Virus record (IMG/VR): IMGVR_UViG_3300017743_000027 | Span: 1-42,857 of that record | Direction: 5' to 3' (one strand) | DNA: 42,857 nt | Source of the DNA: a virus | Shown: in pieces, positions 1 through 42,857 of the stretch | Numbering within the stretch: the first letter of the stretch is position 1 | Layout of the letters: every line of letters starts with the position of its first letter | The notes under the pieces: generated by a model | Seen by the model: the letters and a program-made list of their open reading frames with translations, nothing else | The model's database searches: none | What the model was told of the DNA's origin: nothing | Translations under genes and position numbers: made by a program

Positions 1-1
1 A

Positions 2-172
2 ACTATTGTTGGATCTAATGGTAACTTTTGTGCAATGTCAGACAATGCTGCAGTTGCATTTAATGCTTCAACAAGCACATGGTATCATACCCCTATGACT
101 GGTGCTACAACTATTGTTGGATCGAGCTTTGAGTGCGGGGAAGTGCTCCCAGTAACTATATCAAACCAGTAG
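2..172 (+). CDS. 3' end of a repeat-containing protein (partial, runs off left edge)
   Basis: An open frame enters from the left edge and ends at TAG 170-172. The residues TTIVGS occur twice 36 residues apart, and the DNA shows the same 15-bp string at 1 and 109, so the protein is built of about 36-residue repeats. Small residues, turns and an aromatic WYH suggest beta-structure, as in propeller-like or fibre proteins; that is inference. The end overlaps the 3' end of the minus-strand gene at 156-851 by 17 bp, so the two transcripts converge. Function not recognised. Confidence 0.7.
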   Translation, partial: TIVGSNGNFCAMSDNAAVAFNASTSTWYHTPMTGATTIVGSSFECGEVLPVTISNQ

Positions 173-851
173 GAGCTATCCCTGAGCCTGTAGGAGCAAT
201 CCCTGAGCCTGTAGGAGCTATCCCTGAGCCTGTAGGAGCAATCCCTGAGCCTGTAGGACCAGGAATAGGATCAACAGGAGTGGGCGGAATAATTATATTA
301 TTGTCAGGGCATCCTGGGCGCATATCATATACGGGCCCAGAATCGTCTCCAGCAACTTGTCTAGGTTGAGCACCATACATATTATAAGCATAAACTAATT
401 CCTGAATTTTAAGCCTTGATTCTTCTGCCAAACCCTTAAAGTCTTTGCTCATTGAAATCCTATTAGAAGTGGAATTATTTAAACTCGCAGCACTTCTTTT
501 TATAACAGTATCGCCTTCTCTTATTTCCGTCCAGGTGTCTCCATAATTAATTGTAGATCCTGATACGGTTGAGTCATATATCCCCCTAAGAAGCTTCTGA
601 GCTTGCTTTGTATTGTAATCCCTCATGTATATCTCTTGAAGGATGTTTGCTTCTTCTTGGCCCAACTCTGGGAAAGGATTTCCGTCTATTCCAGTGTAGC
701 AAAAAGACTGATTCAATAAGGTGTTTAATTCGCCTAGATTTCCGCTCATTATCCCTGATATGGATAAAAGCTCTCCAGACTTTTGGGGTTCGCCTAGGTA
801 ATCAAAATGATAATTTAATAAATCGTAAGCTAGGTAGCCTATTTGGTTCAT
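156..851 (-). CDS. Putative connector/neck-region virion protein with GIAPTGS repeat tail
   Basis: 231 residues, directly after the SAP-domain gene in the head-gene run (stop of that gene and this ATG are adjacent). The N-terminal 190 residues are mixed alpha/beta with no motif I can name. The C-terminus is low complexity: PIPGPTG followed by four SGIAPTG copies encoded by the 21-bp array. Position after capsid suggests a head-completion or neck protein; that rests on gene order alone. The repeat number is likely to vary between relatives because it is a perfect tandem array. Convergent with the plus-strand gene at the left edge. Confidence 0.75.
   Translation of the reverse strand: MNQIGYLAYDLLNYHFDYLGEPQKSGELLSISGIMSGNLGELNTLLNQSFCYTGIDGNPFPELGQEEANILQEIYMRDYNTKQAQKLLRGIYDSTVSGSTINYGDTWTEIREGDTVIKRSAASLNNSTSNRISMSKDFKGLAEESRLKIQELVYAYNMYGAQPRQVAGDDSGPVYDMRPGCPDNNIIIPPTPVDPIPGPTGSGIAPTGSGIAPTGSGIAPTGSGIAPTGLI
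169..252. repeat. Four tandem 21-bp repeats in coding DNA
   Basis: Four 21-bp units at 169-189, 190-210, 211-231 and 232-252. They alternate at one base (agcTatc / agcAatc), so the array looks like a 21-bp unit doubled to 42 bp and doubled again. On the minus strand each unit encodes SGIAPTG, forming the C-terminal repeat of the gene at 156-851. The array begins within 3 bp of the stop of the convergent plus-strand gene. Confidence 0.95.
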
Positions 852-1247
852 TTATAATCCTTCGCTTATAATTTTAAGCAGTTTTTTACCTTGCTCTGAT
901 TGAGGGTCTACAATAGGTTTAGTTATTTGAACAACTTTTTGAGATCCACCATCGGTATACTTGGCAAAAGCCTTCTTTAGTTTATTCTTTAACATAGCTT
1001 TTGTTCCAGATGGAAAAACCCCTGACTTTACAGCTAATTCCTGCATCTCTGTTATAGCCATGGATTCTACCGCTTGACCAAACGCTTCAGCTGAATCATA
1101 ACCGAATGGATTCTTTTCTTTAAAACCCATTAGCTTTTCTAAATCTTGAGCTTCCTTAGATTCTGCCTTTATGTGGTCTACTCCGTCGCTAAATTCCATG
1201 TTTTCTAATTTAGATTTCTTATTTGTTTTGCTTTTTTTTCTAGCCAT
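852..1247 (-). CDS. SAP-motif small basic protein
   Basis: 131 residues. Residues 1-17 are almost all Lys/Arg/Ser/Asn, a typical nucleic-acid-binding tail. Residues about 67-95 (ITEMQELAVKSGVFPSGTKA then MLKNKLKKAF) fit a SAP motif: helix, G-x-P-S/T-G loop, helix with a K-L pattern. SAP motifs bind A/T-rich DNA or RNA. The gene follows the capsid gene after a terminator and has its own promoter (1268-1295) and a good ribosome site (AAGGA, 6 nt before ATG). Likely a DNA-binding or head-associated protein; exact role unknown. Confidence 0.8.
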   Translation of the reverse strand: MARKKSKTNKKSKLENMEFSDGVDHIKAESKEAQDLEKLMGFKEKNPFGYDSAEAFGQAVESMAITEMQELAVKSGVFPSGTKAMLKNKLKKAFAKYTDGGSQKVVQITKPIVDPQSEQGKKLLKIISEGL

Positions 1248-1267
1248 AATTTTTCCTTTTTCCTATT

Positions 1268-1295
1268 ATTATATAATATATGTTAATGTCCACAA
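1268..1295 (-). promoter_or_regulatory. Promoter for the SAP-motif gene
   Basis: On the minus strand TTGTGG (1290-1295), 16-nt spacer, TATAAT (1268-1273), then an AAGGA ribosome site before the ATG at 1247. It lies just downstream of the capsid-gene terminator, so the genes at 156-1247 can be expressed separately from capsid. Confidence 0.55.
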
Positions 1296-1297
1296 AC

Positions 1298-1326
1298 AAA
1301 AAATCCACCGCTAGGGTGGACTTTTT
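1298..1326 (-). terminator. Intrinsic terminator after the major capsid gene
   Basis: Inverted repeat TCCACC (1304-1309) / GGTGGA (1315-1320) with a 5-nt loop, followed on the minus strand by six T. It lies 26 bp after the capsid stop. A T run on the plus side as well (1322-1326) would let it act in both directions. Confidence 0.85.
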
Positions 1327-1351
1327 GAAAGTATCCTTTAGAACACCCGTA

Positions 1352-2416
1352 TTACAGAGTAATACCAGTAAGCACCCTATCGTCAAGGATCATCCGACCT
1401 TCTTCGAGAGAACCGAAGTATCCGATTTTTTGTTGACGAACGCTGTACTGATCATCTGCTAAGAGTGTGAACTCAGATCCAGTTTCTGAATCAAGAGCTA
1501 CAGCCCTGAACAAGGACTCACGAGAGCGGTCAAGACCAATAACAATATCACTGTCAGTGTTACCAAGACCATTCCATACGTTAGTAAACTTTTGCCCTGC
1601 ACCAAGCTCATTAATTTCCATAATGGAAATCCCGTAGAACTCAGGGATACCAGCGTTTTGATAAATTGCATTACGCATTTCATCGGTAGCTGCGATAGCA
1701 TCGCCAGCACCAGGTCCAGGGTTAGTGTTAATTGGGTTGTAAGCCATTGCTCGAAGACCTTGTACAGCTTCTGGACTCATAATAAGGTCAGTAATTCCCT
1801 TGATGCGGCCTTCAGAAGATCCGCCTGTCCATGCTGTATTGATTCTTTTAGCCTTAGTTAAAAGCTTGTTGAAATCGTCTAAGATTAAATCTGAACCGCC
1901 TGCAGCCAAAGTATGAGCTACTCCGTTTGTGCTAGCGTCATTAAGAGCTCCCAAGATTAAGTTGGCGGATGTAGACTCTTGGCGCAAAAGAATTTCTTGA
2001 GCGATACGAGTGAAAGATTTACCTACAACATCAAGACGAGACTTAGCAGCGTAACGTTTGTCGAAATCAACTGCACTATCTAAGCGATAAGTGGTGAACT
2101 TCATTTCTGAAGCAGTTGGAGTAACAGTGTTAGTTGGAAGACCGCCAGGTACAGACGTACTGTAAACTTTAACGTAGTCAGGAGCAGTCACGTCATAGTA
2201 AAGATCCAATGGGATACTAGGACTGTCCATATCGTTAAACTGAAAGTTAGTAAATAAGTTACTAAGCGTAGGAGCTTGATTCACGACTTCAGCCAAAACT
2301 GGTCCGATGAATTCGGCTAATGCCATTTGCGCTTCATAAGCAACTTCGCGATTTCGGGAGGCCATAGCCTTTACGAGCTCGACTTGTTCTTCTGTTCTCT
2401 TTAATGTAATTTTCAT
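1352..2416 (-). CDS. Major capsid protein (HK97 fold)
   Basis: 354 residues, the usual size for an HK97-fold shell protein. It follows portal, protease-scaffold and decoration-like genes in the classic head order and ends at a strong terminator. Features seen: a helical N-terminus (about 1-50) as in an N-arm, a central region with RLDSAVDFDKRYAAKSRLDV and a helical spine, and a C-terminal beta-rich part with SGSEF-like turns. Ribosome site GAGAGG lies 10 nt before ATG. The call rests on gene order, length and composition rather than a catalytic motif. Confidence 0.85.
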   Translation of the reverse strand: MKITLKRTEEQVELVKAMASRNREVAYEAQMALAEFIGPVLAEVVNQAPTLSNLFTNFQFNDMDSPSIPLDLYYDVTAPDYVKVYSTSVPGGLPTNTVTPTASEMKFTTYRLDSAVDFDKRYAAKSRLDVVGKSFTRIAQEILLRQESTSANLILGALNDASTNGVAHTLAAGGSDLILDDFNKLLTKAKRINTAWTGGSSEGRIKGITDLIMSPEAVQGLRAMAYNPINTNPGPGAGDAIAATDEMRNAIYQNAGIPEFYGISIMEINELGAGQKFTNVWNGLGNTDSDIVIGLDRSRESLFRAVALDSETGSEFTLLADDQYSVRQQKIGYFGSLEEGRMILDDRVLTGITL

Positions 2417-2441
2417 TTTTGTTTGCCTCTCTGTTATAAAA

Positions 2442-3092
2442 TTAAAGGTCGATTTTGATTACACAGTATGCACCTGTGGTACCATCTGTTGAAAAGTAAT
2501 CAGGGTTTGTTCCAATGTCAGCTCTGTCACCAGTAGCAACAACAATACCTACTTCTGCGTTTCCAGAGTTGGTACTGAACTTACCTGAATTAGCGCCTGT
2601 TCCAGCATAAACCTTATCTCCAGCAGCGGGGGATCCTGCGATTCCAGCACTTGCTACAGTAATAAGACCTTTTGTTAAAACAGGGACTGCTTCACCAGGA
2701 AGAACGCCTTGAAGCTCAAGAAGTTTTTGCTTGTAGTAAAGAAGCTTTTCACCGTTTTCATCAAAAGCGATTGTTTGACGAAGAGTAATTCCAAAAGGAA
2801 CATCTGCGGCTCCGTCTGCAACGTCAACCTTTAAAGGAACTTCTTGGTAAGCGTTACCGCCAACATGTGGGTAATCTGTTTTCCCAAGATAGCTCTGAAG
2901 TTGGCTTGCGCCATCAACAACAGGTGCTTGAGTCATGTCTCCGTTAGTAATTTTTACGATAACACCTGAGTCCCAAGCCCCATTGGAGTCGTGTCTCATA
3001 TTTGCCAACGTAAGGCTTGATGTATCAAGCGAAAATAAGTTGACAACGTCGTGTTCGTTGTATTGTCTGAATGGAAGTAGTCTATTAGCCAT
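2442..3092 (-). CDS. Putative capsid decoration/structural protein
   Basis: 216 residues, 25 bp upstream of the capsid gene in the same transcript, preceded by GAGG 10 nt before the ATG. Rich in Gly, Ala, Ser, Thr and Val with short strands, e.g. GLITVASAGIAGSPAAGDKV, as seen in small beta-tulip or beta-barrel decoration proteins. In many phages a decoration or head-stabilising gene sits between protease/scaffold and capsid. Starts MANRLLPFRQYNEHDVVNLF. No catalytic motif. Could also be an internal head protein. Confidence 0.7.
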   Translation of the reverse strand: MANRLLPFRQYNEHDVVNLFSLDTSSLTLANMRHDSNGAWDSGVIVKITNGDMTQAPVVDGASQLQSYLGKTDYPHVGGNAYQEVPLKVDVADGAADVPFGITLRQTIAFDENGEKLLYYKQKLLELQGVLPGEAVPVLTKGLITVASAGIAGSPAAGDKVYAGTGANSGKFSTNSGNAEVGIVVATGDRADIGTNPDYFSTDGTTGAYCVIKIDL

Positions 3093-3109
3093 TTTGTATA
3101 TCCTCTTTT

Positions 3110-4711
3110 TTAGTATTGAATGTTTACGCTGTCTTTCGAGAAAGCTTGTTTAAATTTTTCCCTGAGAGAAAGTTGATCTTGTGTTGCATCTCCGTTGTTA
3201 TTAGCAACAACTTCTTCTTCGATTTCAGCATTCTCAATAGCCTCTTCGACAACTTCTTCAGCTGCTTCTTCGGTTACTTCTTCTGCTGAATCACTTGCTG
3301 AAGAGAGTTCTGAAATTCTTTTTTGAACTTGCTCTTCAACTTTTGCCGCAATTGATTTTTGCTGCTCTTCTTTAAAAGCTTTTGTTTTGTGTTTCCACAT
3401 TACAGAAAGTTTTTCTTTATACTTGGCGTATGCTTCGTCTGAACAATCTATTGATTTCAACTCAGAAGCCAAGATGATTCTGTCTTCGTCTTCTAACTCA
3501 AACTCGTCATCAAGATCGCTCATTCTGTCGTTAAATTTTTCTGAAGCTTCTTTTGCAGCTGCTTCTGTCTTAAGAGACTCAATCTCTTCGTTCATCGAAG
3601 CGATTTCAGATTTAAGGGATTCAATTTTCTGACCTGCTTCTTCAGTAGCTTTAGAAAGATCTTCTTTTTCTTTATTAAGCTCTTCTTTGTCAGACTGCCA
3701 TTGATCATTTTTCTGAATAATTGCGTCATGAAATACTTTCGTGATGTTGGCAATAGCCTCTTCCGAAAGTTTCTTAGATGAAGCTTGAGCTTCTAAAGAT
3801 TCTGTTACTTGTTTTAAAATTTCTTGTTCCATAGTCTTATAAGGTTTTATGTTCTTGTTATTTTTTACATCATGTTTTTTGAAATGGGAACTTTTTTCTT
3901 CAATTATATTATTTTTAATTTCAATTTTTTCATAATTGGAGCTTTCAGAATCGCCTTTCAACTTAAATTGATTCATGCTTTCCTCGCTAACTGTGAGCCC
4001 TTTTACACTTGCTGCTGGATTGGCCGTAAAGCCTATCCCTAGCGGGTATATGTCACCAACGATCAACCGATGGACTTCGTTGCCGTCGTCATCCCGTCCA
4101 TTGCCACCATAAGCTTTTAAAAATTGCTTATAATCATCTTTTTCTTCTCCAGAAATAATTTTTGCATCTTTTAAATTTGTGCTACCAACTGCGACCACGT
4201 AATCATTAAAACCAATTTCCCAACTGGCTGAAACTTTCTGGTATAGATCGCTTTCTTTATCTACAGATTTCTGGACTAACTCAGCAAATTCGGGGTTAAC
4301 TGTTTTATATATTACAGACGATAAAGCTATATTGAAGGGCTCATCGGTTGACGCAGCCTCTTCTTCACTTATGATTTCGTTAGTTTTATATCTAGACAAA
4401 GAAGTCCCAACTATATGGCCAACCACTTTTTTTCTTTGATGCTCTATATTAGTTGGCTTATGCATGAAATAGTCTTTTATAGCTATCGCTGTTTGAGTAT
4501 CTATACCATCTCCATTCTTATTGAACATATTCGCAACAGCTCCATTAAAAGCAACTCCAACTAAGTCTATGTTTTTATTAAAATCAATATCTTCTGGAAT
4601 TAAATCTCTCAATGAATCAACAGAGGCCAAAGACTCTATCTCCTCATTCTCAGGAGTAGACGCGATAACATTTTCAGAAAACTTACATATATATTTAAAA
4701 GGTAAACTCAT
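3110..4711 (-). CDS. Prohead maturation protease with C-terminal scaffold-like domain
   Basis: 533 residues with two clearly different parts. Residues 1 to about 260 form a compact domain with a His in PTNIEHQRKKVVGHIVG and a Ser in VSASWEIGF, in the order expected for herpes/T4 gp21-like prohead serine proteases; these are the likely catalytic residues. Residues about 290-515 are Lys/Glu-rich coiled coil ending in a very acidic stretch, as in scaffold or core proteins. Protease-scaffold fusions or nested genes are known in other phages; an internal start (MEQEILKQVTESLEAQ, near residue 292) could give a separate scaffold. GTGTACT lies 13 nt before the ATG region. Confidence 0.85.
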   Translation of the reverse strand: MSLPFKYICKFSENVIASTPENEEIESLASVDSLRDLIPEDIDFNKNIDLVGVAFNGAVANMFNKNGDGIDTQTAIAIKDYFMHKPTNIEHQRKKVVGHIVGTSLSRYKTNEIISEEEAASTDEPFNIALSSVIYKTVNPEFAELVQKSVDKESDLYQKVSASWEIGFNDYVVAVGSTNLKDAKIISGEEKDDYKQFLKAYGGNGRDDDGNEVHRLIVGDIYPLGIGFTANPAASVKGLTVSEESMNQFKLKGDSESSNYEKIEIKNNIIEEKSSHFKKHDVKNNKNIKPYKTMEQEILKQVTESLEAQASSKKLSEEAIANITKVFHDAIIQKNDQWQSDKEELNKEKEDLSKATEEAGQKIESLKSEIASMNEEIESLKTEAAAKEASEKFNDRMSDLDDEFELEDEDRIILASELKSIDCSDEAYAKYKEKLSVMWKHKTKAFKEEQQKSIAAKVEEQVQKRISELSSASDSAEEVTEEAAEEVVEEAIENAEIEEEVVANNNGDATQDQLSLREKFKQAFSKDSVNIQY

Positions 4712-4729
4712 CTTAAATTAAGAGTACAC
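4712..4729 (-). promoter_or_regulatory. GTGTA motif upstream of protease-scaffold gene
   Basis: GTGTACT on the minus strand (GTGTA at 4725-4729), 13 nt before the ATG. The same short motif lies 9-13 nt before several other virion-side genes. Proposed late-promoter element; inference from recurrence only. Confidence 0.4.
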
Positions 4730-4734
4730 TAATA

Positions 4735-6822
4735 TTAGTCTTCTTTATTATTTATTTTTTTACTATGATAGAGTATAGCAGCAGGATAAGATACAATTTC
4801 ATGCTCTTCAGATATATCTAAAATATCAGACATAATATTTAAATTTTCTATATTATTAAAATCTTTAACGCATGAGCTTAATGCTTGCTCCCAATCTTCA
4901 TGCTCTGTAGACATAACTATGCTTTCGGTAAGCGTATCTATTATCCCTTTATGCTGTTTAGATAATCTTTTTTTGTTGTAATGTTTTTTTATGGCTTTTT
5001 CCGCTTCCCCTCTCAAGGACTCTATGTTATATACAACTTGTTGAATGTTTTTTCTGCTGTGAACATCCTCAGAGGCAAACACTCCGCCAGGTTTAGTCTT
5101 TGTGCCAGGAGGTCTTCCGCCATCATTCTTTAAGCCCTTTTGTTGGCCTGGCTGTGTTGCAGGTTGATTTTGAGCATCTTTCTGTTTTTTCATATTCATC
5201 TTGTGCTGCTCTTCTTTCATTTCTTGATCTTCTTCGCTGAGGATCGGTTGAGCTGCAGACAAAGGAGTATAAAAACCTTTCTCCCTATCTTGAACAAATT
5301 TTTCTTGAGCTGCTGGCAAATCTTGAGGGTCTGGGTACACCCCTTGCTTTAATGCAACCATTCCTTGCTCAGGAGTGATTATTCCCATTTCTATAAGCCT
5401 CGAAGTCACTCTTTGAAGTTGGACTTCGTCTTTTATGTCTATCTCTACAAATTTAGCTTCTGGGAAGTTTTTAAACCCCATTGCCTGGCAGACCTGCTTG
5501 ATTTGAGGTTGAAGTACATCGTTTAAAAAAGCATGCCTCGCCTCCTTTAATCTTTCTAAAAATATCTGAGCTTTAACTTGGGTGCTTGAATAATTCTCTT
5601 TTCCTACAATTATGTTTTGCAGTCCTTCCTTTATATCTTCGTTTACTATTTGATATTTGGTCGGCCCAAGAACCTTATTTAGGTCTGGTATTACAAACTC
5701 TGCTTTTGTTGTATAGTCTGCAATAAGGGCTCTACCAATACTTTCGTTTTGAAATAGAGCCTGCATCGCTTTCAAGTTATTAGGGTTAACCCCCCCTTTA
5801 TCAGGAGTATTGCCCATGGTTACTAAAAGTATTACATTTTCGATTGTTCTAGTTATAGCCTGATCTATTTTCTTTAATTCCATTTTCCAGTTTATATCGT
5901 CTAGCACAGGAAATCCAAAAGGAACAGCAAAAGGCTCATAATCCTGTTTTTTATAAAAAGAAAAAATTAATTTAGCAGGATCTAGGTCAACCATGATTCC
6001 ATCGCTCATAAACTGGTTTTCTTTGATTTTTTGTTTGGCATCTTTAGGTAGAGCCTCAAACATCTCTTTGTCGTAATCAGATTGAGGGAATTTTAATTTT
6101 TCAATATCGTACTCACTTAGTATTTTTTTGTAAATCCCATTTTTGGAGCTAAATGTTAAAGCTCGATCTGCAACAAAATCATAAGGGTTCAAAAATACAT
6201 AACCTACTGGAATTTTCTTTGAACCAATATTTTTTCCTTCTGATCCGTATACTTGATTTAGTTTTATTAAGTCTTCGGTGGTGAACTTACCATCAAGCTT
6301 ATACATAAAAACATTACCTGACCTGTAATACTCCCTAAAGTATTGATCTTTTAATTTCCATATTTTTATTTTTTGTAGCCATTTTTTAATGAAACTCTTT
6401 GCTTTTTCTGAGCCTCCATCCAGATAGATATCTGAATTCGAAAATTCAGCCATAACATCAATAGCATTTCTAAATATAGGTACATTGGCGTATGCTTTTT
6501 GACACAATTCTATAGACCCCCTAGGGGTTACGTAATTGTCCTTATAAGAATAAGGTAGAGACATTTGCTCTATGTTTACATACTTGTTCTTTTTTGGAGT
6601 TCTGCTGGCCCTATTAGACCTAAACCTAGTTGATTCCTCTTCTGATACTTGGCCTACGTTTCTAACTGGACAAGAAGCTTCAGTATAATAAGACTCTCCT
6701 GCGCTCGCAGGGGGAATTTCTGCAGAATCCCCCATAAGAGAGTTAAGGTTTTCCCCATCGGTTTTTGCTTCGCTTTTAAATTTACTCCAATAAGGTGATT
6801 TTTTATTATATTTTCTTGGCAT
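4735..6822 (-). CDS. Portal protein
   Basis: 695 residues, between terminase and protease in the standard packaging order. The portal forms the dodecameric ring at the head vertex that binds terminase and tail. Seen: a portal-like core around 110-480 with YANVPIFRNAIDVMAEFS, FREYYRSGNVFMYKL and LQNIIVGKENYSS, then a Gln/Lys/Pro-rich stretch (about 545-600) and a helical C-terminus. It is long compared with most portals (about 450-600), mainly because of the low-complexity insert and C-terminal extension. GTGTACT lies 9 nt before the ATG. Confidence 0.88.
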   Translation of the reverse strand: MPRKYNKKSPYWSKFKSEAKTDGENLNSLMGDSAEIPPASAGESYYTEASCPVRNVGQVSEEESTRFRSNRASRTPKKNKYVNIEQMSLPYSYKDNYVTPRGSIELCQKAYANVPIFRNAIDVMAEFSNSDIYLDGGSEKAKSFIKKWLQKIKIWKLKDQYFREYYRSGNVFMYKLDGKFTTEDLIKLNQVYGSEGKNIGSKKIPVGYVFLNPYDFVADRALTFSSKNGIYKKILSEYDIEKLKFPQSDYDKEMFEALPKDAKQKIKENQFMSDGIMVDLDPAKLIFSFYKKQDYEPFAVPFGFPVLDDINWKMELKKIDQAITRTIENVILLVTMGNTPDKGGVNPNNLKAMQALFQNESIGRALIADYTTKAEFVIPDLNKVLGPTKYQIVNEDIKEGLQNIIVGKENYSSTQVKAQIFLERLKEARHAFLNDVLQPQIKQVCQAMGFKNFPEAKFVEIDIKDEVQLQRVTSRLIEMGIITPEQGMVALKQGVYPDPQDLPAAQEKFVQDREKGFYTPLSAAQPILSEEDQEMKEEQHKMNMKKQKDAQNQPATQPGQQKGLKNDGGRPPGTKTKPGGVFASEDVHSRKNIQQVVYNIESLRGEAEKAIKKHYNKKRLSKQHKGIIDTLTESIVMSTEHEDWEQALSSCVKDFNNIENLNIMSDILDISEEHEIVSYPAAILYHSKKINNKED

Positions 6823-6836
6823 ATTAGATAGTACAC
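6823..6836 (-). promoter_or_regulatory. GTGTA motif upstream of portal gene
   Basis: GTGTACT (GTGTA at 6832-6836) with 9 nt to the portal ATG. The rest of the 64-bp gap to the terminase gene holds the 12-bp palindrome AAAGTTAACTTT (6864-6875). Proposed late-promoter element. Confidence 0.4.
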
Positions 6837-6886
6837 CAAAGATTAGGAAAGTCCAAGAAAAGTTGAAAGTTAACTTTGACTTTACT

Positions 6887-8767
6887 TTATACCATGATAG
6901 GAGTGAACGTTGAATCTACAGGGGTTTCTTCTACATTCATGATGTCATAATATGTCTTTATCATCCAGTTCCCTAATACCAATGCAGAATAAGAATCCTT
7001 TCTTGTCTTACTTGGGCCAGACTGCCTTCTTAAATTTGATGGTAACCCAAAAGTCTGAGTTCCCTGAGGGGTTGAAGTTACCTGTATTAATGCGCATTGA
7101 TTTTTTGTATAGTTAACCATATCGTATTGATGTTCAAGAAAGTCTAGTTGCTTTGCTCCTCCAGAACTTCTCAACGATTCTTTTTGGTTTGGTATGAATA
7201 CTAAATTGTCAATTGGTATGTCTTTTTTTAATTGCTTGTGGTAGTTTTCATCCAAAGGCCTCCCCCCAAACCATAGCCTTTTATGGTCGAAACTTGCTTG
7301 TAAAAGTTCGTTTGACTTTCTAATCCAGTCGGATGTAGCTTTTCTTAAAATGCAAATTTTCTTCTCTTTTAAATTGTACTGGGTTTTGGCATCTCTTAAA
7401 GCGTCTTGGTAGTGCTCAGTGTTATCTAAATCTGCTACGATTTCTTTTATGTTTAAATTAGCTTTATTGAATTGCTCACTAGCATTAGCTCCTTGTAAAA
7501 ACTGGACTCCTCCACCATAATCGCCTACTATAGCTACAATATTAAAACTATCCAATAAATAATGAAAATAATTAATATGATCATTCATCTTTAATCCAGG
7601 TACAGCATAACTATGAACTAATGTACCAGTTTTTGTATTATCGTTTAATTTAAAAAGTTGTATTGCAAAATCATCAGAACTTTCGCTTTCAGCCCAACTA
7701 GGGTCAAAAGCCAGTAAATACTTAGAGTCTCTGTCTCCAGCTATTTCAAGGCATGGATCTTCTCCATCTTTTATAGTACATGCAGCCATTGTGGAAGTTT
7801 TAAAAAAGCCAGAACTATCATCAGTAAAAATAGCATTAAATTCCCTATCAAACTGAGATTGACTCATTGTTTGCTTTGATTGATTGATCAAGTTTTGATC
7901 ATACAGGGCTTGCGGGGCAACATCATAACTAAAATGCATAATAACTCTTTTAGATAAATCTTTTGATCCTGGAGCGGTTCCATTCACGATTAAGTCTTCA
8001 AATGTTTCATACACCTTGTATAGATATTCGAATTTGTAGCTGGCAGAAGAAAGAGCTATAAGTTTATTGTTTGGCCATTGGTATCTTTGGTCTTCTGTCA
8101 TTTTACCCTTAGCTATCATTTCGTCCTCAAGCTTTCTTACCTTTTCTCTTTCTGTTGGATTTTGAACAACACTCAAGAATGGCAAAATAACTTCATTGTA
8201 GATGTGCTCAGGCATCAAGAGAAACTCATCAATAATAATACGGTGAAACCTAAAACCACGAAGCTTAGATCCATCACCTAGAGGCAAAGCAATAATTTTA
8301 GATTCTCCAATCTCTAAAGTCCATTGGTCATTTTTTTTAGATTTTTTAGTTATACATTGAGATAGGAATGCCGCCTCTGGTTTTCTTGCAATATCCTCTA
8401 TTTTCTCGAAGATCATTTTTGATTGCCTGAATGTAGCAGCCATAATACCTATCTGTATACCCTGATTAAATATAGCGTCAAGAAAAGCATAAATTGCAGT
8501 ACTGAAAGATTTAGACATTCCTCGACTCCATATACCAAGAAAATAGTCAGTCTCAAGCATAGACTTAATTGCCAAATGTTGAAAGGGAAATAAATCCACT
8601 CCAGCAATAAGATTAGTTGTAAAAGTTATATTATTTCTTAAAAAATCATGTAATAATAGTTTAGCTTCAGGTTCGTCCAGCAAACCCTTGATCTTTAATA
8701 AATCCTCGTTGCTTGTAAAATTGTTTTGGCTTACGGGGCCTAATATTTTGCCTTCTTCCCAAGTCAT
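6887..8767 (-). CDS. Terminase large subunit
   Basis: 626 residues from the ATG chosen here. ATP-driven DNA packaging motor and headful/site nuclease. Seen: Walker A variant SRGMSKSFSTA (about residues 80-90), Walker B RIIIDEFLLMPE, then a C-terminal RNase H-like nuclease with FDPSWAESESSDDFA and IVGDYGGG acidic residues. The frame is open 12 codons further (to 8803), but the ATG at 8765-8767 overlaps the stop of the ERCC4 nuclease gene as ATGA, the usual coupling in this phage, so that start is preferred. No small terminase is obvious nearby, although the HTH/coiled-coil protein at 10318-11367 is a candidate. Confidence 0.95.
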   Translation of the reverse strand: MTWEEGKILGPVSQNNFTSNEDLLKIKGLLDEPEAKLLLHDFLRNNITFTTNLIAGVDLFPFQHLAIKSMLETDYFLGIWSRGMSKSFSTAIYAFLDAIFNQGIQIGIMAATFRQSKMIFEKIEDIARKPEAAFLSQCITKKSKKNDQWTLEIGESKIIALPLGDGSKLRGFRFHRIIIDEFLLMPEHIYNEVILPFLSVVQNPTEREKVRKLEDEMIAKGKMTEDQRYQWPNNKLIALSSASYKFEYLYKVYETFEDLIVNGTAPGSKDLSKRVIMHFSYDVAPQALYDQNLINQSKQTMSQSQFDREFNAIFTDDSSGFFKTSTMAACTIKDGEDPCLEIAGDRDSKYLLAFDPSWAESESSDDFAIQLFKLNDNTKTGTLVHSYAVPGLKMNDHINYFHYLLDSFNIVAIVGDYGGGVQFLQGANASEQFNKANLNIKEIVADLDNTEHYQDALRDAKTQYNLKEKKICILRKATSDWIRKSNELLQASFDHKRLWFGGRPLDENYHKQLKKDIPIDNLVFIPNQKESLRSSGGAKQLDFLEHQYDMVNYTKNQCALIQVTSTPQGTQTFGLPSNLRRQSGPSKTRKDSYSALVLGNWMIKTYYDIMNVEETPVDSTFTPIMV

Positions 8768-9696
8768 TGTTTGTCTATAAAATATTGTAAGTCTGCTTCC
8801 CAAAGCTTTTTACCATAAACCAATAATTTAGGTATCACACTCTCCGATTCTTTTCTGCTACCTGTAAATACAAATTGACACTTTCCTGCAAACCTATGTG
8901 ATAGTAATCTCATATTATGCCATATATATGGAAGGTTAGATTGCCTGGGACCAAACATATTATTTTTAATAATCTGTTGTATAGAGCTTTCTATTACTAT
9001 AAATATATATGCGTCAAACTCTTTTGCCCGCTCAAGCTCTCTCGTAAACCTTTTGAAACCCGTAGCCATAGTGCTTTTAAAATCAGCCTCGCTTTTTCTA
9101 TCTACATAGGTGTAATCATAATGCGGAGCTCCTACGGCGTAGTCCCCGAAGTCCAACTTCATAGACATTGAGTTTTCAAATGACAGCGGTTGCTGTTCTC
9201 TAGTATCGATCAATATTTTAATATTATCCAATTCTGGATTGTTTTTAAAAAAGCCCTTCATTATATTTTTACCCAATAATGGCTTAATTTTTAATTCATC
9301 GCATGCTTTAGAATAAGATCCAAAAAAATGCTTATACATATCCATTGAGGGTAAATCATGCAGCTCGAGTTCAAGATGACAGGGTGCATATGACAATTCC
9401 TTGCCCGTAACGCGCGCTGAGAGCTGTTTTAGTATATATTCCTTAACTTCCTCAGGGTCAGCCTCTAGAGCCCATTTCCTGAGGTTGTCTCGCGACGAGA
9501 AGTCTACATTGAAATAATCATCTTTATTTTTAAATTCTAATAATTTATTATTATATCTATCTCGACGCTGATACATATTAACATAATATTCAGCAAGAGG
9601 AATTTTATGCGTCTTCGGAATGTGCAGATGAAGACCTCTTTCACTCTTGAAAGACTTACCGCACACCTTGCATTTAAAACTCATTCTATTAAACAA
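8764..9696 (-). CDS. C2H2 zinc-finger / ERCC4-type nuclease
   Basis: 310 residues. N-terminus holds a C2H2 finger: CKVCGKSF...HLHIPKTH (about 8-31). After a linker domain (about 60-150) comes an ERCC4/XPF-like nuclease: ILIDTREQQP, LDFGDYAV and YVDRKSEADF, the last matching the family's ERK-x3-D active site with D/R/K in place of E/R/K. Such nucleases cut branched or flap DNA. It overlaps the terminase start by 4 nt, so the two are translationally coupled, suggesting resolution of branched DNA before packaging; the link is inference, by analogy with T4 endonuclease VII. Confidence 0.88.
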   Translation of the reverse strand: MFNRMSFKCKVCGKSFKSERGLHLHIPKTHKIPLAEYYVNMYQRRDRYNNKLLEFKNKDDYFNVDFSSRDNLRKWALEADPEEVKEYILKQLSARVTGKELSYAPCHLELELHDLPSMDMYKHFFGSYSKACDELKIKPLLGKNIMKGFFKNNPELDNIKILIDTREQQPLSFENSMSMKLDFGDYAVGAPHYDYTYVDRKSEADFKSTMATGFKRFTRELERAKEFDAYIFIVIESSIQQIIKNNMFGPRQSNLPYIWHNMRLLSHRFAGKCQFVFTGSRKESESVIPKLLVYGKKLWEADLQYFIDKQ

Positions 9697-9720
9697 TAAT
9701 AATAACTACTCTTTTGCACA

Positions 9721-9750
9721 AAGACCTTGAGGTTTTATTCCCAAGGTCTT
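9721..9750 (-). terminator. Hairpin between small gene and ERCC4 nuclease gene
   Basis: Perfect 9-bp inverted repeat AAGACCTTG (9721-9729) / CAAGGTCTT (9742-9750) with a 12-nt loop. No clear T run follows on the minus strand, so it may be an RNA-processing or attenuating hairpin rather than a full terminator. Confidence 0.5.
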
Positions 9751-9778
9751 CGTTACCAAAATTAAACAAAAATAATTA

Positions 9779-10009
9779 CTAGGCAGAAACTTCTTCTTTA
9801 ACTTCTCCTTCGGCTTGAGATTCTTCAGCTTTTTTCATCTTGTTCATTAACTCATCTTTTTCCGCTTCGGACATACTGTCCAAGCGCTCGTTAGCCAAAT
9901 GGACTGAGTAAAACTTTGCGCCCTCAATTAAACCATTGATACTTAACTGGTTGACTATGGCATTAGCAAGAGTTTCAACCATTTGTTTTCTATTATTTTC
10001 TTCAGTCAT
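9779..10009 (-). CDS. Small acidic helical protein, unknown
   Basis: 76 residues, predicted helical throughout, with a Lys/Glu-rich C-terminal third. No family recognised. It sits alone between the head-packaging genes and the small protein at 10067-10321, with a hairpin after its stop. Upstream is A+T-rich (TATAAATA lies 3 nt before the ATG); no ribosome site is visible. Confidence 0.65.
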   Translation of the reverse strand: MTEENNRKQMVETLANAIVNQLSINGLIEGAKFYSVHLANERLDSMSEAEKDELMNKMKKAEESQAEGEVKEEVSA

Positions 10010-10066
10010 TTTTATTTATATTTATGTTAATGTTGTATATTATAATAAATTTGTTTTTTATTTATT

Positions 10067-10321
10067 CTATATCTTGTATTCTATGTTACCTTCTTCTAGT
10101 GATTTGTTTTCTGGCTCACTGACTTTCTTAAAGGTGTGTTCTATTGTTTCGGGCCCGCCTACATCTTCTTCCATGAGGTTCTTTGGACTAATAATAGTCT
10201 GAAGCGCTTTAATAATGATATTGTCTGTTTCAGAGACGGGTTGAAAATCAGGCTCTTTATCAAAGATTTCCTGGATTTTTTCATATTCATAGTCACCAAT
10301 TAATAATTCAATTCTTTTCAT
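10067..10321 (-). CDS. Small protein, unknown, coupled to the HTH/coiled-coil gene
   Basis: 84 residues, acidic, starts MKRIELLIGDYEYEKIQEIF. Its ATG overlaps the previous gene's TGA by 4 nt (ATGA), so it is translationally coupled to 10318-11367. No domain recognised. Confidence 0.75.
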   Translation of the reverse strand: MKRIELLIGDYEYEKIQEIFDKEPDFQPVSETDNIIIKALQTIISPKNLMEEDVGGPETIEHTFKKVSEPENKSLEEGNIEYKI

Positions 10322-11367
10322 GTTGCATCGTGTTTTGAGATTCCTAGTATTCTAGCTTTCCAGCTATCCATATTATCAAGTCGAGTCACCTCTTCGTCAA
10401 CTAGTTTTTTCTGCATGTCTGCTAATTCAACCATTCGACGACGTTCATCCTCAATTTGAAAGTTTTTGACCAAAGATAAGATTGTTGCATTTTCTTTGCT
10501 TCTATTCTTTAATCTTTCAGCTCTATCTCCATTTAGTTTTTTAATTAGAGATTCCATTCTTTTTTCACACTTGTCGTATTCGTCTGTTTTAGACTTTAGA
10601 ACTTCAGCCAACCTGACAGTCATGTCTTGCTGATCTTCAACTTCATTAAACATAGTGTTGAGTTTTTCAATGTGAGATGATATATTTTTTAAATTAATAT
10701 AATCAACACAAACATTAATGTATAAATTTATTTCATCACTTGTTAGATCTGGTTTATCCCATGTAGCCCTTATGAATTCTGCCTCGAATAACTCTCTATC
10801 TTTCATTGAGGAGTAATTACTGATCACTTGTATGAATCTTGGCGCCGAAAGACTTCTAATCAAAGACTCTATGCAATTCGTCTCATCGTGCGATAATTTT
10901 TCTTCCTGTAAGCCTATGTGGCAAAATTCATTTACTTTATTTAATCCTGTGGTTAACAGTTTAGGTGGAGAATAGACTCTGTTGACGGCACTTTCACTAT
11001 CATGAACATACGCAGGCTCATACTCCCTCAGAAAGTCTAATACAGCCACATGTTGTTTTGAAAATCTTTTTACGGATATCTCAGGCCATAGCATTTCTGA
11101 GATTTGAAATGCACTTAATCCATTTTTCGCCTGTTGTTTTGCAAATTCTATTTGAGCCTCAGTAAGTTCTATATCTTCGACTTTATCCCACTTTGTGGTT
11201 TTATAATCTAAACTCTGTTCGGCTAGGAACTTTTTTACAGATCTTCCTTCTTTGCTTCTGCCATCTAGCGAATCATCCTCAAACACAATTCTTGTTAGAT
11301 CTATTAAATTAGGGTGATCTTTAAAATTATCACGTATTTTTTGTTTTTGATCTTTATTTAATTTCAT
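10318..11367 (-). CDS. HTH plus coiled-coil protein, unknown (possible packaging or DNA-binding role)
   Basis: 349 residues. About 70-115 reads like a helix-turn-helix (AKNGLSAFQISEMLWP), about 200-320 is long charged helix/coiled coil. The N-terminus has FKDHPNLIDLTRIVFEDDSL. This plan (HTH, then oligomerising helices) is common in small terminases and in DNA-binding regulators, so a small-terminase role is possible but not shown. The start overlaps the end of the sigma-factor gene by 14 nt with GGGAG just upstream. Confidence 0.75.
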   Translation of the reverse strand: MKLNKDQKQKIRDNFKDHPNLIDLTRIVFEDDSLDGRSKEGRSVKKFLAEQSLDYKTTKWDKVEDIELTEAQIEFAKQQAKNGLSAFQISEMLWPEISVKRFSKQHVAVLDFLREYEPAYVHDSESAVNRVYSPPKLLTTGLNKVNEFCHIGLQEEKLSHDETNCIESLIRSLSAPRFIQVISNYSSMKDRELFEAEFIRATWDKPDLTSDEINLYINVCVDYINLKNISSHIEKLNTMFNEVEDQQDMTVRLAEVLKSKTDEYDKCEKRMESLIKKLNGDRAERLKNRSKENATILSLVKNFQIEDERRRMVELADMQKKLVDEEVTRLDNMDSWKARILGISKHDAT

Positions 11368-12115
11368 CTTCGTCTCCCAGGAAAGTTATGCCTTTTTTAT
11401 TTAGAATTTTTGTGGCTTTTTCTTTCAAAGTTTTTCTTAAGTTTTTTTTTTGTTTGTATCCAGCTTTTCTGCCAGTTTCGGTACTTTTAAAACCCATTTC
11501 CATAGCGACTTCTTCGTCTGATAAATTTTTAACAAAAAGTAGTTCAAAAGCTTGAAACTGCCTTTCGTTTAGAGTATTTTTTAATTCTTGAACCAACTTC
11601 TCGGAAGACCTTTGTATATCTAAATCTAAATAAGTTTCTGAATTACCAGTAATTTCATGCATGTGGTTTTCTAGCGATAATGTTATTTTTACATTGTATG
11701 CATGCTTTTTTGTTTTCTCCCATTTCTTATATAGTGGGCAAGTTTTATCTTGTTGACCAGATTTTGTGAAACTACAAAGATTTAAATCGGCATCATTATT
11801 AAAAGGGCAATTAAGGCATGGTCTAGCATAGTTACTATAATGATTCCTTAAAATGTTTTTCATTTGATTGGCTATTATTTTATTTAGCCAAGGTTTGATG
11901 GGTCTACTTTGATCCCATTGGTCCCATTTTTTATAAATGTGAGCCCTGATTATTTGGCAAACGTCATCAAAATCAATCCATGTAACAGAATTAAGAAACC
12001 AGTTCCTTTTTCTTTTTAAGAGTTCTACGTCTATAGTCTTGTAGAGATCCTCATAGTTAAAATGAGGCTTCGGGAGCTCTGACTCTTTACTCTCCTTTGT
12101 CTTTTTTCGCGGCAT
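11354..12115 (-). CDS. Phage RNA polymerase sigma factor with zinc-binding insert
   Basis: 253 residues from the ATG at 12113-12115. Region 2-like part about 45-95: WIDFDDVCQIIRAH, PIKPWLNKIIANQMKNILRN, the pattern of sigma-70 region 2. A C-x2-C ... C ... C insert (about 99-126; CLNCPF, CSFTK, CPLY) looks like a zinc knuckle. Region 4-like HTH about 180-235: LNERQFQAFELLF, LSDEEVAMEMGF. It would redirect host RNA polymerase to phage promoters, as T4 gp55 does for late genes. Sits in the virion-gene run together with the zinc-ribbon gene, which overlaps its start by 29 nt. The GTGTA motif is a candidate target. Confidence 0.88.
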   Translation of the reverse strand: MPRKKTKESKESELPKPHFNYEDLYKTIDVELLKRKRNWFLNSVTWIDFDDVCQIIRAHIYKKWDQWDQSRPIKPWLNKIIANQMKNILRNHYSNYARPCLNCPFNNDADLNLCSFTKSGQQDKTCPLYKKWEKTKKHAYNVKITLSLENHMHEITGNSETYLDLDIQRSSEKLVQELKNTLNERQFQAFELLFVKNLSDEEVAMEMGFKSTETGRKAGYKQKKNLRKTLKEKATKILNKKGITFLGDEDEIK

Positions 12116-12398
12116 CGACAATATCTTCGAATTTATGAACGCTATTACCTCCTGAAGTTATTTCGTAACTTAAGGAAGATATCGATGGCACATAATCTAT
12201 ATCCGTTTCATCTTCTGATATTTCGACTTGAGGCGCTTCAGACCTTGATTGTCTTATAGGCTTTTTATTGCTAGCTTTAGCTATAGGTTGGGCTGATTTT
12301 TGATCTACAAAAGAAAAGCCACAAGAAGAACAGAAATTTGGCTTCTTGCCTGAATATTCGTTTTTAGACCCGCACTCGGTACAAAATATTGTTTGCAT
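12087..12398 (-). CDS. Zinc-ribbon protein, possible transcription cofactor
   Basis: 103 residues starting MQTIFCTECG. Two CxxC pairs (CTECG and CSSCG, residues 6-9 and 22-25) form a classic zinc ribbon; the rest is Ser/Glu-rich and probably disordered. The frame is open 10 codons upstream (to 12428), but the ATG directly before the zinc ribbon is the more natural start. Overlaps the sigma-factor gene by 29 nt, so the products may work together, for example as a sigma/coactivator pair; that is inference. Confidence 0.75.
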   Translation of the reverse strand: MQTIFCTECGSKNEYSGKKPNFCSSCGFSFVDQKSAQPIAKASNKKPIRQSRSEAPQVEISEDETDIDYVPSISSLSYEITSGGNSVHKFEDIVDAAKKDKGE

Positions 12399-12441
12399 AG
12401 TATTTTTATTATAAATACTATACAACAAAAATCCATTTAAA

Positions 12442-13071
12442 TCATATCAGGTAGCCAGCTATTGTCCTAGCCTGCCTTTTCATAAATTCATCAGTATTTT
12501 CTGCGAAGGCATGCTTTTCTCCCATATCGCAAGAGCCTAAATTATTTTTTGATGCACAACTCTTTATATAATCAACACCCAATATTCCAATAACTGTATT
12601 GTTTAAAGTTTTTATTGGTATATTATATATGCTTTTTATTCCCTTTTGCTTCATCATCATTGCGAATGAGTAATCCTTAGCTACTTCAGCCTCTAGGTAT
12701 GCAAATTTTCCAGAATTAATTAATTCATTTATATATTCATGAAAATTTGATACGATATGGTTTTGAGAGAATTCACATTCTCTACTGATTCCATTCTCAA
12801 CCATTTCATGTGTGCAACTAAACTTTTGCTGGCTTCTTCCTGATATATAATAACCCCCATTATGAAATTGCAAAATATAGGCTCTATCCGCACCCATTTC
12901 TTTCATTACGAATTCGAGTGCTGTATAAATATTTTCGTTATTTTGTGTCTCGTTTAATATCGGGTCTCGTGAATTAATCTTTTTTTTAGAGTTCTTTCGG
13001 GATATTAAAACGCTCGCTATTGTTGCCGCTGCGCCAATTAATGCAGATACTATAAGATACAGGCCATCCAT
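12442..13071 (-). CDS. Membrane-anchored GAF-like domain protein
   Basis: 209 residues. Residues 3-23 form one hydrophobic membrane segment (LYLIVSALIGAAATIASVLI) followed by RKNSKKK, which should keep the rest in the cytoplasm. Residues about 45-205 resemble a GAF sensor fold: ADRAYILQFHNGG, KFSCTHEMVENGIS, IYNIPIKTLNNTVIGILGVDY. Similar anchored GAF proteins occur in other phages with unknown function. GTGTACT lies 9 nt before the ATG. A ligand cannot be inferred. Confidence 0.8.
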   Translation of the reverse strand: MDGLYLIVSALIGAAATIASVLISRKNSKKKINSRDPILNETQNNENIYTALEFVMKEMGADRAYILQFHNGGYYISGRSQQKFSCTHEMVENGISRECEFSQNHIVSNFHEYINELINSGKFAYLEAEVAKDYSFAMMMKQKGIKSIYNIPIKTLNNTVIGILGVDYIKSCASKNNLGSCDMGEKHAFAENTDEFMKRQARTIAGYLI

Positions 13072-13085
13072 ATTTTTTAGTACAC
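13072..13085 (-). promoter_or_regulatory. GTGTA motif upstream of the GAF-like gene
   Basis: AGTGTACT (GTGTA at 13081-13085), 9 nt before the ATG, at the end of the PhoH gene. Member of the recurring motif set. Confidence 0.4.
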
Positions 13086-13810
13086 TATTTTTTATATGTT
13101 TTTATTTTAGTGATTATATATTTTAATATTTCACTTCTAAATATGTCATTTTCGTTAAATTTAAAACAATGTATGCCTTTTTCTTTGCTTGCTGGATCGT
13201 TAAATAAATCAAACATATCGGAAAACCCGCTCTTGTCACCAATGTCACTTTGCATCATATCTCCGCATACAAAAAGTTTGGTATTTTCACCTATTCTTGT
13301 TGTCATTGTTACAAGCTCCTTAAAGGAAAAGTTTTGCGACTCATCTGCCACTACAATCTTATTTAACCAGCTGGCACCCCTAAGAAAATTAATTGGCATA
13401 GCCTGTATTCTCCCGTATTTTAGAAGTTCACTCTTTACCCCTGAACCTTTTGGAAGCATTTCATCTAGCTTATCTTCAAGTGGGGCCATGTAGGGATTTA
13501 TCTTTTCTTCAAGGGTGCCTGGTAGCGCTCCTAGCCCTTTATCTGCACTCTCGATAGCCGTCCTTACATAAAGCAAATCTAGGTTCTCATCTTTTTGCAA
13601 ATGCCTCAATGCTGAAAAGACAGCCATATACGTTTTAGTTGCTCCTGCTGGTCCAGATACAAAAATTATTTTAGTTTCTGGATTTGTAGATAAATCAAGA
13701 AAAACTTTTTGTTTTTCACTCAGATTTTTTCCTTTAATAATTATTTTTGATTTAAATGGATTTAAGTCAAATTCTTCGTCAATATCTTTTGTAGATTTTT
13801 TTCTTGGCAT
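13085..13810 (-). CDS. PhoH-like P-loop ATPase
   Basis: 241 residues. Walker A FVSGPAGATKTYMA (about 51-63; the family usually has GPAGTGKT, so T-G is replaced by A-T here), LGALPGTLEEKINPYMAPL, and Walker B IVVADESQN with CGDMMQSD after it, all in PhoH order. PhoH-like ATPases are widespread in lytic phages; proposed roles are in RNA metabolism, not settled. First gene of the minus-strand run, divergent from the plus-strand gene at 13874; GTGTAATAT lies about 33 nt upstream of the start. Confidence 0.92.
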   Translation of the reverse strand: MPRKKSTKDIDEEFDLNPFKSKIIIKGKNLSEKQKVFLDLSTNPETKIIFVSGPAGATKTYMAVFSALRHLQKDENLDLLYVRTAIESADKGLGALPGTLEEKINPYMAPLEDKLDEMLPKGSGVKSELLKYGRIQAMPINFLRGASWLNKIVVADESQNFSFKELVTMTTRIGENTKLFVCGDMMQSDIGDKSGFSDMFDLFNDPASKEKGIHCFKFNENDIFRSEILKYIITKIKTYKK

Positions 13811-13857
13811 ATTTTTTTAAGGGTTATTGAATATTACTAAATATTACACAGACTTTA

Positions 13858-13873
13858 GTGTATAATATAATAT
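13858..13873 (+). promoter_or_regulatory. GTGTA motif and A+T box before the ParS/MbcA-like gene
   Basis: TTAGTGTA then TAATATAATAT directly before ATG 13874 (GTGTA at 13858-13862, 11 nt gap). This is the plus-strand member of the motif set; a second copy, GTGTAATAT, points the other way towards PhoH in the same divergent gap. Confidence 0.45.
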
Positions 13874-14059
13874 ATGTCAAACTTTTCTAAATATGATGTG
13901 CTAGAACTTCTTTCGAAGAAAATGCCCTTTTACGCTGCCACTCAATGGCTTAAAGCTTCAAATGAAAATTTAGGAGGAGACACACCCTCTGAGTGCATGA
14001 AACAAGGGGATAGTAGCAAAGTTTACAAAGTGCTCAAAAAAGAATTGGAGGGCAAATAA
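13874..14059 (+). CDS. Small protein resembling the ParS/MbcA antitoxin C-terminal domain
   Basis: 61 residues. The segment about 20-57 (AATQWLKASNENLGGDTPSE then VYKVLKKEL) matches the pattern A..WL...N..LGG.TP.E....G....V...L of the DUF2384 / Xre-MbcA-ParS toxin-binding domain, without the N-terminal Xre HTH. No RES-type toxin lies next to it; instead the tail-fibre-like gene follows after 1 bp. It may be a virion-associated or regulatory reuse of the fold. The family assignment is by motif only. Confidence 0.7.
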   Translation: MSNFSKYDVLELLSKKMPFYAATQWLKASNENLGGDTPSECMKQGDSSKVYKVLKKELEGK

Positions 14060-14060
14060 G

Positions 14061-15677
14061 ATGGCAGTATTTGACAGCGGATGGGTGGAGATATCAACAA
14101 ACCTTAATTTCAGTTTTGAACATGGTTTGGGGACCGACAAATTAACGGGAGCAGTATATTATACCGACGAAAACCAAAACAGTATGATTTCTGTTGGAAC
14201 GTCCTATGGTTTTGGTTCAAACAATGAGCATAATGCAATGTTATCGATTATTTCAGATACTCACGCCAGTGTTAGCCTAGGAGCAGATGGATATGCGACC
14301 AGGAATGGCATTAGTTCGTGGAAACCGTTTTTAAGTCCAACTTATATTAAGCTTATATTAATTTCCTCTGAGGAATCATCGCCTCCAGGATCTGGTGGTA
14401 ATTCTGGTGGTAGTTCTGGGTGGCAATTTTTAGACTCACCTATTGATATCAAAACTGAGACTTCATCAAGCGCAGGAAATTGGATCACGATACCCGCAAA
14501 CTCTTCGTTAACTAATTCAACAAACCTTTTAATTCAAGGCCAAACCACAGATCTTGATACGGGTGGCAATAGTAATTGTGAATTGGTTTGTAGAGAAAAT
14601 GCCTCAGGACCTGAGGTAACCATTATAGATCACGATGGAACAAGCGGTCAGCGCTCTGTTGCGGTAGAGCAAGCAATAATACCCTGCAATTCAGATGGAT
14701 CATTTGATATAAAATTCACTACAAGTGGCAACATAGCAATTGCTCACCTTAAAATCGTCGGATACAGTCTCGGTGTGGCAGCATCAAGCTCAGGAGACCT
14801 TTGCAAATTGAAAGCTCAAGAATCTGGCTATCAAATGTTCGGTAACGGATTGATTATGCAATGGTTTAGCAGTAACGAAATTACTCTTGAGCAAGCTTAC
14901 GACATAACTTTTCCAACTCCTTTTTTATCTAAACCATTTAAAGTTATTGTTTCCACAAGATATCCAACTGGCGATGGAATCTCACAGATATGGTTTCAAA
15001 CCATAGATTGGAACAAAGACTCTGTACAATTTTACGCTCAAGCTCAAAATTTTTCAAATTTTACGGCCGTTATTGCAGATTTTTACGCAATAGGTCTTGC
15101 TACGCCTACTGATTGTAGTGGTGGCGATGGAGCAAGTGCCGTAGACGGGGTCAAGATAAGCCAATTATCACCAGCGACAGAGCTGAAGGATGACGATTTA
15201 TTTGTGTTATCAAAAGACGATGAATCTGACGGAATATATGACCACAGTAATAAAATTACCTTCCAGCAAATAAAAGAAAACATACTTCCTGATACACAAG
15301 GTTCTTCAACGATTACTTTGATAGCCCCAAAATTAATCAAAGCAAATACAGTTGGTGGAGCTTGGAACCCCATTCCTTTCGAGCAAATTGACTTAAGCGA
15401 TGACTTGCCAATCGGCGCACAAGGTTGTATTTTACAAGTCGAAGCCTATGTTACTGGGCCAAATGATTCCGTTCATGCGGAAATATTTCTAAGGAAAGAA
15501 CAAAACTCGACGACTCAATACAAAATTCTATATACTGCAGCGTTTGGAGGTGGGGACGCTGTTGCTGGGAATTATCAAGGTTTTTACCCAATACATCAAG
15601 CTAGTAGAAGTATATGGATAGGTGTTCCTCAAAGAGGGCCTGATCGCTACGAAATTTATTTAGTCGGCTATTTTTAA
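14061..15677 (+). CDS. Tail-fibre-like structural protein
   Basis: 538 residues. N-terminal beta-rich domain (1-95), a Gly/Ser linker (about 108-118; PPGSGGNSGGSSG), a middle domain, a segment KISQLSPATELKDDDLFVLS (about 370-390) of the type seen in phage fibre and tail proteins, and a C-terminal domain with IDLSDDLPIGAQG. GGAGG lies 9 nt before the ATG in the preceding gene. Its stop overlaps the stop of the convergent minus-strand gene by 3 nt. Likely a host-contact or whisker protein. A decayed copy of its C-terminal part lies at 17579-17665. Confidence 0.75.
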   Translation: MAVFDSGWVEISTNLNFSFEHGLGTDKLTGAVYYTDENQNSMISVGTSYGFGSNNEHNAMLSIISDTHASVSLGADGYATRNGISSWKPFLSPTYIKLILISSEESSPPGSGGNSGGSSGWQFLDSPIDIKTETSSSAGNWITIPANSSLTNSTNLLIQGQTTDLDTGGNSNCELVCRENASGPEVTIIDHDGTSGQRSVAVEQAIIPCNSDGSFDIKFTTSGNIAIAHLKIVGYSLGVAASSSGDLCKLKAQESGYQMFGNGLIMQWFSSNEITLEQAYDITFPTPFLSKPFKVIVSTRYPTGDGISQIWFQTIDWNKDSVQFYAQAQNFSNFTAVIADFYAIGLATPTDCSGGDGASAVDGVKISQLSPATELKDDDLFVLSKDDESDGIYDHSNKITFQQIKENILPDTQGSSTITLIAPKLIKANTVGGAWNPIPFEQIDLSDDLPIGAQGCILQVEAYVTGPNDSVHAEIFLRKEQNSTTQYKILYTAAFGGGDAVAGNYQGFYPIHQASRSIWIGVPQRGPDRYEIYLVGYF

Positions 15678-16753
15678 GAAAATTGGGCACCCCTACCTTG
15701 AATTGTTCGACCACTTGGAAGTGCGGGCAAAAAAACTTCTTGAGAGTTGAAAGTGGGGGTTAAATACTCTGGGTGTCTGTTGTAGACGTGGCTTTCATAT
15801 TGGTGGGCATCGCTGTATTCATTCAGTTTAAAACTACTAGGGTCTTTCGTGAATTTAACTCTAAATTCAGGAGGAGGGTTTCCAGGGTAAACATTAACAT
15901 GATCATCGATTAAAAAGCCCCTGAAACCAGTGGTGTTCCCGTTTGTACTTAGATGGGTCGCCGAAATCAGTGAATAAACTGTATTCATCTCCCCAATGAC
16001 AGGGTTATCTATCCATGAAACATTAAAAAAGTCCAATATAAAACCACCAGCATCTCCTAGTATTTCATCACATCCAATCCATAACCTTGGTGCGTCTTTA
16101 TCGAAATCGCCAAGGCCATTAGCCTGGTATAAAGCCTGCCAATGGTCAGGATTATGAATTCTACTATGAGCCCAATATCCTTTCACATCTTTTTGGTTTA
16201 TTTCAAATGCCACATACACTTCTCCAGCTTGCTTTGAGGCTTGATAATATGAGCCGTCAGCTCTTTCATACCTTCTTTCAAGGAAAGAGTAGCAATCACT
16301 ATCGCCATTAGGAGCCCAATGTCTTGCGTAATAAGTTAAAATTACATCGGGATACATGTAAGGCAAGTATAAAACTTGATGTTCCCAATACTTTTCTGTA
16401 TTTCCATAAATATATTCTGGAGGAGGGGCAGGTGAACCCGTCATCAAATAAGACATTAAATCCTCTTTTGAATAGGGTTCAGTGTTTAAAACGGTTTCAT
16501 TACATTGTATCGAATTTAGTTCCTCAAGGATTGTTTTCTCTAAATTTATACCGCATTTTCTTCTGTCGTATATTTTTTTCTTATCTGGCGCCGCTCGATT
16601 ACAAAAAGAAAGATTACCTAGAACAAGGTGAGCTTCTTCGCAATCAGCATAAACGCAATCATCCCTTCTGTAAACTTCGGGCTCAGGTATATCATTAAAG
16701 GGCCAACCTACATCGTCCCTTGATGTGAAATCCTTACCCCCAAGTTCGGGCAT
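15674..16753 (-). CDS. Cysteine-bearing phage protein A, unknown (paralogue of 17652-18761)
   Basis: 359 residues starting MPELGGKDF. N-terminal 90 residues hold conserved Cys (DDCVYADCEEAHLVL, FCNRAAPDKKKIYDRRKCG). The rest is aromatic-rich (YWEHQ, WQALYQANGLGDFD, VSWIDNPVIGEMNTVYSL), looking like an extracellular or virion beta-domain. Very similar in order and motifs to the gene at 17652. Its ATG overlaps the stop of the upstream basic protein by 1 nt (TAATG). Convergent with the tail-fibre-like gene, whose stop it overlaps. Function not recognised; an adhesin or tail role is inference from neighbours. Confidence 0.75.
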   Translation of the reverse strand: MPELGGKDFTSRDDVGWPFNDIPEPEVYRRDDCVYADCEEAHLVLGNLSFCNRAAPDKKKIYDRRKCGINLEKTILEELNSIQCNETVLNTEPYSKEDLMSYLMTGSPAPPPEYIYGNTEKYWEHQVLYLPYMYPDVILTYYARHWAPNGDSDCYSFLERRYERADGSYYQASKQAGEVYVAFEINQKDVKGYWAHSRIHNPDHWQALYQANGLGDFDKDAPRLWIGCDEILGDAGGFILDFFNVSWIDNPVIGEMNTVYSLISATHLSTNGNTTGFRGFLIDDHVNVYPGNPPPEFRVKFTKDPSSFKLNEYSDAHQYESHVYNRHPEYLTPTFNSQEVFLPALPSGRTIQGRGAQFS

Positions 16754-17523
16754 TATTTCTTTTTCTTCTTGTAGCCAGAATCAGAAACAGGGACGCATTT
16801 GCCATCTTTTTCAACATAACCTTCGTTACATTTTGGTGGATAGCCCGCTTTTTCATCAGCTTTAGATTTTTGCTTTTTTTCTAATATGCTTTTTTTAATA
16901 GCATCAGGTAATTTTTTCTGCTCTTCAGTTAAGCCTTTTTCTTTTGACTTTTTGTCGTCTTCAGCTTTAGACTTATCTTTTTTTGGCTTCTGGGCTTTTT
17001 CCCACGCATCTTTTTGCGGGCGGTCTTTATCGCCAGGTTTTGCAGGTTTATAGTTTTTTCCTTCGCGTTTTTTCTTTTTGCGAATATTATCCCAAAGCCC
17101 TTGCTTGCTTTCTGACTCATCTAATTCTTCTAATAATTCAGCTTCTGCTTCTTCGCCTTTTGTCATTTTTGTGACGCTCTTTTTGCTCCACATTTTGCAG
17201 CTCCAGTATTTAGCTTTAGTTTTTGGCCCAGGATTGTCGCATCCATGACGAGCGCGAAAACTTTTGCGACGTGCAGGATCATCGCGTTTGATCTCCATAT
17301 TTGGATCACCAAAATTTACTTTAACAACGTTACCCTTTTCGTTCTTTACGTATACCGAAAACTTTTTCGGACCACCTGACGTGCGAAATGGTTTATTAAG
17401 CTTTTTGCCCTTTTTCTCTTCAGCAGCCCAAGCTTCTTGCGTTACCTCTTCTTCCGTACCTTCAACTTCTCGAAGTTGGGCGCGAATAGATTCACTAAAA
17501 TCAAGTTCTTTATTGTTTTTCAT
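16753..17523 (-). CDS. Basic protein with virus-conserved FRARHxCxNPGPKTKA domain
   Basis: 256 residues. Residues about 50-115 carry GPKKFSVYVKNEKGNVVKVN, then FGDPNMEIKRDDPARRKSFR and ARHGCDNPGPKTKAKYWSCK. I know this domain from T4-like cyanophage and giant-virus proteins (I believe DUF5872), linked there to prohead or virion assembly. After it comes a Lys/Glu-rich, probably disordered region and a C-terminal Cys pair (CNEGYVEKDGKCVPV) ending in KKKKK. Likely a DNA-binding or core virion protein. GTGTA lies 13 nt before the ATG. Confidence 0.8.
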   Translation of the reverse strand: MKNNKELDFSESIRAQLREVEGTEEEVTQEAWAAEEKKGKKLNKPFRTSGGPKKFSVYVKNEKGNVVKVNFGDPNMEIKRDDPARRKSFRARHGCDNPGPKTKAKYWSCKMWSKKSVTKMTKGEEAEAELLEELDESESKQGLWDNIRKKKKREGKNYKPAKPGDKDRPQKDAWEKAQKPKKDKSKAEDDKKSKEKGLTEEQKKLPDAIKKSILEKKQKSKADEKAGYPPKCNEGYVEKDGKCVPVSDSGYKKKKK

Positions 17524-17573
17524 AACAGTATTATATTACACGAAATAATGCTTTTTTCACATTTTAATTTCGG
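17501..17573. repeat. Direct repeat, copy 1 (5' end and promoter of the basic-protein gene)
   Basis: 73 bp covering the first codons, start and upstream GTGTA promoter region of the gene at 16753-17523. Repeated at 18761-18833 with about three differences. It marks the edge of a tandem duplication. Confidence 0.92.
17524..17541 (-). promoter_or_regulatory. GTGTA motif before the basic-protein gene
   Basis: GTGTAATATAATA on the minus strand (GTGTA at 17537-17541), 13 nt before the ATG. The duplicated copy upstream of 18761 reads GTGTAACATAATA. Confidence 0.4.
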
Positions 17574-17578
17574 CAAAT

Positions 17579-17665
17579 AACAACGCCCACGACCCTACTG
17601 CTTTTCAGCGAATTGATTTAAGCGCTGATTTACCAATTGGGGCGGCTATTTTTAACTGTACATAA
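17579..17665 (+). pseudogene. Decayed C-terminal fragment of the tail-fibre-like gene
   Basis: An in-frame stretch reads AFQRIDLSADLPIGAAIFNC and then stops. It matches PFEQIDLSDDLPIGAQGCIL of the protein at 14061-15677 (encoded near 15377-15440). It has no start and is cut off on both sides. It lies convergent to the paralogue at 17652, exactly as the intact fibre gene lies convergent to 15674, so it is a leftover of the same duplication. Confidence 0.75.
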
Positions 17666-18761
17666 ACTCGTACAAGAAATGTTTAGTGTCCACATCTCCT
17701 GGTGGAGGGGGGAAAGCTGGAAGAAATATTTCTTCAGATACAAATGCAGGAGTGCTATTCATCCAAGGGCTAGACCTTTGATAAACGTCTGCCGAATTTA
17801 ATTGAAAAATTGCAGGATCTCTGACGAATTTCACTTCGAAATTGGTGAATTCACTAAAAGGAAAAACTACATTTTGATAATCGATAATGAGAGACCTTAC
17901 TGATGCAAAATTAAGATCACCGCTCATCATGTGATTACAATTTAGACTATACATGGTGTTTATTTGACCTATAACTGGATCATCTATCCACGAAACATGA
18001 ACAAAATCCATCAACGCAGGCGAGCTCATAAACCAATTAGTTCCAACCCATAATCTTGAAGCTTTTGGGTCAAAATCCCCAAGCCCATTAGCTTGATATA
18101 AAGTTTGCCAATCATTAGGATTGTGAGCCCTAGTTCCAGGCCACCGTCCATACATATCTTTTCCGTTTACTTCAAGAGCTACTTCTCCCTTGCCTGAGGG
18201 AAGTTTGAAATTTTCGCCATAACGATTTTTAACCGTAGTTTCCTGTTCCAAGTAAGAATAGCAATCGCTTAGCGTTTGCGAATAATGATTTAAATATCCA
18301 TTTCTTTCTATATTGTGCCAATGGTTAACTCTAAATGTCATGTATGGCTCTTGTAAACTTTTCCAAATTTGGTGGCTCCAATATTTTTCTGCATTAGCAT
18401 GGATATATTTAGGATTAGGAAGAGGTGAGCCCGTCATAAGAAAAGACATTAGGGCGCTTTTACTTTCAAATCCGTGTTCTGGATTTACATAACTTTCATC
18501 ACATTGAGATAATGACAATCCTTCGAGGGCTTTTTTCTCAAAAGAGATGCCACATTTTCTTCTGTCGTATATTTTTTTCTTATCTTGCGCTGCTCGATTA
18601 CAAAAAGAAAGTTGTCGATACCTATCTAGGACTAAATGAGCTTCATCGCAATCGGCATAGACGCAATCATCTCTCCTAAAAACTTGAGGTTCAGGTATAT
18701 CATTAAAGGGCCAATCCAGGTCATCCCTTAATGTAAAATTCTTACCCCCAAGTTCGGGCAT
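17652..18761 (-). CDS. Cysteine-bearing phage protein A', unknown (duplicate of 15674-16753)
   Basis: 369 residues from the ATG at 18759-18761 (a TTG lies directly before it). Shares with the gene at 15674 the start MPELGGK, WPFNDIPEP, RRDDCVYADC, FCNRAAxDKKKIYDRRKCG, MTGSP, NDWQTLYQANGLGDFD-like and VSWIDxPVIG segments, but differs clearly in between, so both copies have been kept and have diverged. Its upstream DNA is a copy of the basic-protein gene start, leaving a 13-codon leader frame (MQNNKELDARTWG) that overlaps this ATG. A role as variant host-contact proteins is plausible but unproven. Confidence 0.75.
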   Translation of the reverse strand: MPELGGKNFTLRDDLDWPFNDIPEPQVFRRDDCVYADCDEAHLVLDRYRQLSFCNRAAQDKKKIYDRRKCGISFEKKALEGLSLSQCDESYVNPEHGFESKSALMSFLMTGSPLPNPKYIHANAEKYWSHQIWKSLQEPYMTFRVNHWHNIERNGYLNHYSQTLSDCYSYLEQETTVKNRYGENFKLPSGKGEVALEVNGKDMYGRWPGTRAHNPNDWQTLYQANGLGDFDPKASRLWVGTNWFMSSPALMDFVHVSWIDDPVIGQINTMYSLNCNHMMSGDLNFASVRSLIIDYQNVVFPFSEFTNFEVKFVRDPAIFQLNSADVYQRSSPWMNSTPAFVSEEIFLPAFPPPPGDVDTKHFLYEFMYS

Positions 18762-18833
18762 CAAGTTCTTTATTATTTTGCATAACAGTATTATGTTACA
18801 CGAAATAATGCTTTTTTCACATTTTAATTTCGG
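18761..18833. repeat. Direct repeat, copy 2 (leftover 5' end and promoter)
   Basis: Copy of 17501-17573. Here the basic-protein gene is reduced to its first eight codons plus promoter, so the copied promoter now serves the paralogue at 17652-18761. Confidence 0.92.
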
Positions 18834-19166
18834 GGCTAAGAATAACTACATACTTTACCTCCTACAATTTATACCCCCGCTGATTTTTTTTGGGTTGCTA
18901 TTTTTTGAGTTTTTTATTTTTTATACAAGGTTTTTGGTTTTTTGTATTTAGTTTTATGGTTTTGGTTTTTTGTTTTTATACCATTTGGATTTTTTTTAGT
19001 TAGCTATTATTTGAAAATGTAAATTATTAAAAATGAGAATGAGAAATACCACCCCCCGCAACATCCTGATTATCAACGATTTATGAAAATTCAAAAAAGC
19101 ACCCTATCCTCTTTTTTTACAAAAGAATTGTGCAATAAAATAGTTGAAAGGTAATTCCGAATAAAT
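18834..19166. other. Strand-switch intergenic region
   Basis: About 330 bp between minus-strand virion genes and plus-strand small genes. It holds a very T-rich plus-strand tract (about 18870-18990, many TTTTTGG runs) and one degenerate hairpin arm of the composite repeat (about 19059-19086, ctgattatcaacgatttatg). No gene seen. A divergent control region or replication-related site is possible; nothing proves it. Confidence 0.5.
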
Positions 19167-19201
19167 TTGACTTTAGTTAAATAATAAACGATAGTATAAG
19201 T
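19167..19201 (+). promoter_or_regulatory. Leaderless promoter of the gene at 19202
   Basis: TTGACT (19167-19172), 17 nt, GATAGT (19190-19195), 6 nt, ATG. Fits the fixed spacing rule seen throughout the right-hand region. Confidence 0.7.
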
Positions 19202-19441
19202 ATGACAGAATTAGATATAATGCACACAGAAGCTAGAATAAAACAAGTCAAAGCAATCATCGCAGAGACTCGCAAGAATTCCACGGATGCCACCCGTGCA
19301 AATGATGAAGAGGCTATTGAGGAGCTTGCTATGCCTGAGCTTAGAAAAGCCGAGAAAAGACTTGCCGAACTAAAAGACAGGCATGAGAGGTTTGACAAAT
19401 TTCTCGACAAGTTGGAAACCCGTCACACTAACCTAAAATAA
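19202..19441 (+). CDS. Small coiled-coil protein, unknown
   Basis: 79 residues, nearly all charged helix with heptad-like Leu/Ile (KRLAELKDRHERFDKFLDKL). First gene of the plus-strand early-type run. Own promoter ends 6 nt before the ATG; no ribosome site, so the mRNA is probably leaderless. Confidence 0.75.
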   Translation: MTELDIMHTEARIKQVKAIIAETRKNSTDATRANDEEAIEELAMPELRKAEKRLAELKDRHERFDKFLDKLETRHTNLK

Positions 19442-19454
19442 TTGCAAATAAAAT

Positions 19455-19489
19455 TTGCATAAATTAAATAAATAGATTACATTATACTT
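19455..19489 (+). promoter_or_regulatory. Leaderless promoter of the gene at 19490
   Basis: TTGCAT (19455-19460), 17 nt, TACATT (19478-19483), 6 nt, ATG. Confidence 0.65.
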
Positions 19490-19795
19490 ATGACATTAAC
19501 ATTAGAAGACTACGAACAAATTAACGATGATGCTTTTGAAGGCACTTTTTACTATGGCGATAATATGGTTATCGCTCAAATCAGCACAGATTGGGTTTTT
19601 GATCCATGCCTACGAGATTTCTTTGGTAGATCCGATTTTGAAATAAACGCCGTTGTTTTGTCAGCCCAACAATATGACAACAATGACAACTCCACAGAGT
19701 TAACCATAACAAACGAGGAAATTGAAAACTTCGTTGAAAACGAAATGAACGAATGGTTTCAAGATCACTTTGAAGGTCTTGCCGAAACAGTTTAA
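19490..19795 (+). CDS. Acidic small protein, unknown
   Basis: 101 residues, strongly acidic, with DDAFEGTFYYGDNMVIAQIS at the start and NEMNEWFQDHFEGLAE at the end. No family recognised. Acidic small early proteins often mimic DNA or bind host enzymes, but nothing specific supports that here. Separate promoter; followed by composite repeat R1. Confidence 0.75.
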   Translation: MTLTLEDYEQINDDAFEGTFYYGDNMVIAQISTDWVFDPCLRDFFGRSDFEINAVVLSAQQYDNNDNSTELTITNEEIENFVENEMNEWFQDHFEGLAETV

Positions 19796-20161
19796 ATGTT
19801 TATCATAAACATATATATAAAATAAATCACAAACATATACATTGTATAAATCATATAATGTATATAAGTGTTTTTATACTAGCTATACAATTGTAACCCT
19901 TTGATGCTTAGGCACTTAGGGAATTGGCACGATATATGTACAAAAAAGTCATAAGTCGTTGAATACCAAGGGTTTACAAAATCGCGCGTTTTCATAAAGT
20001 GTTGATAATCAGTAACTTACGACAAAAATAGTCCTGCCCGCGTAAGTCGTTGAGTATGAGCAACTTATGACATAAAATAAAATTAACCAATGCAACTGCC
20101 CCCTAGTAGTATGGTGCAATAAAATAATTGTCAAAAAAAGTGAAAATAATTGCAAATAAAT
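19796..20161. other. Gene-free stretch holding repeat R1
   Basis: About 365 bp without a gene. Besides R1 it has an A+T-rich ATATAT/TATAC part (19805-19890). No other feature seen. Confidence 0.6.
19950..20069. repeat. Composite hairpin repeat R1 (three arms)
   Basis: Three related imperfect hairpins (19951-19976, 19993-20021, 20041-20069) of the type AAGTCGTTG, short loop, CAA-(N)ACTTA, with a CGCGCG core between the first two. Lies between two plus-strand transcription units. Confidence 0.85.
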
Positions 20162-20196
20162 TTGACTTTTGTCGATAACTAGATTAGTTTAATAGT
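20162..20196 (+). promoter_or_regulatory. Leaderless promoter of the gene at 20197
   Basis: TTGACT (20162-20167), 17 nt, TAGTTT (20185-20190), 6 nt, ATG. Confidence 0.75.
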
Positions 20197-20343
20197 ATGT
20201 TAGATAAGAAAATAAAACAATTCATTCAAGACAATGGTCTTGTCCGTATCCAAGCGAGCCCGATGTCCGAGGCTTTCGACCTTTGGGAGTGTGTGGGTGG
20301 TCATGTTTGGACTTTTGACATGATCAAGCAAGCAGTAAAATAA
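20197..20343 (+). CDS. 48-residue protein, unknown
   Basis: Starts MLDKKIKQFIQDNG and ends DMIKQAVK. The segment ASPMSEAFDLWECVGGHVWT is compact and aromatic, so a small folded protein is likely. Found from its promoter, which ends 6 nt before the ATG. No family recognised. Confidence 0.75.
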   Translation: MLDKKIKQFIQDNGLVRIQASPMSEAFDLWECVGGHVWTFDMIKQAVK

Positions 20344-20355
20344 TTCGCTTTTTGC

Positions 20356-20392
20356 TTGCAATTGCATAAAAAATAGTTTACTTTAAATATAT
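20356..20392 (+). promoter_or_regulatory. Leaderless promoter of the gene at 20393
   Basis: TTGCAA (20356-20361), 17 nt, TACTTT (20379-20384), 8 nt, ATG. Confidence 0.6.
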
Positions 20393-20671
20393 ATGATTAA
20401 GACAAATAAAACAACATTCAAAGCAATCGTTCATGTGTTCTCTCTTGACGGAAATAAACTTCCTTTGTGGAATACGCACACAAACACTTTCATTGACATT
20501 GATAAAACACATCACATCTTGGAAATTACTGCTGAAAACAAGCACGAAGTTCGTGCCAAGATCTCTCGCATGATGCCAACACTTCAACACAAAGTCCAAT
20601 TTAAAAAAGGCTTTGAAGCAAAAGAAGGCGACAACGCTACTTGGTACATCCAACAAATTTACACAAAATAA
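20393..20671 (+). CDS. Small protein, unknown
   Basis: 92 residues, basic, alternating strands and helices (FKAIVHVFSLDGNKLPLW, HHILEITAENKHEVRAKISR). No family recognised. Own promoter with an 8-nt gap to the ATG. Confidence 0.75.
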   Translation: MIKTNKTTFKAIVHVFSLDGNKLPLWNTHTNTFIDIDKTHHILEITAENKHEVRAKISRMMPTLQHKVQFKKGFEAKEGDNATWYIQQIYTK

Positions 20672-20673
20672 GT

Positions 20674-20710
20674 TTGACACAACGCCTTTAATCCATTACT
20701 TTATATACAT
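20674..20710 (+). promoter_or_regulatory. Leaderless promoter of the gene at 20711
   Basis: TTGACA (20674-20679), 17 nt, TACTTT (20697-20702), 8 nt, ATG. It starts 2 nt after the previous stop codon. Confidence 0.75.
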
Positions 20711-20923
20711 ATGACAAATACATTACTAGAAGAAAAAAGAAGATTACAAAACATCATTAAAGACAACCAAGACGATGCCGACAACGGCTCAATTTCTGCT
20801 CAAATGCAGTGCATTAATGCACAGAATGACCTTGATAGGACAGCACAGGCAGAGTTTAGCGATAGCGTTGCATTCTACATCCAACATACGCCATTGCCTG
20901 AACCTCTTATACTAGTTGACTAA
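20711..20923 (+). CDS. Small helical acidic protein, unknown
   Basis: 70 residues; helical N-terminal half (LLEEKRRLQNIIKDNQDDAD) and a Pro-rich end (HTPLPEPLILVD). No family recognised. Followed by a strong terminator at 20951. Confidence 0.72.
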   Translation: MTNTLLEEKRRLQNIIKDNQDDADNGSISAQMQCINAQNDLDRTAQAEFSDSVAFYIQHTPLPEPLILVD

Positions 20924-20950
20924 TAACCCTAGTATATAGGCGAATAGTAC

Positions 20951-20973
20951 AGCCCCCATATGGGGGCTTTCTT
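20951..20973 (+). terminator. Intrinsic terminator after the gene at 20711
   Basis: Perfect palindrome AGCCCCCATATGGGGGCT (20951-20968) followed by TTTCTT. Confidence 0.85.
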
Positions 20974-20989
20974 ATGCCCCCTTTTACTG

Positions 20990-21109
20990 CCTAAGCCCTT
21001 GAATACCAAGGCTTTACGCGGGTCAGCCCGTTTTTGTCATAAGTCCTTGAATACCAAAGGTTTACGAAAACGCGCGTTTTCATAAGGTGTTGAATACCAA
21101 CAACTTACG
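20990..21109. repeat. Composite hairpin repeat R2 (three arms)
   Basis: Three arms of the family (near 20990-21018, 21038-21066 and 21081-21109) with a CGGGTCAGCCCG core between the first two and CGCGCG between the last two. Lies between the terminator at 20951 and the next promoter. Confidence 0.85.
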
Positions 21110-21221
21110 AAAATAACGTTCAATTATCATGCCAATCTTCGACTCCTAAAAAGATGCACAATATGATTGCCTCATACTTGGATAATGCAAAAAGATAATT
21201 GTCAAATAATTGCAAATAAAT

Positions 21222-21256
21222 TTGACTTTAGTTAAAAAATACCTTAGTTTATACAT
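21222..21256 (+). promoter_or_regulatory. Leaderless promoter of the gene at 21257
   Basis: TTGACT (21222-21227), 17 nt, TAGTTT (21245-21250), 6 nt, ATG. The 333-bp gene-free stretch before this gene holds the terminator, R2 and this promoter. Confidence 0.75.
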
Positions 21257-21478
21257 ATGATTAACTTAAACGAAATAAAAAAAGAATTAGACTTGGATCT
21301 CGACCTTGGTTTGGCATTAGGCGAAGCCGAAGGCAACTTGAATCACTTAGCCCGCGAATCAAATTCGTCAGATTGGAAAGGTACAATCACTCAAGGCATA
21401 ACTATTCTTGACGCATTGAACGCAGTACAAAAAGCAAGAAAAGCTTTTCAAGAAATAAAACGAAATAAATCCAAATAG
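21257..21478 (+). CDS. Small helical protein, unknown (paralogue of 29986-30189)
   Basis: 73 residues. EAEGNLNHL...SDWKGTITQGITILDALNAVQKARKAF matches KAEGNLQFL...TDWRGSETEAMAVDDALTYLQEAKEIY of the minus-strand gene at 29986, so the two are paralogues on opposite strands. All-helical; no known function. Confidence 0.78.
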   Translation: MINLNEIKKELDLDLDLGLALGEAEGNLNHLARESNSSDWKGTITQGITILDALNAVQKARKAFQEIKRNKSK

Positions 21479-21480
21479 GT

Positions 21481-21515
21481 TTGACACAAGACACCAAATC
21501 AATTACCTTATATAT
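21481..21515 (+). promoter_or_regulatory. Leaderless promoter of the gene at 21516
   Basis: TTGACA (21481-21486), 17 nt, TACCTT (21504-21509), 6 nt, ATG. Starts 2 nt after the previous stop. Confidence 0.75.
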
Positions 21516-21704
21516 ATGAAAATTAATAATGGAGCAATCTATCATAGTAAATCTAATAACAAAGCCGTTCGTGTCGTGCGAGCAAATCAAAGCGAGTCTA
21601 TCGCCTACATTAAACACCATAAACAAGACATTGAAAACGAAGTTTTTTTCTCGGATCTCGTGCCTGCTACAAAAGAGCAAGTCAAGAAATACTTAGGTAA
21701 ATAA
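21516..21704 (+). CDS. Small basic protein, unknown
   Basis: 62 residues with NGAIYHSKSNNKAVRVVRA at the start, resembling a small beta-barrel fold (SH3-like), and helix at the end. First gene of a three-gene unit: the microprotein at 21704 overlaps its stop by 1 nt. Confidence 0.75.
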   Translation: MKINNGAIYHSKSNNKAVRVVRANQSESIAYIKHHKQDIENEVFFSDLVPATKEQVKKYLGK

Positions 21705-21760
21705 TGATTTTTTATATAATCCTTTCTGTCGTAATTGGTCTAATCTGTTTAAATAAATAA
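21704..21760 (+). CDS. 18-residue membrane microprotein
   Basis: MIFYIILSVVIGLICLNK, one hydrophobic segment with a C-terminal Lys. Its ATG overlaps the stop of the gene at 21516 (TAATG), which would allow translation by re-initiation. One of four such coupled hydrophobic microproteins in the window. Function unknown; lysis-timing, superinfection or membrane-stress roles are open guesses. Confidence 0.55.
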   Translation: MIFYIILSVVIGLICLNK

Positions 21761-21764
21761 AATA

Positions 21765-22076
21765 ATGAAACAAATAACAAAAAAAATTAAAAACGCTTTC
21801 GAGCAAGGCAAATCTCTAAAAGTCGGCAACACCGAGACAGACGGCAAAACCGTTTGGCTACATGGTAGCCCAATAGTCAAAAGAGATTTTGACGGATTGA
21901 TTCGTGCATCTTTAGCGGGTTATAATACACAAGTGACAAGAGAAAGAGTTAACGGAATAACAGGATTATGCTTTCGCCAAAAGAAAGGCAAGGCTGTACT
22001 AAACGATCAGGAAATTAACTCATCCGATTGGTTCGCAGTAGCATGGTACAAAGATCCAGAAATAGTCATTTTTTAA
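21765..22076 (+). CDS. Small basic protein, unknown
   Basis: 103 residues. Alternating pattern TDGKTVWLHGSPIVKR and LAGYNTQVTRERVNGITGLC, probably a small alpha/beta fold. Four nt after the microprotein stop, so likely co-translated with it. No family recognised. Followed by repeat R3. Confidence 0.75.
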   Translation: MKQITKKIKNAFEQGKSLKVGNTETDGKTVWLHGSPIVKRDFDGLIRASLAGYNTQVTRERVNGITGLCFRQKKGKAVLNDQEINSSDWFAVAWYKDPEIVIF

Positions 22077-22086
22077 CCAAAAATTT

Positions 22087-22230
22087 CATAAGTCGTTGAA
22101 TACCAAGGGTTTATGAAATCGCGCCTTTTCATAAGTCGTTGAATGCCAATGACTTATGTAAAAAATGGTCGTTTTTCGTAAGTCGTTGGTATTCAGGTGC
22201 TTTCGTAAGTCGTTGATTATTAGGTATTTA
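22087..22230. repeat. Composite hairpin repeat R3
   Basis: Two full arms (22087-22114, 22129-22158) around GCGC, then two partial arms (22177-22200, 22204-22230). Lies between plus-strand units. Confidence 0.8.
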
Positions 22231-22272
22231 TCTATTTGCTATTTGTCTATTTACTATTTATAAAAAAAATAT

Positions 22273-22307
22273 TTGACTTTATTGTATTTATTGTTTAGTT
22301 TGTATAT
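22273..22307 (+). promoter_or_regulatory. Leaderless promoter of the gene at 22308
   Basis: TTGACT (22273-22278), 17 nt, TAGTTT (22296-22301), 6 nt, ATG. Confidence 0.75.
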
Positions 22308-22499
22308 ATGACTAAATCAGAAATTGAAGCGAACATCTCTCACCTTCACGCCCACCTTGCCGAGTCCGCTGATCTCAGCGAGGCTGACAAAGTTGTTCTT
22401 CGCAACGAAATCGGCGAACTTCAGGACAAGCTCGCTCTCCTCGACTTTCAGGAGCATGATGATATTGATTATGGGTATCACGACCAATATGACCAATAA
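22308..22499 (+). CDS. Small acidic helical protein, unknown
   Basis: 63 residues; helix-rich with LRNEIGELQDKLALLDFQEH and an acidic Tyr-rich tail. The base composition is richer in G+C than its neighbours. The promoter fixes this frame rather than the overlapping one starting at 22324. Last gene of the plus-strand run; repeat R4 lies between it and the convergent gene. Confidence 0.72.
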   Translation: MTKSEIEANISHLHAHLAESADLSEADKVVLRNEIGELQDKLALLDFQEHDDIDYGYHDQYDQ

Positions 22500-22502
22500 A
22501 GT

Positions 22503-22573
22503 CGTAAGTTGTTAACTAGCAAGCGCTTATGGCGCGCTGCCCGCCGTAAGTCGTTGACTATTAACGAGTTATG
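22503..22573. repeat. Composite hairpin repeat R4
   Basis: Two arms (22503-22533 and 22546-22573) around GCGCGCTGCCCGCC. Lies between convergent gene ends, the natural place for a two-way terminator. Confidence 0.85.
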
Positions 22574-22576
22574 TAA

Positions 22577-22807
22577 TTAAAAGTCATCCATAAGCATATC
22601 GTCAAGGGCATAGGTGTCAAGCTCTTCATCTTTGTAGCTTGCCCCGTCAGGGGTTTCAGTTGAGCCACAGGCTTCTAACTCATTTGCTAAATCCTTGTAA
22701 TGAACAAATCGACGAGCCATTTTATAAAGCCCTTCGTCGTTGCCTAGCCATAAAGCTACATTCCAAGTTGCCCAATTCTTCCATCCGTTGTATGTTGTAT
22801 CTGTCAT
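22577..22807 (-). CDS. Small phage protein of the NGWKNWxTWNVALWL family
   Basis: 76 residues. Starts MTDTTYNGWKNWATWNVALW, a pattern I recognise from many phage and plasmid small proteins (DUF7249-like), of unknown function; the rest is acidic. GAAGG lies before the ATG, and the previous stop is 2 nt upstream, so it is translated from the 22810 transcript. Confidence 0.82.
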   Translation of the reverse strand: MTDTTYNGWKNWATWNVALWLGNDEGLYKMARRFVHYKDLANELEACGSTETPDGASYKDEELDTYALDDMLMDDF

Positions 22808-22809
22808 AA

Positions 22810-23010
22810 TTAACCTTCTTTGAATTCTTTTATAATTTGCTCCATTTGTTGCAGTACAGATTTTTTAGTTCCTTTAAATCCATACTCGGATTTTACGATT
22901 GCGTAGGCTGATGATCTTCCCCTCATTCCAAGACACTCTAATTTGAGAGCGGATCTGAGAGTAAGAAATCGAGCCATATCAATTTGTTCGGGTGTGTTTA
23001 ATATAATCAT
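22810..23010 (-). CDS. Small phage protein, unknown
   Basis: 66 residues. ARFLTLRSALKLECLGMRGR and YGFKGTKKSVLQQMEQIIKE resemble a short protein common in phages without known function. Own promoter directly upstream, overlapping the stop of the gene at 23042. Confidence 0.78.
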   Translation of the reverse strand: MIILNTPEQIDMARFLTLRSALKLECLGMRGRSSAYAIVKSEYGFKGTKKSVLQQMEQIIKEFKEG

Positions 23011-23045
23011 AATAGTAATATAGTTGAGTTGTTTTTGTTTGTTAA
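23011..23045 (-). promoter_or_regulatory. Leaderless promoter of the gene ending at 22810
   Basis: TTAACA (23040-23045), 17 nt, TATATT (23017-23022), 6 nt, ATG 23010. The TAA inside TTAACA is the stop codon of the upstream gene. Confidence 0.65.
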
Positions 23046-23287
23046 GCGATTTCTCTTACATCCTTCATTAATGCTTTTACTGCATCTAAATTTTGTTGCA
23101 ATAAATTGAGTTGTTTTAATATTCCTTTATAGCCGACATAGCCACCATTCATATGACCTTGCCAAGTGTCGCCCACCTTTTTAAATGTAACATCCCAAGC
23201 ACAATGGTAATCGTATGCTTTTAGTATGCCGTTTGGCAAAAGTTCAAAATCTAGTTCTTTTCCTGTGTCTTTGTCTTTTAATGTCAT
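23042..23287 (-). CDS. Small protein, unknown
   Basis: 81 residues from the ATG at 23285-23287, starting MTLKDKDTGKELDFELLPNG. The frame is open 11 codons further up, but the promoter ends 6 nt before this ATG, so the longer form would not be transcribed. N-terminal beta pattern, C-terminal helix. No family recognised. Confidence 0.75.
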   Translation of the reverse strand: MTLKDKDTGKELDFELLPNGILKAYDYHCAWDVTFKKVGDTWQGHMNGGYVGYKGILKQLNLLQQNLDAVKALMKDVREIA

Positions 23288-23322
23288 ATAAACACAATAA
23301 GCGATAAACCTAATTAACACAA
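23288..23322 (-). promoter_or_regulatory. Leaderless promoter of the gene at 23042-23287
   Basis: TTGTGT (23317-23322), 17 nt, TATTGT (23294-23299), 6 nt, ATG. Decides the start of the gene. Confidence 0.7.
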
Positions 23323-23349
23323 GAAAAAAGTGAAGTTTTTTTGTTTTTG

Positions 23350-23421
23350 TCGTAAGTTGTTGAGCGCCAAATACTTATGGCGGGCGGGCCCGCCTAAGCC
23401 CTTGATATTCAACTACTTAGG
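23350..23421. repeat. Composite hairpin repeat R5
   Basis: Arms at about 23350-23379 and 23393-23421 around GGCGGGCGGGCCCGCC. Nearly identical core to R6. The stop codon of the 24-residue microprotein lies inside its left arm. Confidence 0.88.
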
Positions 23422-23487
23422 TAATAAATAGACGATAAGGCAAGGGCTAAGGATGGCAACGCCTATAATAATGACTATTTCAATCAT
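23413..23487 (-). CDS. 24-residue membrane microprotein
   Basis: MIEIVIIIGVAILSPCLIVY then LLPK, a single hydrophobic segment. ATGA overlap with the stop of the gene at 23484. Its last codons and stop lie inside hairpin repeat R5. Second of two hydrophobic microproteins in this four-gene unit. Confidence 0.6.
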   Translation of the reverse strand: MIEIVIIIGVAILSPCLIVYLLPK

Positions 23488-23666
23488 AGCGATTTTACCT
23501 TGACCTCTTTATCATCTATATGATAAAAATCTTTATTATTGTTTCTTGCAAGAGTCCTCGCTAAACTCATTGCTCTAGCTTTAGTGTCAAGCTCGTCAAT
23601 CAACTTGCCAAAGGCAAAAACTTGAAACCATTTTCCAAAATTAGGATTTTTTCTTATTGTTATCAT
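23484..23666 (-). CDS. Small basic protein, unknown
   Basis: 60 residues: MITIRKNPNFGKWFQVFAFG at the start, then DELDTKARAMSLARTLARNN. Fits a small alpha/beta domain. Coupled by ATGA overlaps to the microproteins on both sides. Confidence 0.75.
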   Translation of the reverse strand: MITIRKNPNFGKWFQVFAFGKLIDELDTKARAMSLARTLARNNNKDFYHIDDKEVKVKSL

Positions 23667-23752
23667 TTTTTTAGTGTGTTAGTAATTATATCTTTGTGCA
23701 TTATATAAAAAACAAATACCCAAGGCAAGAGTAAAAGTATATCCCAACTCAT
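23663..23752 (-). CDS. 29-residue membrane microprotein
   Basis: MSWDILLLLPWVFVFYIMHK, then DIITNTLKK: one membrane segment with a polar, basic C-terminus. ATGA overlaps at both ends (with the genes at 23749 and 23484), which is hard to explain unless it is translated. Confidence 0.62.
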   Translation of the reverse strand: MSWDILLLLPWVFVFYIMHKDIITNTLKK

Positions 23753-24021
23753 GAGTAAACTCCTTTCATTTGGTCGCTGACGCAACCCATGTCTTGATCT
23801 TCTTCGGCAATGTCTTCAGCGACATCTGAATGAAGAAATTGTGTTTCGTCTTCAATGTCTGATTGCTGATTATGTAATAGACCATGCTCGGCAACTACTT
23901 GCTCAGTTTTGAGATCTTCAACAAACTCTTGAGTTTTTAAAGCGAACTTGCTCGAAAAACCTTGGCTTGCAAGATGTGCGTTTTTAATAAGGGCGATTCT
24001 TTCTTCTTGTGTTAATTCCAT
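23749..24021 (-). CDS. Acidic small protein, unknown
   Basis: 90 residues. Helical N-terminus (MELTQEERIALIKNAHLASQ) and a very acidic C-terminal half (SDVAEDIAEEDQDMGCVSDQ). First gene of a four-gene ATGA-coupled unit that includes two membrane microproteins. Confidence 0.75.
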   Translation of the reverse strand: MELTQEERIALIKNAHLASQGFSSKFALKTQEFVEDLKTEQVVAEHGLLHNQQSDIEDETQFLHSDVAEDIAEEDQDMGCVSDQMKGVYS

Positions 24022-24057
24022 AATATATAATTTAGTTTAGTTGTTATAATTAGTCAA
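24022..24057 (-). promoter_or_regulatory. Leaderless promoter of the unit 24021-23413
   Basis: TTGACT (24052-24057), 17 nt, TAAATT (24029-24034), 7 nt, ATG. The stop TAA of the upstream gene shares the last base of the -35 box. Confidence 0.68.
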
Positions 24058-24445
24058 GACCTAAATCTTTTCTAAATTCTGCTTTGTCTGCGATTAGTTC
24101 GTCAACCCAAACGCTTCCCTCGATTTGAGCTTTTTTCATCAAGAGAGATACTTGGTCACGAGATTGCCAACCCACAACATCATCGGAAGAAGAAAGAGGA
24201 ATCATTCCGTTTTTGTCAAAGATTGCAACTTCGTACAAATCTTCTTTTATACTGCCATATAATCCCCTGCGATTATCTATCCCTGCAACAACAGAAATAG
24301 AAAGCCCATTATCGAAATCAAGTTTTGCTTGAACTGCATCAACAGCACCACCATGTGGTTGAAAGTCAAGATCATTAAAATCTAACATAGAAGGTTTTGG
24401 TTGATAATGTGAGAGAGATTTGTTTGAGAATGTGTAATTAATCAT
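24050..24445 (-). CDS. Phage protein, unknown
   Basis: 131 residues. Starts MINYTFSNKSLSHYQPKPSM, with SISVVAGIDNRRGLYGSIKE and YEVAIFDKNGMIPLSSSDDV in a beta-rich middle. Resembles small phage proteins of unknown function. Own leaderless promoter upstream. Confidence 0.78.
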   Translation of the reverse strand: MINYTFSNKSLSHYQPKPSMLDFNDLDFQPHGGAVDAVQAKLDFDNGLSISVVAGIDNRRGLYGSIKEDLYEVAIFDKNGMIPLSSSDDVVGWQSRDQVSLLMKKAQIEGSVWVDELIADKAEFRKDLGLD

Positions 24446-24480
24446 ATAAGTAAACTAAGGCATAAAAGCCTTCGTGTCAA
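24446..24480 (-). promoter_or_regulatory. Leaderless promoter of the gene at 24050-24445
   Basis: TTGACA (24475-24480), 17 nt, TAGTTT (24452-24457), 6 nt, ATG. Confidence 0.78.
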
Positions 24481-24517
24481 ATAAAAAGAAAAAAAAGATC
24501 AATTAATTTTAATATTG

Positions 24518-24589
24518 TCGTAAGTCTTTGAGCGCCAAGTACTTGTGGCGGGCGGGCCCGCCTAAACCCTTGATTATCAAGGACTTAGG
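24518..24589. repeat. Composite hairpin repeat R6
   Basis: Arms at 24518-24546 and 24561-24589 around GGCGGGCGGGCCCGCC. The C-terminal codons and TGA of the gene at 24577 lie inside its right arm. Confidence 0.88.
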
Positions 24590-24783
24590 TCAGAAGTCAT
24601 TACATATATTCTACCTTCGGGGTTTGCACCTGTGTGAGTTAAGTCCTGAAAGTTGCCCGATTCAATATTAGTATTTAAACAATCTTCACTAATATATTTC
24701 TCACCTTTTTTCTTGTCAGCTTCCTCTGCACTTTCTATTATTGCGACTTTTCCTTGTGATATAGTGGTTAAAACTAATTTCAT
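24577..24783 (-). CDS. Small protein, unknown
   Basis: 68 residues: MKLVLTTISQGKVAIIESAE then a charged middle. The ending SDLSP and the stop are encoded by the hairpin repeat R6, so the repeat seems to have set the C-terminus. Overlaps the GP88-like gene by 4 nt (ATGA). Confidence 0.75.
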   Translation of the reverse strand: MKLVLTTISQGKVAIIESAEEADKKKGEKYISEDCLNTNIESGNFQDLTHTGANPEGRIYVMTSDLSP

Positions 24784-25523
24784 GAATTTTCCCCTTCTAC
24801 CACAAATCCTGTTTCGTCTTTCTTTGCTAAACCTTTTTCGATAAGACCAACAACGACACCTTGCTTGTCAAGAAATCGCAAATCAGTTTCGTCACCATTA
24901 ACGACCTCAAAACCTTTCCATGTCTTAGGTAATTGATTGCGAAATACAACGGCAACATTGCCACCCATTGCAAGAACCATCTCACATTTTTTGTCGTTAT
25001 TCTCGGAGCGAGAAAAAGTCAAATGATAATTAGAGGGGAATTTTTCCTCACCCTTAATAAAAGGCTTACCAAGAAAAGAACACATTCTTTTGAATGATTT
25101 AGTATAATCATAAAACTTAGTTTCGGGAAACTTATCAAAAATTGTTTGAGGCTTTTCTTCATCAAAAAATACTGACTCCCACATGATGTCACTTGTGAGA
25201 TTAGGACGGAAAACAGCTTCCATGCTTTTCTTTTGTGCTGACTTAATTGAAGAAGTAATTTCTTTCGATAATTTTGCAAGGAAGTCAAATTGCCTTTCAA
25301 AAAACAACTTTGTTTTGTTAATGCGTGAATCTTGAACAGATCCCATTTGACCACGACCTGCCGTGTTTAAACAAGACATTGTGCAACCCTTGGAACGCCA
25401 TTGGCAAGTTTCATATCCCGAAAGATTTGCTGGAGCTAAGTGAATACCTTTTGTGATGTAACCTAATTTCTCGCCTTTGAGAATTTTTTGATTACCTGAT
25501 GTGAGAAGTGTTGTTTTGATCAT
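24780..25523 (-). CDS. GP88-family phage protein
   Basis: 247 residues. LTSGNQKILKGEKLGYITKG, IHLAPANLSGYETCQWRSKG, CTMSCLNTAGRGQMGSVQDS and NKTKLFF, then LTSDIMWE match the order of the mycobacteriophage gene-product-88 family, found in many phages. Four Cys sit in the N-terminal part (C..., GC...SC), which could bind metal. Biochemical role not known. Own leaderless promoter; followed by 24577 through an ATGA overlap. Confidence 0.85.
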   Translation of the reverse strand: MIKTTLLTSGNQKILKGEKLGYITKGIHLAPANLSGYETCQWRSKGCTMSCLNTAGRGQMGSVQDSRINKTKLFFERQFDFLAKLSKEITSSIKSAQKKSMEAVFRPNLTSDIMWESVFFDEEKPQTIFDKFPETKFYDYTKSFKRMCSFLGKPFIKGEEKFPSNYHLTFSRSENNDKKCEMVLAMGGNVAVVFRNQLPKTWKGFEVVNGDETDLRFLDKQGVVVGLIEKGLAKKDETGFVVEGENS

Positions 25524-25558
25524 AAGTACATACTAAGGCATTTTTCTAATTAACACAA
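25524..25558 (-). promoter_or_regulatory. Leaderless promoter of the GP88-like gene
   Basis: TTGTGT (25553-25558), 17 nt, TAGTAT (25530-25535), 6 nt, ATG. Confidence 0.72.
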
Positions 25559-25587
25559 GAAAAAAGTGAAATAAAATTAAAATAGTT

Positions 25588-25656
25588 GTAACTCATTGAA
25601 TACCAAGCACTTATGCGGGGCGGCCCGCCGTAAGTCGTTGAATACCAACAACTTAG
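25588..25656. repeat. Composite hairpin repeat R7
   Basis: Two arms around GCGGGGCGGCCCGCC. Lies between the terminator of the DUF932-like gene and the GP88 promoter, i.e. at a unit boundary. Confidence 0.88.
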
Positions 25657-25671
25657 AAAAAATATGGGTAC

Positions 25672-25706
25672 AAAAAAACCCCCTCACCGCTACGCAGTGA
25701 GAGGGG
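25672..25706 (-). terminator. Intrinsic terminator after the DUF932-like gene
   Basis: CCCCCTCAC (25679-25687) pairs with GTGAG-A-GGGG (25697-25706, one bulged A); on the minus strand a run of seven T follows. Confidence 0.9.
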
Positions 25707-25724
25707 CGTAAATGATAACTATAT

Positions 25725-26594
25725 TTACACTTCAACTAATTCATTTTCAACTACCGCCAAATCAAGGTCGTCTTGAACATGATCTTTAATGTTGAATGAA
25801 ACCTCTGAATCGAGAACTGAATGCAAAGCGTCAGAGCGATTTGGCAAAGCTACAAGATTGCCCTTGTAAACTTCAGTAAACGCATTATAAAGAGAATTTG
25901 CGTTGCGATCCCAAAATTGAGGATGGTCTGAAGATTCCCATTGATCTACAACATCAATGATTTTTGACTTAGGCAAAGCTCCTGCCTTGCAGGCACGAAT
26001 GACAATGTCATTGACTTGGGCGTTGGTAAGCTCAAGATCTTTATAGGCATTAATGCGAGCATCTTGACCATGCCAAAAGTTAAATAGCTTACCGATTGCA
26101 CGATTGATAGTAAAATCTAAGTCGCTAAGGATGTTGCGAGTATGTCTGCGAGCCAACTTGATCGTATTAGTAAAAATTAAGTTGTCGCAAACAAAGGGAG
26201 CGTCACCTGCACAAAATCCCGCAGGAAATGTTTTATCGTGAGAATTACGAATACCGACAACGCAACCACGATCAGAGTTTACACGATTGGGATGTTCGAC
26301 AGAGAAAAGACCAAAATAATGTTGATTGCCACGAGCAAGAGAGTGAACCTCATCTTGAATAGAGAAACCATTTTGGTCAAGAAATCCCCTTGCCCGATCA
26401 ACTACATCATGATGAGCGATAGGCTGATAAGAAATTGCCCTTTCTCCATTAGCGTTTTCTTTCTTACGATACTCAACTGATGGAGTGGGAACTTCGACAA
26501 CTTGATCGAATTTAACGAGTGAGCGATTACCTCCACAAATATGTAAGTTAACTGATTTGCGAGGAGTGTTTTGTGTGTTTTCTGTGTTATTCAT
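25725..26594 (-). CDS. DUF932-like protein
   Basis: 289 residues. SYQPIAHHDVVDRARGFLDQ, HSLARGNQHYFGLFSVEH, VVGIRNSHDKTFPAGFCAG and FVCDNLIFTNTIKLARRHT follow the DUF932 pattern of phage and plasmid proteins; related proteins are annotated as TIGR03299. Function unknown, though often in early regions. Own promoter, and its own terminator makes it a single-gene unit. Confidence 0.85.
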   Translation of the reverse strand: MNNTENTQNTPRKSVNLHICGGNRSLVKFDQVVEVPTPSVEYRKKENANGERAISYQPIAHHDVVDRARGFLDQNGFSIQDEVHSLARGNQHYFGLFSVEHPNRVNSDRGCVVGIRNSHDKTFPAGFCAGDAPFVCDNLIFTNTIKLARRHTRNILSDLDFTINRAIGKLFNFWHGQDARINAYKDLELTNAQVNDIVIRACKAGALPKSKIIDVVDQWESSDHPQFWDRNANSLYNAFTEVYKGNLVALPNRSDALHSVLDSEVSFNIKDHVQDDLDLAVVENELVEV

Positions 26595-26629
26595 AATTTT
26601 AATAATATAGTTTTATAGTTTTTTGTCAA
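26595..26629 (-). promoter_or_regulatory. Leaderless promoter of the DUF932-like gene
   Basis: TTGACA (26624-26629), 17 nt, ATTATT (26601-26606), 6 nt, ATG. An alternative -10 TATATT lies 3 nt nearer the -35. Confidence 0.6.
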
Positions 26630-26632
26630 TGG

Positions 26633-26851
26633 TTAAATTTGGTTTTCTTTAATTAAATCGAAAATATATGCTTTTTTTGCTGTGGTTTCTAATATATCTT
26701 TAATATGTTTATATGCTTCAAACTCATCACTAGTGAGATCTGATTTCATATATGTCTCTTCTAAAATGCGTATGGTTATATCCATAACATCAACTGCACT
26801 TGCATTAGATGGAACGAATTGCTTTTTTCTGTACTTAGGATTAATATTCAT
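26633..26851 (-). CDS. Small helical protein, unknown
   Basis: 72 residues from ATG 26849-26851 (MNINPKYRKKQFVPSNASAV). The frame is open upstream to a TTG, but that codon lies within the preceding 39-residue gene; the ATG overlaps that gene's end by 11 nt, favouring coupled translation. C-terminal half helical (FEAYKHIKDILETTAKKAYI). Confidence 0.7.
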   Translation of the reverse strand: MNINPKYRKKQFVPSNASAVDVMDITIRILEETYMKSDLTSDEFEAYKHIKDILETTAKKAYIFDLIKENQI

Positions 26852-26960
26852 ATTGTTTTTTATGTTTAAGTTTTCTGTCAAGGACTTTATTCTTCATCTT
26901 GAAAGGGCGAGCCTTAGTAAAAAGAATTGTTTTTCTTATCTTTATCTCTCTTGCTTTCAT
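26841..26960 (-). CDS. 39-residue very basic protein
   Basis: MKAREIKIRKTILFTKARPF and then KMKNKVLDRKLKHKKQYEY: about one third Lys/Arg. Identified from a full promoter that ends 6 nt before its ATG. Overlaps the next gene by 11 nt. A small nucleic-acid-binding peptide is likely; no family recognised. Confidence 0.68.
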   Translation of the reverse strand: MKAREIKIRKTILFTKARPFKMKNKVLDRKLKHKKQYEY

Positions 26961-26995
26961 ATGTACATAGTAAGGCATTTTTTAATTAATAGCAA
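26961..26995 (-). promoter_or_regulatory. Leaderless promoter of the 39-residue gene
   Basis: TTGCTA (26990-26995), 17 nt, TACTAT (26967-26972), 6 nt, ATG. Confidence 0.7.
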
Positions 26996-27023
26996 GAAAA
27001 AAGTTCAATTAAATGCATTTTGT

Positions 27024-27094
27024 TGTAAGTCGCTGAATACCAAAGACTTACGCGGGGCGGCCCGCCATAAGTTGTTGAACATCAATGGTTTACG
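27024..27094. repeat. Composite hairpin repeat R8
   Basis: Arms at 27024-27052 and 27065-27094 around GCGGGGCGGCCCGCC. Lies between the terminator at 27111 and the promoter of the 39-residue gene. Confidence 0.88.
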
Positions 27095-27110
27095 AAAATA
27101 ATATACAAAC

Positions 27111-27147
27111 AAAAAATCCCCTAGGTCATACCACAAACCTAGGGGAT
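27111..27147 (-). terminator. Intrinsic terminator after the gene at 27174
   Basis: Perfect 11-bp stem ATCCCCTAGGT (27116-27126) / ACCTAGGGGAT (27137-27147), followed on the minus strand by a T run. One of the strongest terminators in the window. Confidence 0.92.
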
Positions 27148-27173
27148 TATAACTAACTATAACCAAAAAACTT

Positions 27174-27386
27174 TTAAGTTGTTATCGAATAAAGTTTATC
27201 TAGTTTTTGATTATGCAAGTCGTGCTGTATTTGGCAATCCTTTGACTTATCGCCTCTCATTTCTCTCAAGGATAACTCATAACCAAGAGCCCTTAAGTCT
27301 GAGGATAGCCACCTAGACATTTTTTCGTTATTGATTACGGAATCTGACACATCCCTTCTGCTGATTAATTCTGGTGATGCTAACAT
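27174..27386 (-). CDS. Small protein, unknown
   Basis: 70 residues, helical and charged (SRWLSSDLRALGYELSLREM). Last gene of the unit starting at 27843; 2 nt after the previous stop. No family recognised. Confidence 0.72.
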   Translation of the reverse strand: MLASPELISRRDVSDSVINNEKMSRWLSSDLRALGYELSLREMRGDKSKDCQIQHDLHNQKLDKLYSITT

Positions 27387-27388
27387 AA

Positions 27389-27625
27389 TTATACTCCTTT
27401 GTTTATTGCGATTATTCTGTCGTAACGAAATGAGCGAATGTCGCCTCTATTGTGGCAGAAGCTCCTGAATCCCGCGACTTTCAGACCTTCAGCAATATTG
27501 CCGAACTCGTTTTTATATTGAGGCTTGTTGATTGTGTACATCTCGGTACGACCATCTTTCGTTTGATAGACCACTTGATAAAGTGGGTTGAATAAGTTTT
27601 TGATTAGTTTTATTAGTTTTAGCAT
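27389..27625 (-). CDS. Small basic protein, unknown
   Basis: 78 residues. Helical basic N-terminus (MLKLIKLIKNLFNP) then a beta pattern (YQVVYQTKDGRTEMYTI; FRSFCHNRGDIRSFRYDR). Overlaps the end of the gene at 27619 by 7 nt. Confidence 0.75.
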   Translation of the reverse strand: MLKLIKLIKNLFNPLYQVVYQTKDGRTEMYTINKPQYKNEFGNIAEGLKVAGFRSFCHNRGDIRSFRYDRIIAINKGV

Positions 27626-27843
27626 GATACTATTGTCTCCGTATTGGTGTTGTAATGATTGTAAGCGTCACACGCTTCTTGTGCTGACTCGAAACTTACT
27701 GCGATTAAATCTCTTTGAATGTCGTGAGCGAACCAAGGTGTTTCTGATTCCTCAAAGAACAATTCCCATTGTTCCGTATCTTCGTTATAATTGGGAAGGT
27801 CAAGGGGTCTGCCTTCGCATACTGCTTCTATGTAGTTGTTCAT
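27619..27843 (-). CDS. Small acidic protein, unknown
   Basis: 74 residues: LPNYNEDTEQWELFFEESE then FAHDIQRDLIAVSFESAQEA, a likely small alpha/beta fold. Own promoter. First gene of the unit 27843-27174. Confidence 0.75.
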   Translation of the reverse strand: MNNYIEAVCEGRPLDLPNYNEDTEQWELFFEESETPWFAHDIQRDLIAVSFESAQEACDAYNHYNTNTETIVSC

Positions 27844-27878
27844 GGTTTTAATTATGTAGGTTTTTTAGATAATGTCAA
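27844..27878 (-). promoter_or_regulatory. Leaderless promoter of the unit 27843-27174
   Basis: TTGACA (27873-27878), 17 nt, ATAATT (27850-27855), 6 nt, ATG. The TGA in TTGACA is the stop codon of the upstream gene (27875-27877). Confidence 0.68.
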
Positions 27879-28060
27879 GAAATAAAAACATAAATCGGAT
27901 CTTTAAACTCTGAATTGAACGCTCCAACCTCATCCCATCCGTAAAGAATAAGAGCTTGATCGCAGTCATCCTTATAGAAATCGCTTCTTTCGATCACGGC
28001 AAGATATTGACCTTGAGGGATTATGTTTTCGTCTTTTAAGTTTATTTCCGTCATCTTCAT
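27875..28060 (-). CDS. Small acidic protein, unknown
   Basis: 61 residues, GQYLAVIERSDFYKDDCDQA and ILYGWDEVGAFNSE. Immediately follows the gene at 28062; ATG at residue 3 is an equally good start. Its stop codon is part of the next promoter. Confidence 0.7.
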   Translation of the reverse strand: MKMTEINLKDENIIPQGQYLAVIERSDFYKDDCDQALILYGWDEVGAFNSEFKDPIYVFIS

Positions 28061-28061
28061 T

Positions 28062-28283
28062 TTAGCAAGGAATTGGTGAATCTTCGTCTGTTACGACGCT
28101 AACGCCAAAGTGGCTTGCTAGTTCTTTAATCATTACATCTTTATTGAAATTATTATATGCGAAAGTCAAAAGGTCTTCTTGATCTTGTGCTGAATGTCCA
28201 TCTCTGAGTTCGTCATATATCTCAAAGATGTTTAAGTTCCAATTCCATCCTTCTACTTGTGATTCTATCTGTGATTTTGTCAT
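28062..28283 (-). CDS. Small acidic helical protein, unknown
   Basis: 73 residues: QEDLLTFAYNNFNKDVMIKE then LASHFGVSVV. Has a real leader: the promoter is 40 nt upstream and AAGGA lies 6 nt before the ATG, unlike the leaderless genes. Confidence 0.75.
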   Translation of the reverse strand: MTKSQIESQVEGWNWNLNIFEIYDELRDGHSAQDQEDLLTFAYNNFNKDVMIKELASHFGVSVVTDEDSPIPC

Positions 28284-28352
28284 GTTATTCCTTGTGTTTG
28301 TTATTGTTGGTGTTATGTTATTTACATTATATCATTTCAATGAATTCGTCAA
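28284..28352 (-). promoter_or_regulatory. Promoter with a short leader and ribosome site, for 28283
   Basis: TTGACG (28347-28352), 17 nt, TAATGT (28324-28329), then a leader of about 35 nt carrying AAGGA. The boxes lie in the 3' end of the GIY-YIG-like gene; its stop TAA is inside the -10 box. Confidence 0.65.
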
Positions 28353-28656
28353 TAATTAAATTAGATTTTTGATCGTAATTAATTGCCCCACTATGAGGAA
28401 CTCCGACATTCAACAAATTTAAATGAGGAAATTTATCTTTAAAACAATTAATTAGGTATGTTTCTCCGAATTCGGGATGAACTTGATAGTCGGGTATTTC
28501 CATAATAGTTTTCCAAGAGATAAATCCATATCGTTGTATCCAATCTTTGATTTTGCTATTGTTTGGATTACCCCTCTGAGTTGAGGGGTTAGTCCTAGTT
28601 TTACCAATATAAAATGCTTTTTTTGTTGATGTGCCTTGCTTGATATAAAGTCTCAT
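28327..28656 (-). CDS. GIY-YIG-like endonuclease
   Basis: 109 residues. RLYIKQGTSTKKAFYIGKT gives the GIY-YIG pattern with LYI in place of GIY, then a QRGNP region, KIKDWIQRYG and ETYLINCF with a possible catalytic Glu. Short, with no extra DNA-binding domain. ATGA overlap with the ParB/DGQHR-like gene. Could be a free-standing homing or host-DNA nuclease. Confidence 0.75.
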   Translation of the reverse strand: MRLYIKQGTSTKKAFYIGKTRTNPSTQRGNPNNSKIKDWIQRYGFISWKTIMEIPDYQVHPEFGETYLINCFKDKFPHLNLLNVGVPHSGAINYDQKSNLIIDEFIEMI

Positions 28657-29618
28657 AGTGGAAAGATTGATTTTTTAACTTTGTAGGTTTCTGCAATTTT
28701 ATTCACTAATAATGGGTAAAACTCTTCTTGCCTATATCCATCTCTGTGATTACAAACTCCATTATCATTGAGCAAGCTCATTTTTAATAGTTTTTCCTCT
28801 CTGAAAAGCTCAATTAAGGAATGCTCTTCGGGAAGTTTACAGAACCTAGACTTTTTTCGACCTTTTGTGTTATGAACTTTGCAAATTTCATCCATAATAC
28901 TTTCGGCAAGTTCTTCGTTTTCTTTAGCCAAACTAAACAAAGCGTAACCAATCGCTTTCTTTGGAAAGCCCGAACAAAATACTCTATCTCCAAAGATTTT
29001 GCTCAACATACTAGAATGTTTTTTTATTACATTTTCATATTCAAAGAAATTTACATGACCACTTTTAGCAAAAGGTGAGCCGTGAATAGTACGCTTACCC
29101 TCTGTAAGCACAATTTCTCTTTGGATTGGGCTTAGACCAATGTAAGATCCATTATGTTTAATCTTTAAATTCTGATGAGGACTCCTTCTTTTTGCCGTAT
29201 CAATGTAAGGCATAGAATTAGGATCAACACCTATAAAGAAAACAACAGGCACTTTTTTACCTTTAGATTTCTTGGAAGTTCTAAACCATTGATTCATTGC
29301 ATCAAAAGTGTGTTGACCATTTAGCAGTACACCTTCTCGGCTAATTTCAAGAACATTAGCAGTTGGATACCATTGGTCAGCATCAAGGCATCGATACAAT
29401 CGCCTTGTGTTGTCATCTGTTTTACCTCGATTATTGCTGTTTACTTCTTCCGAAGACAAATACTCAATTAATGGTAAATCTTTTTCAGTAAAACTATACA
29501 TTTTGGGTTCAAAGTTTTGTTTTACAAATTCTCTTTTGAATTGAATTTTTGCTTTTATATTGTCTCTGTCTGATTGGATAGAAGAATTAATTGTTTTTGT
29601 TTTGGGTTTTGTTGTCAT
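28653..29618 (-). CDS. ParB/DGQHR-fold-like protein
   Basis: 321 residues. GVLLNGQHTFDAMNQWF then PVVFFIGVDPNSMPYIDTAK matches the (D/N)GQHR-type loop and following strand of ParB/sulfiredoxin-like phage proteins; the next Arg is replaced (QHT rather than QHR). C-terminal half helical. Such proteins bind nucleotides or DNA; this one's role is unknown. Coupled to the GIY-YIG-like gene, suggesting a joint DNA-related function. Confidence 0.78.
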   Translation of the reverse strand: MTTKPKTKTINSSIQSDRDNIKAKIQFKREFVKQNFEPKMYSFTEKDLPLIEYLSSEEVNSNNRGKTDDNTRRLYRCLDADQWYPTANVLEISREGVLLNGQHTFDAMNQWFRTSKKSKGKKVPVVFFIGVDPNSMPYIDTAKRRSPHQNLKIKHNGSYIGLSPIQREIVLTEGKRTIHGSPFAKSGHVNFFEYENVIKKHSSMLSKIFGDRVFCSGFPKKAIGYALFSLAKENEELAESIMDEICKVHNTKGRKKSRFCKLPEEHSLIELFREEKLLKMSLLNDNGVCNHRDGYRQEEFYPLLVNKIAETYKVKKSIFPL

Positions 29619-29631
29619 TTTTTTTCTTGGT

Positions 29632-29865
29632 TTATAATTGTGCTGATTGAAAAGATGATTCTATCCTAAGCTCATTTTGCAATGATGTCAAACTTAAAAT
29701 AATATCCTCTAAAACTTCTTCCGCCGATTGAAAGGAACTTCCAAGCGGGAACTTTTTAGGATGGCGTTCATGTTGATCTAAGCATACCTTTGACATCGGA
29801 TCGGCATATGCAAGTTCTCCGCGAACTATACTTAGAATATTCTCTCTAATCTTTGCTTGTGTCAT
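29632..29865 (-). CDS. Small protein, unknown
   Basis: 77 residues, helical; FQSAEEVLEDIILSLTSLQN. First gene of the unit that continues with the ParB/DGQHR-like and GIY-YIG-like genes. Leaderless promoter upstream. No family recognised. Confidence 0.75.
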   Translation of the reverse strand: MTQAKIRENILSIVRGELAYADPMSKVCLDQHERHPKKFPLGSSFQSAEEVLEDIILSLTSLQNELRIESSFQSAQL

Positions 29866-29900
29866 ACTATAAAACTATACCACAAACCAAACTTTGTCAA
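29866..29900 (-). promoter_or_regulatory. Leaderless promoter of the unit 29865-28327
   Basis: TTGACA (29895-29900), 17 nt, TAGTTT (29872-29877), 6 nt, ATG. Closest match to the common pattern. Confidence 0.8.
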
Positions 29901-29918
29901 ACTTTTTTTTTGTTTTTG

Positions 29919-29990
29919 TCGTAAGTGCTTGACTATCAACGACTTACGCGGGGCAGGCCGCCATAAACGGCTGACCACCAATGACTTACG
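29919..29990. repeat. Composite hairpin repeat R9
   Basis: Arms at 29919-29948 and 29961-29990 around GCGGGGCAGGCCGCC. Lies between the stop of the gene at 29986 (which it touches) and the promoter at 29866. Confidence 0.85.
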
Positions 29991-30189
29991 AAAATTTTTG
30001 CTCTATAAGTTGTTTTTTAATTGTTTCATATATCTCCTTTGCTTCTTGGAGGTATGTCAAAGCGTCATCAACTGCCATAGCTTCGGTTTCACTACCTCTC
30101 CAATCTGTCATTGTTTGACCTTTGAGGAACTGCAAGTTGCCTTCGGCTTTAGACATTAGTAATTCGCACTCTAATTCTATATTATCCAT
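29986..30189 (-). CDS. Small helical protein, unknown (paralogue of 21257-21478)
   Basis: 67 residues; KAEGNLQFLKG, MTDWRGSETEAMAVDDALTY and LQEAKEIYETIKK align with the plus-strand gene at 21257. Its ATG overlaps the end of the gene at 30182 by 8 nt. Stop codon at the edge of repeat R9. Confidence 0.78.
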   Translation of the reverse strand: MDNIELECELLMSKAEGNLQFLKGQTMTDWRGSETEAMAVDDALTYLQEAKEIYETIKKQLIEQKFS

Positions 30190-30361
30190 TTTGCTCCCTT
30201 GCTTTTTCGTTTTGATCGTCTACAATCTTTGCAAGTTTCAGCAATTCACAGGTGGCATTTTGCTTGGCTGCATTTCCAGCGTTTGGACTCTTCAACACTT
30301 CCGTTAATATTCTAACGATTGCTGACCATTTTGGTGTGATATCTATTGTTTTTTCTTCCAT
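30182..30361 (-). CDS. 59-residue phage protein, unknown
   Basis: Starts MEEKTIDITPKWSAIVRILT and has NAGNAAKQNATCELLKLAKI. I recognise this ITPxW...(G)N..A...A..EL..LA pattern from small proteins in many phages, function unknown. Promoter ends 6 nt before the ATG. Confidence 0.8.
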   Translation of the reverse strand: MEEKTIDITPKWSAIVRILTEVLKSPNAGNAAKQNATCELLKLAKIVDDQNEKAREQNG

Positions 30362-30396
30362 AATATAAAACTATACTAAATTAATAATCGAGTCAA
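30362..30396 (-). promoter_or_regulatory. Leaderless promoter of the unit 30361-29986
   Basis: TTGACT (30391-30396), 17 nt, TAGTTT (30368-30373), 6 nt, ATG. The TGA in the -35 box is the stop codon of the gene at 30393. Confidence 0.8.
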
Positions 30397-30566
30397 GACA
30401 TTTCTTCTTCATCAAGAACTTTTTCTTGCAACTCTTGCAGTGATTGATATGTGGTGTACCACGAATCTGTCGGATCTACCTCGCCCTCCATTTCACTATA
30501 CTGAATATAGTCGAGGACTTCTTGAATACATTGTGACACGGGAACTTTAACTAATAATTGTTTCAT
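30393..30566 (-). CDS. 57-residue acidic protein, unknown
   Basis: MKQLLVKVPVSQCIQEVLDY, then SLQELQEKVLDEEEMS: short strand then helix, acidic. Directly follows the stop of the gene at 30567. Its own stop lies in the next promoter. Confidence 0.72.
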   Translation of the reverse strand: MKQLLVKVPVSQCIQEVLDYIQYSEMEGEVDPTDSWYTTYQSLQELQEKVLDEEEMS

Positions 30567-30785
30567 TTAATTATACATTACTCCTTCTAATTCTGATTGC
30601 AACCATAAAATGGCTTTTTGTCTGATGTCGCAGTGTGAGACTTCAGTAAATACATTGTCATTAACACGAAGATAAAGATCGTTTCCGTTCTTTTTCTCTG
30701 TCTCTAGGTCGTTGGCTTTATACCACTTTTGGGCATAGTCTATCATTCTTTGCTCTAATTCTCTTGCTCTTTCTATAAATTTCAT
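30567..30785 (-). CDS. Small protein, unknown
   Basis: 72 residues; MKFIERARELEQRMIDYAQK helix then NGNDLYLRVNDNVF strands. ATGA overlap with the gene at 30782. Confidence 0.75.
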   Translation of the reverse strand: MKFIERARELEQRMIDYAQKWYKANDLETEKKNGNDLYLRVNDNVFTEVSHCDIRQKAILWLQSELEGVMYN

Positions 30786-31183
30786 CTTGTGTAGGCGGTT
30801 ACTTGGTTGTGTTGTAGTAAAACTTGATCTGCATAGTATACAAACTTTTCGGTGTTCTTGTCAACAAAAGTCTCATACTTATATGGATTATATGTTACCT
30901 CTGTGGCTTTAAGGTCGGTGTCTACATTCTCTGCGTCTTGAAGATAGCCCTTGACAAACGCATGAACATTCTTACGCTTTTCACGGAGAACCTTTTCTCT
31001 ACCCTTAACATCAACATGAAAATAACAATCCCACATTCCAATTGAATGATCCTTTGGGATGTGAGCCTTAACTAATCCGTGTTGCTTAACTGACCAGCAA
31101 TCCTTATGAAGATTCTTGTAAACATATACAGGTCGATTAGACTTGATTATATATCGTGGGTCTTTTTGGTTTCTCTTAATCAT
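30782..31183 (-). CDS. Basic phage protein, unknown
   Basis: 133 residues. SNRPVYVYKNLHKDCWSVKQ, VKAHIPKDHSIGMWDCYFHV and VKGREKVLREKRKNVHAFVK: Lys/Arg and His rich, beta then helix; a compact nucleic-acid-related fold is plausible, and similar sequences occur in phages without known function. First gene of the unit 31183-30393. Confidence 0.78.
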   Translation of the reverse strand: MIKRNQKDPRYIIKSNRPVYVYKNLHKDCWSVKQHGLVKAHIPKDHSIGMWDCYFHVDVKGREKVLREKRKNVHAFVKGYLQDAENVDTDLKATEVTYNPYKYETFVDKNTEKFVYYADQVLLQHNQVTAYTR

Positions 31184-31218
31184 ATATACATACTAAGGTA
31201 GTTTTTTGATTAACGCAA
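31184..31218 (-). promoter_or_regulatory. Leaderless promoter of the unit 31183-30393
   Basis: TTGCGT (31213-31218), 17 nt, TAGTAT (31190-31195), 6 nt, ATG. Confidence 0.72.
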
Positions 31219-31246
31219 GAAAAAAGTTTAATTAAATGCGTTTTTG

Positions 31247-31319
31247 TCGTAACTTATTCTAAACCAAGCACTTACGCGGGGCGGGCCGCCGCAACCCTTT
31301 GATTATCAACGACTTATGT
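31247..31319. repeat. Composite hairpin repeat R10
   Basis: Arms at 31247-31276 and 31290-31319 around GCGGGGCGGGCCGCC. Rightmost copy; none was seen to the right of it. Confidence 0.85.
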
Positions 31320-31452
31320 AACTTTTTACTTTTTTTTTAATTTTTATGTCATTTTTATGTTTATTGTGCTTATTATATATTTATATATGTATTGTATATT
31401 TGGGGTTGTTGTATTTATAACTTGCGTATTTGTAGATACGGCGTTTATAATT

Positions 31453-31515
31453 TCATTTATTTTTTAATAAGATTAAAGCGATAACAATAGTAATAATTAA
31501 TTGAATTAAAATCAT
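31453..31515 (-). CDS. 20-residue membrane microprotein
   Basis: MILIQLIITIVIALILLKNK: a single hydrophobic segment with a basic end, very like the 18-residue one at 21704. TAATG overlap with the stop of the gene at 31515. The 130 bp after it is A+T-rich with nothing else seen. Confidence 0.58.
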   Translation of the reverse strand: MILIQLIITIVIALILLKNK

Positions 31516-31820
31516 TACGCCCTTAAGTCTTGAATAGCCTGTTTAACCTCTAGGGGTACGAAAGAGGATAAACTCATTTGGTCAAGAACTCTCGCGGGAA
31601 TAGATACGTCACGAATATAGTCTCCAGCTGCTTCTTTCTCTGAGATGATAGTCTTCACTGCAGAAGCTTCTGCGACGTCGCGACACGCTCCAAAACGCAT
31701 AAGAAGAGGAGTGCTAGGCATTTCCTTCTCTAGCACTGCAAGGTCGTCAGAGAGAACAAATCCGTATTGCTCTTTTGATATAATTTTAAGTAATGTTGCT
31801 TTAGGTAATGTTTTAATCAT
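31515..31820 (-). CDS. Small protein, unknown
   Basis: 101 residues: MIKTLPKATLLKIISKEQYG, then VLEKEMPSTPLLMRFGACRD and AEASAVKTIISEKEAAGDYI; mainly helical. No family recognised. Own promoter; the membrane microprotein follows by stop-start overlap. Confidence 0.75.
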   Translation of the reverse strand: MIKTLPKATLLKIISKEQYGFVLSDDLAVLEKEMPSTPLLMRFGACRDVAEASAVKTIISEKEAAGDYIRDVSIPARVLDQMSLSSFVPLEVKQAIQDLRA

Positions 31821-31855
31821 GAGTATACTATAATGGTTAACGGTTAATGTGTCAA
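31821..31855 (-). promoter_or_regulatory. Leaderless promoter of the unit 31820-31453
   Basis: TTGACA (31850-31855), 17 nt, TATAGT (31827-31832), 6 nt, ATG. Confidence 0.8.
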
Positions 31856-31878
31856 ACTAATTTGCGGGAAACTATACC

Positions 31879-32212
31879 AAAAAACCCCCCTTGAATTCCA
31901 AGGGGGGCTTCTTAATAATAATATAACCTAAATAAATAGATGTGGGAGAGGATTACTGTATACCTCCGACTTTTCGGGATGAACATCAGTTCATTGAGTA
32001 CCTACTTCGCACTACAAATTAGACTTGGCATTCGTCATCGACTCATCCGATTGGACTCTATCGCTCCGCCACAGAGAATTTGCATACCTTAGCCCGCTCA
32101 TCACAGGCTTACTCAGTCACCCACAGGAAGGATTATAAGCCCTTCCAAAGTGTTTAAAATGTAAAAGATCAATTGCTTTATTTGATTTAATTGAGTTTAG
32201 CTTTCTCAATGA
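31879..32212 (-). ncRNA. Candidate structured RNA gene, about 330 nt, family not recognised
   Basis: No long frame on this strand, higher G+C than its surroundings, its own promoter (32220-32248) and a perfect terminator. Nested complementary strands seen by eye: outer TGTGGG/CCCACA (31941-31946 with 32120-32125), TGAGTA/TACTCA (31995-32000 with 32110-32115), CAAATT/AATTTG (32015-32020 with 32077-32082), hairpins CCGA/TCGG (31966-31977), TGAAC/GTTCA (31980-31993), AGCC/GGCT (32091-32109), GGAAGG/CCTTCC (32126-32146) and near the 5' end ATTGAG/CTCAAT. All are mutually compatible. It is not tRNA, and I see no tmRNA, 6S, RNase P or SRP signature. Confidence 0.72.
31885..31907 (-). terminator. 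Terminator of the candidate RNA gene
   Basis: Perfect 9-bp stem CCCCCCTTG / CAAGGGGGG with a 5-nt loop, then six T on the minus strand (31879-31884). Confidence 0.92.
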
Positions 32213-32219
32213 TTTATAT

Positions 32220-32248
32220 AGTATACTCTATTATTTGTTAAAAGTCAA
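32220..32248 (-). promoter_or_regulatory. Promoter of the candidate RNA gene
   Basis: TTGACT (32243-32248), 17 nt, TATACT (32220-32225); no ATG follows at the usual 6 nt, so transcription should start near 32212 and produce an RNA rather than a leaderless mRNA. Confidence 0.75.
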
Positions 32249-32343
32249 GTTCTTTTTTGGAAATTTATAATTTTTATTCCATACTAAGATATTAATTGTT
32301 TGTCCTGTATATTTAAAGTTATTATTATATGTATATTTATTCA

Positions 32344-32583
32344 TTATTTATTTAGTTTACGGAGTTCTTTTAATAACCCTTTTATTTTATTGTAACTATC
32401 TTTGGGCGGAAACATATCATTTGTTTGTGGATATATTATTGATCCGTATAAATCTTCTAGGAATTCTTCAGCTTTAACTAATTTAATTAAAGAAATTTCT
32501 TTTGGAGTTAATTGGTCGTACAACTCTTCGTTGGTTGCGAACATACTAACCTTGTCGTTGATTGGCTTGATTGAAGCATCCAT
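32344..32583 (-). CDS. Small protein, unknown
   Basis: 79 residues; helical, LTPKEISLIKLVKAEEFLED and NKIKGLLKELRKLNK. Its ATG overlaps the stop of the upstream gene by 1 nt. No family recognised. Confidence 0.72.
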   Translation of the reverse strand: MDASIKPINDKVSMFATNEELYDQLTPKEISLIKLVKAEEFLEDLYGSIIYPQTNDMFPPKDSYNKIKGLLKELRKLNK

Positions 32584-32771
32584 TATGCTACCCCCTTTGC
32601 TTTTTTATTAGACAAAATTCTTTGTAGTTTTAAATCGGCTTGCCTTTGTTGGGCTTTAACACCTTCCGTAATTGCGTTGTAACCAATGAATCTACGATTG
32701 AAAGCATGGGGGTCGCCTCCTTTTACTTTACTCATTACTGCACTTGCTCTTGCTGATTTTGCTAAACTCAT
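32583..32771 (-). CDS. Small basic protein, unknown
   Basis: 62 residues. Shares the start MSLAK with the gene at 32832; Lys/Arg/Ala-rich with ASAVMSKVKGGDPHAFNRRF. AAGGA-type ribosome site 8 nt before the ATG. A nucleic-acid-binding role is plausible. Confidence 0.72.
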   Translation of the reverse strand: MSLAKSARASAVMSKVKGGDPHAFNRRFIGYNAITEGVKAQQRQADLKLQRILSNKKAKGVA

Positions 32772-32831
32772 TGTTTTTTCCTTTTGTTTGTGATTGATAA
32801 AAACCTACTATAATAAACAAATTAATTATTG

Positions 32832-33122
32832 TCAACCCTTTTTATTATTAATTAATTTATCTTGTAGTAAGTCGTTAATGTAGAATTGGTTATTGAAAAC
32901 ACCCCGAATGTTCTGCCCTTTGTTGGTGAGTGCGGAGATTTCATCGTATATGCTCTGCATCATCTCGTCCACTATTTGTAATGCCTCCTCTTTGGTAGTG
33001 GATTTACCATCTAGCTTTTTTAGCTTGCCCCCTTTATTTAACTCTTTTTTTAGTTTAATTAATTCGGCTTTCATATCTAGTATTTGATCTAATCTTTTAT
33101 TTATTTCTTTTGCTAAACTCAT
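32832..33122 (-). CDS. Coiled-coil small protein, unknown
   Basis: 96 residues: N-terminal Lys/Leu-rich coiled coil (INKRLDQILDMKAELIKLKK) then helices to NNQFYINDLLQDKLIN. Same MSLAK start as the gene at 32583. No family recognised. Confidence 0.72.
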   Translation of the reverse strand: MSLAKEINKRLDQILDMKAELIKLKKELNKGGKLKKLDGKSTTKEEALQIVDEMMQSIYDEISALTNKGQNIRGVFNNQFYINDLLQDKLINNKKG

Positions 33123-33199
33123 AATTATTTATATTGGTTTTGTTATTATTTGATAAGTTTATGAAAAACGGGCGAAAAAGTCAACACTTATTTTTAGAT

Positions 33200-33213
33200 G
33201 TGTACAAATTAAT
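33200..33213 (+). promoter_or_regulatory. GTGTA motif before the gene at 33214
   Basis: GTGTAC (GTGTA at 33200-33204), 9 nt before the ATG. The only plus-strand gene in this part of the window, and it carries the virion-side motif rather than the TTGACA pattern. Confidence 0.35.
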
Positions 33214-33585
33214 ATGAACAAAATAAAACGAAGAAAAATTATTATTAATTATTTGATTAACTGCTTTTATGAATTTATGGGCAACCCTCAGTATGCAGTT
33301 CGGCAAAAACTTCTTGCTTCAATATGGGCAGAAGAGAAGTACGAAGAAATGACAGAAAAACATAAGAAAAAATTATTATTAATTATAATGAATAAACAAA
33401 TAAAACAAAAAAAAATTATTATCAATTATTTGGAGCAGAATCTTTCACAATCTCTGATGCTCTCAGAGGTAAACGGAACTCCCGAAAAACGACAGGAAAG
33501 AATAAGAGAACTAGCAATACATAAGTATAACAATATGTCAGAAGAAGAGAAACAAAAAATAATAAACAAATTAAATAATGATTAA
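33214..33585 (+). CDS. Basic helical protein with internal duplication, unknown
   Basis: 123 residues in two similar halves: IKRRKIIINYL...YEEMTEKHKKKL (1-57) and IKQKKIIINYL...YNNMSEEEKQKI (60-120). The second half starts with its own ATG (33388). Very A+T-rich. Surrounded by minus-strand genes. A duplicated small DNA- or protein-binding unit; role unknown. Confidence 0.68.
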   Translation: MNKIKRRKIIINYLINCFYEFMGNPQYAVRQKLLASIWAEEKYEEMTEKHKKKLLLIIMNKQIKQKKIIINYLEQNLSQSLMLSEVNGTPEKRQERIRELAIHKYNNMSEEEKQKIINKLNND

Positions 33586-33608
33586 TGTATTTAAACTAAT
33601 TATATATA

Positions 33609-33827
33609 TTACTTATTTGCCTCTTTGTCAAAAAATGGGGGAAATAAACATAATAGATTTGTATCCTCTACTCCCTTCTCTGTTGGCTCTGACATCCTTG
33701 CTATCGCCCTAGCGCCCCCTTCCGTCTCTAACCAATATAAATCCTTAATAAGATGGGTCGCCATCTCCTGCTTAAAGCTATTGTCTATGTGGTATTCAAT
33801 GAATTCAACTGACGGATCATCACTCAT
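33609..33827 (-). CDS. Small acidic protein, unknown
   Basis: 72 residues: MSDDPSVEFIEYHIDNSFKQ, then DLYWLETEGGARAIARMSEP. Chosen over the overlapping plus-strand frame because AAGGG lies before its ATG and its composition is more protein-like. No family recognised. Confidence 0.62.
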   Translation of the reverse strand: MSDDPSVEFIEYHIDNSFKQEMATHLIKDLYWLETEGGARAIARMSEPTEKGVEDTNLLCLFPPFFDKEANK

Positions 33828-33993
33828 GCGCCCTTTTTATTTGAATTTTTTTTATTTATAATTATTTGGGCGCTTTGTATTTGTTTTTATTTGCTTATTA
33901 AAAAGACTTATTATTTGTTATTATTATTTATATTATTCTAAAAAGAATTAAAAAGAATTAAAACAAGCTAAAAACATTTAAAATTTTGTTTAA

Positions 33994-34137
33994 TTATTTT
34001 GGAGCTTTATCTTCAATATAAACAGGGTATCCAAATTTATTGATGATTTTTTTTCTTTTAATTATTTCGGGCTTATTACTTTTATTTGCTTTAAATAATT
34101 TATTAATTAAGTTTATAATTGAACTTTTTATTTTCAT
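33994..34137 (-). CDS. 47-residue basic protein, unknown
   Basis: MKIKSSIINLINKLFKANKS then KPEIIKRKKIINKFGYPVYI and EDKAPK. Amphipathic basic helix followed by a short strand. AAAGG lies 9 nt before the ATG. The space 33828-33993 has only A+T-rich sequence with AAAAAGAATT twice. Confidence 0.6.
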   Translation of the reverse strand: MKIKSSIINLINKLFKANKSNKPEIIKRKKIINKFGYPVYIEDKAPK

Positions 34138-34766
34138 TTGTTATTACCTTTCCCTCTTTTCTATTAAAAATAATTGAATAAAAAAAATAATTAAATAAAT
34201 TCGCCACATCGCATTTCACCTTATTTCACTTTATTTTAGTTTATATTATTTATTATTAATATTGTATTTATGTTTATATATTGTTTGTATATAAGTTATA
34301 TTATAATGTAATACTGAAAGGTCAAGTAAAAAGGTTGATTCCCTTAGTAAAACAGGGGTTTTGCGTAAGGAAAAGAACAACTAAAAGCAAGCACGAATCA
34401 CTTGCGATTCTTGGTCTTAAAAAAGTTGATTAATCGAAGAGTTCCATCAATAAACAAAGGGGAAAGAACTAAACAAATTATTATTATACTACTTGTATCG
34501 ATCATTTAATCAAATTATTAATCAAATTATATTATTCATCTATATTAGTAGTTTGATTAGGTTTTTAACTTAATATTGTATTTAAACTAATCATGTTTAT
34601 TATGTAAATGATGTAATTTGAGTTGTTATTTAGCGCCCGAATAGAAAGAGTTCTCGCTTTTATGTAGTTACGAGAAAGGTGATGAAGTTGACCACATACA
34701 AAATCCCTGTTGAGGGGGAAAAAATGCGCTACAATACCTATGGGTAAATTCATTTAATTATATAAA
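34138..34766. other. Long gene-poor region with hairpins and plus-strand open fragments
   Basis: 630 bp without a convincing gene. Seen: hairpin CCTTA-AAAAC/GTTTT-TAAGG (about 34343-34369), GAATC/GATTC hairpin (about 34395-34410), stem TAGCGC (34631-34636) / GCGCTA (34728-34733) enclosing TTCTCG/CGAGAA and CCCT/AGGG hairpins. Plus-strand frame 34281-34433 ends KSKHESLAILGLKKVD and plus-strand 34682-34747 reads MKLTTYKIPVEGEKMRYNTYG; neither has a secure start. Both a second RNA and tiny genes are possible. Confidence 0.4.
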
Positions 34767-34856
34767 TTATTTTTTATTATTATTTTTAGGAGTCTCTGCT
34801 CTTATGTTTACTAATTCATTAAATAGTTTAACTCTTATGTTGCTATCAACTATCAT
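34767..34856 (-). CDS. 29-residue protein, unknown
   Basis: MIVDSNIRVKLFNELVNIRA then ETPKNNNKK. ATGA overlap with the stop of the gene at 34853. Not hydrophobic, unlike the other microproteins. Confidence 0.55.
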   Translation of the reverse strand: MIVDSNIRVKLFNELVNIRAETPKNNNKK

Positions 34857-35095
34857 CTTTGAATGCCTCGACCTTCAATAACATCTAATTCATCTATTAA
34901 AGCAAACAATTCAGATATAATTTTTTTTGATTTATCTTGCATTTTACTTAAACCCTCATTTTCTTTAAAGAATTTTTCTATATCTTCAAGAGAATTCATT
35001 TTTGGGGGATTGTTGATATCTATATTTATATCAGTATTATCGGATAAATTTTTAAGCTCAGTAACTTTTTTAACTATGCGATCCTTAATTTCCAT
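34853..35095 (-). CDS. Small acidic helical protein downstream of rIIB
   Basis: 80 residues from the ATG at 35093-35095 (MEIKDRIVKKVTELKNLSDN); the A of the ATG is shared with the TGA of the rIIB-like gene. Mainly helix. No family recognised; likely made together with rIIB. Confidence 0.75.
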   Translation of the reverse strand: MEIKDRIVKKVTELKNLSDNTDINIDINNPPKMNSLEDIEKFFKENEGLSKMQDKSKKIISELFALIDELDVIEGRGIQR

Positions 35096-36303
35096 CAAGA
35101 TACTTCGTAAAGGTATAATGGTTTATCTTCATCCACTAAAACTGAATAACTTGTGTTTGCATCAATAATGTTTTTGATTTCAGAGCAAGTCAGATTTCTG
35201 TCTCTTGATGTTTTTATGTCTGCAAGATGTTTAAGTGTTACTTTAAGCCCCGAATCAAGTCGGTTTTCGACATAAGTATTGTAATCTTCTATTAAATTGT
35301 CAAGATTAAATTGAGATTGTTCCGAAAAATCATCCTCGGTTTTATTCATATCAAAATCATCATCATCATAATTATCGGGGAGAACGACTTTTGGCTCTCC
35401 ATCTTCGTCAACATCATAATCTAAGAAGTTATCTACATCTTCGTCAAGTTCGTCAAGATAATCGTCTTCTTCATCATAATCATCGTAATCGATATCATCA
35501 TCTGATCCATAGATAGGCTTATTAGCCTCGTAGACAGGTTTATCTAACTCTTTGCGAGTTCCTGTGATGTCAGAGATGACTTTGTACTTAGAAACCCTAA
35601 GTTTTTGAAAATCACAATCAGTTGGAACTGAAACTGCATCTTGAGGATCAAATTCAACAAGAAGTAATTTGCCATCTTGACCTGCCCAACCATCAGCATA
35701 ATCAAATGATCCAACATGAAGACCAAAAGAACAATGATTATCTTTATTATCATCTACGCATCTACGAGCAACTTCGATTGTTGCGCCAACTTCATTGAGA
35801 ATTTGATGTCTCTCGTTGGTTTCGCCTTGGATTACAATGGTATCAGCATTACCTGTGCTACTCCAATAGTTGCCTTGAACACCTTTGTAACCTAAAACTT
35901 TGCCTTCGGGAGTGGTAGCAAGAGACTTGTAGCTCAAAAAAGAATACAACTCATTAACTGAATTGGCGCTTGGGTTAGCTTGCAGACGAGTAATGAAGTT
36001 AGTAAGAGGAGCAGAGTCTTTCATGCCGTTGCGAAGCATTTCAAGTAATTTATCTACTACAACACCATGCAAACGATGACCTTTGTAGTAAACTACTTCA
36101 TCCTTAACTTCGATGTCGCCTTCGACAAAATTTTCAACAGACTTGACAATGTCAATCAGATCACCTAAATCTTCGTATCGAGCATCAAGAATTGCTTTCT
36201 TTGCTTCTTTGAAGTTGGGATGATCACTTCTTAGAGTGTGAGGCTTGCCATCCCAAAAGATCGTTAATGAATTGTCGCTAAGATTATAAGGTACTTGTTT
36301 CAT
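35095..36303 (-). CDS. rIIB: rIIB-like protein
   Basis: 402 residues. LSDNSLTIFWDGKPHTLRSD, VLGYKGVQGNYWSSTG, SFGLHVGSFDYADGW and LLVEFDPQDAVSVPTDCDFQ follow the T4 rIIB family; T4 rIIB is about 312 residues, and the extra length here is an acidic D/E-rich stretch (about 270-330) plus a C-terminal helical domain. rIIA and rIIB act together at the host membrane against some exclusion systems in T4. Directly downstream of rIIA here, with its own promoter and about 35-nt leader. Confidence 0.85.
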   Translation of the reverse strand: MKQVPYNLSDNSLTIFWDGKPHTLRSDHPNFKEAKKAILDARYEDLGDLIDIVKSVENFVEGDIEVKDEVVYYKGHRLHGVVVDKLLEMLRNGMKDSAPLTNFITRLQANPSANSVNELYSFLSYKSLATTPEGKVLGYKGVQGNYWSSTGNADTIVIQGETNERHQILNEVGATIEVARRCVDDNKDNHCSFGLHVGSFDYADGWAGQDGKLLLVEFDPQDAVSVPTDCDFQKLRVSKYKVISDITGTRKELDKPVYEANKPIYGSDDDIDYDDYDEEDDYLDELDEDVDNFLDYDVDEDGEPKVVLPDNYDDDDFDMNKTEDDFSEQSQFNLDNLIEDYNTYVENRLDSGLKVTLKHLADIKTSRDRNLTCSEIKNIIDANTSYSVLVDEDKPLYLYEVS

Positions 36304-36336
36304 AATATTTTTTATTTTACTTCTATAATTAATAAT

Positions 36337-36371
36337 AAGTTTACTATAATGGTTTTTCTATCTATTGTCAA
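36337..36371 (-). promoter_or_regulatory. Promoter of the rIIB-like gene
   Basis: TTGACA (36366-36371), 17 nt, TATAGT (36343-36348), then a leader of about 35 nt without a clear ribosome site. Confidence 0.75.
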
Positions 36372-36395
36372 GAGTTTTTTTAAAAAGTTTGGGGC

Positions 36396-36417
36396 AAGGG
36401 GGCAATCACTCCCCCTT
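36396..36417 (-). terminator. Hairpin at the end of the rIIA-like gene
   Basis: AAGGGGG (36396-36402) / CCCCCTT (36411-36417), 8-nt loop; includes the rIIA stop codon. The following minus-strand sequence has only a short T run, so termination may be partial. Confidence 0.6.
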
Positions 36418-38673
36418 ACCCCTTTCATCACACAAGGAAATGTATTGATTAATATTTTTTAATAAGTTATTTTTATCTAAAGATTCCCAAGTTGGGCAAC
36501 TTATTGCAATATTGACTAACAAAGGATACTTTTCTTCAAGAGAATCGATGTCTTTAGAAAGTTCTTTTGCTGAAAAAAGTTGTACAAGGTTCTGATTAAT
36601 CCAATCTTCTTGCTTAGTTGACCTCAAGAACATGATGTAATTATAAGCAGAATTATCAGATATAATATTATAATGCAGATATTTTTTAGCAACTACATTT
36701 ATGCAATGATCAGTTAAGTTAACTTTAAAGTTTTCTCTTGAGAATAATTTGCCAAGTTGGTTTAGATGCCTGTGCATTTTAGTAGAACCTTTTGTTTTTA
36801 GATGAGTATGAACTTTATTAGCTTCGTCAAAGTTAGACAAGAGGTACTCTTTTGCTAGTTCACTATAAAAGTCATGGAAAGAAACCCAAACCGAATCATC
36901 CAACTTTTTAACATCTCCAACCCTTACTCCAAACAAGGCAACTTTTTTCTTATCTCCTAAAAGGTTGTTAACCATTTTCATCTTGGACTTGATTGAGTCA
37001 AGCTCAAAATCATTATAATTAATCTTATAATTTTTTATTGGAATAAAAATAAGTTTGTTTTTGTATGATCCATCTACATCTTTAACATCTGTAATTTCCT
37101 GCTTGACATTTAGCCAATAATCTGCATTTTTACGACCATATCTACTATCCAAGTCCATTCTGAATAGTGGAATATTAGCACGACTACCATTTTTCTTGCG
37201 AACTCCATTATGTTTGATTTTCTCTTTCTCAACTTGGGAACTATAACGAATATGTTTCTTGTCAATTAAATTGAAATTCCATTCGTTATAAATATAATCT
37301 TCTGACTTCTTATCTAAAGGACGAATAATGTAAACCCCTTGCAAATCGGGGTTTGCGTTCATCAATGTTCTAACTCTTAGATTATTACCATGGGAAGATT
37401 CTATATCTTGAATCATAAATAGATAATTGTCTTGACAGAAAACACTATCAACTTTCCTAGAAGATATTTTGTATCCATTCCTAGCATCTGTATCAGATAC
37501 TTTTTGGCTTTCAGTTATATGCAATTCGTTGTGTATTCCATAGTCACGAACAAATCGGGCAGAGTCAATCTTGATGTTTTTCCAAACAAAGCTATTCTTG
37601 AATATCCCTTTTAATTCATAAGGTAAAGCATTTAATACTTGAGCGCAATTTTTCTTAGCCTCAAATAAATCTTCCGAATCAGCAAGTTTTCTCTTTGCAA
37701 TAACTTCAATCTGATTTGTTATTGACAAAAGAATTTTAGCGATTTCTCTTTGTGTGACTTTGTTGTACTCTAAGGATTCTCTGCTATGATGCAAACGAAC
37801 TGAACCAACAGGCATACGAAAGTAAAAATTAGAAGAACTAATCAGAGATTTAATGGTTCTAGCTTTTGATTCATCTTTTACGAAGTTAGAAATATTAATT
37901 GAACTTCTATCGAGTGGATAAGCTACTCTACCCATAATAATGTGAGCATCATACGATCTACCATAATGATAACCCGAATTATCGTGTTGCAAAAAGAACC
38001 AAGAATCGTCATCAGCACTAAGAAGAAAATCATTCTTTTTAATAAAATTTTCCTCAACCCCAATGAATTTAGGCATCTCTTCGTCAGAAAAGAACTGAAA
38101 AAATCTTTTAGTAATTATTCTGAAATCTTCTCTATCAGAATCTGCAACTGCAACAGAAATAATTAAACCTGTTGGCTCATTGCTAGGTTCGGGTTCATGC
38201 AATCTTACGATTTTTGTATCATCATTTTCATCAACAAAAATATTGTATGAAGTTTTCTCTCCACCATGATAAGAGACACAAGTAAAGTTCTCACCATAAG
38301 ATAACGGAGCAAATTTGCCAATACCAAATGCGCCAATATAATTGTTTGATGTGCGCTTGGTTGACTTACCATATTTTGAGTAAAGACCAAATACATCTTC
38401 TTGGCTAAGTCCACCCCCAAAGTCACGAACCTCAAAAGTTGAGTTCATTGAAGTCGGCAACTTTACCTCGATTGGGCGATTTGAATTTGCTTCTTTGTTA
38501 GCATCAAGAGCATTGGCGCTAATCTCTCTAACAACCGCAAGGCGAGTGTTAGAATAGTTGTTTCGTAGCAAAGATGCTACATAACGCATATCTTCTGCAT
38601 CAATGGTGCAGTTAACTTGTTCAAAGTCGTGTGATTGAATAACTTTTTTGTTTTTGTTTTCTGTGATTATCAT
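36406..38673 (-). CDS. rIIA: rIIA-like protein with GHKL-type ATPase domain
   Basis: 755 residues (T4 rIIA is 725). N-terminal GHKL/HSP90-like ATP fold: REISANALDANKEAN (N box), VRDFGGGLSQEDV (G1) and GAFGIGKFAPLSYGENF (G2), about residues 45-125. The long remainder matches the general layout of rIIA. Preceded by AAGGA 7 nt before the ATG. With rIIB downstream, this is the classic pair influencing lysis inhibition and superexclusion; its role in this phage is inferred from T4. Confidence 0.9.
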   Translation of the reverse strand: MIITENKNKKVIQSHDFEQVNCTIDAEDMRYVASLLRNNYSNTRLAVVREISANALDANKEANSNRPIEVKLPTSMNSTFEVRDFGGGLSQEDVFGLYSKYGKSTKRTSNNYIGAFGIGKFAPLSYGENFTCVSYHGGEKTSYNIFVDENDDTKIVRLHEPEPSNEPTGLIISVAVADSDREDFRIITKRFFQFFSDEEMPKFIGVEENFIKKNDFLLSADDDSWFFLQHDNSGYHYGRSYDAHIIMGRVAYPLDRSSINISNFVKDESKARTIKSLISSSNFYFRMPVGSVRLHHSRESLEYNKVTQREIAKILLSITNQIEVIAKRKLADSEDLFEAKKNCAQVLNALPYELKGIFKNSFVWKNIKIDSARFVRDYGIHNELHITESQKVSDTDARNGYKISSRKVDSVFCQDNYLFMIQDIESSHGNNLRVRTLMNANPDLQGVYIIRPLDKKSEDYIYNEWNFNLIDKKHIRYSSQVEKEKIKHNGVRKKNGSRANIPLFRMDLDSRYGRKNADYWLNVKQEITDVKDVDGSYKNKLIFIPIKNYKINYNDFELDSIKSKMKMVNNLLGDKKKVALFGVRVGDVKKLDDSVWVSFHDFYSELAKEYLLSNFDEANKVHTHLKTKGSTKMHRHLNQLGKLFSRENFKVNLTDHCINVVAKKYLHYNIISDNSAYNYIMFLRSTKQEDWINQNLVQLFSAKELSKDIDSLEEKYPLLVNIAISCPTWESLDKNNLLKNINQYISLCDERGKGE

Positions 38674-38737
38674 TTTTTTTCCTTATGTGTGATTTAAATT
38701 ATGATTGTAGTATGAATGATCTTTTTAATAATGTCAA
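38674..38737 (-). promoter_or_regulatory. Promoter and leader of the rIIA-like gene
   Basis: TTGACA (38732-38737), 17 nt, CATACT (38709-38714), then a leader of about 30 nt with AAGGA before the ATG: the leader-bearing class, not leaderless. Confidence 0.6.
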
Positions 38738-38746
38738 CACTTTTTT

Positions 38747-38890
38747 TTAAGAAAGTTCTTTTGCTACTCTTAATAAGTGGTTTAGGCAACCCATTTCTAA
38801 TATGTGCATCTGTTCTTGCTCTTGTGTTGTTATTGGGTAATTTTTAATATCTAAAATTTTTTGTTCAATCAATTTTATTATTTCATTCAT
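38747..38890 (-). CDS. 47-residue helical protein, unknown
   Basis: MNEIIKLIEQKILDIKNYPI then EQEQMHILEMGCLNHLLRVA; all helix. Starts 1 nt after the stop of the gene at 38892, so co-translated. No family recognised. Confidence 0.65.
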   Translation of the reverse strand: MNEIIKLIEQKILDIKNYPITTQEQEQMHILEMGCLNHLLRVAKELS

Positions 38891-38891
38891 T

Positions 38892-39071
38892 TTAATTGTA
38901 ATGTTTTTCGTGTTCAACTATTGATTCAATGTGATCTTTAAGTATGTCGTGCATAAGTTCAGTATCATAAACCCTTTTTCCATCATCTGTCAAGGAAAAA
39001 AGAACAGGAACTAAAATTTTATCGTGTTGTGGGTAATCGTTGTCTTTATGTATTTGAATTGTATGTCTCAT
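38892..39071 (-). CDS. 59-residue protein, unknown
   Basis: MRHTIQIHKDNDYPQHDKIL, then LTDDGKRVYDTELMHDILKD: strands then helix. TAATG overlap with the gene at 39071. No family recognised. Confidence 0.7.
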   Translation of the reverse strand: MRHTIQIHKDNDYPQHDKILVPVLFSLTDDGKRVYDTELMHDILKDHIESIVEHEKHYN

Positions 39072-39301
39072 TACTTACTTCCCCCATTTATATTTTCTAG
39101 TTCATTTTCTCTAGCTTGTCTTCTCATTGCTACAACAAGTTCTTCATCAACTAATCTATGTATATTTGTAGTATCTTCTATTGCAGTACCAAAATACAAA
39201 TCAATAAGATCAGCGATTTGATCTACGCATTCATAGAGACGATATTGATCTCCACCATTTTGTGGGACATTGAAACTAATTTTTTGTGTTATGTAATTCA
39301 T
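39071..39301 (-). CDS. Small acidic protein, unknown
   Basis: 76 residues from ATG 39299-39301 (MNYITQKISFNVPQNGGDQY). A frame 22 codons longer exists, but the promoter lies in that stretch and ends 6 nt before this ATG. Helical (LIDLYFGTAIEDTTNIHRLV). First gene of the unit 39301-38747. Confidence 0.75.
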   Translation of the reverse strand: MNYITQKISFNVPQNGGDQYRLYECVDQIADLIDLYFGTAIEDTTNIHRLVDEELVVAMRRQARENELENINGGSK

Positions 39302-39336
39302 ATCAGTACAATAAACGATCAAAAAGATTCTGTCAA
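39302..39336 (-). promoter_or_regulatory. Leaderless promoter of the unit 39301-38747
   Basis: TTGACA (39331-39336), 17 nt, TATTGT (39308-39313), 6 nt, ATG. The TTG ACA encodes Leu-Thr near the end of the upstream gene. Confidence 0.78.
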
Positions 39337-39519
39337 GATTAAATCTCCACTTTCCCACATATCCCAATGAGATTCATAAGCATGATCCCAATCTTCATAC
39401 TCTCCATTTGCTACGGAAATTGTTGCCTCTCTTTGGATTAACTCGTCATCAATTTTTTCCCAATTAAAATCGAGAGACATTTGATCTTTGTGGTAAACTA
39501 TTTCTTCTACTTCGTTCAT
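39319..39519 (-). CDS. Small very acidic protein, unknown
   Basis: 66 residues: MNEVEEIVYHKDQMSLDFNW and GEYEDWDHAYESHWDMWESG, unusually rich in Asp/Glu/Trp. Its last codons form part of the next promoter. No family recognised; DNA-mimic-like charge, nothing more. Confidence 0.75.
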   Translation of the reverse strand: MNEVEEIVYHKDQMSLDFNWEKIDDELIQREATISVANGEYEDWDHAYESHWDMWESGDLILTESF

Positions 39520-39554
39520 GTCAATACTCTAAACATGAACAGGAGACTTGTCAA
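39520..39554 (-). promoter_or_regulatory. Leaderless promoter of the gene at 39319-39519
   Basis: TTGACA (39549-39554), 17 nt, TAGAGT (39526-39531), 6 nt, ATG. The stop TAG of the upstream gene is the first half of the -10 box. Confidence 0.78.
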
Positions 39555-39759
39555 TAATATTTGACAACTCTTCGTCTAGCTTTTCACTTAAATCCATATA
39601 GTCATCCAAAGGTAGACCATCTTCCATAGTTTTGATCGCAACACTAATCGCAGGAGAATTGTCATCATTCAAGAAATGAAACTTCATTGGCACTCCATTT
39701 AGAATGTCATTAATTTCTTCTCTAGTTAATCCTAATGTCATGTTGTATTCTTTATTCAT
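39529..39759 (-). CDS. Small acidic protein, unknown
   Basis: 76 residues; LTREEINDILNGVPMKFHFL, then AIKTMEDGLPLDDYMDLSEK. Overlaps the end of the 52-residue gene by 8 nt. M7 is an alternative start. No family recognised. Confidence 0.72.
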   Translation of the reverse strand: MNKEYNMTLGLTREEINDILNGVPMKFHFLNDDNSPAISVAIKTMEDGLPLDDYMDLSEKLDEELSNIIDKSPVHV

Positions 39760-39910
39760 TGATGTATATCCCCTCTTGCTCTAGTTCGTCTTCGGTAAAT
39801 TCCATAGGTTCTTCCCATTCTTCATCATGCAAGAAATAAGTGCCTGTGAAATTATCGTAGTAAAATTTTTCTTCGATAGTATTGTCTTCGTATATGTGAT
39901 TTATGTTCAT
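39752..39910 (-). CDS. 52-residue acidic protein, unknown
   Basis: MNINHIYEDNTIEEKFYYDN then TYFLHDEEWEEPMEFTEDEL; about one third Asp/Glu, with many aromatic residues. Found from its promoter. No family recognised. Confidence 0.72.
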   Translation of the reverse strand: MNINHIYEDNTIEEKFYYDNFTGTYFLHDEEWEEPMEFTEDELEQEGIYINE

Positions 39911-39946
39911 GTTTAAAACATTATAGTAGTTTTGTTATTGTGTCAA
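39911..39946 (-). promoter_or_regulatory. Leaderless promoter of the unit 39910-39529
   Basis: TTGACA (39941-39946), 17 nt, TAATGT (39918-39923), 7 nt, ATG. TTG ACA is Leu-Thr of the upstream gene, followed by CAA TAA. Confidence 0.72.
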
Positions 39947-40144
39947 GAGTTTATTTTCGTATTCGTCAATTAAATCTTCTAAATCCCATTCTGTATATTC
40001 TTTAGTTAAATATTTAAATTTTCCATCTGCATAAGTTGCTCCACCATTTCCATCATTACATATTTCGATTCCCTCGATGTTAGTTTCGCATTGATAACCG
40101 ACTCCCTTATTAGTTCTAAAATATCTAATATTTGTTACTTTCAT
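39935..40144 (-). CDS. Small protein, unknown
   Basis: 69 residues from ATG 40142-40144 (MKVTNIRYFRTNKGVGYQCE), which overlaps the stop of the previous gene as ATGA; a start 14 codons earlier is less likely. Beta-rich start, acidic helical end (YTEWDLEDLIDEYENKLL). Confidence 0.75.
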   Translation of the reverse strand: MKVTNIRYFRTNKGVGYQCETNIEGIEICNDGNGGATYADGKFKYLTKEYTEWDLEDLIDEYENKLLTQ

Positions 40145-40377
40145 AATTTCAATTCTTTTGTTATTGTTATATCTAAAACATCCCATTTAAAAGACTCTGA
40201 TATTTGAAAACCCATAGATTTTAATTTTTTTGTTATAGCGTCTTTATGTACCCACAAATCTCTATCCCATCCATATCCATACATATCGCATACAGACAAA
40301 GTAGATGATCCATGTTTATTTGCATAATCTGCATGATTATTAATAACTTTATTTAATTTTTCTTTTAATTCATTCAT
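40141..40377 (-). CDS. Small protein, unknown
   Basis: 78 residues; LKEKLNKVINNHADYANKHG and GYGWDRDLWVHKDAITKKLK, then strands. ATGA overlap with the gene at 40374 and with 39935. No family recognised. Confidence 0.75.
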   Translation of the reverse strand: MNELKEKLNKVINNHADYANKHGSSTLSVCDMYGYGWDRDLWVHKDAITKKLKSMGFQISESFKWDVLDITITKELKL

Positions 40378-40577
40378 TTTATATATTCTCTTTCTTGTAA
40401 ATATTCTTTAAAATTAACTTTAAACTCACTTAACCAATGTGGATCAACTGCACATTCTGCGAGTATTTCCCAAGGATCACCTAAATAGTTGTCAATGTCA
40501 ACATCAAAATAAAATTTTATTTGATCTGTTAAAGACATATCTTTTATATATTCTTCGTATGTTGGTAATTTTTTCAT
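40374..40577 (-). CDS. Small acidic protein, unknown
   Basis: 67 residues from ATG 40575-40577 (MKKLPTYEEYIKDMSLTDQI). Two upstream in-frame ATGs (40616 and 40592) lie inside the promoter, so this third ATG is the likely start. YLGDPWEILAECAVDPHWL in the middle. First of three ATGA-coupled genes. Confidence 0.72.
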   Translation of the reverse strand: MKKLPTYEEYIKDMSLTDQIKFYFDVDIDNYLGDPWEILAECAVDPHWLSEFKVNFKEYLQEREYIK

Positions 40578-40612
40578 GTCGTTATTCAAGTTCATTTTGC
40601 ATGATATGTCAA
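40578..40612 (-). promoter_or_regulatory. Leaderless promoter of the unit 40577-39935
   Basis: TTGACA (40607-40612), 17 nt, TTGAAT (40584-40589; weak -10), 6 nt, ATG. Resolves which of three in-frame ATGs is used. Confidence 0.58.
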
Positions 40613-40676
40613 GCATTTTATTGTGTTATTGATGAAAAGTTAGTATTTATTTAATTAAACAATTATTTTGCATCTT

Positions 40677-40922
40677 TTATAATGCTTTTGCTTGCCTTCT
40701 ACCTGCTCCATCCATTTGCATTCTAAGAATACTTGATTGACCTTTCCGAGCAGTTGCTTGCTTGGCATACTCAAATGCACTAGGATCACTAAAAGTTTGC
40801 ATAACCATAGTTGATTTGTCAAGATAGACATTAAGACCCTTCTTGGGGATCGAGTTTGCCATCTTCTCTCCTAATGCTTTTGATTGTTTAATACTATCTA
40901 AGAATGCTTGTGCGGTATCCAT
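40677..40922 (-). CDS. Small basic protein, unknown
   Basis: 81 residues from ATG 40920-40922 (MDTAQAFLDSIKQSKALGEK). The frame is open 22 codons further, but that part overlaps the promoter; AAGGA lies just before this ATG. Ends in QMDGAGRRQAKAL, basic. No family recognised. Confidence 0.72.
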   Translation of the reverse strand: MDTAQAFLDSIKQSKALGEKMANSIPKKGLNVYLDKSTMVMQTFSDPSAFEYAKQATARKGQSSILRMQMDGAGRRQAKAL

Positions 40923-40988
40923 ATTTTTCCTTGTGTTTTGTGATTGATTAATACCAACAACTATAGAACACCCGATAACTTTTGTCAA
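40923..40988 (-). promoter_or_regulatory. Promoter with leader and ribosome site for 40922
   Basis: TTGACA (40983-40988), 17 nt, TATAGT (40960-40965), then a leader of about 30 nt with AAGGA. Both boxes lie wholly inside the end of the upstream gene. Confidence 0.75.
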
Positions 40989-41355
40989 GCATTATATGCG
41001 CCTCTTTGACGAAAGCTAGATCAGAACTCTTGTACCAATATTCATTATCGGAATATGGTTCGTCATTTTCATCTGTCCAAAAATATGAATCACTACCCCA
41101 AAAGAACCCATTTGATTCGGGCAACTCAAAATTATCAATGGCATCTTGAAGGTTATAAATATCCGCTTTAGTTAGTTGCAACTCAACGCAATTAAAATTG
41201 CCATCTTCATCGGCATTTGGACAACCCTTTGACTCCCATAATTGTTGCATCCAACCTTGCAAGCGATTGTGCTTGCGCCATTCTCCAATTTGTACATCGT
41301 CATCACTATTTCTCTTGCGAGGTGGACGAGCATAAGCATACATATCTAATCCCAT
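40948..41355 (-). CDS. Phage MGLDMY family protein
   Basis: 135 residues. MGLDMYAYARPP, GEWRKHNRLQGWMQQLWESK, FNCVELQLTKADIYNLQDAI and GFFWGSDSYFW match a small family seen in many phages, often mislabelled phosphoglycerate kinase; there is no kinase motif. Function unknown. It is the last gene of the 41902 unit and its end contains the next promoter. Confidence 0.85.
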   Translation of the reverse strand: MGLDMYAYARPPRKRNSDDDVQIGEWRKHNRLQGWMQQLWESKGCPNADEDGNFNCVELQLTKADIYNLQDAIDNFELPESNGFFWGSDSYFWTDENDEPYSDNEYWYKSSDLAFVKEAHIMLDKSYRVFYSCWY

Positions 41356-41367
41356 AATATTTTCTTT

Positions 41368-41574
41368 CTATTTAATGTAACCTAATTGTTTTAAATTATA
41401 ATTCATTTTGCCCATTTGGGAAACAACTTTATAATTAACTTTACCTTTTTGTTGTTCGGTTAATTCGCTAAAATTTTTATATTGTTCTTCAGTCCATTTA
41501 TTAAAGGCATCTTCTACCACTTTAGGCATGAGTTCTTTAGGCACTCTGTCTGCTCTGTTCCATATATAAGTCAT
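41368..41574 (-). CDS. Small basic protein, unknown
   Basis: 68 residues; WNRADRVPKELMPKVVEDAF then FSELTEQQKGKVNYKVVSQM; helical. Starts 1 nt after the stop of the gene at 41576. No family recognised. Confidence 0.75.
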   Translation of the reverse strand: MTYIWNRADRVPKELMPKVVEDAFNKWTEEQYKNFSELTEQQKGKVNYKVVSQMGKMNYNLKQLGYIK

Positions 41575-41575
41575 A

Positions 41576-41902
41576 TTAATTTTGTTTAATTGTTTGGTTT
41601 TTTCGGGAATTCATTTTCTCGGAAAATGTTCTTGTGTTATGTTTAATGTAGACCTTATTGCCATGCTTGTCAAGTTTATTTAATGCGACTGCAAACCCTA
41701 ATTCTTTTAAGGAGTCAAGATCGACTCCATCAAGGCTTTTTTTGCGAGTCATATTGTTAATAGCTAACGCATGAACAGAGGTTACAACATAAAGTGGTTC
41801 TGCTCTATTCTTTAAAATTTTTGGTTCAACTAAAATTTCGTCTTTCATAATTGGATTCTTTGTGTTTTGCCTAATTATCCCTTCTATTGTTGAGTAGTTC
41901 AT
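41576..41902 (-). CDS. Basic protein, unknown
   Basis: 108 residues: IRQNTKNPIMKDEILVEPKI, LYVVTSVHALAINNMTRKKS, ELGFAVALNKLDKHGNKVYI. Alpha/beta pattern with a basic tail. First gene of a three-gene unit ending with the MGLDMY gene. Confidence 0.75.
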   Translation of the reverse strand: MNYSTIEGIIRQNTKNPIMKDEILVEPKILKNRAEPLYVVTSVHALAINNMTRKKSLDGVDLDSLKELGFAVALNKLDKHGNKVYIKHNTRTFSEKMNSRKNQTIKQN

Positions 41903-41937
41903 AATCGTACATTAAAGTAAAAATAAAAAGTTGTCAA
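41903..41937 (-). promoter_or_regulatory. Leaderless promoter of the unit 41902-40948
   Basis: TTGACA (41932-41937), 17 nt, TAATGT (41909-41914), 6 nt, ATG. The TGA of the -35 box is the SprT-like gene's stop codon. Confidence 0.78.
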
Positions 41938-42437
41938 GCGCTAAATATTTCATTCACTAATGCTTTTGTTGCACGATCTATTTTTTTTTCTTTCTCGCTA
42001 ACGAACAAATTGACATGACATTTTGGGCAAGAATATGTTCTGTTTTTTCTTAACCTATGCTTTCTAAAAGTTAACCCACAACAAGTGTCAACATACTTGT
42101 GATGATTTTTTGGTTTATTTAAATTAGACTTACTGCAAGACTTTGGTATTGCACCGATTTTTCTACAAATTGATTTCCATAATCTGCCATGACCAACACC
42201 TTTAGAACCATAACGCTCATAAGCTAACGCATGGGCAATTTCATGGAGAATGGTATCCTTAACATCTTTCATGTCGTTTAGCTCAACATACCATTTAGAT
42301 AGTCTAATCTCTCGGCAACCATAACTACAAGTACCAAGTGATCGTTTTTTATTTTGCCAACGAAATACCCACTCACTAGATAAACCATGTTGGTGCATTA
42401 ATACATGAGTTAGTGCTGATGCTTTTCTTAATTCCAT
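41934..42437 (-). CDS. SprT-like zinc metalloprotein
   Basis: 167 residues. Zinc protease motif HEIAHALAYE with a third ligand in GHGRLWKSICRKIGA, then a C-terminal Cys cluster (CCGLTF ... CPKCHVN) like the SprT zinc ribbon. SprT/Spartan proteins cut DNA-protein crosslinks in other organisms; phage versions may clear proteins from DNA. The full motif set is present, so it is probably active. Own leaderless promoter. Confidence 0.88.
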   Translation of the reverse strand: MELRKASALTHVLMHQHGLSSEWVFRWQNKKRSLGTCSYGCREIRLSKWYVELNDMKDVKDTILHEIAHALAYERYGSKGVGHGRLWKSICRKIGAIPKSCSKSNLNKPKNHHKYVDTCCGLTFRKHRLRKNRTYSCPKCHVNLFVSEKEKKIDRATKALVNEIFSA

Positions 42438-42472
42438 ATCAACACACTAATGGAAAAATTAAACTATGTCAA
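42438..42472 (-). promoter_or_regulatory. Leaderless promoter of the SprT-like gene
   Basis: TTGACA (42467-42472), 17 nt, TAGTGT (42444-42449), 6 nt, ATG. It starts 2 nt after the stop of the gene at 42475. Confidence 0.8.
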
Positions 42473-42474
42473 CA

Positions 42475-42735
42475 CTATTTTGTATATTTTTTAATTTCGT
42501 TGTTTTTTAAGTTTAATTCTCTTTCTATTTCCTTGGCGACATTTTCACCAACAGATATTTCGTGATCCTTAGATAAAGTATTTAATAATTCTACTAAATT
42601 TTTTCCTATTTTAATTCTCTCTTCCTCTCCAACTAAAAATAAGTTATTTGCATTTATAAGCACAAGATCATCTATTTTGACGATAATATGATTGATTGTA
42701 TCTGTGCTTCCTCGTATTCCTAATTTTATTTTCAT
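42475..42735 (-). CDS. Small protein, unknown
   Basis: 86 residues; starts MKIKLGIRGSTDTINHIIVK with strands, then helices (NLVELLNTLSKDHEISVGEN). No family recognised. No promoter of the common type directly upstream. Confidence 0.7.
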   Translation of the reverse strand: MKIKLGIRGSTDTINHIIVKIDDLVLINANNLFLVGEEERIKIGKNLVELLNTLSKDHEISVGENVAKEIERELNLKNNEIKKYTK

Positions 42736-42749
42736 ATTTTAAATATTTG

Positions 42750-42766
42750 CACGGAGAGTATCCGTG
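42750..42766 (-). terminator. Hairpin near the right edge
   Basis: CACGGA (42750-42755) / TCCGTG (42761-42766) with a 5-nt loop, upstream of the last gene. Minus-strand sequence after it is A+T-rich without a clean T run. Remaining DNA to 42857 holds only tiny open frames; no gene called. Confidence 0.45.
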
Positions 42767-42857
42767 ACTAACTCCAATATAGTAGTAATCGAATTACTTG
42801 CTAGTCTTTTTCTGCTGATCAGACATGGTAGCTCTTGCTCATTCAATAAGATCAAGT

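Follow-up and report, generated by a model that had tools for sequence, protein, structure and literature searches.

Here, we identify an RNA gene on the minus strand of a marine phage genome as a member of the manA RNA family and report that, as judged from its sequence and that of its relatives, it is very likely organized as a stand-alone transcription unit. Because the family itself is already known, what is new is this organization, in which manA has its own promoter and terminator and is preceded by an rrn-like leader. The DNA analyzed, referred to here as the window, corresponds to an entire IMG/VR virus record (42,857 bases). Based on its terminase, rIIA/rIIB, PhoH, and GP88-like proteins, we assigned the genome to a tailed phage. 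No tRNA genes were found in the 42,857 bases, and searches with four of the phage proteins returned no close cultured relative. Similarly, a blastn comparison of the locus with annotated phages gave no match, and allowing E values up to 10 returned short matches only (E = 9). The features of the locus are collected in Table 1.

Table 1. Features of the manA locus in the window (position 1 is the first base of the 42,857-base record)
Feature	Position	Strand	Basis or remark
Promoter of the RNA gene: −35 TTGACT (32248-32243), 17-nt spacer, −10 TATACT (32225-32220)	32220..32248	−	Start expected at ~32213
Leader hairpin ATTGAGAAAGCTAAACTCAAT, boxB-like by position	32190..32210	−	Recurrence in the clade, co-varying arms
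boxA-like element GATCTTTTACA	32160..32170	−	Recurrence of GNTCTTTWANA in the clade
manA RNA core (RF01745), closing helix TGTGGG/CCCACA	31937..32146	−	cmscan, covariation
Intrinsic terminator, 9-bp stem CCCCCCTTG/CAAGGGGGG (31907-31885), then T6	31879..31907	−	
Separate promoter of the next gene, TTGACA-17-TATAGT	31827..31855	−	Ends 6 nt before the ATG
Next gene, 101 aa, outside the RNA gene (context only)	31515..31820	−	

The original prediction held that the RNA belongs to an unknown family and matches no RNA class; it proposed a search against Rfam and anticipated that a hit to a known class would rename the RNA. Using cmscan, we found that the core matches RF01745 with 72.8 bits (gathering score, 55.2; E = 8.9e-17) over positions 1 to 192 of the 192-position model. 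This match is full length. The claim of an unknown family was therefore wrong, and the RNA is manA. In the window, manA is the only Rfam family to reach its gathering score; on the manA strand, other families gave only sub-threshold matches, which lie around the terminator. A 2010 study described manA from marine metagenomes, T4-like cyanophages, and gamma-proteobacteria and considered it a riboswitch candidate that is commonly located in potential 5' UTRs (Weinberg et al. 2010, PMC2864571). The alignment was updated in Rfam 14 (PMC7779021), and a report on cyanophage S-CREM1 lists manA and states that its regulatory role still has to be verified (PMC9964418). In the literature that we searched, we found no function for manA; earlier remarks on stand-alone manA RNAs may exist. 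To our knowledge, no ligand is known for the family. Rfam gives the type of manA as Cis-reg. In the window and in most of its clade, manA is not in the 5' UTR position that this label implies, as the next gene is set apart from manA by a terminator and a further promoter; nevertheless, membership in RF01745 stands because the label is a catalogue entry outside the sequence-structure definition of the family.

With a presumed start near 32213 and an end at the T-run at 31879, the predicted transcript is approximately 333 nt long, and its fold has a free energy of −93.9 kcal/mol (z = −2.54), with 1 of 100 shuffled sequences being as stable. The G+C content of the core is 47%, compared with 35% for the window, placing it in the top 0.7% of 210-nt windows; thus, the base composition does stand out as originally predicted. 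The predicted TGTGGG/CCCACA closing helix is also present, and five of its six pairs are invariant in 42 homologues; because these five pairs never vary, they provide no covariation information. Among 42 aligned clade A sequences (see below), both-sided changes occur in 24 of 45 pairs, and 97.7% of cells are paired. Importantly, this alignment has 210 double-change cells, whereas shuffles have 52 and slid partners give no more than 39. As the structure was derived from the same 42-sequence alignment, it is favored over its slid versions, and the double-change count is the stronger point. The fold also shows a leader-trailer A/T helix, which we set aside since A-rich and T-rich sequences will pair by chance. 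In none of 44 distinct clade A and 101 distinct clade B homologues does a sense frame run open through the entire core. With every sense frame interrupted, we rejected a protein-coding reading. The outcome that the original prediction had named as speaking against an RNA gene was homologues that keep a protein frame instead of stems; among the 44 homologues no such frame is open, and the stems covary.

Relatives were gathered by pattern scans of viral and genome contigs and then checked with the Rfam model, and the loci obtained fall into two main clades. Clade A, which includes the window, comprises 58 mapped loci, nearly all of them from uncultured phages, and its complete cores are 199 to 214 nt long and mostly score 61 to 93 bits. 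The breadth of this clade should be read as a minimum, because its members were gathered with sequence patterns; as its loci are syntenic relatives, the clade A counts reported here are not counts of independent events. Clade B is the cyanophage clade and comprises 118 loci of ~190 nt, with most complete copies scoring 120 to 197 bits; it includes the copies carried by P-SSM2, P-SSM4, P-HM1, P-HM2, P-RSM4, S-SSM5, and others. One locus (L160) has two manA copies, at 130-312 and 3654-3833, that are 3.3 kb apart. Another (L128, ~839-1228) has a divergent manA-like RNA represented by two overlapping weak matches and, in the same order as in the window, a promoter-like stretch, a hairpin, GTTCTTTAAAA, and a terminator. 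We also noticed that hypothetical proteins of cluster T4-GC 428 are annotated over manA, on the same strand, in P-SSM4 (PSSM4_169.1; L273, 1566-1739) and S-SSM5 (SSSM5_127; L275, 1505-1711); these are probably not genes.

The transcription signals described in the original prediction were all recovered on the minus strand, i.e., a TTGACT-N17-TATACT promoter, which has 10 of 12 consensus matches, and a perfect 9-bp terminator stem followed by a T run; the distance between them agrees with the predicted length of ~330 nt. In the surrounding 1.7-kb region, promoter-like sites number five compared with 7.7 expected in shuffles, i.e., they are not above chance alone. The window promoter gains weight because homologues carry a promoter at the same place. 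In simple scans, for which control positions were taken from the same loci with coding DNA included, 38 of 41 clade A loci have a promoter with at least 10 of 12 matches no more than 250 nt upstream of manA (22% in the control), and 33 of 41 have an intrinsic terminator no more than 200 nt downstream (2.6% in the control). Terminator-like sites in the 1.7-kb region number four, compared with 0.9 ± 1.0 in shuffles. The terminator stems vary in sequence between clade members, arguing that their function, and not just their sequence, is kept. Three clade A members (L025, L196, and L203) have an ORF 15 to 26 nt after manA without a terminator.

The 101-aa product of the next gene has no match in Pfam or PHROG. 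Between manA and the next gene, a new TTGAC-16/17-TATACT-like promoter is present in 35 of 44 clade A loci. The ATG mostly follows the −10 element of this promoter by 6 to 7 nt, and in the window the arrangement is TTGACA-17-TATAGT-6-ATG with the ATG at 31820; this spacing predicts leaderless mRNAs in this phage group. An mRNA initiated at this separate promoter cannot carry manA. A homologous small gene lies downstream of manA in 29 of 46 clade A loci and, given this number and the synteny, there may be a regulatory link from manA to this gene. The recurrence of the promoter, leader, and terminator in the clade, together with the separate promoter of the next gene, supports the original description of a stand-alone structured RNA gene.

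Turning to the leader, a hairpin of the TTGAG/CTCAA type is present in 38 of 46 clade A loci compared with 1% of control positions, and its arms change together to give TTAAG/CTTAA, TCGAG/CTCGA, and CTGAG/CTCAG. After the hairpin, the motif GNTCTTTWANA follows in 43 of 46 loci (control, 0.4%); an exact match to the published boxA consensus GYTCTTTAANA (PMC5725501) is present in nine of the 46. The copy in the window departs from this consensus at two positions. A single boxA-like match of such kind in a 43-kb window is unsurprising alone, and the weight of this element derives from its recurrence in the clade. A promoter, a hairpin, and boxA follow one another in this order in the E. coli rrnB leader as well. 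The element is nearly absent from clade B, with 1 of 105 loci having it. Considering these sequence data, we lean slightly toward a function of the element as a boxA. Approximately half of the clade A loci have an extra hairpin-closed domain of ~50 to 210 nt between the boxA-like element and manA (L027, L037, L191, L194, L204, L211, L212, L215, L222, L235, L237, L253, and others), which is lacking in the window; the sequences of this domain vary widely, and none of those scanned reached an Rfam gathering score. The exact clade string TCTTTAACATTTTAA is present in 1 of 398 sampled Pseudomonadota genomes, where it is located away from tRNA and rRNA genes. Two clade A members sit in MAG bins named Rickettsiales and Neomarinimicrobiota, and we rejected a host assignment based on this context. 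Within the Rickettsiales, the only occurrence of the exact boxA string is at the manA leader, in the very bin that contains the manA contig; in the case of Neomarinimicrobiota, the 16S leader has no clear boxA by eye.

The cyanophage copies have a different genomic setting. For 85 of the 93 clade B promoters, the distance from the −10 element to manA is 4 to 15 nt, which places the predicted RNA start at or just before the first manA hairpin. A same-strand tRNA gene is located within 300 nt in 10 of 118 clade B loci compared with 1.55 expected, and several of these genes are 0 to 16 nt away. Moreover, a divergent relative (L125), which scores 51.8 bits and is thus below the gathering score, lies between tRNA-Gly and tRNA-Pro. 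Such placements are what one would expect if tRNA processing released the RNA. The P-TIM68 copy is followed by a gene of opposite orientation. Most cyanophage copies have a same-strand ORF shortly downstream, e.g., talC, purL, or a gene that we presume to be gp32-like and named from the start of its protein; because many of these copies run straight into genes, and the three clade A members named above also have an ORF close behind manA, some manA copies may also serve as leaders. In at least 17 of 101 clade B loci (L083, L087, L130, L138, L143, L165, L173, and others), manA is followed by the conserved element AGACCTAAGATGCAACTC..GAGTCGGGCAGATGGTCT, often with a T-run after it, ahead of unrelated genes; this element could represent either a terminator or an additional small RNA domain. 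A cyanophage-type manA of 141.7 bits is also found in an assembly of Nonlabens xiamenensis (L188; NZ_RMVE01000006.1, 56001-64000), where the same 7 kb also contain a PhotoRC-II RNA and a tRNA. This looks like cyanophage DNA inside a flavobacterial assembly and, because the contig looks cyanophage-like, Nonlabens was rejected as a host record.

From the family, the structure, and the conserved transcription signals seen in the sequence, we infer that the locus would produce a discrete RNA of ~333 nt whose synthesis is assisted by Nus factors, and we suggest that the window manA is probably a stand-alone, stable, untranslated RNA acting in trans. According to this model, the host RNA polymerase would initiate at the promoter at 32248-32220, and the nascent leader would expose the boxB-like hairpin and boxA, on which Nus factors would assemble in the manner known from rRNA leaders. 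Their assembly would shield the untranslated transcript from Rho and could aid the formation of the long-range TGTGGG/CCCACA closing helix. Transcription would then stop at the terminator (31907-31879), and a compact RNA of ~210 nt would act in trans. Because one clade has an rRNA-like leader and copies in others lie next to tRNA genes, the host translation or stable-RNA machinery is our first guess for the target, a guess that we regard as doubtful. The original prediction had named host RNA polymerase, ribosomes, and defense systems as candidate targets.

Rather than acting in trans, manA could be a cis-acting riboswitch or attenuator, in which ligand sensing by the fold would let the terminator at 31907-31885 decide on transcription of the gene at 31820-31515. 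The Rfam type is in line with such a function, as is the description in 2010 of a riboswitch candidate common in potential 5' UTRs (PMC2864571). The recurrence of a homologous small gene after manA in 29 of 46 clade A loci and the many cyanophage copies that lead into genes also fit. However, in 35 of 44 loci the terminator is followed by a separate promoter for the next gene, with the predicted mRNA start at or near the ATG, and some related copies lie ahead of tRNA genes or of a gene with the opposite orientation; we consider cis regulation of the next gene unlikely in the window.

A function residing in the leader is much less probable still. In this scenario, the boxA leader would serve as a decoy that soaks up NusB/S10 and thereby lowers host rRNA synthesis, while the manA fold would do no more than stabilize the transcript. 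The presence of the boxA-like element in 43 of 46 clade A loci is what a decoy would call for, but clade B retains the core with the element in only 1 of 105 loci, arguing that a decoy cannot be the function of the core. Moreover, a single copy per transcript would make a weak decoy unless expression were very high. Finally, taken alone, the modest z score of −2.54 and promoter-like sites that are no commoner than in shuffles could point to a chance fold, or a small protein gene could have been overlooked. We give these possibilities almost no weight given the RF01745 hit, the covariation far above the shuffled and slid controls, and the interruption of every sense frame over the core in the 44 and 101 distinct homologues. 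We retain, as the most probable, the reading of the window manA as a stand-alone RNA.

Extending this reading to the family, we tentatively propose, as a possibility that falls short of being probable, that manA, which is filed as cis-regulatory, is basically a stable trans-acting phage RNA that is made in the manner of rRNA and tRNA, i.e., from an rrn-like Nus/boxA leader in the clade of the window and by being cut from tRNA transcripts elsewhere. It would then be a viral RNA aimed at the host translation or RNA-processing machinery. manA is widespread in marine phages, including the well-studied cyanophages P-SSM2, P-SSM4, P-HM2, and S-SSM5. If manA RNAs are free-standing, hunting for a ligand that switches the neighboring gene would be the wrong experiment. 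Moreover, an rRNA-type boxA leader placed by a phage on a non-coding RNA would, if true, extend the known uses of antitermination by Nus factors.

GOLLD and ROOL are RNAs linked to phages and tRNA genes. The window RNA is loosely similar to them in that they are large structured non-coding RNAs with no known protein product (PMC12286853); however, at ~210 nt it is much smaller, and neither family has a match in the window at Rfam gathering scores. The similarity to boxB-boxA leaders of rRNA operons such as E. coli rrnB, and to other boxA sites of Nus factors (PMC5725501), is one of layout, with a promoter, a hairpin, a boxA-like element, and a structured untranslated RNA following one another. 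The window RNA is not rRNA, and the manA core does not match the rrnB leader; based on a short shared string, we considered kinship between the core and the rrn leader and rejected it because nhmmer gave no match. Within its own family, the window manA scores lower than the cyanophage copies, with 72.8 bits compared with 120 to 197 for most complete ones. It shares with RF01745 a full-length model match above the gathering score, the conserved TGACTGA..TAAGGT and GGTATACAGTAATCC stretches, and nested helices with covariation. It differs in having its own promoter, a leader with a hairpin and a boxA-like element, and its own terminator, and in being followed by a gene with a separate promoter, whereas the family has been described as cis-regulatory.
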